A DNA stretch of 64,000 bases from assembly GCF_000003815.2 (NCBI RefSeq), contig NC_049987.1, forward strand, positions 8,883,100-8,947,099, given 5' to 3'. The DNA comes from Branchiostoma floridae. Lineage: Eukaryota > Chordata > Leptocardii > Amphioxiformes > Branchiostomatidae. Within the stretch, counting starts at the first letter, position 1. Every line of letters begins with the position of its first letter. Below are positions 1 to 64,000 of the stretch, piece after piece. Made by a program: the position numbers and the translations under genes. The notes below the pieces were generated by a model, which was not told where the DNA came from, did not search any database, and saw only the letters and a program-made list of their open reading frames with translations.

Positions 1-1646
1 ATCTGTAATAATATTCCATTGGACTATGAAAAACTAATCAATCCAGAAACATTCTCCAAATGTACTGAAATTTGTTGTTGGAAATTTAAGCTCTTTCACC
101 ATGAGAAACTAATAAAAGTAATTTTCAATCAATGTTCTTTTGACATCTGAGTAAACTTGAACAAAAAAGCTCAAAAATTCTATATTGCTGTAGTTTTATC
201 AACCAATCGTAGCTCTGGATATCACTTTGCGCCTACAGTTGGTCATGAAAAGAACAAATACTATGGTACAATAAAAGCGGGGTTTGTTTTACAGACAGCT
301 GCCAATTCAAGTGTTTAACAAGTCTTTTTTTTTAGACATGTTGAAAGGAGCTCCTTACAAAAGGAAGGCAAGAGAGAACAAGCAGGCCATGGCCTTTCTG
401 CGTATGTTGTAAGCCAAGGAGGTTAAAACATACACGGGTAAACAAAAGAGTAAAATTAAAACTTTGGTATTGTTTTCTTGGAACGTGCATACTGGCCACT
501 GTTCAAAAGAGGTTTCAAAAGTTAAGTTAATTTGAATGTGTCCTGTTGTTACCATTTGACTTGTTGACTGCCAGAAGAACAAGGGTGGTTCACTGACAAG
601 TCAAGATGATTTATTACATGGAAACTTATAGCATCATTATTTACTTAAAGGGCAAGGAATGACATACCTGAAGGCTGGTAACCTTTACCAACAATAACCA
701 TACACCTTGTGACATGAGGTTGTTGAGAATGTTGCACATCTTAAACTAGTGAACTCACAACTTCTGCTTGTCTTCCTTTTTTTCACAGCAACCCTTGTAC
801 ATCCACTAATTCACCCCTGTGGTTCCAAGTGATTTGGACCACATACTTTGCTCCACCCAACTTGTTTACATCGTTAATGACGTATCTGTAATGGCCTCCC
901 GTATCAAACTCTTTTGCAATTCAACTTTCAACATGATTTAGATAGTTAACATTAGAACATTTCCAACGATCTACGCAACGGTATTTGATCATATTTCAGA
1001 AGAAGGTTGATTTCACAAACACCCTTCTCGCGCGATCGTTGCCATGCGTGATTTTCGCGCGCTCCAGCTGATTACTCCCGGTGTTAATTTACAGCTTCTG
1101 AGCCGCGCGCCAAAAGGGTGTGTTACGTCTCAAGTGGCCACTTTACAGACTTGCAGAAACACTTCTCAAGAACACTGGAGAATGTCTTCCTGTCGCAGGT
1201 CTTTCTGTACAGACCAAGCCCTGTTTGTGCTAACAAAAGTTCGGACCAACCTGTTTGATGTAATTTTCATTTGTACAATGGGGGTTCGGCATTACAAATT
1301 CCACGATTTCCAGTTTCCTTGTTGGTCCCATGTGGACCGTTAGTTTTTACGACTTGCCTCTAGTTTTTTTCCTGCTAACGAGACGCAAAGGTGAATAACT
1401 TGAACACATCGTTCCCCAACTCCTTGTAGCAAACCACCAGTATCTTATCAAGAAAGCACCTGTATCGTCCTGACCGTAACGGATAAATACTGTCCTTTTA
1501 TTTCGTGTGTTTTGCCCCCTGATCTCTGAACACAAGCCATAATGGTCTCACCACGCATGGTTGAATGGACGAGCTTCTATCTTCACGCTTGAAAACTTCC
1601 GCCCAAAATGTGGTCAAGGTGAGTAAAAAGCTGCTGGAGTCGCAAA
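1..1646. other. No gene recognised
   Basis: AT-rich sequence with short open frames only. None has recognisable domains, coding-like codon use or a convincing splice context. A more GC-rich patch lies around 1025-1130, but nothing in it can be assigned. Confidence 0.5.
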
Positions 1647-3005
1647 TATACAAAAGTAACGGTCTCCTCTGTCAGCACTGGAACACCAGTGCTGAAGTGG
1701 TCGTCAGCACTGGAAGTCCAGTGCTGAGCCGCCGTCAGCACTGGAAATCCAGTGCTGAGCCGCCGTCAGCACTGGAAATCCAGTGCTGAGGCAGCTTCAG
1801 CACTGAGTGTCCTCCTGTCAGCACTGGAAATCCAGTGCTGAGGACGTTTCAGCACTGGAAATCCAGTGCTGAGGACGTTTCAGCACTGGAAATCCAGTGC
1901 TGAGGACGTTTCAGCACTGGAAAGCCAGTGCTGAGGACGTTTCAGCACTGGAAATCCAGTGCTGAGGACGTTTCAGCACTGGATTTCCAGTGCTGACAAA
2001 TATTCCGCACTGGAAACCGAGTGCTGAAGCCGCCGACTCTAGCGACACGACTCAAGGCGGCATGAGCTGCTGTTTACAATTATAACGAAATTAACCTAAG
2101 TCTAAAACGTCTTCAATCACGTTAGTAACTTGTCAAAACAACTGTGGTAACGTTATATACATAGATATCTACCGCAGCTCGAGCCGTAAACATGGTCCAT
2201 TACTCATTCACCTCACATGTAACGCCATCGTCTAACGTTTAATTTTCTTGGCCAAAGGTCATTGGAAGGTCCCAATTTAGTTAAATGATTCCCGAGCCAC
2301 CGAAATGATTCCCGAAAGGGCTATATCTATCACATTCACACAATTCAATAAAAGCTCAAAGTCATGGCCTCTTTTTATTCTTTCATTATTTCATGAAATA
2401 AAACTGTTGTTGTCAATGTCATGTGTAATGTCAATCTCCGCCAAACAAGGTAACAAGTCGAAAGGAAATAACTCAGCCATACGGACGCATGCTACGAATG
2501 AATATTACGTTCAGCACTGGAACGTTCCAGTGCTTTATAATCGTCAGCACTGGAAGCCCAGAGCTGAAGTTTTTTCAGCACTGGTCTTCCAGTGCTGAAA
2601 AGTTCCCGAGCACTGGAAAATCCTGTGCGGAACCCGTTACTTTTGTATATCAGCACTCGGTTCCAGTGCTGACGCCGGTTTCAGCACTGGGTAACCAGTG
2701 CTGAATGACCTTTGAACTGGCTCACCGCCTCTCCGCCGCGAGTTCAGCACTGGTACCCGAGTGCTGACGGCAGTTCAGCACTGGAAAACCAGTGCTCGGA
2801 AAAGTTCAGCACTGGAATTCCAGTGCTGAGGGAGCTTCAGCACTGCAACAAGGCCGTTCAGCACTGGAAAACCAGTGCTGACGTTTCTTCAGCACTGGAA
2901 AACCAGTGCTGACGTTTCTTCAGCACTGGAAAACCAGTGCTGAGGCCGATTCGACCCATTGATTCAGCACTGGAACACCAGTGCGGAACCCGTTACTTTT
3001 GTATA
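1647..3005. repeat. Palindromic minisatellite (hairpin array) bounded by inverted repeats
   Basis: Two blocks (about 1672-2027 and 2512-2986) hold roughly 26 units of about 31 bp. Each unit is a near-perfect palindrome with arms CAGCACTGG and CCAGTGCTG around a short variable centre (AAAT, AACA, GTAA, TCTT and others), followed by a variable spacer of about 8-10 bp. In the first block five consecutive spacers read GAGGACGTT, which shows recent tandem amplification; elsewhere spacers differ. A few units keep only one arm (near 1799 and 2841). The whole tract is bounded by an exact 16-bp inverted repeat, TATACAAAAGTAACGG at 1647-1662 and its complement at 2990-3005. A third, inner copy of the complement lies at 2634-2649. 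About 480 bp of non-repeat sequence separates the blocks. The sequence shows the structure directly; mobility or function is unknown. Confidence 0.9.
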
Positions 3006-6000
3006 CTTGCGCTGGAGTCTACACACGACAACTTACCTGTTTCCTGGCCGGATTCTGGCCTGAACCGTCCGGCTGGACAGAAGTTGCGGTCCACACCTCA
3101 GAGGTGGCCATGTTCGTCTGCTACAGGACACCTGTGGGTGGGTCCAAATGTGGGCGGGGGTGTACCTGTTACTGTTCACAGTAAACACAGAAAGTTCCAA
3201 GTTAAAAGCGCCCCTGTTTTCATGAACCGATCCCCTGACACCTACTGTAATCCATCTGTACAGACTCACTGGCCTCTGTCGTGATGGGCCCGCTCTAAAA
3301 AGTTTGATAAGTTTTGTTATCGTATTTTGTTGCAACACACCGCCCATTTTTGGTTCATTCCATTCGATTCCAAGCTAAGTAACTATCAAACCTTTCCCAG
3401 GCAAATAAAGTAACAACGGCAATAACAAACCTTATGTATTTAAACGTCATTCCTTAAATTCTTTATCCATCATGGCTAAAAACAAGTATTTCAGTGCTGT
3501 CATGTCTCAGAATTTTAGAGAAAAGAAAAAAAATCCTTGTTGGTTTTAGCTCTTATGTTCAACTTGGTTCTCTCACAACCTTTTTGCCTTGCCGCCAGGC
3601 AAGGCTTTACGCCAGCTTTTTTCCATGGATCAATGGACGGACCTTTTAACCCAGCCCTTCCAAAGCCCCTTCCAAAGGCCCTTCTTTCCTTGCCGAGATT
3701 CATGGCTTAGTTAGACAATGGTACATTCCAGGCGAGTATTAAAACGCTCTTCTAGACGCATGTTACTGTATGTGGTCCAGCGTAATAAATCTACGCTTTA
3801 ACTCACCATGTTTATATAAATATATATCACAAATTGCATCAGAAGGAACTTAGTTTGTAATAAAAAATAATGCATATTCATTGTGGGTCAAAAAGTTTTA
3901 CAAAACCTGTTTAATGTGCCAATAATTCATCTGACATAAATTATGATAATGAGGGGGGGGCGACATGTGGAACTCGGGATTTTTAAGCGTAGAATCTAGT
4001 CTAACTTACCAAAATAACATAAAATACGCGGCAAGGCACAGCTTTTTTAAAAAGATTTCTTGTTATCCTAGATGTACTAGTCATGAACGTTACTTAAATA
4101 AGTTCTGGTATCCTGAAAAGCAATGATAACAATGCAAAACAACATATATGGATGCTTCAATAAAGTCATGATGTCATCTTTGCCCATATTCTAGAAATTA
4201 ATAGGGCATTTTGAATAAAATCAATGATAAAGTATAACGCTAGTCTGGACTCTGGATCATGTTAAAGTGTCTTGTACATTTGTATATTGTTCAGTCATCA
4301 GCGATAGCCCATTGTATTGGCCGTCGGCTAGTTGGTTTAAGCCTAAGCATACAGCCAAATAAAATCAAATATCCTTTCACACAATCAAAATTGTTACATG
4401 ACTTAAGAAAGCAAGAACAACACAAACAAGTTGAAGGGTTTCACACCAATGCACTTTGCAGTGTATTTATACAGCTCACATTGTGTCAACAGAGAAGTTT
4501 GGCGCACAACAGAAACAGTTGATCTCCAAATTATCAAAAAAATGTGATGTGTAATCATGTAACATCAATGCTATCAAATCTAAGTGCATTAAAAAAGAAG
4601 AATCTCTTGACTGGCAAACTTACCCCCTATGCAAGCAATTACTATTTCCCCGAACAAAAATGTAAAAGCATTGCACAACATGACTGAGAAGTTGAGCTTT
4701 CCATTTTGTTACATCTGATCACATTTTGAGGAAAACGCAAACTTAAAACAAGGGCAATTGATATCTATGACTAAAACAAGCTGTAACGTTAGCTAAAATT
4801 GTTCGGACACTATAGCTGAGCTATCTGATTCCTTAGTTCTTTTTCTCTTAGTTTCTTTTCATTTGAACTGACATTACACAATCACAGTTTAATCAAGAAG
4901 CATGGATTGAGATAAATCCAATCTAGAACCTTATGCAAAGTAGAAGATAAAACAATTATACACTGTATTCTGTCATATATACATAGTACATGTGCTGACA
5001 ATTTTTATAACTAAGGAATCAAATAAATGTGGTATTAAGGACATTACAACACGAAGTGAAGAGTAGAAGTATATTCGATATATTATCAAACATGAAGCTT
5101 ATCAAAAAGACAACCAAACACTACAAACATGAAAACTATCTAACATGTACCGGTTGCTCACATATAACAGGCATACAGTAGTTGCACCAGTAAGACACCT
5201 ATTGAATAAATCTAGAAATTGAATTCAGAGACATTGAATAAAAAAAAATGCATAGAAAAACATGATCCGTAGTTACAATATTTGCTAAAGCTGTGTTCTC
5301 CATTTTCTATCTGCCAACCATCACAAACTTGCATGCATTTGCATTCCGTCATACTAGCCATTCATGCACTGCAGTACCTCTCTGAAACAACAGGTGTCTC
5401 TTTTGTAACTGGAGAGAATGTTTTAAAGGCATCTCTAAAGGCAATGCTCATAATACATGTGAAATAATTTCATATTGAGAGTAAACACAACATATCCAGT
5501 GTGTAAATAAACATGTTCGTAGAGCTGAGAAAAGAGGGAGCTACGATAGCACACATACTATAAAGTTTTACACCTCTCAGCTTTATTCCATAAGTCTCTC
5601 CTTCATTTACTGTTTTAAAACATATTCCACTGTCACATGTCCTTGACAGATAGTCACAAACTCATTCAATTGACACAAATACAATGAATTAAGTATCATT
5701 ACTGGAATCAACATTACTGCACACACCAGTTTGACTTCACCCTAGATTTACATGTACCACCTGCCTAACCTAGTAATGCTAGGGGCACATTTCCAAACCG
5801 GGGCCTGGCCAGGCTGTTTTAAGAAATGAAAAATAAAAATGTATACCCACAAATATCAAGTCACGCCCTTTTTACGTTTTGTGTATTTTGGTATCTTCCA
5901 TCACAAATGTTCAAAGGAGTTCATATATTTATAATCCAATATATCAAGGTATCAATAAATCTGGAAATTTGAGGGATAGAATGCCATGTGATGGACAAAA

Positions 6001-6932
6001 TGTTACCTTGAAGGTGAGAATCAAGGGCATTTTAAAAGGCTTTAGAATAAAGATTTGTTGTTACAGTAATAGTCCACATATATTCACAAACTTCTAATTT
6101 TGGTCCATGTATATAGACTAAGACTATTGAGTATTGTGCATTCAATTCTTTCATAGTAAATTTTTTCTTATTCTTTTCTTGCATTTAATGCAAGGCACCA
6201 CGGCTTGCACCACTCATCTGACTAAAAAGTGTGCTACAAAGACTATCTTTACCCCTTAGGCTAAGATCAGCAGATGTAGCACATAATGCTATCATGTAAG
6301 AGTATACCTACACATGTGTTCTTATAACCAAACAGTGCAATTAGACTGCTGCAAAACCACAGCAACAATTTTGCATATTCTAGACTTCAAGCTCCAAGTG
6401 ATTGACACATATATTATCCTCGGATCTGTACTGAAAAAATACCATTCAAACTACAAACTACATAAACCAGGAATTTCTTGACGTACACGCATCTCCTAGG
6501 GCATGGAATGCATCCAACTGATATTCACATTCTTATTCCAAAAATGTAAGTAATTAGTTTTTGCTCTCTCTAGAATATCTAGAATAATGATCATACCTAT
6601 TGATCTTTGACAATACATTGGATGAAAAGGCAGCAATCATGAATATTTTTATGTGCACTGCTGTGATCAAACCATGCATGGCATGTTTATGAAATCATAC
6701 ACCAAGGATAAAAACTGTCAATCAAAAATAGTCTAACCTTTCAAATGTAACCTTTTAATAATAAAAAGTGTTCAGCAAACTCAGTCTGTTTAGTTATTCC
6801 CAGACGACATGAGAAGAAGCTTCGGGATCCTTTCCTTTGAGATTATTTGAATATTATTTCAGGAGATTGTTACTTTGTAGAGTGCACCAGTCCCAGTGTG
6901 GTGCATGAGGACACCAGTAGAGTAATGAAGGG
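3006..6932. other. Intergenic, no gene recognised
   Basis: Strongly AT-rich sequence downstream of the OSCP1 stop codon. Part of the right end may be OSCP1 3' untranslated sequence. No ORF with recognisable content, RNA gene or clear repeat was seen. Confidence 0.5.
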
Positions 6933-9900
6933 TTAATATGCACTGTCCATCAGTTCTAGAAGGTCGTCATCAGCATTTGCTTCAGAAGACTCAATGTGGA
7001 AATCTCCCATGATCTTGCTAAGCTCTTCACTTTGTTGCTTCTGCAATAATGACAAGAGCAACATTGTGATAATGTTGCTACCATGATAATAATGATAATA
7101 AAAGGAATGGGAATTCATTGTGATCAACACTTACATGTTAACTGTACGTATACTTAGTAGCAAGCTACATATCACTAGAAGATGCATTTTTTCAAATACA
7201 AATGAAAAAAAAACCTTCAACATATCAGCACCTCTTCTGAAAAAAAAACTGTAGTAAAAGCCCTGACAGCAAAACAGCTAAATAGCAGTTAGACATTTGA
7301 TAAATTTACTCTTACCTTAGAAGCATCAATGTTGACAACATTGTAGGACTCGTCTGGTGGTCTCATTGCAGCTGCTTGTCTGTGAGGAAGTAAAGAAGAA
7401 AAAAAAAATATGTCATTTTTGTGGCAAAATTGTGCAGGAGAGGAATGATCAACAATCACTCACTCCCTCAGGTGCATATGCAGGGCTCAAAATACCACCT
7501 GCATATGCAAGTAAGTGCAGGTAAAATTGGAGCTGTGTAGGTATTTCTGGTGTCTACCTGCACCTAACCTGCAATGGTCCATATACTGTACTGGGTTTTA
7601 TACATAAATTAATGTGCTATGATGTAGGTGTATGTGGATTGTTATCAGCTGCATTGACTCACAGTTACTGCCTATAAAGTATAAAAGAATAAATAGCAAT
7701 CATGGTTCCTGTTTTAGTATCAATTTTAGTTTGATCCATGCCTCCTAAACTCAGAGCGGTGCACGTGAAATTTCTCCGGTGCAGGTAATTTTCAATATTA
7801 CCTGCACCAGTGCAGGTAGGCATGAAAAAGTATTTCGAGCCCTGATATGCATCGGGGAGGAGTGTAGCGCCTCCACAGATAATCAACAATGATGATGATA
7901 AATTCTAATGTTATTCTGTGAATTAGCTCATCAAAGAGCAATGACATGGTTCATATGAATGCCAAGTTCTTACTCTTCTTCTTCGTCTGTGCTGAAGAGG
8001 TTGAGTCTAAACTCGCTCTTCTGCCCCGCCTTGGATTCCTTGATGCCACCCATCAGGTGAGCCAGAAGGTTCAGCTCTGCTTTTGCTACAGGGTCAGGAT
8101 TGTTGCTCTCCTGGAACAACAAGAAAATGGCTAACAATTATTCAAAATGTCAGAGAAGAACATCTAGGATTTTTCTAACATTTGGACAAATCTAATAAAA
8201 GCCTGCTATTAAAAGATAAGAAAACCAGTTCTTACACATGTACATCACATTTTGATGAGCTTTATCCGTGGAGCAACTTATATACGTTGTTTTAAAAACA
8301 GTTAAAGATATCAAACAACTAATTATTACTACCGTAACGGTATGTCAAATTCCCACAACATCCTTGCTCTCCTATACTTTCTGTTTACAATATCAGATAC
8401 CAGTAAATGCAAAAGAGAGTCCATACCAAATCTGATGGCGCTGCCGTCACCTTGCTTCTAGGTAGACTGGCCTCAACTGGTCTGGATAAACTGTACCTGT
8501 GACACACACAAGTCAACAAACCCTTGTGTCATTACATATATCAAGCTTCTCATCATACACAATGTTAAGCTCTGTGTAGTCTAATGCAGTTTTGATAATA
8601 GTGCAAATTCAATGTGACACTATGATTCAAATGATGCATATTTCAATGGTAGATAGATCTGGTAACCTTATTTTAAAAGTCACATATTTTGACAGACTTA
8701 AAAAAAGGAACGTTATGAGAGAGCACATTGAATAAGTTATAATAGATCAGGGCTGTTCCCAGCTTTAATCTTTTCCATGCAGCATGCCACTCATTGTTTG
8801 GGAGCCCAATATGCATCCAATTGTTGTCGATTTCTTTCATTCTGAGCTGAATCTGTCATTCTAAGCTGATCAAAATACTCCGTCATCAAGTTCACGTCAT
8901 GAAGTTTAAATTTTTTGATAGTCAACTTGAAGTTTTATCCATAAAAAGAAGAAAATTTCCAGGACAGAGTGAGACGTCCTGGAGACATCACTATAATAAT
9001 ATATGTTGGTTTATCATTATTACACAATGTACGCTGTCATGTACTCACATGTTGGTTCCTAGTTTCGTGACTCTATCTCCCCTTATTTCTGTGGAGCCCT
9101 CCTTCACAGGCCCGCTGTATGTCCCTCCACTGGGGAAGTTCACACTTTTGCTCATGTTTCCGTCTGCATTGTACAATCTGTACAGAAACAGAGAAACAGA
9201 GTCAACTTCTTCACGAGCAGCATATGTCCACCAGTAAATAACATCAAGAATAAAGCCTAGTAACTAGTATCAAAACTGGCTTAGTAATACACATACCTGC
9301 ACAGCAGCAGGAGTCTATGTGATAAAGATATTTAGACGTTCGAAAATCAAGACCTTCAAAAATGTCACAGTGACATGACTATGAGAATCATGTCCTTGTA
9401 TGACGCAAAAACTTGCCCTTGCCCTCACTTTACATTACCAAAACACTACGTCTTTCAAGCCCACTTTAGTAGGCAAAAGAGGACTTTATCTCTTAATGAC
9501 CTTCATTGACGTCAAAAAGGGACCTTTAAATGAAAAAAATCTGTTCCAGTTTTTGCTTGGTGTGCCAAGACTTGTACAAGGCAAGAGCCGAAGCTTGGCT
9601 GACAGTATGATACACCTAGACCATCATATTGTGTCAAGATACTTTGTCTAGTTTATATACATTTAATGTTATACTGACAAAAAAGTTTGCAATAATTTAT
9701 GTTATGAAATCAAATTACTTTAAATTTATGATACGCAAAATGTTATCGAACTCAAGGAGGAAAGTGGCAAAACATGAACTTCCAGCTGTTTTCCCAAAGA
9801 TATACCGGTAATCATAGTTCCCTACTAGGACAAAACATTTTGTTTCTACCTAATATTTAAGGTTGTGTTTTCGGATAGGGAAAACAGACTCTGGTGTTTT

Positions 9901-12900
9901 CAATGAATCCACCGGAAGTGGATAACCTCAGGTCTTTCTCACAAGTACAAGGATACCACAGATACGTGCAGGAATGCACACGTCTAGTAAGTTTCTCTAA
10001 GTAGAAGCATTATTCCAAGAAAGCTCTCAGAGATGTCAATGTACACAAAGCATGATAAACAATGAACTTTGACCCTGTATGTTGTCATGGCAACAAAATG
10101 TACAAAACTCTAATCATATCAAAATATCAGAATGTTATGTTACAATGTGCATTGAATATAATATTGATATAGTAAGAATATCTAATGAACGAGTCAAACA
10201 TTTTCATTACATGGCTATAAAGTCAAGGTTGCACATGTATTCTTTGTGGTGGTTCTAAAGCTTTGTTTTCAATTGACCACTCAATAATACAAACGTAGGA
10301 AAATCCACGCCCAAGCTCAAGAGGCCAATTTGACCCTTGTCTGATGGATAGAAAAATATGCATGTTGACTTAAAAGGAAAGACCAGAAGCTTTGAAACAT
10401 ACGTACCTTATTGTGCCAGGAATTTCAGCGCCGAAAGGAAGTGGTCCGCTGCAGGGCAGGACAAAGCGCCCGTTGGTATTCTGTACCTTGTCCTTCAGGA
10501 AAATGGACACCTGTTGCACAAAACATCGCTAAGAGTCAATCCACTGCTGTGTAGTACCTCACTTCACTCGACAGAACACTTGATGTGGATGCAATTTGCA
10601 TGCCTACCTTTAAATCTGATACTGAGAGAGATTCAGTTTCAGAATTCAACTGGATGTACCTCTCTCTGCTATGATTGTTTTGTCTTACAATTCATCAGTG
10701 ATGCACAATTCTTTCATCCTAAAAGGTACACAACCACAGGCAGTCCTAACATGAACAAAACGGAAAGTGTACAGAATTATGAGGCTGCTCATTAAAGTCA
10801 GGGGCACAAGTCACAAAGCTAATACTGTAATCAAAATAACTGTAATCTTCTCATTACCCCCAGAATAGCAACTGATTAATGAGCGTAAGTATATCATCTC
10901 CATGGTGATGAGATTGTCAGCCAATTTAGTTTCAAATGTTTTTTAAACACACACACGCACACACGCACGCACACACACGCACACACATGCACACAGACAC
11001 ACTGACATGCACACACACACACAAAACCACAATTTTTAGGGTTAATTGGGATTCTACATAATTACTAGGAAAACATAGTATTACATTTTGTGCACAGGTA
11101 AATAACTGTCTCGTAAATCAGATAAATCCATCCTTATAACAAACCATTTAGTAAAATTGCTAAAAAAAAATATCATGATCACTTTAAGTTTCACCCTTAA
11201 CACTGCATAGACGAGATTTGAAACATAAAAATGTAGTGGTACTTGGTACTTTGAATTACCATGACTCGAGGATCCTCTTAAAAGTCTTAGAATCTAAAGT
11301 GATACCCTCTCCTTCTGATCATCAACTCTTCATGGTCATGCTATACTAGTATTGTAAATCCTGTGTGTCTGAGTTAGATGACAAGCTTTAAGCTGCAGTG
11401 ACAACTAACATATGCATGCAGCATTCATCTTGCGATTCAGTGGCTAACAATATCAGATAAAGGCTCCATGCATGGCTTTCTTTTGATATCTAAACCACTG
11501 GAGCCATGGTTCAAGTTGTATCTCGGAGTCCATTCAAAATACCTGGATTTTGTTTAGTACACCAAAAAATGCTTCAAACCAACACTTACCTTTGAAAATG
11601 ATATGGTTTTGCCCACTTCAAAACGTGTCAAGGGTTGTGCTTTGGTCATAATAAGGATATTCAAATTGGGAACAAAAGGTAGCAATCGTTTTTTCAACTA
11701 CCGGTAGACTAAAACTTTCTTGAAAGCGATAGTACAAATTGGCACAAAGGTTTCGTTCTTGCACCACCTTTGAAAGTATTTACTGGTAACCATTTCTGAC
11801 GACAATGAATGCACATGTTGTCTTAAACTTCAGTACATTATTTGATCTGTAGAAAACTCTTTAGATGTGACTGAACTGGCCGCTTTCATGAAAACTTACA
11901 TCAAGTATATATTGTCAACTGTTGGTTCAGAAAAGAAGTTCTGAAATATCATACAAGCATTTAAGTAGCTGAATCATTGTTTCTCTTCATTTACATTCTA
12001 TTATAATTCTGCCAATGTTATAGGCTGCAGAAAATTGATCAGGATTACGGAGTTGGACCAAATTTGTGCTTGAATCTTTGAATAAAAACTCATAACCACT
12101 CAACTTACCTGGTGGACTCCATCTGTTCACTTAACTATTTTTCATCAATAATAATAATAATAGACACACTTTTATTCAGACCCCCTTGTTTTATTATCTT
12201 TTCACCATAAAAACTAATAAGCTGAATGGCACTCCATTGCAAGTTAAGTATGTGTATTTCGAACCCTGACTTAGTATGGAAACTTTTCATAATAAAAGTA
12301 TGCTAGTATCTGTCAATAGACAAATTCCATGCCGTAAAAAGATTTCTGGTTCATTATAAAATGTAGTATGTGGATGTAGTAGCTGGACCTGACTGATTTT
12401 CGCATCGTTTAGAGGCGACACCAGGTCAGGAGCAGTCCAGGTGCTCTCATTAACCACCTGTAAATCCTCAATGACATCTGTCCATAGAACCTTTAAAAAC
12501 ATGAACCCACCCGCCCTCTTACCCTGTGTTCAGAAACTGTTTAGTGCTCCTTCAGGCGACACTCCGGACTTTTTTGCTCATACCCTAACCTTCCTCTGGA
12601 TATTGTACTATGACAAACTTCAAACTAGAAATTTGAACTGTACTAACCCTGATATGCATGTCCTGGAAAAATCCCAACAGGGTCTGACGAATCAGGTGGA
12701 ATTCCCCTTGAGACAGCTCACTGTAATTCTGCAACAAGGAAACATGGAACGCTTGTTGGTTCATGTAAGGGCAAGCAGTCAATAATATCTTTCATTAGCT
12801 AGCTCACTGTAGTTCTGCAAGGAAACTCGGTAAGCTTGTTGGCTTAAGCAAGGGCAAGCAGTCAATAATCCCTTTCATTAGCAAGAAAATGAATGGTTTT

Positions 12901-15900
12901 CAGGTGCAGGTGCAGTCAACCATGCCTACCATATTCAAACAAACCATCAAAAGAACTTTGAATAAGGGAGGAACCAGGCATACTGGCATGCCATTGCTTT
13001 TTCAAATCTCCATGGTCTCAGATGCAAGGTTTGATTTTTGCTTCCATTCTAGTTGAAGACCCTGTCAGTCCTAAATAATGTTCAAGTTTCTGTAAAAAAA
13101 AAAATCAATTCCACTGGCCCATGATAGCTTGCATTGCACATTCACTCGACTAACACAAGACAGACTAGTTTGATTTTCATTTTTGTAATCCTAATTTTTT
13201 TTCTTGCTGGCTTTGGTATTTGGAGCCCTGATGTGTATGGCATGTCAAAATATCCCCTGCACTGATTTGAATTATAAAGAACAATTTGTTTGAAAATCAA
13301 TACACAACCATGGCCTCACTGTGCAAATAGTTTGAAAATGAACTTTGTACCTTGAACTGATTTGATGTAATTATAAACTACTGCACTCGACAGTTTGTAT
13401 TTCATCTTGGAGTTTACATATGTGCACCTGAAATAATCAAACATTACCAATTTACAGGTAAGCACTTGCAATTGACTCAAGCAGAAACTGGGTGTGATTT
13501 TTCATCACAAACAGTAAAATTAGAAATTACATCATCCAGTCATCATTGATTTGAGCTGACCAGCACATGACCAATCTGGAATGTTTACATTATTGGATAT
13601 TTCATGGTGGATTATACCAAGAAGAGGAGGGCGTTTACAAGAACAGAATGTTTTCAATCACATCTGTGCAATATTTGCATCGAAAACTGGCAACAATGGC
13701 TAATACAACATAATGGATGACAATATAACTTTGCTAAACAGCTAAACTGCTCTCCAGTTTTCAGCAATGGAAAAGTTTATTTTTCATGGTTGGACTAATC
13801 TATGGTAAACATAGCCTGAAACCTGGACTTTAAAGTTTAACTTGGGTGGAGAACTGCCACAGAGAAAAATCATGGCAGCTGCAACGTCAAGTCTGGGGAA
13901 GGAGATTCAAGAGGAACTGTCCTGCAGCATCTGCCTGGAGCTGTTCACCAGGCCCAAGATGCTGCCCTGTCAGCACACCTTCTGTGAGGACTGCCTTCAA
14001 GACCATGTAGGGGTTCAAATTGCCTTCCAGTGTCCAACCTGCGAGCTACAGGTCAAAGTACCATCCCAGGGGATCACAGGCTTACCTGACAACAACCTGG
14101 TCACTATTCTGTGTGGGAGACTGCGGAAACAGGGGGCAGCACCTGCGGAAACAAGGAAGCAGCCCCAGTCTGGAAACAGGTGCAGCTTCCACCCTACTGA
14201 AGAACTGAGGCTGTACTGTAAGCAGTGCCAGGTGCCAGTCTGTAACGAGTGTTTGGATGAAACCCACAGTGACCACAGCACCATCACCATCAAGAAGGCC
14301 TCACAGGAGAAGAGGGCTCCAATCCAGGCACTCATCAACGAGGGGAGGAACATCCTAGAAACGTATCGCAGTTCCCTCCAAGGGATCAATGACACAGAGA
14401 AAACCCTACAGGAACAGAAGCAGCAGACGGAGAAGAGCATTACAACACTGTACAACCAAATGGCACTCGCACTGCTGAAGGGGAAAGACAACCTACTGGA
14501 TGAGGTGGAACAAAACCACAGCCAAAACATAGCCGTGTTACAGAATGAACGGGACAGGATCTCAACCGACGTGGATGAACTGTCTGCTGCCTGTGACAGG
14601 GCGGAGCAGGCCTGGAGAGGTGGGCTGGAGTTTCTGGCCCAGGAGACGACTCTGACAGACATCTTAGGGAAGTACAGAGCAAAGGGGACGCCAGCTCCGG
14701 TACAAGCACAACTTGCCGTGACAGTGTTTCAGCCCACTGATGCAGCAGTGCCGGTTCTGGGACATGTGATGGTCCAGTCTCCCCCATCTGCACCAAGCTC
14801 CATCCCCGCAGCACCACCTACATCCAACAATGCTGCAGCCAGGGTCATAGGTCGTCGCCATAGCAGTCAAAATGGGGTTCAGGCAAAGAAAGTGTCCTTT
14901 GGCAGAAAGAGATCAGATATAGAGAATATCTCCCTTCTGACCAGCCTGGCTTCTGCAGATGATGATGTTGCATCAGAGGGCACAGGTCATCACCATGGCA
15001 ACCAACACCAAAGACAGCAGCAGGTGAAGAAAGTATCATTTACAACATCAGATGATGAAGTTATCTCAGGTCAGAACCATGACCTTCACACAGAGCATCA
15101 GGATCAGAGCCTGACGTTTGGAGGAAAAGGACCAGAGGCAGAAAACCTCGACCTTCCCAGCGGAGTTGTGGTATCAGAGGAAGGTGAAGTTTTTGTGGGA
15201 GACTACAAAGACCAGAAAGTCAAAGTCTTCACACTTGAAGGAACATTTGTCCGCCAATTTCCAACAGTCGTGCAAGACGGGAAGAAGATGGAGCCCCACG
15301 ATGTGGCCATGGATGAAGTGGGTAACCTGTGGGTGGCTGGGAGCACAACCTCGGCAGAGCTGGCTGTACAGTACACCAAGCGGGGGCGACTACTGAGCAC
15401 GATCAGCCTACAGAAGACAGGACAGGTGAGAGGGGTCGCTGTAGACAGCAAAAGGAACCACATCCTTGTTACACAAGCCACACGGGAAGTTGACAAATCT
15501 AATGGCGTAGTGCAGGTGTTCAGCCCAGATGGAACACTTCTGAGAACTGTGGGGGGAAAGCCAGCTGCCTCGTGGCAACAAGGACTGAAGGTTCCACAGT
15601 TCATCGCGGTCGACGGGGAAGGGAACATTCTCGTGTCCGACTGCCACAGTCACCTCATCTTTGTGTACGGCGCAGAGGGACAGTTCCTGTTCAAGTTTGG
15701 AGGTGAGGGAAGCAGCAAAGGTCAGCTGAAAAGTCCACAGGGCATCTGTACGGACAGCTCGGGCAACATCATTGTTGCTGACAGGAAGAACAGTCGTGTG
15801 GAGCTGTACGACCAGACAGGCACGTTTGTCAGGCACATCGCTACGGGCTTGAGGTGGCCTTGGGCTGTTGCCATGGCAACACAGGGACAAATTGTTGTGA

Positions 15901-18900
15901 CCAATGCAGACAAAAGTACTGTCACCATATTTCAATCAGCTGAACTGAATTGAACTGAAACTATCAAATGATGCAAAGCAGAATCTGTTTTAGTTTAGTA
16001 CCTTTGATACTGTTTCAAAGAGTGTTGCTACAGTAACTAAATTCAGTATAAATCAGTTTACAACATATTGCATTACAGCCGGCTACATGCCCTATTTAAG
16101 TACTGATGGAAATTGTATCATGTTGAAGATCAAGGCATTTCTCCGCATTAATAAGCCTCAAGGCTTGGGGCTCCATGACAACATCAACATATTGACAGAA
16201 ATCACATTGTCTGCTTCCAGGAATTGAATAGTGTAATATTGAGAAATTCTCAGTTGGGTTTAAGCTAATATCTTGAGGCGATGTCTTGGATCCAAACAAA
16301 AATTGATACCAGAAAAAGGAGGATATTATTCTCCCAGGCTATTAACAAGAAAATCAATGTTTTGATATTAGGCATTTGAATGGTGAAAGCACAACATATT
16401 ACTTTCAAATTGATGGGTGCCTATCTTGATAATATCATTATGGACCAAAAATGGTATGGGAAAAGAAAGGTGTGTTGGAAGGGAAAATAACACCTGCAGG
16501 AGTAAAATTGTTTGATAAAAATAGCAGAAAGAAAACATTGCACAAACAGTTGAAGTCAAATAAAATTGATTTGAAATTCACATATTATGTATATAAACTC
16601 TCTGTCCAAACTAATACAAGTTAAACTTCTATTAGTTTGGACAGAGAGGGTTGTCATTACTGGCTACCTATACATTGCAAAGGTCTCTCCATCAGTTCTA
16701 GAGAACACTGAAAGAAAAATGCCTGCTTTATTTCTTCAGACTTAAGAAACGTCTTGATTGGTACTCACAGTGATAAGTAGTCTGAAGACATTGTCCACTT
16801 GTGCCTTGATGGCCGGCGCCTCCTCAACAAAGGTTCTCAGGGCATCCATGTGGTTCAAGGTCACCAGCATGATGTCCGAAGGTCGCAGGCACAGCGACAC
16901 TTGGTACTTGAAGGCCATGGTCATCAAGTCGTACAACTGAAAAAAATTTCTATCCGATTATCATATGTTGAAGGAATTTACTTTTGGTCATGCCTTGGGG
17001 GATTGAGGTTAGTCTAGTGTGTGATTTAGGGAAATGTATGATGATGAGAAGGTTTTGTAAAGCCATATCTAACAATGTGTAGTGTGTAGTGGGTAAGTAT
17101 ACTTAGTCCAATCATCAACCAGAAACATCCAGGGCCTAGCTTGTTTTTCTGGTTCAGAAAGGGTTACCCGTGTCTCAAAAAACCACCTGTTAGGATAAAC
17201 TGATGCAAATGTCTCAGACTGGGCTCGAAATTCTTTCATACATGGCATACATGCACTGATATGGGTAACATGCTTATTCACCTGCACCACTCTTCTGGAA
17301 AAGCAGGTTTTTGGCACAAATATGGAAACTGTTAATCAAGAAACAATTTGATTCTTAATCACTTCACATGCCATATTAATCAGACTAGCAAACAAATATA
17401 AACATTCAGTGGATACAAAAATGTAGCTGCAGTACATTTTATATATCCGCCAAATTACTGAAACAGACATCAGAAACACTTATAAGAAGAAAGAAATATC
17501 TGCACAGCTCCAATTTTACCTGCATTGCCCTGCATATACATGTGGCATTTCGAGCCCTGACAGAAGACAAAAACATCTAAAAATAGGGAAGACTTTTAAT
17601 GTCACCTTATCCATGCTGGCCGAGTTAAGCCTCATAATGGACGCATGAGCAAGTCTGTCAAACACCGTCCGCATCGCCTTCTTGGAATATGCCTCCTGCG
17701 GTTTGAAGAGTTCGTCCATGAAGCGCCGGTTGAACATGGTCCCGACAATGTCGTGAAGAACTACGGGAGAGACAGCAACAGTAGCATAAGAAAAATTACA
17801 GACGAAGGACTTATGATTTGAATGTACATTTGTATCATTTCTATGAAGACTGCAACATTTCTTTGTTGTAAGTAGTTAAAAAAGGATTTATCAAAACGAA
17901 ATTTCAAAATCCCTGAATCCCATCATCTCCAGCAGATAATTCCTTCATGGCAGGACCTGAGTAGATAGGGGAGAAGATTTTAAAACTCATTCAAATCTTA
18001 AGCCAGCTAGGAAAATCCAAAATGTGCCCTGAATCAGCTATATCTACCTCTCACATTGGGATTCTATGGACAAACATGCTGCACTGCATGTTATCACAGT
18101 GATATTCACCATGTTATTGCATTCATTGCTGTCAGTCTAACAGGCCGGATGTTTTCAGTGTTCCAAGAAAAGGGGTCAGGAGCTTTTCAATTAATGGCTG
18201 CTGTGTGCTCTTTGCTTCTCAGCAGGATTTCTCGCTCAGCTCTAATCATTTAAATTGCAAGGAAGGAAGAAAGAGTCAGGAACCAAAGCAAGGTCACAGC
18301 AATCAGTGGTAGTCAGTCTAGCTGTCAGCAACACAAGACTGGGGCAAAGGGTATTAGACAGTCAAAGCTTCCAGTTGCTTCTAAGTAGAATATGCAATTG
18401 TACATTCATTTGACAAATATTAGGACTATTAAATGAACACAATGTGACATCATTCATAATACTCAATGTGTAATTGCAACATCACTCAAACAACATCACA
18501 ATGATTTTAATACACTATAATTATAGCTTCTGTCATTACCTTTGCCAGAATGGCTAAGGTTATGTTTTAGGCTTGTGAGTCTGTGTGTCTGTCTGTCTGT
18601 CTGTCTGTCTGTGTGTTAAGGTGAAAGGTCACCATTAGAGACATGCGCAGACCCGGCAAAATGATGCCATAGAACCTGGTTTGTTAACAGTAAGTTTAGA
18701 GGCCTCTTTATTGGGAAATGTTGGCATTTTGGAGCTGGAAATTACAGGTAAGAGTTCTGGTTATTTCATTTTGCAAAAAAAGTATGTTTTTAGCAATGTT
18801 TTTGGCTTCCTGGGCAGTATAGAATATGTGTTGTTTACATTGTTTAGATGCTGTCCTCAAAAGGTCAAAAGGTCACCCGGGTGCGTTTGGCTGCTTTGCA

Positions 18901-21900
18901 CTGTACGAAAATGCTTCAAATTTCGTAGACGGACAGTTTAGAAGCCATACTTTTCTGCCAATATGAGTTTTCCAACGACTAAACTTCAGGTAGGTGACTT
19001 TTGACAGCCTTTTTCTGACATGTTATGAATGCTGTAGGTGCCTGCCGGCTATTGGTGATCTGTACCCTCCAAGCATTTTCATATGGGTTTGAAGTTCAAG
19101 GTAGACAAGTGTCGGTCACTTCGAGTGATGCGAGGCAGGGTCGTTACAAGTTTCAAAGACTTCCCGGAGACCGTTCTCCCAGGAACAGTCCCCTGGGAGT
19201 AGTTAACTCAGGTGTCACGAGGGCTATGGTGGAGGTCTAAGGCTATGGTTTGGCTCAATATTGCTTTGCAAAAAGTGGCACTTAGAAGGAAGAAATGGTA
19301 TAATCTGCTAACCCAGACAGAAAGAGGCTACTGTTCCTCAATTTGGGCACCTAAATTTGTATATAAAAGCTTCTAGGCTACACTTTCAAGCATTTACTGA
19401 CAGTGCATACATGCACAGAGTGGGGGGGGGGGGGTGTAGGTGAGCCATTGTGGCTTATATTTCCCCTGAAATTGGTAATGTGACCCCGGGGCAAGCTTCA
19501 ATTAACTCCCTTGACTTAGATTCATTGAGAAATTCTTCCATTTTAATACTTTTTTTGTCCTTTTTGTCAGTTTTTCAACTTTTTGTATCCTTTGGCTATA
19601 TATTGCAATATGTACTCTCATCAAGTGCTTACAGGTCTAAATTAACAGCATTTTAGTACTGATTCAGGAGCCTAAATGGAGGTAGAGTAGTCCCCTTGTG
19701 TCAAGGTGAGCAGTTTTCAACTCCCTTTCCTTTGATTGTCACTTTTGGGCAAATGACAGGGGACCTGTCCATATAGACTCAGACCACTGTCACAGCATTG
19801 AGGACAGCTCTCTATCACCTGTTATCCAAACTATTCCCAAGAGACTATTCTTTGTCAGAAATCTTTGAAACTCAGGCTAATACTGAGCAACCTTTTTCCG
19901 CACCATGTGAAATAATTGAAATTTGTCTATCTTGAACTTGAAGCCTGTAACAGGTGAAAGGTCACCATTAGAGACATGCGCAGACCCGGCAAAATGATGC
20001 CATAGAACCTGGTTTGTTAACAGTAAGTTTAGAGGCCTCTTTATTGGGAAATGTTGGCATTTTGGAGCTGGAAATTACAGGTAAGAGTTCTGGTTATTTC
20101 ATTTTGCAAAAAAAGTATGTTTTTAGCAATGTTTTTGGCTTCCTGGGCAGTATAGAATATGTGTTGTTTACATTGTTTAGATGCTGTCCTCAAAAGGTCA
20201 AAAGGTCACCCGGGTGCGTTTGGCTGCTTTGCACTGTACGAAAATGCTTCAAATTTCGTAGACGGACAGTTTAGAAGCCATACTTTTCTGCCAATATGAG
20301 TTTTCCAACGACTAAACTTCAGGTAGGTGACTTTTGACAGCCTTTTTCTGACATGTTATGAATGCTGTAGGTGCCTGCCGGCTATTGGTGATCTGTACCC
20401 TTAACAGTATAACTCAAGAAGCCTTTGATGGATCCCAATAATATTTGGTAGGTGGGTAGGGGTCGGGAAAACGAAGGTCAAGTTCGATAATGGGCCCCCT
20501 AGCGGCTTGCTAAGGTACTGCAGCAAAACCTCAATTTTTTGTATCTCGTGTTCTGGACCTGCTGTGGTTATGATTTTTGAGTGGTAGATAGCCCTTGGTG
20601 CAGAGAGTAAGTGCTTTAAGTTTGGACCCCCTAGCGGCTTGTTTGGAACTGCAGTCGCCGATTTCCTTTCAAACTTTGGACGAGAATAACTCGAGAACGT
20701 GTTGATGGATCGTCATGGTTTTTGGTATGTAGATAGCCCAAGTAACAATGTACACAATGGAATACCAATTATGCAAATCAGCAACTAATTTGCATAATTA
20801 ATGAGGAAAGCTTATAAATCCACTGCATTTCATGATAGGACTTTCAAACTTGTCACATATATAGATGAGGAAGAGAGAAATATCAATGCATATTAATTAT
20901 GCAAATGACGGCCTCATTTGCATAATTAATGAGAAAATATAAACGTGTTGACGGATCGTCATGGTTTTTGGTATGTAGATAGCCAAAGGGAAGACTTACA
21001 TGATGGAATTATAATTATGCAAATCGACTGCTAATTTGCATAATTAATGAGAAAAGTTTGTAAATCCACTGCATTCCTTATAGGACTTTCAAACTTGTCA
21101 CATTTTTAGCTAAGAAAGAAGGAAATATCAATACACATTTATTATGCAAATGATGCTTGATACAATTTAATATTATTATTTAAATCTAATCTGCATAGGG
21201 ATCTAATTTGCATAAGCAATGGCGAAATGTTATGAACCAACTCCAGGCATATAAAATAAAATGTAATGAGTAACACATTTATGTCTACAGACATCATTCT
21301 ACATAACAAACCTGGTTTATTTGGCAAAGGTATGTGTTAGTTGAACTCTAGTTGGCATTTGTTCTAAATGAGACTGTGTGTATGTTTAAATTGGAGTAGT
21401 GCTTTTGGTTCAAGAGTTTACAGTCAACATCCAGATTTTGAATTGTGCGAAGGAAATGATCTTAAAACCATTTTAAATGTTCTACAGCTGCAAAGTTGCA
21501 GACACATCTCAATCATCCAAGCCTCTTGCACAAATATCCAATTTACTGTCTCATAGTTCCCAAGTACCAGGAAATATTCTACTCAAAGCTTTCAATTCAA
21601 AAACTCTCCCCTCACATTAGTGACCGCAAAGAATACATTATTCAAAGTCCTCAAATTAATCAACAAATGAATGATGCTATAACGTATAAGTGCAATGGAT
21701 AAATGAATTCCATTGTTGGTCATCCATTTCCTTAGGCTTTACTGGTAAAATCTGGGCAAAGTCTGGACCAAATATTGACTGAATAGCACTCAAATTTACC
21801 AAGTACCAAAACAGCAGTCATCATCTCTAGGTAAGGCAAACACCTGATATTGTGTTGTCAATTTTATTGTCTGTGTTTTAAATAGTACACACTATAGCAT

Positions 21901-24900
21901 ACCCCTGCACTACTCAACATTAGTGTAGTGTGTATTGTGATCTTTAATAATGTGTTGGTTTTCATTACTTTTATGGTCAGAAATTATACAACAGGAAAGC
22001 TGTGCAACTTTGCGATGATTCCAAAATGCAATTGCATACTATACTTTGGGACCGGTATATATTTCTTAGCCATAAGAAAGACATCCAAAATGACAAGGCA
22101 GTAAAACTTATTTTTGCTATTTTGCAGATTACTACTAATTTGAAATCCAATAAATCTTATTTTCTCAGATTAAAGTATAGTAATCCCCACAGATCTAATT
22201 TCCTGGTGGCTATTATAATCCTTGAAACCATGTGGAAACAGGAAATGGTGAATTACAATCATAAAAGGGCCGCTTCATTCTCTGATCTCATGCAGCTTAG
22301 TGATAGAAAATGACATTGAAATGTACAACAATAAAAGCACTAATGTGTTTCCTCCACCCACATGTTATACAACTTTTTAATTTCAGGAAGGTTGGAGACA
22401 GTGGAAGGTTGGTAGGAGCATAAGGTGTGGTGGTGTGATTTTCTATATACATCCTCAATGTATTACATGTTCAGCAGTGAAGCAAGTGCACGACTACATT
22501 GTGTTGCCTGTATAGACAAATACTAGTCCAGTAACTGTTAGAAGTCTTTTGGAAATTCTCTTAATAATATTTATCAATGTGAAATGGTTGAATATTATGT
22601 CCCCAGACTAAGAACTAGTACCAGTGCCCTTACAGAGTCTTACAGTGTTACACATTCAAGTAATTCCATGGGAAATGCATACAAGTAGAAGAGTTATGCT
22701 ATCAACACATCAAGATTCCAGTCACAGTCTCTCAAACATATGTATTAAAAAATATTATGCACATATAAAACATAACTGTGATGACACAGAACAAATCTCT
22801 CAAATTGCAATGAAAATTCCAAGAGGATGCAAATGTCACCATAGCAATTAACAATAATAGGACCTCACATTCTTATAATACACATGGGACATCATTAATC
22901 TGCTATGCAGCTTATTCACCGACGGCTCAATAGCAACAAATTGCAATTTAGATTTGGATTTATCAACAGAGTTGAGAACGTTTGGGCTCAAGAATGAATC
23001 TATTCCCATACCTACTTGCAACTATCTCCTTGTAGTTTGTTGCTGAGGTCTTAATGAGAATACAATTTATGATAAGACAATAACGCTAAATGATTTGGCA
23101 AGTCATATTCATAAGCACAAGAAAGACAAAGATTACCTCGGGACAGGTGATATGGAATATACCGTGTTGTATTCTATATATATGGTTAACTTTAAACCTC
23201 TGGAAATTAATATGCTGCTTAACTATAATGTTTGGCATCAGCAAACTACTAGTAGTAGATTTATTAGGAAAATTGTGCTTCTTTATGCTTCTTTGTTGCA
23301 TCTAAAAATATTCATAACCTGGCATCAACAGCACATTATTATATTTCATTACAGAATATCACCTTTGCCACCAATTTGTATGTGACTGTAAACCAGTCAG
23401 TTCTCATGGAGACTCATAAATCATTAATGAGTATAAAAGGAGTTTCTCCTTCCAATTTGTCCTTGACTTTTGAGTATAAGGTCAGTACAATTGTAAGGTA
23501 TCTGTTGCACAATTTTTCAGGTGAGTAGAACAGGTAGCACAGGTCCACTTGTCTAGGGAACCTGTACTCACCCATTGTTGTCCTACTCCCTGCCCATTAC
23601 ATGTGTTTGGGTTGCTACCATGGCAACCAGAAATGACAACAGGCATTAACAGGCCTGCCTCACCTGTAGCCATTCATCCATTGTTAAGCAGCTCAGCAAT
23701 CTTTGCAAACAGACCAAGTTGTTGCTATCGGTTGTTATCAAAAGACCATGAGATGCTTGACCAGTCTTTGAAATGAATGAGTGGAAGCCTGAAACTGTGT
23801 TACTATTTTAGGAGTAACAATTTTGAACTTTAAAACTGTGTTGGAAATACATTAACTATAATATCAAACTTGAGGCTTAAAGTTCACACAAATACATGTA
23901 TGATTGCTTGTGTTGATGTAGTACAATAGATGCAATCATCAAAAACATCAGCAAAATACATGTAGTATAGAGAATAGCATACATGTACATGTATGTTAGA
24001 TGGGTCAGAGTTGAAAATTACATGTACATCATGTCATGGGCAGATCATCGGGTCTTCTATTTGAATATGGCAGTACATTTTGAGACAAACCTGTCAGGCT
24101 GTCACCAACCAAGAGCTATTGTAGCCTTCTCCCTGCTCAAGTAGCTTCTTGGTACATAATTTGCTATTTGGTAAAGAGGTAAGACAGCAAATTAAAGTCA
24201 AGATTACCAGTATGGCTAAGTCAGGTTCCTGGTGTTTTTCTCTAGCTGTCTAAACTCATCAGTCTGCTCACGTGGTAAATCTAGCCTGTTCCTGATCACA
24301 TCATCTTGAATGCAGAAAGGTCTCAAGTCAAACATAACACCCTTGCTCAAGCTAAATCAGCTTTGTGACATGTGTCTAACCTCAAATATAATAGACCTTA
24401 ATGTAGTCTGGTCATGCCATAGCATTATGTCTAGAATGTTAAGTTGTAACAAAGCATACAATTTCCATTGGTAAGGAATGTCGACATATCACTCCCTTTG
24501 ATTTCAGTTAGCTAAAAGAAGACAGCATTTAGCAAAGAAAATATCTTGACTTGACTGTACATATATATATTTTTTTGTTACTTACAATTAATATCTAAAA
24601 TACACAATTTTACCTGCCATTTGAACTTGATGAAACTTATAAGTTATATTATCAACATATTTCATATAGCTTTGTAACTCAACACTCTACATTACATTAC
24701 TGGTATTCAATGAGATGAATTTGAGCCTCTAATTTGATGTGGCATCAACTTATCAAATTGCGTCCTTAATTTGTGACATTCAAACCAGAACCTCTGGAAG
24801 CTCATACGTTATTTATGGCTCATGATATATAACAAGCCTGAATTCTTTCTCAGCCTGCAAAATTGCAAGCTGTTTACTAGCACCACTTTACCAGTTGTAA

Positions 24901-27692
24901 GTAGATACTGTAATTCTTGAAATTTTTGCTGTAATTTCTATGTTTGAAGTACAGTACAAGCCGTTTAATTGCACACCCAATTTGCAATAATGTGACATTT
25001 TTTGTGTGCAATAATGCAAAGTTATCTAGTTAGACCGAATATTGTATGGAGTGTATATCACTATATGTTACACTAACTTACAGTGTACTATGCACTGTGA
25101 CACACCAATGACTGGGTAAGCCCAAAGCAGTGAACTGTTAATCCTGGGATACTAGTAGGTTTCACTGCCAACAATATGGTAGTAAGTACACTGTACTGTA
25201 CTTAGTATTCAAAGGGTAGATACGGTTAGATCGGTGACAGTGACAGTTGATGATCACGAAAGCACTGCACCGCCAAAAGCAACTGCTACGTATGTCTGAA
25301 GGACCCGAGTCGTTCAGTGGTTTCCAAATGGTTTCCAAGAACTTAAAACCACTGCAAATATCTTCTCCTTATTGCAAATATTTTTTTCTGCAACCTTCTA
25401 TGCAATAACAATAATTCAATGAATTATGGACTGATAGAGACAAGTTTCATTCAGTACGTCACAGCAACTTGTCTGCCTATCAAAATTATAATGCCAATGT
25501 TTAGCGGGCGTCTCTTTATGGTGCCGACACCCCTGGGAACCACCCACAACCTCCCACAATATCAGTTTCTTTTGCTCCAAATAACAATTTCATACATGTT
25601 GTCGCCATTGCGCCTTTACACGGCCAGTTACTGGCAAATTCATACCTCATTGGTCGATTTTAGCAAGCATTTTCAGTCAATTTTTGACAAATTGTCGTGC
25701 TAATATCCTGCATTGCTGACTTTTCGTCGTGTGGATAAGCGAAGTCACTGACAACACAACAGAGTGAATGAGAGCCAGTTTGGGATTTGGAGATTCCATG
25801 CAACTGACCGAAGGGTGCGGTTATCTGACGTGCAATTAATTGGCTTCTACTGCATTCATGATGACTGCTTCACCACCAACTTCACCAATGATGCCACCAT
25901 TACTGAACACTCAATTTTCACCTTTTCACAAAACTCACAAAAAATTTACAGTATTTTGAAGACTGGCATACAAATGTAAGAAGAGTTCTACAAAATAATG
26001 GATCCAGGTGCACTATTTCAGTTCACCACTTTGCCTTTTTGAAAAGGTACATTATTCTGTCTTTACCAGACGTCTCTCTTAAGAGCTTACAGTTGCACTA
26101 AGCAAACACTTACTGTGGCAGAAATGTGTGCGAGGTGAATAAGAATCACCTCTGCCATTCGCAAATGGCTACAGTGACTTACCAGTTCAAACAGTTCTGG
26201 TGTTTTGAATGTTGCATTTGCACTGATGAAGACGAATACTTCAAACAGCAATCTAATGGTCATTAAACTAAAAAGCCAGGTATTCACCTGACATTTGGCA
26301 CTATATCGGGTATAGTGGCAATGCTTTTAATTTCAAAACTCAAACCTAAAGGCAAACCATAATCTATTTCTGTTATTTGTGTCATTTTGCAACCATATCT
26401 ATTTAACATATATACATCATTTCATATCAAAAGTTGCTTTAGAATACTGGTGTATTCCTGAAGAAGCACCAGTCATGCACTCATGGGAGTAAGGACCTGA
26501 TTTCTTGTACCCTAAAACTGGATTTTTGGTCTTTCGACACATGACCTTATTATAATTCAGATCACAAGCACCATATAGATAATCTTGCATCAGGTAAAAT
26601 ATATATGCATGTACACACTGTGCATGTCATTCAGCAACAGTTCTGCTTTCTCCTGCGTTTATCCCTACGTGGGGAACCCTTCTAACCCGTGGGCTATTTT
26701 CAACTCGCCAGCCAGATAAGCAAATATTTAAGAGCGCTTTGATCTATGAATGCAAGTGCCCTTTAGGGTGCTTGACTGAAAGTACAGTTATTGTTAGAAA
26801 TTGTTCCAAATTTAGATCCAAGGTAAATACAAAAGAAGGCCACAGTAAGAGCCTTTAGTGGTTGGAATGTCATGATGAACTGAGAAACTAAGATAAAATA
26901 AAATGTAATCAAAGCCAGTCTTGTTGAAGTAGACACGGTCACCACACACTGCAAACTAAAAATGGTTTCAAAATCACCTTCATTTTCCCTTTGACAAATT
27001 GCTAAAAATCAAACACTTACCTTCGCCAGAAGAACTCTACTCTATTGACTCTACACATGATAATCTACAGTGCAGCGAACTGAAGGGCAAATTTTGGTTG
27101 GTGGGGAATAACAAACATTACAAAATGTGTAGGATATGTTGCTAAAATTAGTAAAAATCATGAAGCAGCCAAAAGATATGGGACCAGTTTTCTACATCCC
27201 TTGGGTTATTTCCTATTATTTATGCTTTTTTCTGATCAATCTAGATCTTTTGTCGAAATGCTTCACACCCCAGTGAAAGGAGATCCTTTTCAATACAGAT
27301 GCGGCGCGAAGTCACGACACAATAAACTTGACACAAAACAGCGTCGAAACAATCGAGTCGCAAGTGACCTAAAGGATTTAGGCAATCTTATACTCCTTTT
27401 CTTTCCTTTTCTATAATAATGTAAACACATGATTAGTAGAACAACACTCTGCCTTGCACCCGATCTGCGCGTAGACTATGTGTTTCCGCTCTGGCCGTAA
27501 GAAATCTACAGGGACAATACCGGGTAAAAAGGTAACATTAACGGTTAACGTTCGAGTGATAAAACTGAAAAGGCGTTCACCTTTCTTGGCTTTGTCCGGT
27601 GGAATGTTCTGGGCCCGCAGTCTTTGGTCCAAAATGTACATCATTTCCCCGCCCAGGTTGATGAAGAGGAGCGGGAGGGTTCGGAGTGACAT
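6933..27692 (-). CDS. OSCP1: OSCP1, organic solute carrier partner 1 (ten coding exons)
   Basis: Orthologue of vertebrate OSCP1 (NOR1/oxidored-nitro domain protein), a conserved protein found mainly in ciliated eukaryotes and reported to affect organic solute transport; its biochemical role is poorly defined. Coding exons in gene order: 27692-27581, 17760-17606, 16936-16769, 12728-12648, 10510-10407, 9177-9049, 8496-8427, 8110-7974, 7379-7316, 7040-6933. They join in phase to 375 residues. Family signatures are the N-terminal SLRTLPLLFINLGGEMMYIL, then FNRRFMDELFKPQ, LAHASIMRLNSASMDK, LIRQTLLGFFQDMHIR, NGRFVLP, NLLAHLMGG, FRLNLF and a C-terminal acidic DDDLLELMD. Between exons 1 and 2 a short linker I recall from some vertebrate isoforms is missing; a microexon of about 30 bp in the 9.8-kb first intron could have been overlooked, since the phase allows it. 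The ATG is the only one fitting the conserved N-terminus. The gene is divergent with CYP39A1 and hosts a nested TRIM gene. Confidence 0.93.
7481..7844 (-). mobile_element. MITE-like element with internal TACCTGCACC motifs, copy 1
   Basis: The 364-bp unit is bounded by CAGGGCTCAAAATACC on the left and GGTATTTC-GAGCCCTG-like sequence on the right, which form imperfect terminal inverted repeats. Several TACCTGCACC/GGTGCAGGTA motifs lie inside near both ends. It sits in an OSCP1 intron and is the reverse orientation of the copies near 17.2 kb and 30.9 kb. Confidence 0.75.
10081..10094. promoter_or_regulatory. X-box-like RFX motif
   Basis: GTTGTCATGGCAAC fits the X-box consensus bound by RFX factors, which drive ciliary genes (GTHNYYATRRNAAC). 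It lies inside an OSCP1 intron rather than at the promoter, so a regulatory role is only a possibility. Confidence 0.3.
10946..11024. repeat. CA-rich microsatellite
   Basis: An imperfect (CA)n tract with interspersed CG, TG and GA steps, in an OSCP1 intron. Confidence 0.9.
12715..12883. repeat. Tandem duplication covering the OSCP1 exon 4 acceptor
   Basis: Two diverged copies of about 85 bp lie head to tail, starting at 12715 and 12801. The left copy contains the first bases of OSCP1 exon 4 (on the minus strand) and its 3' splice site. The second copy places a similar acceptor-plus-exon start in the upstream intron. Confidence 0.75.
13872..15953 (+). CDS. TRIM-NHL protein (RING, B-box, coiled coil, NHL repeats), single exon
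   Basis: A predicted E3 ubiquitin ligase of the TRIM2/TRIM3/TRIM71-like group, 693 residues, uninterrupted by introns. The first ATG in frame is at 13872; upstream codons in the same frame start only with TTG. RING finger C3HC4 at residues 18-57 (C18, C21, C33, H35, C38, C41, C54, C57); B-box at about 104-135 (C104, H107, C116, C119, C124, C127, H132, H135); coiled coil about 145-260; low-complexity linker about 290-415; NHL-type beta-propeller repeats about 416-690 (repeated GVAVD, GNILVSD, GNIIVADRKN blocks). No filamin domain is visible, unlike TRIM2/3/71. The linker carries two related KKVSF motifs about 45 residues apart (near 338 and 384). The gene lies wholly in an intron of OSCP1 on the opposite strand. 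Amphioxus is known to have many such TRIM genes. RING and NHL make substrate ubiquitination or RNA binding plausible; the substrate is unknown. Confidence 0.92.
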   Translation: MAAATSSLGKEIQEELSCSICLELFTRPKMLPCQHTFCEDCLQDHVGVQIAFQCPTCELQVKVPSQGITGLPDNNLVTILCGRLRKQGAAPAETRKQPQSGNRCSFHPTEELRLYCKQCQVPVCNECLDETHSDHSTITIKKASQEKRAPIQALINEGRNILETYRSSLQGINDTEKTLQEQKQQTEKSITTLYNQMALALLKGKDNLLDEVEQNHSQNIAVLQNERDRISTDVDELSAACDRAEQAWRGGLEFLAQETTLTDILGKYRAKGTPAPVQAQLAVTVFQPTDAAVPVLGHVMVQSPPSAPSSIPAAPPTSNNAAARVIGRRHSSQNGVQAKKVSFGRKRSDIENISLLTSLASADDDVASEGTGHHHGNQHQRQQQVKKVSFTTSDDEVISGQNHDLHTEHQDQSLTFGGKGPEAENLDLPSGVVVSEEGEVFVGDYKDQKVKVFTLEGTFVRQFPTVVQDGKKMEPHDVAMDEVGNLWVAGSTTSAELAVQYTKRGRLLSTISLQKTGQVRGVAVDSKRNHILVTQATREVDKSNGVVQVFSPDGTLLRTVGGKPAASWQQGLKVPQFIAVDGEGNILVSDCHSHLIFVYGAEGQFLFKFGGEGSSKGQLKSPQGICTDSSGNIIVADRKNSRVELYDQTGTFVRHIATGLRWPWAVAMATQGQIVVTNADKSTVTIFQSAELN
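16598..16648. repeat. Perfect 18-bp inverted repeat (hairpin)
   Basis: CTCTCTGTCCAAACTAAT at 16598-16615 is followed after 15 bp by its exact complement at 16631-16648. It lies between the TRIM gene and OSCP1 exon 3. It could be a short foldback element; the stem is shorter than a typical pre-microRNA. Confidence 0.85.
17216..17559 (+). mobile_element. MITE-like element with TACCTGCACC motifs, copy 3
   Basis: The left end resembles CTGGGCTCGAAATTC and the right end reads GGCATTTCGAGCCCTG. Inside are diverged ACCTGCAC motifs. It matches the 30.9-kb copy in orientation and layout. It lies in the OSCP1 intron between exons 2 and 3. Confidence 0.6.
18537..21170. repeat. Large interspersed repeat, interrupted by a TTAA insertion
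   Basis: Starts near a (TCTG)n tract (about 18588-18612) and resumes at 20405 after the inserted element. It contains two tandem copies of a unit of about 246 bp, beginning ACGTGTTG at 20697 and 20943, each with TTTGGTATGTAGATAGCC and repeated TTTGCATAATTAATGAG motifs. Outer limits are approximate. No coding capacity was seen. Confidence 0.6.
18620..20400. mobile_element. Composite element with 448-bp terminal direct repeats at a TTAA site
   Basis: Segments 18620-19067 and 19953-20400 are direct repeats that look identical over 448 bp and flank 885 bp of unique sequence. TTAA lies immediately outside at 18616-18619 and 20401-20404. Removing the element and one TTAA makes the flanking repeat continuous. 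The ends GGTGAAAGGTCACC and GGGTACAGATCACC (complement) match at 10 of 14 positions. TTAA duplication is typical of piggyBac and Kolobok transposons; long direct terminal repeats are typical of LTR elements. No transposase, primer-binding site or polypurine tract was found. Confidence 0.7.
21171..24950. other. OSCP1 first intron, no gene recognised
   Basis: AT-rich intronic sequence with only short, unconvincing open frames. No clear repeats or RNA genes were recognised. Confidence 0.5.
24951..25854. mobile_element. Pogo/Tigger-like nonautonomous element
   Basis: The left end reads ACAGTACAAGCCGTTTAATT and the right-end complement reads TGCAGTAGAAGCCAATTAAT, giving imperfect inverted repeats of about 25 bp of the kind seen in pogo/Tigger elements. 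The interior has no transposase ORF. It lies in OSCP1 intron 1. The family call rests on the shape of the ends and on the recurring TTTGCAATAA-type motifs just inside them. Confidence 0.5.
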
Positions 27693-28305
27693 GGTGTGTC
27701 CGTCTGTGTACCTGTCAGGTGAGAGTTACGGCCAGGTAAGCCGGTAGACAAGGTGCATCTGTGTGTTGATCCCTGACGCCACCTGTGCGCGAGAAAACTC
27801 CCGGTCGTCTCCCACTCCACAGGTCAGAGGTCAGCAAGATTTGGATCAATCCACATCCACGTGCGGGGAAATATATTCTCATGAAAATCATAGCTAGTAA
27901 ATTGACGAGCTAGATAATTTGATGGCAAAACATTTATTATAATACTATTTTTATAAACTATCAAGAAAGGTCTTTGTTATATGCTTGTGATAAATCCGAA
28001 GACAAATAAATTCATGAAAAACTCAAAAGCCCCTAAACCAGGAGAATACAAATCAGTCACGTGGTATCATCTCTGTGAGGGACAAACCAGAAAACATGGA
28101 AAGGGGCAGTGATGTCAAACACAGGCTAGCATCCAATGACCAACACTTTGGGGCCTAAAATTACGACTGAATTGTCGATTTCTTGGTAAACTCGTTCATT
28201 TTGAGTAGTTACGTGTCAACGTTTCTTCAGTATTTGCAATTTCTGAGGTCACAAAACACTCTATTCTACTCATAACGGTTTACCCCTATCAGTACATGAG
28301 TCAAA
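27693..28305. promoter_or_regulatory. Shared divergent promoter region, OSCP1 / CYP39A1
   Basis: The start codons of OSCP1 (minus) and CYP39A1 (plus) are 613 bp apart and point away from each other, so both promoters and 5' leaders must fit here unless untranslated exons lie elsewhere. No TATA box or other core element could be assigned with confidence. Confidence 0.6.
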
Positions 28306-31300
28306 ATGGCGACGACCATCGGTGAACATTCGCCGGGCGACGAACTTTACAACGCTTTCAAGTACATGATCTTGTTCTCTTTGTGTTTTGCCTTCTTCTC
28401 ATGGAGGAACATTGTGAAGAAGGGCCGTCCCCCGTGTATGGACGGCTGGATCCCGTGGTTCGGCTGCGCCATCGACTTCGGAAAAGCCCCTCTTGACTTC
28501 ATCGAAGAGACAAAGCGGAAGGTATGATCGATCATGCCATCTGTGGTCGCCCCGACCTTTGATCTTCTCTTATTCTCCTGTCAGCAAGTCTGTTCTGTGT
28601 CAGTCTTCATACGTTATCTATGTGGACTGTAGCACGGAGTGCCACGCACACTTTTAAGGCACGTTTACTGACGATTTAGCTTTGTTCGCATCACAAACAA
28701 AATGATGTAGCAAATTAGATTAGGAACCATTGTAATTCATTTATCATAAATACATGATGAAAGCGTCACGGTCACAACTCATCAAATAATATACCAAATC
28801 AATAGCAAAACCTCCATAACACAGTATGCTCTAAATGTGTCCATGACTGTCAACTGCCAACAGATTAGTGGTGTGGTTTTCCGGACCATTTCCCTAATCT
28901 TTCTGACAGACCACGGTTATCTGATTACCCATCTCCCAGGGCGGTGGCTGTCAGTAGATAAACACAACTGCTCTACAAGATCCTGCCCTGGAAGGCTAAT
29001 CATTTTTAGTCTCAGGAAAAGACAAAGAAGAGAAGTTATGAAACTTATCATAACTAACATAATTTGTGATTTTAGAAGTCAGGTATTGAACTTTGAAGTT
29101 ATGTTCTTCTTCTGGGGTCACCACTTCAGTTGCACTCTCACACTCCAGTACTCCACATGTGCCTTTTCTCTAAAGGTCAAGTCAAGTCTTGGGGTCAGAG
29201 CTTCCAGGTCTTCCTTGGTGCAAGGTATGGCAGGAGGTACCCTGGGAAAACGCAGACTCCTAAGGAGGCACGCAAAGTTTACCGATCCCTACAACACACG
29301 CATGGAACACCTGCCGCCTAACACCCGGTCCCGCCGGCCCTCGTACCAGCTGGCCCCTACTAACACGAGCCTCTTTCGGAGAGCGATGTTGGGGACCGGC
29401 GTAAGTGGGGCCAGCTGGTAGTGGGGCGGGTGCATAGAGGCGGGAGGGCGCGCGTTAGGCAGGGGATCGGTAACTCTTATTTGCGACTCTTATTTGCGAA
29501 GCTTCTCGAGCAGGTTTCCCAGGGTAGGCAGGAGGGGGCAGACAAGAATGTGTGTCACACAGTCTGCTCCTGCCTGCAACCGCATACCATTTGCACATGT
29601 TTAGCTCTTTTCATCTTGGTAGAGCATTTTTCGGTGTCTAGTAACATCTGTCAGTCCATAGTTAGGCCACCTGTGTCCTACTCCCTTGCAACCTATACAG
29701 TTCCACTCCCATGTGTATGGCTTATCTCCATCTGCTTGTGTCCATCACTATATTTTCCCCGGCTCTTTGTTGATGGGGACATCCTGGAAAGTGTTTACTA
29801 GTATATGTACATCTTTGTATCTTAGCTTGGGTCAACTCCTCATAGGGAATACTGTTATTGGACTTTGTATCATGATATAAAAGACTAACATGTATCGGTA
29901 TCCTATGTGTGATATTCCAGCTGGGTCCAGTGTTCACCATAGTTGCAGCAGGGAGGTGGATGACATTTGTCACAGAACCAGAAGACATCACCACCTTCTT
30001 CCAGTCCCCAAACCTGGACTTCCAGAAAGCTGTACAGGATCCAGTCTCACACACAGGTAACTTCTCAGCCATACTCACACTAAAACCATGTATGTAGGTC
30101 ATGTATCCTATCGCTATCATTACCTAAATCAGGTATATTAGTATAGGAGGAGCTAGCCACCATGCATGGATGAGGAAAAATGAATAAAAAAACACAATGG
30201 GCCACAGACATACATGTATAGGAGTAGAGTATAGATCTTCGGTTATGTAGGAGTCTCACTCCAGTTGAAACAGCTCCTTTTGAACACCTTGATGTCTCTT
30301 CACTCAGCATACAGTCATGTTACGTTTATGTGTTTTGTCCAGAGCTCTATAATTATACATGAATGGATGATTTTCCATAACTTTGTCTAGTCTTGCCTTA
30401 TGGATGGATGGACGGACATGTAACAGAATCTTGTGATGTGAAGACAGTCCTTACATTATTCGACTTTATTCAGATCCACTTTTAGCTATTGCAACATTAT
30501 GTTGCCAGCTATTCTTCCAGTGGTCTACATAAAATACATTAATACACGCACAACATTACATACATACAAAACATAATATGTACATACCATATAGTATACT
30601 TATTTTGCTGACATACCCATCTTCATACAGCATATTTCTCTTTTCAGCCTCAGTGAGTACAGAGTCGTTCTTTCAGCACCACACAAAGATCCACGACACG
30701 ATAAAAGGGCGCCTGGCGCCCGCAAACCTGCACAGCTTCTGTTCCAACCTGTGGGGGGAGTTCAAGCAACAGTTGGAACAGCTGGAGCATCATGGGAAGG
30801 ATGACCTCAACACACTAGTGAGGAGGTAAGCTATCTCACTCGCTACTGCTACAGGGCTTGAAATACTTTTTTCTGCATACCTGCGCTGGTGCAGGTAACA
30901 TTGAAAATTACCTGCACCAGACAAATTTTACCTGCACCACTCTGAATTTAGGAAGAATACTAAAATTGTTGAGGAACCATTGCTATTTTTTTGTTTCATA
31001 CTTAATAGGTGGTAACAGTCGATGCAGCTAATAACAATCCACATACACCTATATCATATGACATTTACATATAAAACCCAGTACATGGACTAGTGCAGGA
31101 TAGGTGCAGGTAGACACCAGAAATACCTGCACAGCTCCAATTTTACCTGCACTAACCTGCATATGCAGGTGGTATTTCGAGACCTGTGCTATCATGTTTA
31201 TCTTACTTTGTTCCCCCTATTGGGGTTTTGTAACTAGGACACTGCCGTGGAATGCAGAGTACCCAAGTCAGCAGAAAATGCACCGCTTCCTTAAAATATT

Positions 31301-34300
31301 TTGCAACCAGTTGGCTGATACGCACACATGTTTTTACATATTTGTTTATACACATGGAGTCAAAAACTATTGGTAGAATTACACTTATTAAAATTAATGC
31401 ATAACCTATACAGGGGCAAAGCTGTATGAATTGAGCAACAGTTTGCTGTTATACTGTTTGCCCCATCTTTTATCACTGGTATAAGGAAACAGTGTTTGCA
31501 ATAAATGCTAATATCAACAATATGTACCTGCTGTAATTAATGTTGATTACTAAATAGATTGAACAGTGGGTTGTCATAATTATGTGTCCTTGTTATTTCA
31601 GGTGCATGTTTGCTGCAGTAGTCAACAACCTGTTTGGTGCAGAAAACGTGCCCACAGACAAGGACAGGATACAGGAGTTCTCTGATATCTTTGTCAAGTA
31701 TGATGCTGACTTTGAGTATGGGTCTCAACTGCCACCATTTTTCTTAAGGTACAAACTGGGTTCAGTCTTTGTCTTTGGAATAGTATAATGTCTATGTCAA
31801 TGTCCGACAATTGCTTAACTTTATCCTTATTGCCTAACCTCATATCAAATGCAAATTTTATCAATAGCAAAAGTAGCAACTTAAGGATTTTATTTCTTCC
31901 TTGGAAGTTTTAACTTCAATCCTACCATTATTTTATACTATTATAGGGAATGGGCAGAGTCCAAAAAGTGGCTGTTGTCACTTTTTTCAAGATCAATAGC
32001 TAATATGGAGAGAAAGGAAACAGAATCTCAAGTAAGTCCTTGAAAACTTGCATCAAGCCCTTCGTTAATATCATTGATATAGATTTTATTCTATGGCATA
32101 CAGCTTGCAAGAAATTACTTAGTTACTATTGGCAATTTTCCTAACATCTGAAACTCATATTGTACATGTAGCTCTTCAAGAGATCATACAGTATGACAAG
32201 TCATACCATGATTGACATGTATGTAAAGTATATTTTTCATCATTTTTCACTTCAGACTTTGCTGCAGTCTTTGACCAAAATGGTGGACAGGCCCCATGCA
32301 CCTAACTATGCACTCCTGATGCTGTGGGCCTCACAGGCTAATGCTGTACCTGTAAGTAGGGGGATTTAATTGTGAGGGAGTAAATAAAGCTACACGCATA
32401 TGAGTTAAAATCTTTGCATCCTGTTGCATTGTTCTTGATGTGNNNNNNNNNNNNNNNNNNNNNNNNNNNNNNNNNNNNNNNNNNNNNNNNNNNNNNNNNN
32501 NNNNNNNNNNNNNNNNNNNNNNNNNNNNNNNNNNNNNNNNNNNNAGTTTCTAAAGGAGTGTTCTTGTGTTTTTTTTACCCACAGATGAGCTTCTGGGTGT
32601 TGGCCATGATCCTGTCCAATGAGGATGTCCATGCTGCTGTTAAGAAGGAGGTGCAGGACAATCTTGGATCACCAGGTGGGGCTTCTGAATGGTCCTGAAT
32701 CCATGACTCTCTGTAGGCTTCAGATTTCATGCCAGTAAAACCTTAATTGACAGGCAGACTAAAATTAACCTAAGTACCATCCTCTGTAGATCCTTTCGCT
32801 TGCTAACCCGAGAAGGATTGAGCCAGCTGTCACTATGGAGGATGGTACTCACACTAGACTAAAATACATTGTGATTGTTACTGAAGGTGATGAACCAATC
32901 ACTGAGGAGGATCTGAAGAAGCTGCCCCTGCTGAAGCGCTGCATCATGGAGACCATCCGCCTCAGGTCACCTGGGGTCATCACCAGGGCTGTGGACAAAC
33001 CACTGAGGATCAGGGTATGTGGGAGATTCCATTATACAAGTTCTGGGAGAAAATCCTCTCAACTGCATGACTGCCTTTTGGCACACAGTATTTGCACCGA
33101 ACCCTGTCCATCAAGAAAAATAAAAAAAAATTTTCCCAGATAAAAAGGTGAAAGAAGTCCCTGAAGGTATACATACATAGAAGTTCGATCTATTCTATCC
33201 TTTGAAGGTTGATTATGGACTTGAATATTAGTTGAAAGAGAATGGTAAAGAAAATTTGGGGATTGCCAATGCATATCTTTCAAAGAAAATTACCCTGACT
33301 TCAGCAATGCTTCATGTTAACAATAAAGTAATAAATATCCAGAATTCCAACACCTATCCTTCAAAAGAAATTAGTCAGTGACTTCAGCAGTGCTCGATAT
33401 TAACAATGCTTCACTTTGTCTTCTGTAGAAATACATCGTACCTAAGGGGCACCTCCTGATGATGTCACCCTACTGGGCTCATCGCAACCCTAACTTCTTC
33501 CCTGAACCTGACAAGTTCCTCCCTGTAAGTATCCAACATCTTATATTGATATATTTAAAAGAATTATTCTTTGTAATTCTGATGTGAAGTTCTTGTCCAC
33601 TGTCCCATGTAAATCGTATTAGAGAGTTGTCCAATGAAATGTTGGCATTAAAATTACGATGTTCTATATTTTCTTGTCTGTGTCAACAGGACATCTTATA
33701 TTTGTACATTTGTCAATTTTTTTTCTTTGTAATTTTGATGTGTAGTTCTTGTCCACTGTCCCCTGTAAATCTAATTAAAGAGATATTCAATCAAATGTTG
33801 ACATTTTATTGACTATATTCTATATTTTCCTGATTGACAGGACCGCTGGCTTGACGCTGACCTGGAGAAGAATCTGTTTCTGGATGGGTTTGTTGGCTTT
33901 GGTGGTGGAAGATACCAATGTCCTGGGAGGTGGGGAGCCATATTTTTATACATCACAGTCACTTCTAGCCTGATTAAATCTCACTTATCTCACAGCCCGC
34001 CCAACATCCCACCACCAACCTCCTAGAGGAGCCAGTTACATTCCTGGACAGGAGAGATTGTGTTAGACAGCCTAAATCACCTCTAAAATCTTTCCACTTG
34101 CTTAATTATTCCTTGCATATCTTAGTACTTACATGTCTAACCTTCAATGGCATATTAGTATCTCTACATTGTGATCCTCTGTTTATGATAGATGTACTTT
34201 TACTGTTTTAGATTTCAGCTCTGTCTTATGTGAGTATATTGACTATGTTGTAAAGAAATGATTAGCCATAATAGCAATGACCAGTCTAATTTTCCCTTAT

Positions 34301-35284
34301 GTATTTTTCTATCACAGATGGTTTGCCTTGATGGAAATGCAGATGCTTCTGGCCATGATGATTCAGATGTTTGACTTCAAGCTGCTAGGAGAAGTCCCTA
34401 AAGAGGTATGTCAAAACTTCAACTATTTAATTAGCATACACATCATTTGAGCTTTCATGAATAAACAAAGGTTCAAACAATCAAGGTGCATGTGTATTGA
34501 CTCAGTTATGATACATTTTGATATAGAGGTTCAGGTACATGTGCCTCAGAAGTCCCTAAAGAGGTATGTCAAAACTTCAACTATTCAATTAGAATACACA
34601 TACACATCAAGGTGTTTACATCTGTATGTGTATTGAATCAGTTATAATTTATGTTGCTAAAGAGGTACTGGTATGTCAGAAGTTAAAACTATTCAATTTG
34701 AATACACATCCAGATATTCATACCTGTATGTTTATTGAATCAGTTGTAATATATGTTGCTCAAGAGGCCAAGGTACATCAGAAGTTCTATTACATGTATT
34801 CAATTAGAATACACACCCAGATATTCACACCTGTGTGTATGTGTATTGAATCAATTTACATAATATACTGTAAATGCAGAAATGTTCGCGGTGGATTAAT
34901 GTTCGCGTGTTTCGCAGTGACCAGTTTACCGCGAACTTAAAACCACCACGAACATTTTTCTATTATGGTATTAGACTGCAGTCTATGGTGTTACTGCGAA
35001 CTTAAATCCACCGCGAAAAGTCCCTTTTCCCGCTACCGCGAAATTAAATCCCCGCAAACTTAAATGCATTTACAGTACATGTATGTTGCTGTCCTTCTCT
35101 GTCAGAGTTTGTATGCCAAATACGTGCAGTGCTGGTATGCTAAATGTTGGTTTATTGTCTATCAATCGTGTGTTTGTTTCTGAATGTGATTCAGTGTTTC
35201 TGTTTGTTGTTCCAGAGCCCGCTGCACGTTGTTGGTACCCAGCAGCCTGTAGGGCCCTGTCCTGTGGAGTGGACCAAGATATAA
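28306..35284 (+). CDS. CYP39A1: CYP39A1-like cytochrome P450 (sterol 7-alpha-hydroxylase), twelve exons
   Basis: Clan-7 P450 closest to vertebrate CYP39A1, the ER enzyme that 7-alpha-hydroxylates 24-hydroxycholesterol in bile-acid synthesis. Substrate in this animal is inferred only. Exons: 28306-28521, 29921-30056, 30648-30825, 31602-31748, 31947-32031, 32256-32351, 32585-32675, 32887-33014, 33429-33524, 33841-33929, 34318-34405, 35216-35284. All join in phase to 472 residues. An N-terminal membrane anchor lies at about 15-32, followed by RPPCMDGWIPWFG. The I-helix LMLWASQANAVP (275-286) has Asn where most P450s have the acid/Thr pair, as in CYP39A1 and its relatives. The ExxR motif is E338-R341 (ETIR); the haem loop FGGGRYQCPG has the ligand Cys418. 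Family blocks such as DFEYGSQLP and SPGVITR are present. The N gap at 32443-32544 falls in an intron, so the coding sequence appears complete. Confidence 0.94.
29281..29472. mobile_element. GC-rich inverted-repeat element, copy A
   Basis: Begins ACCGATCC and ends GGATCGGT, with a central CCAGCTGG...CCAGCTGG palindromic core. The same architecture recurs at 60185-60507. It lies in CYP39A1 intron 1. Confidence 0.6.
30852..31186 (+). mobile_element. MITE-like element with TACCTGCACC motifs, copy 2
   Basis: Begins CAGGGCTTGAAATAC and ends GGTATTTCGAGACCTG, an imperfect terminal inverted repeat. Multiple TTACCTGCACC motifs lie inside both ends. It is about 335 bp and sits in a CYP39A1 intron. It is in the opposite orientation to the 7.5-kb copy. 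Confidence 0.75.
32443..32544. other. Assembly gap (102 N)
   Basis: A run of N within the CYP39A1 intron between exons 6 and 7. The flanking exons join in phase without it. Confidence 0.99.
33567..33840. repeat. Tandem duplication ending at the CYP39A1 exon 10 acceptor
   Basis: Two diverged copies of about 155 bp share TTCTTGTCCACTGTCCC and a CTATATTTTC tract. Both end in an acceptor followed by GAC: TCAACAG/GACATC at 33690 and TTGACAG/GACCGC at 33841. Only the second leads into the conserved DRW exon. Confidence 0.75.
34388..34860. repeat. Degenerate tandem repeat copying the exon 11 end and donor
   Basis: The 3' end of CYP39A1 exon 11 and its donor (AAGTCCCTAAAGAGGTATGT, 34392-34411) reappears at about 34551-34570 in the intron. 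Two further diverged copies with TATTCAATT...AATACACA...TGTATTGA follow to about 34860. Confidence 0.8.
34866..35077. mobile_element. MITE with 13-bp terminal inverted repeats, copy 1
   Basis: Starts TACTGTAAATGCA and ends with its exact complement TGCATTTACAGTA. Inside are several TTCGCG / CGCGAA motifs arranged in opposing orientation. It is 212 bp and lies in the last CYP39A1 intron. Confidence 0.85.
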
Positions 35285-36269
35285 GGACACAAAGGACCCC
35301 ACAAGGCCAGTTCTTCTGTGTAATATGTAGTTTTGGAGCCATGTAAGTGGAACCAAAACTGGCCAAGAAAATTCCAAATTGTAATGTCTTTGTAAGCAGT
35401 CCTGTAAGAAAACCTTTTTCCCTTGATCTTGAATGGTCAAAACAAGTCTTAAATCTCTTTTCAAGAGTTTTAATCAGGTTTGATTTTGTTGCAGTTTGGT
35501 CATACAAAAGGCTTATCTTACTTCAAAAAGAGTTGAAAAAGCGCATTTTACTAATTGCAACAGCCTTTTCTAGAAACATTTCATCTGTGACTGTTGTACA
35601 TAATTCAGTTCAGTACATCTGGGTCATTCTATCCATTCCATTTTGATGATAATATTTTACCTCTGGAGCCTGAACATTTTAACTGGAATCTATATGACAA
35701 ATAGGCAATTTCTGACAATTCCAGATTTCTTTAATACAAACTTTTATGGATGTTGTTTAACTTTTTTAACACCTGTGCCACAGAACTTCACGTGGCCTTA
35801 CTCAAGTTAACTGCCAGTTTCTGGTGCTAACAGTCACACTAACTTGTATCACGAGGGTTACACTTGATGCTGACTATCAGATGGTGAGACACTGCCTGAC
35901 TTGTTAAGAAACGTTGGTAAGTTAATTTCTCAAGGGCAGAGAAATCTTGTATTGTACATGTACATGTACTAGTTACAGTATTTTCTTTAGTCTGATGACA
36001 ATGTATATAATTGCTATTGAGAGTCAATGATACAGATGAATGAAAGAATGAATGAATGGACAAATGAATGAATGAATGAATAAGTGGACTGATGAAGATA
36101 AAACTAATGTAAGAAATACAGACTAAAACAAGCGATCTCAAGGTGCCTAGGTTATGTCTCACTTTATTACTGTAAGATGACCACCCTATAATAATCCATA
36201 TTTACCGGACCAAATGTACATGTACTATCCCTGAAAAAAAAAAGATGTCGACAAGGTCTTACAAACAAA

Positions 36270-36530
36270 TCAACATCTTAGTGTGGCCTTACTTTTGACA
36301 TTCTCAATAGCAATGATAGCTACAATCTCACCTAGTAAGATGTAACTTAAGTAAGGTCTAACATGTGAATGACCATCTTAGTGTGGCCTTACTTCTCACA
36401 TTCTTAGTAGCAATAACACTGTAACAAACTCACTTAGATGTAACTTTGAATATGATATCAGTAAGGTTTAACAACTGAATGACCATCTAACTTCTGACAT
36501 TGTTAGTAATACAGATATAGTAATCTTCTT
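36270..36530. repeat. Three-copy tandem repeat
   Basis: A unit of about 100-110 bp containing GACCATCTTAGTGTGGCCTT, CAATAGCA/TAGTAGCAATA and AGATGTAACTT recurs three times with divergence, downstream of CYP39A1. Confidence 0.7.
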
Positions 36531-36909
36531 CGTCGTGTCATCACTAAACTTTGACATCTGATATAGTAATGAAATCACCATAAGCCACACTTTAATCTTC
36601 ATTCCTCAATGTTGTGTGAACTCCGATGTATTTTGAACATTTTTAATGTGTAATACTTCTACAATTACTGCCACTTACATTTGACTTTTGTTTCAAAAGA
36701 GTATGTTGAGGGTTTGTGCAATGCCTTGTATTGTATATATTATGCACATACTTTATGTACATGTCAAGTTAGGCCAAACCAGGGGATATGGTCTTTGTTG
36801 TAACATCCTGAACTAATGATTGATGAATTCTAATTGGAGTCGTTTTTCAAAGCACTGAAGGGCTTCTGTTTTTTAAATGTGATTGTTTCTGTTCAAATGC
36901 ACTTGCTGT

Positions 36910-36915
36910 AATAAA
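36910..36915 (+). terminator. Candidate poly(A) signal AATAAA
   Basis: Canonical hexamer 1.6 kb downstream of the CYP39A1 stop codon. Use by that gene is not demonstrated. Confidence 0.3.
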
Positions 36916-37266
36916 AGTCTATGATACCATGCGTACAATGATTTTTTTAATGTAGCTTTCATTTCACACTGTACAATGTATAACACTTACTTAGGAACAA
37001 AAACAGTTCCTACCCAAAATACTGTCCCAGCCACAAGCTTTTAGTAAAAGTGAATAGATACACCTTCTTTTCAGTCCAACATGGATGTTAGGATAACCTA
37101 ATTTACAATAATTATACACTTTCAAGAGGTATTCTTCTCTGAAGGCATTGTACTGTGCTTAACATTCAACTCATCCTACCTTAGCCTGGTGTCCACACCT
37201 ATTATAGCTGCTTGGTAGTTATAATAGGTTTGGATAACCTATCTTCATTCCATCAGGTTTTACAAA

Positions 37267-37412
37267 TACTGTAAATGCAGAAATGTTCGCGGTGGTTTTA
37301 TATTCGCGTTTTTGCGGTGGCCACTTCACTGCAAACTTAAAACCACCGTAAACACTCCGTTTTCCCGCTACCGCGAAAGTAAATCCCCGCGAACTTCAAT
37401 GCATTTACAGTA
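37267..37412. mobile_element. MITE with 13-bp terminal inverted repeats, copy 2
   Basis: Same TACTGTAAATGCA / TGCATTTACAGTA ends and internal TTCGCG motifs as the 34.9-kb copy, but shorter (146 bp), with an internal deletion relative to it. Confidence 0.85.
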
Positions 37413-37599
37413 GGCAAGAACATAATGTAGCTATATCAATATCTATCATCCTCTTGATGAAATCAATGATAACAATACAAGCATACCCATTGCTGTGTTT
37501 TTCCAACCACGCTAATACATTTGGAAATATGTTAGAAGCCCCCAATACTACCAGTACTGGTACGTCCCTTGTTCAGGCCCTTGTGGTGCCTAGTAGTGC

Positions 37600-37845
37600 T
37601 GGTGCATAAGGCACAATGTTTCCTTGCTGTTTCGGTATATTTTTACACTGAGGGGTTGCCAGTCCATTAACATGCTCAGGGCACTTCCTTGAACAGGAGG
37701 CCTCTATTTTACTTCTATTCTGAAAGGCAAGTGCAGCCCCAACCGAGATGCCGCTCCCAGGATTGAACCATCGTCTCCTTCAACTAATAAGAGCCAGTTC
37801 AAGTGTTAGGCTGCTACCAGTTGAGCTACAGGGACATCCCTATAC
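37600..37845 (-). mobile_element. tRNA-derived SINE
   Basis: On the minus strand the head resembles a tRNA: TAGCTCAACTGGT (A-box-like) and GGTTCAATCCTGG (B-box-like), followed by GGTTGGGGCTGCAC. The tail resembles the element near 62.7 kb. Boundaries are approximate. Confidence 0.6.
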
Positions 37846-37860
37846 TACCGGAACAGTACA

Positions 37861-40776
37861 TCATAAAGCGATGCCTAAATTGGCGTGAGGGTCCACACTC
37901 TGGCTGAACTCCCGCGAGGCGTTGAGCAGCTCCTGACGATAGTCCATCATGCCCTGCCAGTGTTTGGAGTTCTTCAACAACTTGTTATTTTTCTTGGCCT
38001 CGTAGTGGAACTGACTCGTCTTCATCTCATACCTGTAAAAAAAGCAAATCATGCCTTGAGTATCTTGATTGTTGGGATCCTCTGGAGCAAAGTTGTCATT
38101 TCAGGAATCATTTATGACAGTAAAACAGATCTGTCAGATATACATCAATTGATTTCCAATAGATACTGCGAATCTTTATGTTTATATTCATAGCAGATCC
38201 TATTAGTATTAGCATTTATTAAGCAGCTTGGTTGAAAACATCACCATACCCACTTAACCCATGAGGTTGAAAGCTCAGGTGCTTGCAGCAAAGCTATATC
38301 ACATTCAGATCACATGTCCCTCCACCAAGCTTTTGGACGGAAACAGCTAGACTTAGTCAAATTTATATGATGAACCGCAACCATTTACTATTGAAACTAC
38401 CATCTATCTATCTGTCCATGTATATGAAACTACTGCCGGGAATAGAACCACGGACTACTGATACCACAGTCACTTCTGATAGCAAGAGAGAGTATTGCAG
38501 AAGGGAAGATGGTTTAGCTATGAGACTTAGAGGCAGATGTGTGTTGAACACAGGTCCCAAGCCCAAGGAAGCCTTTATCAAACCCATCCTCAGTAGTGTC
38601 ACAACTGTCTCCCTTTTTCACTTGCTCCGTGCAAGCAAGCAAAAAGAATGAGCCAGCGGTAGATACAGAGGATGGTATCCAGGCAAGTTCAACCCAGTAT
38701 GGCCCCCAAATAGTGCTGCATATAAGACCATATCCCATGTAAACCAATATACTGTACCAGGCAGGGCTGGGTAGATTGTTGGGTCCATGCCAGCTGCCAC
38801 ATATTTGAAATAAAGAAATCAGTAAGTATACAAAGAGTATGTCCACAATCTTGAGGCAGTCTGGACATCAAAGTATTTGAGCATGATGTGAGCAAACTAC
38901 AGAATGATCGGCATTCTACACATTATTGTTTTACTAATACGAGTAGAGATAGAGAAGATGTAAAAGACCATAGAAGGGAGCGGGGAAAACATCAATGTAA
39001 AATGTTTGATGGTCAATCCATGTGGCTTGTGCATCATTTTCTTGGTACTCTGTATACATCATATTTCTCAATGTCTCTGCTTTAAAAGCCTCTTCTTGTT
39101 GATCTTATTTTTGTTATTTTCACCCTCCACACAAGATCCTCACAAGATCTGAGTGATTTCATCACATCAAAATTAAACATTCCAAGCAAATGTTGAAAAT
39201 TACTGTAGACATAATGCTGAATGGAAACAAGTGAAAGAGACAAGATCATAGAATCTGTATTCAATTCATGATAAACAACAAAGCTTAGGTCAAGACTAAA
39301 TAAAAAAAGTCTTTCAGTGACTTACCACTTGGGCTGTGGGCCCCTGATTCTCTCTAACTCCTCTTCCCTTTTCAACTCCAACAGGTGTTCCTCCTCAATC
39401 CTCAGTCGTTCTAACCGCAAGCGAGCGAGCTCCTTTTCCCACGGCGAGTCCGAAACCGTCCGCCCACTCAACTTATCGGCCTCTGCCAGTAGCGGCGTGT
39501 TGTTCTTGATGGACTGTTCCAACAAGTACTTCCTGGTTTCAGGCTCCAGGGATTCCAGGAACTGTTTGCTGATGTCTTTGAGTGCACTGTCTGAATTCAT
39601 GGGCTTTTCTGGAACTGGAGTTGTGGAATTCCAGGTGAACTTCTTGGACTTGGATCTGGACTGTCTTGGGGAAACTTGCGCTGAGGTTTACGAGGGAGGG
39701 GAGATGTGTCCAGAAAAACGGGCGATTCCTTTTTCACCTTAAGCACAGGTTTCCATGCAGGACTAGGGGACGGAGACCGACCTCGTGTTAGAGAACTTGA
39801 CCTTGATCGTAAACGACCTCTGCTCTGTCTCAATGCAGGTGACACAGACCGTGTTCGTAAAGACGTTCTTGTTCGTGATCTTGACCGCCCTCTTTCTTGT
39901 TCTACATCCTCCATCATACGTTCCATACGAAGAGCAGGTGACAAGGCTCGTACTGGTGACTGTGGCCTCGGCTGGATCTTTGGTGGTCGTAGCGACTTCA
40001 CTCCAATTATATACGGTGCCTGCAACCTCACAGGGTAGCTTGTTGCATTGGATGCGATGTCTGTTGGTGTGACCCTTGCAAAGGGACTTTTGTCTGCAAT
40101 TTCGGAACCAAACCTCCCGATGGTTCTGTTCACAGGGGACACAGATCGAGGGGGCACGCCACCCTCCTGTAGGGTGGGGTAATACCCCACCTCCGACGTC
40201 AGGTGTTTGGGATCTGTGTACCACTGCTTGTCGTGCGCAGCTGCAGGTTTGTCACTCACCCACTTGTACTCATGGCTTGTCACATTCTTGGAGTGCAGCG
40301 GACGTGGGATATCTCCATCACCTCTCTCTCCGGTTGATGCTTCTTCATCATCCCTGTCAATCAGCCTGCGCAGCTCTTCATCCACGCTGTCTTCACTGTC
40401 ACTGTGCACAATTTTCTCCTGCACTTTATCGCTGAAAGACACACTCTTGTTCAGCTGCCCCCTCCCAAAGCTGCCACTGTTACTCAGGGCACTCAGGTCA
40501 AGTCTGAGATCAGTGAGTGACTTTTCCAGCTCGTAAACTGAAGGACTGAGGGACCTTCCTTCTGCCTTAAAGATGTCTTGAAGTATTTCTTCTTTTGTCT
40601 TTGAAATTCTAAGATCTTCTTCGCTGTGACTTCTGCGGAGATCACTTCTGTAGGTCCTCATTGCAGCAGTTTTTGACGAGGGACGATAGTTCCCGGGATC
40701 ATAGGTGCGACTCTGGGTCAGGTCTCGGGTGGTGATGGTTTTTTGAGAGTTTGTAAAGTACCCGCCAGGATGATCC
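37861..40776 (-). CDS. Unrecognised charged SP/RS-rich protein, 3' part, with frame break
   Basis: Two exons are supported: 40776-39326 and 38032-37861. The donor after PKW (TG/GTAAGT) and the acceptor before YEMK join in phase. The large exon opens with ...HPGGYFTNSQKT, continues through SHSEEDLR, several Ser-Pro and Arg-Ser stretches (SRSRTRTSLRTRS), and in that frame stops at 39597-39599. The next frame runs on from an overlapping ATG at 39600 and encodes a highly charged segment, PWEKELARLRLERLRIEEEH, then the YEMKTSQFHYEAKKNNKLL exon to the stop at 37861. Both halves look coding, so one gene with a single-base indel (assembly or allele) between about 39690 and 39600 is likeliest. The upstream start exon was not found. 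I do not recognise the family. It is probably divergent with NUDC. Confidence 0.7.
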
Positions 40777-42219
40777 CTAGAAAGACATTAAAGATTCATT
40801 AACAGCCTTGCCTATAGATCAATATATTGGTCAAAGACATTCTTTGCATATCGCTTGAAACAGCTAATAAGTGTAAAAGGGCAAGTGGAAATAGTCTCCT
40901 GTCTCCCGAGATTCAAACCGAGCCATACCTGGGCCGTCAAATCACGCTAAACCATTACGCCAAAAGGGTCAGACCCATTTGGCATGGTCAGTTTGGTGGT
41001 GCTTGAACCCCATTGTTACATTTGCACAAATACCAAATTTTTAAAACTTTGTGATATGTCCTAAGATGGATCTCAAATTCACTTTGCCTTAAAAAAAGAC
41101 ATTTCTGTGCTTTCCAGACACCCTGACAACAATCGTTCAGTCATACATTGATTGTTCACCCTCCAGCCATTGTTACCTTGCCAGCTCTATTGACTACTGA
41201 CAGATTGTTTGACCACTCTGACATGACAACCTACAGTTTAAAAGTGGACATACAGGTATGTTCAGTTCAAAGGTCAGCCAGGTGAAACCAACCTATTTAT
41301 CAAAGTGGGCTGTACAAATTTATTTAAAGGGCACAATCACCTAGCAAGTCAAAAATGAGGGCTTTATGTAAACAAGATAAGAGCTCTAAATGTTAGTATT
41401 ACTGTAGCAATAATGGTTTAATGGTTGGAATCAAAGTGTTATGTGCATTGCCAAAAAGATAGAACACTCATTTTCAGAAGCCTTATTCATGATCTGAAAG
41501 GAAACCCAAAGGTGCTTGATCATTGCAAAGTAAATGGGTTCTTTCTGTCAAGGGATTCAATTAACGGGTGCATAATTGGGATAAAAAGGGTACTGATTTG
41601 ATTTGATTTGATTTGATTGCTACATTGTTTTTAAATTTGATTGGGAAAATTTGGTGAGTGTTCGATACTTAAACAAGAGAACTTTCATCCTGGTTTTAGT
41701 TCTAAAGGAGGCATGGCTAGCAAAAGTACAAAAACAAAGCTATGGCGATACATTTGTATCTTTTAGCCACAAATCCCCGTTTTCTACGGACACACAAACA
41801 AATCCAAGCAAACTCTATCCTGTCAATGATAACGTTATAGTTTTTAAAAGCAACGTGGAGTCTTGGTGGTTAGTTCTACGACGACCAATGGTTTAGGCAA
41901 TACAAACGTCAGAAAATTCTTCCGAATCATTATTTGCACCATAAACATCAATAAACAGTCCACATTCTTCAGCATAATGTTTTACAATAAGTCTACCGAT
42001 TTGAAATTTTCCCAAGCTATTGTTGTTATAACGAACATGCCGCTACACAATGTATCAATGACAGGTGTAACGAACAGGTGGTTGTGGAAGAGGCGTCCTT
42101 AGTAACAATGTAAACAACGATGTTTTCCGGTCATTCTCTCAAAAACTGTACAGAATTTGGACGAAAACTGGACACAGAATGATAGGGGAGATTCTCAGGA
42201 ATGTAAAAATGTTCACCTG
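40777..42219. other. Upstream intron or intergenic region, no exon assigned
   Basis: The exon ending at 40776 starts at an acceptor in phase 2, so at least one upstream exon of the minus-strand gene should lie in or beyond this region; it was not identified. A (TTGAT)n tract lies near 41597-41621. Confidence 0.5.
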
Positions 42220-42363
42220 ATGGGAGTTTTCCGTCCGTGGAGGACGAAATCGTCGTCGACACCGTCTTGGCCCGCCCAGGACATCTTCGAGTGTGTGAAG
42301 GAAGACTGCCGCAAGGAACAGTGGGATTGTTGGGGCAACACCCTGGGAACGATTATTGGATGA
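42220..42363 (+). CDS. Possible 47-residue small protein
   Basis: The frame runs from an ATG (MGVFRPWRTKSSSTPSW...) to TGA and carries three close Cys-containing stretches (ECVKEDC, WDCWG). Codon third positions are GC-rich compared with the flanks, which is coding-like. It ends ...TLGTIIG. The frame stays open upstream to about 42157, so it may be the last exon of a spliced gene. It lies in the interval upstream of NUDC. No family was recognised; chance remains possible. Confidence 0.35.
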   Translation: MGVFRPWRTKSSSTPSWPAQDIFECVKEDCRKEQWDCWGNTLGTIIG

Positions 42364-42647
42364 TACCATTTATTCCGCAGGGAGATTCCGTTAAATAATA
42401 TTTCCCCTATCGTTTGACATATGTTTAAGATATGTATCTATTTCCAAACATAAAAATGGCATACAAATACCCTATTCATAGTTTATTGAGTTTTTGTTTG
42501 TTATTCCTCAGCTGGATATTAAAATCTAGAACATTCGATCGTAACCTTCGACCTTTATGAACGAGAGTGTGCACCGCGGGAACGGCCAGAGAGAACTGAC
42601 TGCGAAGAAAAGGAGGTTTAAAAGTATCGAATAGATAGATAAAGATA

Positions 42648-45600
42648 ATGTCACAGGACGAGAGATTCGACGGGATGCTGATGGCCATGGCCCAGCAGTG
42701 CGAGGGAGGCATTCACGAGGTAAAGAACACGGAAGAGACGCAGTGTGTTGTACATGTGTGCTCGCCAACGCACAGTGGTTTCGGCCCCCCTCCCCAAATA
42801 TTGTCCATGATTTCCATGATTCCTCTTCTAGTATGTGAACTATCACCTCCCTTCTAGGAGCTCGGTTGGCTTTTTGATAAGTAGAAATTATCTCAGCCTT
42901 TTAAAGGTAACTCTAGTTCATAATATGCGACCATAATCTTCATTAAACCACTACACTGCCACAGTGTGGCTAATAAGATTGTGCTGAGTACAAACATAAT
43001 TTGGATTTGATCTTACATAGTTCTTTTTCATACATTCTGTAACCTGTTGTAATCAGTTTTATGCCTTCCTTGTGGTGCTGAACAGATGTTAGACGTCATC
43101 TTTAGTTTCCTGGAACGGAAGACAGATTTCTACGTAGGAGGCGGGGATGGAGCAGCTGAAAAGGTAAAACTGTTCACAACAAGCCTTTCCAAGCAGTTCA
43201 TACTTACTTGGTTCTTTTATGGATGAATTACAAACACAAACTTTGTTTTAAGTATTTTATGTAATTTCACGGTACTAGTAAAAGGGGAAAGGAGGTTTCG
43301 GGTTGAAGCAATGCTGTTTTACAGTAGTACAGATGAAAAATGCATATTTCACAGCAAAAGTGCTAAGTTAACGAAAAACACAGTGACTATTTCATGATTT
43401 ACAACAAAACTTATCTAAGTTTATCCTGTAAACGAACAAATAAGATCCATTTTCTTTTGTCACTTTTGATATTATATGCATGACGAAAGATGACATAATC
43501 TGTAGGATAGCACAAGTCTGAAACAAGTCTGTCTTTCTAGATTATCATGGAAAAGTTCCGCACGTACAACAAAACAGCAATGAAGAAGAAGAAAGAGCAG
43601 GATGTGGAGAAGAAGAGAATAGAGGCAGAAAGAAAGAAGAAAGTGGAGGAAAAAAGAAGGAAGGAAGAAGAGGAGAGAAGAAAAGCAGAGGAAGAGCCCA
43701 AAATAAAAGAACTAACAGATGAAGAAGCAGAGAAATTGCAAGCTGAGCTTGATCAGGTGGGTTGAATCAATAGTTCTTTATTAGAATTCTACCAACCTAC
43801 TTCATAAAATGTACCAAAGCACACTGAAATGTTCTTATGTCTCCTTCTTTGAATCGTTTTTCTTTCAACACTATACAAGTTTACCTCTGCAATGTGTTTT
43901 CTTATTTCTTTGTCAGTCGTCAGTCATAGACTATCAGGTTATATATGATTGACTGAATGAAAGTCTCAATATAAAGCTTTGATCCAAGGTGGTAAGTCTT
44001 GCAAAGATCAACATGCAAGTTCTATTTCTCGTGTTTAGAAGTAACACCTTATCTCTTTACAGAAGAAGGAAGGAGGCCAGCAGAACACTGAGAGTGAGAG
44101 TGCACCTGCTGCTAAAGATGAAGAGAAAGAAAAGTCTGGGGTGTGTATTCACATGCCCTTTCTATAAACTCTTGAATTTACCTGTTAAGATTGACCTGTT
44201 AAGATTGATTTCAAGTTGGTCATATTTGAATGTAACCATTAACACAAACCACCCTTTGTCAGACTTTAAACATTGTTGTTTGACTGTTAGAGTGATGAAG
44301 AGGAGGATGAAGAAGACAAAGGCAAGATGAAGCCCAACGCTGGTAACGGAGCAGACATGCCCAACTACAGGTGGTCACAGACACTGGGAGAAATCGAGGT
44401 AAGGTAACCTTCTGATTTAGTTATGATTGATATCTTTCTCTTCCATTGAGTCCTTATACTACCACTGTCTCTCACTACAAGTCACTGCTGCCTTTCTATG
44501 ACAATGATTTTAATGTTGAATTGTACTTGTAACGTCATATATAACATTTGTAAATGCTATTTTAACAGCTAAAATTTCTTTGATCCATTATACAATTTCA
44601 ATTTGGCTGCCCATGTTGGACACCATGTATTTTCGCACAAATAAACCGTTGATACATGTTTGCATAACTATGTTGATACAGTATGATTTATTTTGTATCA
44701 TAAAAATAACCCATGTGTTCATTTTCTTAACAGTTAAAAATCCCCTTCAATGTGACCTTCCCAGTGAAGAGTAAGGATGTGATCTGTGAGATTAAGAAGC
44801 ATTCCCTGAAAGTGTCGCTGAAGGGACACCCGCCCATCATAGACGACAAGTTTCCTCACGAGATCAAGATGGAGGAGTCCTTCTGGACCATTGAGGACAG
44901 GAAGATGCTCATGGTTCATCTGGAAAAGGTTTGGATTATATTTCTGAAGTGTGGTTGTGAAATAGCAATGTTTGCAACATTGTCCTAATATTCTTTTTGA
45001 GCACAAATACATGGCCTTTCATATTTGATGTCATAGATATTACTCATATAGATTTATAATCTGAATTCATGTTGATCTCTAAAACATACCAGTTCCTTGT
45101 ATGCTCTTTTGTTGCCAACTTCACTTGTTTTAACATGACTTTTCACTCCTCTTTCAAGGTGAATCAAATGGAATGGTGGGACAGGATTGTGGCCGCTGAC
45201 CCACCAATCAACACCAAGAAAGTTAACCCAGAGAATTCCAAGGTAAGTGACATTATGCATCACCAGCACACACACACCAAAATAACATTATATAGTGCAG
45301 GGCCTTTTGGGAGCAGGTGAAAAAACAGAAAAGAGGGTGTAAAGAGTCTAGCTATTTTTGTCAAGACATTTGGTGAGTTGACAAAATAGGGTGTGGGAAG
45401 TCTAGCTATTTTTGTGATGACATTTAATGGTGTGTGTTCTTCCAGCTGTCCGACCTTGATGGAGAGACCAGATCTATGGTGGAGAAGATGATGTATGACC
45501 AGAGACAGAAGGCCATGGGACTGCCTACATCAGATGAGCAGAAGAAAGAGGATGTCCTTAAAAAGTAAGCCAAGAACTAGAGCTACAATCTTTTCATTTC

Positions 45601-45759
45601 ATGCTTTGCATCTGTCAATTGGAAATCCTAGCAAAAGCAGAAAATGCATAATGGTTGAGGAATAATCAGTCTGCTGTGTTTGAAATTGCTTGTGTTTCTT
45701 CCCGCAGGTTCATGGAGCAGCATCCTGAGATGGACTTCTCGAAGGCAAAGTTCTGTTAA
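42648..45759 (+). CDS. NUDC: NUDC, nuclear distribution C protein (nine exons)
   Basis: Orthologue of NudC, a dynein- and Hsp90-associated co-chaperone needed for mitosis, cytokinesis and nuclear movement. Exons: 42648-42719, 43086-43163, 43541-43756, 44063-44140, 44291-44398, 44734-44928, 45159-45242, 45446-45564, 45708-45759. They join in phase to 333 residues, close to the vertebrate length. The N-terminal NudC domain opens [13 protein letters not shown]; a charged coiled coil (about 52-120) ends with [12 protein letters not shown]; an acidic linker precedes the CS (p23-like) domain from about residue 173 ([12 protein letters not shown]) to about 262 (MEWWDRI). The C-terminus carries the highly conserved [20 protein letters not shown] and ends [11 protein letters not shown]. 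All introns have GT/AG ends. It is tail-to-tail with ORC3. Confidence 0.96.
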
Positions 45760-46592
45760 AGACATAAACATCCTGAAATGTCAAATGAAGAAAGATTGCT
45801 ACACAATCCACCAACTACATGTAGATGTAGACAATGTTATAGACACATAGAAGATAACATTACCTAAAGCAAAGTAGATAAAAAGGCAAAAATTACACAA
45901 CTGTGCTCAGACCCTTTTAAGTAGCACTACTTTTTTTGCCAAAAGAGTATGACCTAAAGAATCTGTGTAGAAAATGTAAAGAAAGATGTGTAGGAGAGGC
46001 CAATGCTCAATACGAAGATCAAGTTCCATGGTGCATTTCATACTTGTTGATACTTTATTTTTTGCATTCCAAAAAAATAGTTAACACAACATCCTACAAA
46101 TGTACATGTACCAGCAAATAAACTAGTTGTAATGATGACACAACCATCACACATAGTTTATTGACTAGTGGCTACAAAATGGCTGGCTGTTCTAATAGTA
46201 ATAGTAATAGTTGTTTTCTTTTCTGTTTTCATACTTTTAATGTCACCAATCTATTGCAAAGAGAAATCTGCTTCATATCTATTGGTACAAGCAGTCGTCT
46301 TTGTACCAAGTTTGCTTTGGAATAAACCATGATTCTTTTCAGACTCTTGCAACCTTTTTAATATGAGTCGATTAAGGCTCTGAGGTAATGCTATGTTATA
46401 AGTTTCATGAAGTTATACAGGATAGTTTATAACATAAGGTATAAATTTTAATTGGAGGCACTTTTTATATGAATATACAGATTTTTTCTTAAGAAATTTG
46501 TGTACATGTTCCTGTGTATTCCCAGTGCCAAGTATCCCTAGCCTCTCCTGAGTTGTACATTTTTAGTTGACCCATGATGGTACAATACTTCC
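45760..46592. other. Convergent 3' region between NUDC and ORC3
   Basis: 833 bp between the two stop codons. AATAAA on the plus strand at 46117-46122 is a good NUDC poly(A) candidate. TTTATT near 46157 could serve the minus-strand ORC3, so the two 3' untranslated regions may come close or overlap. Confidence 0.5.
46117..46122 (+). terminator. Candidate NUDC poly(A) signal
   Basis: AATAAA 358 bp after the NUDC stop codon. Confidence 0.5.
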
Positions 46593-56779
<10,187 letters not shown>

Positions 56780-58986
56780 CCTAAGCAAAGTTCGGCTTTT
56801 TTTAATCAACCAAAAATCAACACAGTTCAAACTCTCCCTCGTGCCAATGCGGAAGTCACGTTTCGTCTGCTGAAATCTCGCGCGATTTCGATCAGCCGAT
56901 GCCATTATGTGTTATGGGGGGAACTAGATGTTGGTATGTTTATACAGAACTTAAGTATAGTATGCCACCTAACATTAAAAAAATTGTCAAGTCGTGCCTG
57001 AAGAACTTCTCTATTTCGTTAGTATTACACGATACAGTTTACAGTCTATATTACTTCCTTATAAATGATGGTTTCTTCCAGTTTTACCAGTTGAAATCAT
57101 ACTACAGTAAGTGAATCCTAAAAAGGCATTGTTTGTGCCACATCATGACGACAGGTTAGACGACTTCACGGCCATTTTCACCCGATATCGCTCTTCCTCC
57201 CAACAGCTGTGCAACTACTCTTAAATGTTCAACAATTCGACATAAGTCTAACCCACCGTCCGAGAGTTATGGTTCTTAAACAACACCAAGACGCAACCAG
57301 GAAGTAGACGAGACAATTAGTTATATGGCCCCAATGTGACCGAAGACAGGTAAGGCCATACTTACACATACTGATACATAATCGCAACTATTCTCTCATA
57401 TTCTAACGTCCTTTAGCTTTCCAAAGATAAAAGGAATTTGTCTTGGGTAATTCTTCAAAGCCCTGCACCTTCTTCATAGTCGCACAACTGTAAATCCCTT
57501 TCCTATAACTTCTGCCCAGTGTGTTACTTTTCAGAAAAACCGGAAGCGACGATAATAAGGTCTAGTATGCTGCTTAGTGCTGTATACATCTACCCCAGGA
57601 TTAGTCGCTATAGCTTCCTGAGATTAGTCAACTAGTCCTGGCTATGTCGTTACGTCTAAGGTTTTATGACTTTACGGGCTGCCGGCAAATGCTTTTGAAT
57701 ATGCAATACTTGTTTGGCAACATGGAATGCAGACTATCAGACTTATCATGGCGTGTGAGACTCAGAAACATTTTAAGAATGGAGTTCGTGGGAGCAGAAT
57801 GTTTCATGGGAGTCAGAATGTTGAATCTAAGTCGTCATTATGACCAGCCACAGTTATGTTTTCAATTAGGCCGTCAGTAAAACTCTTTGCTGAAAATTTT
57901 GTGTTTCGTGTTTGGCATTCACATATTTCACGTAACACTTTGCGAACGAAGTGGACTGCAATTGTAGCATTCTTTGGATTCTTTGTAGACTCCAGTTTTG
58001 TACAGATCATATCTGAGACGAGGCTAGATCGCAGCTGTACAAATGTTGCTATATTCGTATGTCGGGTTGTTTGTACTGTGTCCAATAAACAGGTTTTTCA
58101 TGGTGGCGGCGGTGGCAGACGTTTTCCGATGTGTTTACGGGTCAGTGCCTGTGTTGATGACAGGTCGGCGTGTTTGGCGTACACAGACACACCTGACACA
58201 CCTGTGGTAACCCGTGCTACCTGGCACGGAGATCTTCAAGTAGTTAACTCCCTAAAAGCACATCCTCTCGCACTCTCACTTGCAATTTATCACTGTGACA
58301 ATTATCACAATACAGATAGATTATATTGCAAAGACTTTGTAAACGAAGACACGAGACCACACGAGTCGTGTTTGTTAGACATAGACTTTTTTTAAATTTT
58401 ATATGCAGGGTTGCCCACAACAACCTGTGAAGCAAAAAAAGCATAAAAATTCCGCTATCTTCTAGTTTATCTATTTCTAGAGGATGTACACGTCACCTAT
58501 AGCTACTGGAGGTTTTCAATTATTTCTGGGGGGTCCCCCATTCTCCTACGCAGAGAGTCCAACGTCGTCGCAAATTCCTGGGATAACAGGGGTTTTGCGA
58601 CGACGTTAGGCCCTCAGCGTGCGAGAATGGGTACCTCGTATCTGGCATAAAACAATATGACATTACAATATATGTTTATATGATAAGAACACAAGAGACG
58701 AAAGGTCGACTAATAAAGATAAACCTTCATAAAAACGTAGAAAGCGTGACTAACTGATAATGCAAGTGAATCAGGCTAACTGATCACAATAATATATGAT
58801 CATTCAGCACTCAAATCATAATAACAGAATGTCCGAAAGTCAAAGTATATCGCTGCTTACTTAGTAAGGCTAAACTTGTTAGTTGTTCCAGGCACAGAAG
58901 ACGCTCACTGAATCTATCTCTATTGTAAAAGAAATGTCTTGCTCTCTTGTTGTAGGTAACCTTGCACTCATGTTTGTGTGGAGAAG
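56780..58986. other. ORC3 promoter side and BTB-Kelch upstream region
   Basis: ORC3 and the Kelch gene diverge across 2.2 kb. An acceptor-like CTTGTTGTAG/GTAACC at about 58957 suggests that the Kelch start codon lies in a second exon, with an untranslated first exon upstream. A plus-strand frame at 57856-58395 is not recognisable as a protein. Confidence 0.45.
58536..58631. mobile_element. Small foldback element
   Basis: Two arms of about 40 bp, CCCATTCTC...AACGTCGTCGCAAA and TTTTGCGACGACGTT...GAGAATGGG, face each other across a loop of about 15 bp. Confidence 0.8.
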
Positions 58987-61349
58987 ATGGCTCAGAGTGG
59001 CTACCCGAAGGATGGAGTACTGATCGGCACGTCCCGACCTGGCGTCACGCCCAAACGTGTCATAAAACACGTCATCCGGTGGGAGAGCCAAGAACTTAAT
59101 TCTGACATTGACGTGCAGAACAATGGCCGCCGGAACTCCCGAAACTTCACAGTCACCACTCACGGCGACTACGTCCTACAGGGTTTCCGGCGCCTCAGGG
59201 ACCAAAATGACATGTGCGACGTCACTCTCCTGGTGGATGACGCGTCATTTCCGGTCCACCGTGCCGTCATGGCGTCCGTCAGTGTCTACTTCAAGTCCAT
59301 GTTCAATCAGGAGTTCGTAGAGCGCTCGGCCGCAACGGTTCGGATTCACGACGTCTCAGAACAGATTATGAGAAAAGTGATTGACTTCGTGTACACCGGG
59401 AAGATCGAAGTGAACGTACAAGATGTACAGGATGTTTTAGACGCTGCTAGCCGGTTTCAGATCATGGGCCTAATGGGGGTTTGTCAGAACTTTGTAATCA
59501 GAGAAATTTCACTAGAGACGTGTATCGATATCCTGTACATAGCGGAGAGATACCATCTCACTGGCGTTGAAAACGACGTGGATTCCTATATTCTTAAGAA
59601 CTTCTACGCGGTGTCAAAGACGCCTGGGTTCTTCACTTTGAACATGGAAAAACTTTGTTTCTATCTCGGTAAGTCTTGGTTGTTTGCTGATATAAAGCGC
59701 CACGTATGCCATTCAACGAAAAAAATGGTAATATGAAATCATTTACATTCGACAATGTCGTTACTGATTTTCTGCTATTTGCGCTATATTCTATCACTAC
59801 ACATAGCCTATAAGCACACGTAAAACATTGTTAATCATACTTAGACATAAAGCATTACTTTCATGAAAATGATCTTTGTGCATGCTTGAAGGATACTCAA
59901 AGGTTTGAATTGTGTGGCCTGTATTGAAGCTATGACTACATGCACATATTAAACAGGCAGTAACCGGGTGAAGGGCTGTACGGAGATTGACTTGTTCCAC
60001 GCGGCCACAAAGTGGCTGCGGCACGAGCCTGACAGACTACAGATGGCGAGCACAGTGGTGGAGAACATCCGTTTCCCGCTCATCTCACCGTCAGACCTGG
60101 TGCAGTTTATACAGGTGACGTGCACCCTTTTTTTCCTACCCTTAGAAACCAGACTGATTCGAGCCGGCGCGGAAAGGGTTCGCTACCGATCCCCGCCAAA
60201 CGTGGACCCGCAATTTGCACCCGCCTGCAGCTGAAGGTCCAGCTGACCCCAACTTATTGAGAGGCAAGCGATAGTTAGGGGGCGGCATTAAGTGGGACCA
60301 GCTGGATACATGTAGTATGGCGGGTGTATTGCGGGCGTATTCTCCAACCAGATCCACGGTGGTGTAATACATAGTAACAAACCCACCGGTGGCCAATGGT
60401 CCCACTTTGGTAAGCTAACCTTCTTGGCTGGCTTTGATAGTATATTACGCCACCGTTGGATTGATCTGCTTGGAGATCATTGCGGGCGCGCGTGTGGCAG
60501 GATCGGTAACTCTTTCCCCGCGGACTCTTAGGAGTCTGGATGTCCCAGGGTATTTCTTTCCTTGCGTTTCCTTTCCGTTTGCGATTGTATCGTAAGCCGC
60601 GCTATGGGGGAGGGGAGTCGTTGACAGCACAACCATCTTCTCCTTGGTGCTGAAGGACCTTCCAATGGTGAATTTGATGAAAGACAGAACGCCTTTGTTC
60701 TGCGTTTTGATGAAAACATTTTATTTTTCAAATTTTTCTACAAGGGCATTTTTTCATGGCGCTTTGAGCACTTGTATGATACTGTATTAATATACGTAAA
60801 TTTGAAACGTTGTTTTTTTTACCAGAGCGCAGAGTTCATGAGGACAGATCCCAAATGCATGGCTCTACTGAAGGAGGCGGCGGACTACCAGAGGTTAAGA
60901 TTCGCCCAACCCGTGCTGGTGTCGCCAAGGACACACATTCGGTAGGTAAATCTTTCGGTTTTTTCTTAGACATAATAAGGATGTCACTGAAGAAGTCAGT
61001 ACTTTTCTACCAATGACTTACGATCCTTCAAGTTACTAACGTTATGGTTACTGAGACTATACCAAACAAGTAAGCTGTAACAAAGGTTTTTCGGTGCGAT
61101 TCTGTTCCAATTCTGTACAAATATCTTCCAGGTCAGAATGCAACTCCCTGGTTACTATCGGTGGAGCGCACGCTGACGGCAGACCTAGTGACGTGGCGTC
61201 CTTCTACGACTATAAGATGAAGAAATGGCGGACACTGGTGAACCTGGAGGTCCCCGTGAAGCATCATGGGATAGCTGTCATGGGTGGCTTCATCTGGGTC
61301 GTCGGAGGGATGAACAGAAACAGTGAAACTATTGCTACAGGATACAGGT

Positions 61350-61383
<34 letters not shown>

Positions 61384-63471
61384 TCTTTTCAATAAATGGA
61401 TGACTGAACTGAACTGAAATGATTAACACCATTTCCCTCATGTTAATTCTTTTTCGCAGGCTCTTGACATCTGTTTGTTTAGTTGTTTTTAGGCTTTCGT
61501 TTGCTTCCATTCAGTATTCTTTTAGCAATATATAAAAAAGGTAATGAATATATGTATAGGGCAAGTCTTCCTTTCCTGGTAAAGCATTGGGCTCAAGACC
61601 AAGCGGTTACTTGTTCGATACTCGAAACGCTCTCGATGTTGTGCCGTTGGGAAAGGCACTTTACACGATTTTCCCTTGCAGTGGAGTGTCGCCCTCCGCG
61701 CTCCACGGCCAGTTTGTCAGAAGTGTACCAGTGTGCCAATATGCCAACATTTGCCACCAAGACCCGTAATTTTCCTGCCCTGCTGTAGGTACGACCCCTG
61801 GCGGCACGAGTGGCTGCAGATCTCCCAGATGAACGAGCCGCGCGCGTGTTACCACCTGGCCGTCATCCACGACAGGCTGTACGCCATCGCCGGCCGCCAG
61901 GGGGAGAACACCAACACCACGTCCATCACCATCCTACGGACCGCCGAGCGGTATATACCAGAGGACAACAGGTCAGAGCTTGTTACCTGCGTGAAAACGG
62001 AGGTGTAGTTTTCGGTCTGTTTACCTTGGTGTGTGTCAGCAGTTAATCAAATTTTGTGACAGGATGTGAGATGGAAGATGGTGTTACTGTAACCGAGGGC
62101 TACAACCAGGTCCTTTTTGGATGATGCCGCGATAAGATTAGCACATCAGGAAAGAAAGATAGGACACTTAGACGAAGGTTTCCGGACACGGGAGTCTCCA
62201 ATATGCAGGCAGTCTAAGATTACTGGGCTAAGATTGCTGGACTGGCCACAACTGAAGTTCTCTTTCTTCTCTTCTGAACTCAACTCTGACTCCGGCCGTG
62301 TGTATGTGTGTTCAACATCTCTGTTCAACTCCCTTGGTATGTGTGTTCAACATCTCTGTTCAACTCCCTTCGCCTCAGAATTTATTATGTTATTCCATCG
62401 TAACCGTGTAGTCTCATGAATTAAAAACCTTTTCTTCCAGATGGGAGTACATTGCAGAGCTTCCTAACAGAACGGACTGCCCTGCCGGAGCAGTGCATGT
62501 TGGGACGCTGTACATCTCAGGTGGGTTCGACCAACCAGAGGGCTTCCTACCGCACATGCGCTGTTACGACGCCAAGTTAGACCTATGGCAGGTAAGGGTT
62601 TCCTTTCAGAAGAAAATCTGTGTATGGTACTTCTGCTCCAGGCTCCACTTAGTTGGTAACTGGGAGACCCCGATTCAATCCTGGGTAGGGCATTTCGGTT
62701 GGGTTGCACCGGTCCTTCAGAAGATACTTAAGATGGTGGCCCTGTGTTTGAGGAGGTGCCTCGATTACGTTACATGGGAAGGGCTAGCATCATATCCCTG
62801 CAAACACACAGAAACTTAATACTGAAGCTGAAAGGAAACTTTCTAACCTAGGTACAAGGGTCTGAATGACAAACGAACGAATGGTATTACGTATAGACTT
62901 TATCTTGTCTAAAAAGTCTGTGATTTTCAAAGTTTGTAAAAAGCACTCATATTGTATTTGGGACTAGACTTGCGCAAAGAATCGATTGTCACTTAGGAAG
63001 TTGCAACTGCGGCCAAGAGGGTGATCAAAATACGTGTTCTATGGCTTATGTATAGTTTTCTTTCGTTTTCCACAGGACAGAAAGCAAATGCCGTCTAGTC
63101 GGGGCTTTCACTCCATGGCAGTCATCAAGAACAAGATTTACATCATTGGGGGACATGGCATGGACGACCGTGGTGGTTATGACACCGACCTACTGGACGT
63201 TGACATCTACCTGCCGGGGACGGACACGTACGAAAAGGGGCGACCCATGTTGAGAGGACAGGGGTGTTCAGGGTGCACAGTCTTGGATGGGACCATTTAC
63301 GTGGTAGGGGGTGGCTCGCGGGTTTCGGGGCAACCAACAAACGTCATTTCCGTGTTCGATTCAGTGAAGGACAGCTGGGGGGAGGTTGTCATGGAGTTCA
63401 TCGAACCCATGTACGGGGCCGGATGTTGTTCTGTACTACTTCCGGCTGACATTATCACCGAAGATGTGTGA
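58987..63471 (+). CDS. BTB-BACK-Kelch protein (seven coding exons)
   Basis: Predicted substrate adaptor of a Cullin-3 ubiquitin ligase. Exons: 58987-59668, 59957-60114, 60826-60941, 61132-61347, 61789-61971, 62441-62591, 63076-63471; all in phase, 633 residues. The ATG at 58987 is used because the frame upstream offers only GTG. The BTB domain is at about 65-175 (DMCDVTLLVDDASFPVHRAV, MFNQEF), the BACK domain follows (SLETCIDILYIAERYHL), then six Kelch blades marked by TIGGAH, WVVGGMN, AIAGRQ, ISGGFD, IIGGHG and VVGGGS. The third blade has AGR in place of the usual Gly-Gly. A cytosolic KLHL-type protein; the exact paralogue was not identified and the substrate is unknown. An untranslated 5' exon is likely. 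Confidence 0.92.
60185..60507. mobile_element. GC-rich inverted-repeat element, copy B
   Basis: Begins ACCGATCC, ends GATCGGT, and has the same CCAGCTG...CCAGCTG core as the 29.3-kb copy. It lies in the Kelch gene intron between exons 2 and 3. Confidence 0.6.
61349..61381. repeat. (TTG)n microsatellite
   Basis: A run of TTG triplets directly after the exon 4 donor of the Kelch gene. Confidence 0.95.
61560..61780 (+). mobile_element. tRNA-derived SINE
   Basis: TGGTAAAGCATTGG (A-box-like) and GGTTACTTGTTCGATACTCG (B-box-like) are followed by TTGGGAAAGGCACTTTACAC, a tail recognised from SINEs of marine invertebrates. It ends close to the acceptor of Kelch exon 5. Confidence 0.55.
62640..62815 (+). 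mobile_element. tRNA-derived SINE
   Basis: GATTCAATCCTGGGTAGGGC (B-box-like) is followed by GGTTGGGTTGCACCGGTCC. The same arrangement is seen on the minus strand at 37.7 kb, so the two are probably one family. It lies in a Kelch intron. Confidence 0.55.
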
Positions 63472-64000
63472 CTTTCGAGATTTCCACCAGAACCTTTAAA
63501 TAACAGTCTCTGAAATCACCATCGGTACCAGTATGGAAGCACCAGTATGCCTTAAGTTGCCATGGCCAATATGTGAATTTTTTTTTGCCTACATGTACAG
63601 AAAGATTATATTGCGATAGTGCCTTTTAATACGTTAATCAACCTTATCAAAGAAATGGTGGCCTTAACTTTGCATATGTTGATATGTAATTGTATAAATT
63701 GAGCGCCAAAACTATGTGTGGAAAATTAATGGAACAGGCAGGATGTAGACGGGTCTACTTCAGTCTGCTAAAGCTGCAGAAGAGATGTGCGATCAGACAG
63801 ATACTACCAACATCGCCACAAGAACAACTATCAGCCTTATACATATCTGAAGCACTATGTTTTGACAAATGGTTTATCTAGCCATGTTATATTATTTTAC
63901 AACTAGTGCAGTTTCGACCTGACCCACAATGCAATAATGCCTTTCGGTGCCTAGTGCAGTTTTAACGTGACCTACAATATGCAATGCCTTTCGGTGCCTT
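63472..64000. other. 3' flank of the BTB-Kelch gene
   Basis: No gene recognised. The end of the window carries the motif AATGCCTTTCGGTGCCT twice (about 63937 and 63982), a short direct repeat of about 45 bp period. Confidence 0.5.

Follow-up and report, generated by a model that had tools for sequence, protein, structure and literature searches.

The DNA between positions 1642 and 3010 of a 64,000-nucleotide stretch of the Branchiostoma floridae genome (the window, meaning the whole of the stretch that was analysed) is very probably a complete DNA transposon of the cut-and-paste type, 1369 bp long and non-autonomous, whose two ends carry arrays of a conserved 24-bp palindrome. The element is delimited by inverted ends and a flanking direct repeat. 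Its left terminal inverted repeat (1642–1662, plus strand) reads GCAAATATACAAAAGTAACGG and agrees with the reverse-complemented right end at 20 of 21 positions, and the right terminal inverted repeat (2990–3010) reads GCAAGTATACAAAAGTAACGG on the minus strand. Immediately outside these ends lie the two copies of an exact 9-bp direct repeat, GCTGGAGTC, at 1633–1641 and 3011–3019, which are the only occurrences of this sequence on the plus strand of the window, with none on the minus strand. Inverted ends of 21 bp bordered by a 9-bp duplication are the signature of cut-and-paste transposition, and terminal inverted repeats with a directly flanking target-site duplication are features of the TIR-bearing (class II) DNA transposons. 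The first-pass annotation of this DNA had described an exact 16-bp inverted repeat as the boundary of the palindromic tract; that repeat is real, and it continues outwards across one mismatch to 21 bp, so that each end of the element lies five bases beyond the boundary that was supposed. The accompanying suggestion that the tract as a whole is a unit that can move or be copied is strongly supported by the exact 9-bp duplication flanking the 21-bp repeat, from which we infer that the element has been mobile in the past.

When up to three mismatches are allowed, the boundary 17-mer CCCGTTACTTTTGTATA has three matches in the window (1647 on the minus strand, 2633 and 2989 on the plus strand), compared with a mean of 0.17 and a maximum of 2 in 100 shuffles. 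When the window was scanned for inverted ends matching at 13 or more of 16 positions, spaced 60–6000 bp apart and flanked by a direct repeat of 7–10 bp, there were six hits with the element at 1642–3010 ranked top, and the same scan of five windows shuffled in 500-bp blocks returned 0, 1, 0, 0, and 0. The other five hits comprise two within the palindrome array and three elsewhere in the window, which may be other transposons. At the 1378-bp distance that separates the two copies of the duplication, the sequence right of the element gives a 9-bp match at one position in 59,513, and at four other distances at 0 to 3 per approximately 59,500 positions. Since the junction bases are ambiguous, they also allow a reading in which the duplication has 7 bp (CTGGAGT) and the inverted repeat 22 bp; on sequence grounds the 9-bp reading is favoured, since it requires fewer coincidences. 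The perfect duplication and the 20/21 match between the ends suggest that the element is probably fairly young. The analysis covered one copy of the element in one allele. It has a GC content of 48% and a CpG observed/expected ratio of 0.75, the corresponding values for the window being 40% and 0.49.

Inside the element, palindromes in numbers well beyond chance are arranged just within both terminal inverted repeats. The pattern CAGCACTGG-N4-CCAGTGCTG, with up to three mismatches, matches 21 times in the window, always between 1673 and 2986, and is absent from every one of 100 shuffles; the exact 9-mer CAGCACTGG and its complement are likewise confined, within the window, to approximately 1600–3100. 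A looser scan of that interval, using 10-bp arms with up to three mismatches per arm, recovered 24 paired palindromes, in 16 of which both arms are exact and in 21 of which the centre is 4 nt long. Earlier inspection had counted about 26 palindromes, a fair figure given 24 paired units and the good lone arms at 1797 and 2837, which have one mismatch each; there are also four poor lone arms with three mismatches, of which one lies beyond the element. The tract is discontinuous, falling into two clusters 483 bp apart. The left subterminal array (1672–2027) contains 11 palindromes, mostly at a 31-bp period, together with the lone arm at 1797, and the less regular right subterminal array (2511–2987) contains 13 palindromes and, besides the lone arm at 2837, perhaps also a decayed unit near 2711. 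Some runs are homogenised at the 31-bp tandem period, as in five units with the spacer GGACGTT. The single good lone arm in each array corresponds to a 21-bp unit, giving the 52-bp spacing (31 + 21), in the same orientation in both. The idea that the two arrays are direct-orientation copies of one another was considered and rejected: their spacers GGCAGCT and GGGAGCT agree at six of seven positions, a level reached by 10% of shuffles and thus not significant. Strictly, the inverted repeat of the element is only 21 bp long, and the arrays can cross-pair since their units are themselves palindromes. Between them lies a palindrome-free central region of 483 bp (2028–2510).

With 11 and 13 short palindromic units inside its two ends, the element has Foldback-like composite termini, and its superfamily can be assigned with less assurance than its mode of transposition, the Mutator-like superfamily being roughly an even call. 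Membership of some other superfamily, whether P/Galileo, Merlin, KDZ, or one as yet undescribed, is a distinctly possible if doubtful alternative. P and Galileo elements usually generate duplications of 7–8 bp, that of Galileo being 7 bp, and KDZ elements duplications of 8 bp, lengths that count against these groups for an element with a 9-bp duplication. Mutator-like target-site duplications are given as 8–11 bp in a survey (PMC6446971), a range that includes the 9 bp of the favoured junction reading, the alternative reading being 7 bp. The survey also cites Mutator-like elements as earlier reported from B. floridae, a point in favour of this superfamily, and its authors were unable to find the transposases of these elements (PMC6446971), a point for the others. 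Merlin is disfavoured because its ends are described as starting with GG, with a duplication of 8–9 bp (PMC8101967), and those of the present element start with GC. Repeat-rich ends are likewise described for Galileo (PMC3688188) and Tetris (PMC4079207), and no transposase was found by which the element could be classified: three of its eight stop-free stretches of at least 45 aa were searched against Pfam at limits of 0.01 and 0.1 (a 97-aa query being contained in a 105-aa query), and none gave a match, the central region being blank in the stretches tested.

By analogy, the nearest kinds appear to be the Mutator/Foldback-type elements Muta1 and Tm1, which provide precedents for this layout in combination with 8–9-bp duplications (PMC5225508; PMC3169594). 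Muta1 and related Mutator-like elements of Aedes aegypti are described as having an 8–9-bp duplication, subterminal tandem repeats that come after a short terminal motif, and non-autonomous derivatives with variable repeat number, an arrangement termed a type 2 Foldback structure; they differ in that Muta1 has nine 12-bp subterminal units within a 145-bp inverted repeat (PMC5225508), whereas here the units are 24-bp palindromes, mostly at a 31-bp period, in arrays unequal in unit number and spacers. The Mutator/Foldback element Tm1 of root-knot nematodes shares the 9-bp duplication, composite ends of variable short tandem repeats that are unequal in size within one element, and MITE-like members, and is set apart by units of 13–15 bp and by terminal motifs of 7 bp that are asymmetric and lie beyond the inverted repeat (PMC3169594). 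Rehavkus elements are likewise described with a 9-bp duplication and a minisatellite beside the terminal repeat; their minisatellite, however, precedes the 3′ end, they encode a PHD-finger transposase, and they are reported from arthropods and annelids (PMC6446971). The Tetris Foldback element of Drosophila virilis is non-autonomous, with an 8–10-bp duplication and tandem repeats in its ends, but these are units of about 220 bp within long inverted repeats (PMC4079207). In Galileo, a Drosophila element of the P superfamily, repeats inside the ends hold sites bound by the THAP DNA-binding domain of the transposase, which serves as a precedent for the binding of a transposase domain to end-internal repeats; its ends are nevertheless more than 1 kb long, with four long direct repeats of which two contain the binding sites, and it belongs to another superfamily (PMC3688188). 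No lancelet transposon of comparable structure was found among the literature matches listed, as judged by titles and the beginnings of abstracts, and neither of the element end strings was found in print in the 10 papers listed of 416 matching, only the 9-mer arm, which is a common string. The 21-bp end has no exact match in public viral contigs (a set from which records of the animal's own genome were possibly excluded), and the palindrome pattern has one exact match there, a lone palindrome whose surroundings, over 401 bases, contain no array. The element is of a known kind, and what is unusual about it is that the repeat unit is itself a rigid palindrome.

Comparison of the units bears on what the palindromes are for. 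Identity between units is 97% in the 5′ arm and 92% in the 3′ arm, against 55% in the centre and 36% and 29% in the downstream and upstream flanking 7-mers, respectively; collapsing units with identical downstream spacers (leaving 17) gives 95% and 90% for the arms, 46% for the centre, and 32% and 25% for the flanks. The arms are therefore held constant while the spacers are nearly random, as the first-pass annotation had perceived. Its further proposal, that hairpin-forming ability is what has been preserved, finds no support here, as none of the 14 arm changes among the 24 palindromes is compensated on the partner arm. This supports conservation of the duplex sequence and not of pairing, with 14 changes being too few for a strong exclusion. 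Selection on the hairpins themselves, through recognition of cruciforms or single-strand hairpins or through small RNAs cut from a transcript of the array, is accordingly an unlikely alternative. It draws on the folding of the two halves of the element as single-stranded DNA, which is far more stable than that of 100 shuffles each (z of −23.7 and −17.3), but in the lowest-energy folds many units pair with other units and not each with itself, and any array of repeated palindromes would be expected to give such extreme energies. A search of the window for structured RNA found no Rfam family at the gathering threshold, which also weighs against it. The loops offer this alternative some compatibility with past inversion: 19 of 24 start with AA, and among the remaining five ATTT, TCTT, and GTT start with AA when reverse-complemented, while GTAA and TACC do not; the unit at 1973–1996, once reverse-complemented, is moreover identical to its left-hand neighbour over all 24 bp. 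Occasional inversion of the centre via a hairpin formed during repair or replication would explain this pattern, a post hoc and weak proposal.

The spacing of the palindromes is suggestive of protein bound along the duplex. Distances between palindrome centres, apart from the 508-bp central gap, are 31, 31.5, 32, 32.5, 42, 44, 52, and 63 bp, each near a whole number of 10.5-bp turns (3, 3, 3, 3, 4, 4, 5, and 6, respectively). Measured against random spacings of 25–70 bp, none of 100,000 random sets was as good as all nine of the spacings other than 31, and a fraction of 0.00006 was as good as their seven distinct values; these values are not independent, as some equal 31 plus or minus a small indel and 52 is present twice. 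For the subset 31, 42, 44, 52, and 63 the fraction is 0.001, for 31, 42, 44, and 52 (picked by hand as least likely to be mutual copies) it is 0.006, and for 42, 44, and 52 alone it is 0.024. Clustering is also high at periods from 10 to 11 bp, the phase being nearest zero at about 10.4–10.6. A same-face placement of the palindromes along the helix is suggestive, with few independent spacings and these chosen by the analyst. Together, the conserved arms, the near-random spacers, the lack of compensated changes, and the near-whole-turn spacings make duplex sites bound by a dimeric transposase a better reading than selection on hairpins, and binding of the palindromes by protein seems rather likely.

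A third copy of the boundary sequence lies within the right array. The first-pass annotation had pointed to this inner copy at 2634, which is indeed present, in the same (direct) orientation as the right end; the duplicated segment, 2622–2649 on the plus strand, is identical to 2978–3005 at 27 of 28 positions and falls 5 bp short of the outer tip of the inverted repeat. Such close identity could indicate two elements or a nested insertion, with 2634 marking the true end of an older and shorter element, a reading that we consider very unlikely: with its outermost 5 bp missing, the inner copy directly abuts another palindrome, where a duplication sequence would be expected and none follows. Judging from the sequence, the right end has most plausibly been duplicated inside a single element, as has been described for plant Mutator-like elements with duplicated ends (PMC3310237). 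Least probable is a local palindromic minisatellite grown in place by slippage, with inverted boundaries that arose by chance or as part of the array, for although the 31-bp period, the homogenised runs, and the lack of a second copy of either palindrome or boundary elsewhere in the window at up to three mismatches would suit it, the 20/21 inverted ends with their exact 9-bp duplication, the 483 palindrome-free base pairs inside the boundaries, and the conservation of arms against near-random spacers do not, and the initial view that this is not just a local minisatellite is borne out by the ends and the duplication.

The surroundings of the element contain several further features. A predicted first coding exon, read by eye, occupies 3037–3111 on the minus strand, running for 25 codons from the ATG at 3111 to CAG, and the GTAAGT at 3036 on that strand is a good splice-donor sequence, which would place the start of the element 26 bp into the predicted intron. 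Animal-like genes in the window include a RING-B-box-NHL gene (13815–15950), an ORC3 fragment (49399–50019), and a BTB-BACK gene (58960–59733). A candidate short transposon of 289 bp at 29238–29526 has inverted ends TACCCTGGGAAA (13/16 over 16 bp) and an exact 9-bp flanking repeat, GGCAGGAGG. Another candidate transposon, of 1190 bp at 50030–51219, has 17-bp exact inverted ends CAAGGAGCTTTTATCAG and a 7-bp flanking repeat (ATATAGC); the Pfam matches of two of its stop-free stretches all fall short of the curated cut-offs, and no transposase is among them. A 91-bp segment at 32766–32856, about 220 bp from an assembly gap (32443–32544), has imperfect inverted ends and an exact 9-bp flanking repeat, GACTAAAAT. 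A 14-mer at 32762 also occurs in the centre of the 1642–3010 element; the window has three such isolated 14-mer matches, and this one is probably due to chance.

In the history that we favour for the 1642–3010 element, a transposase made elsewhere in the genome would have inserted it at this site, duplicating 9 bp. The palindromes would act as duplex DNA sites for the dimeric DNA-binding domain of the transposase or of a partner protein, and once bound they could recruit transposase to both ends, helping it to find and pair them. Palindromic sites need no orientation, and the arrays could therefore serve either end alike. Slippage or unequal exchange would alter the number of units, while selection for mobilisation would preserve the arms and leave the spacers to drift. 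A bolder and rather improbable extension is that the element represents a transposon family, possibly undescribed or of unassigned superfamily, whose ends consist of arrays of rigid 24-bp palindromic sites on one helix face, along which a dimeric transposase would polymerise as a regular filament and make the two ends equivalent without long inverted repeats.

The element offers a compact and testable case for why some transposons gather many subterminal repeats. Its unit is a clean dyad with a nearly fixed distance between half-sites, and the phasing of the units is suggestive, so that binding, assembly, and the dose effect of site number would be directly measurable. It also illustrates that a minisatellite-like palindromic array can make up the body of a mobile element, recognised by the duplication that flanks it.
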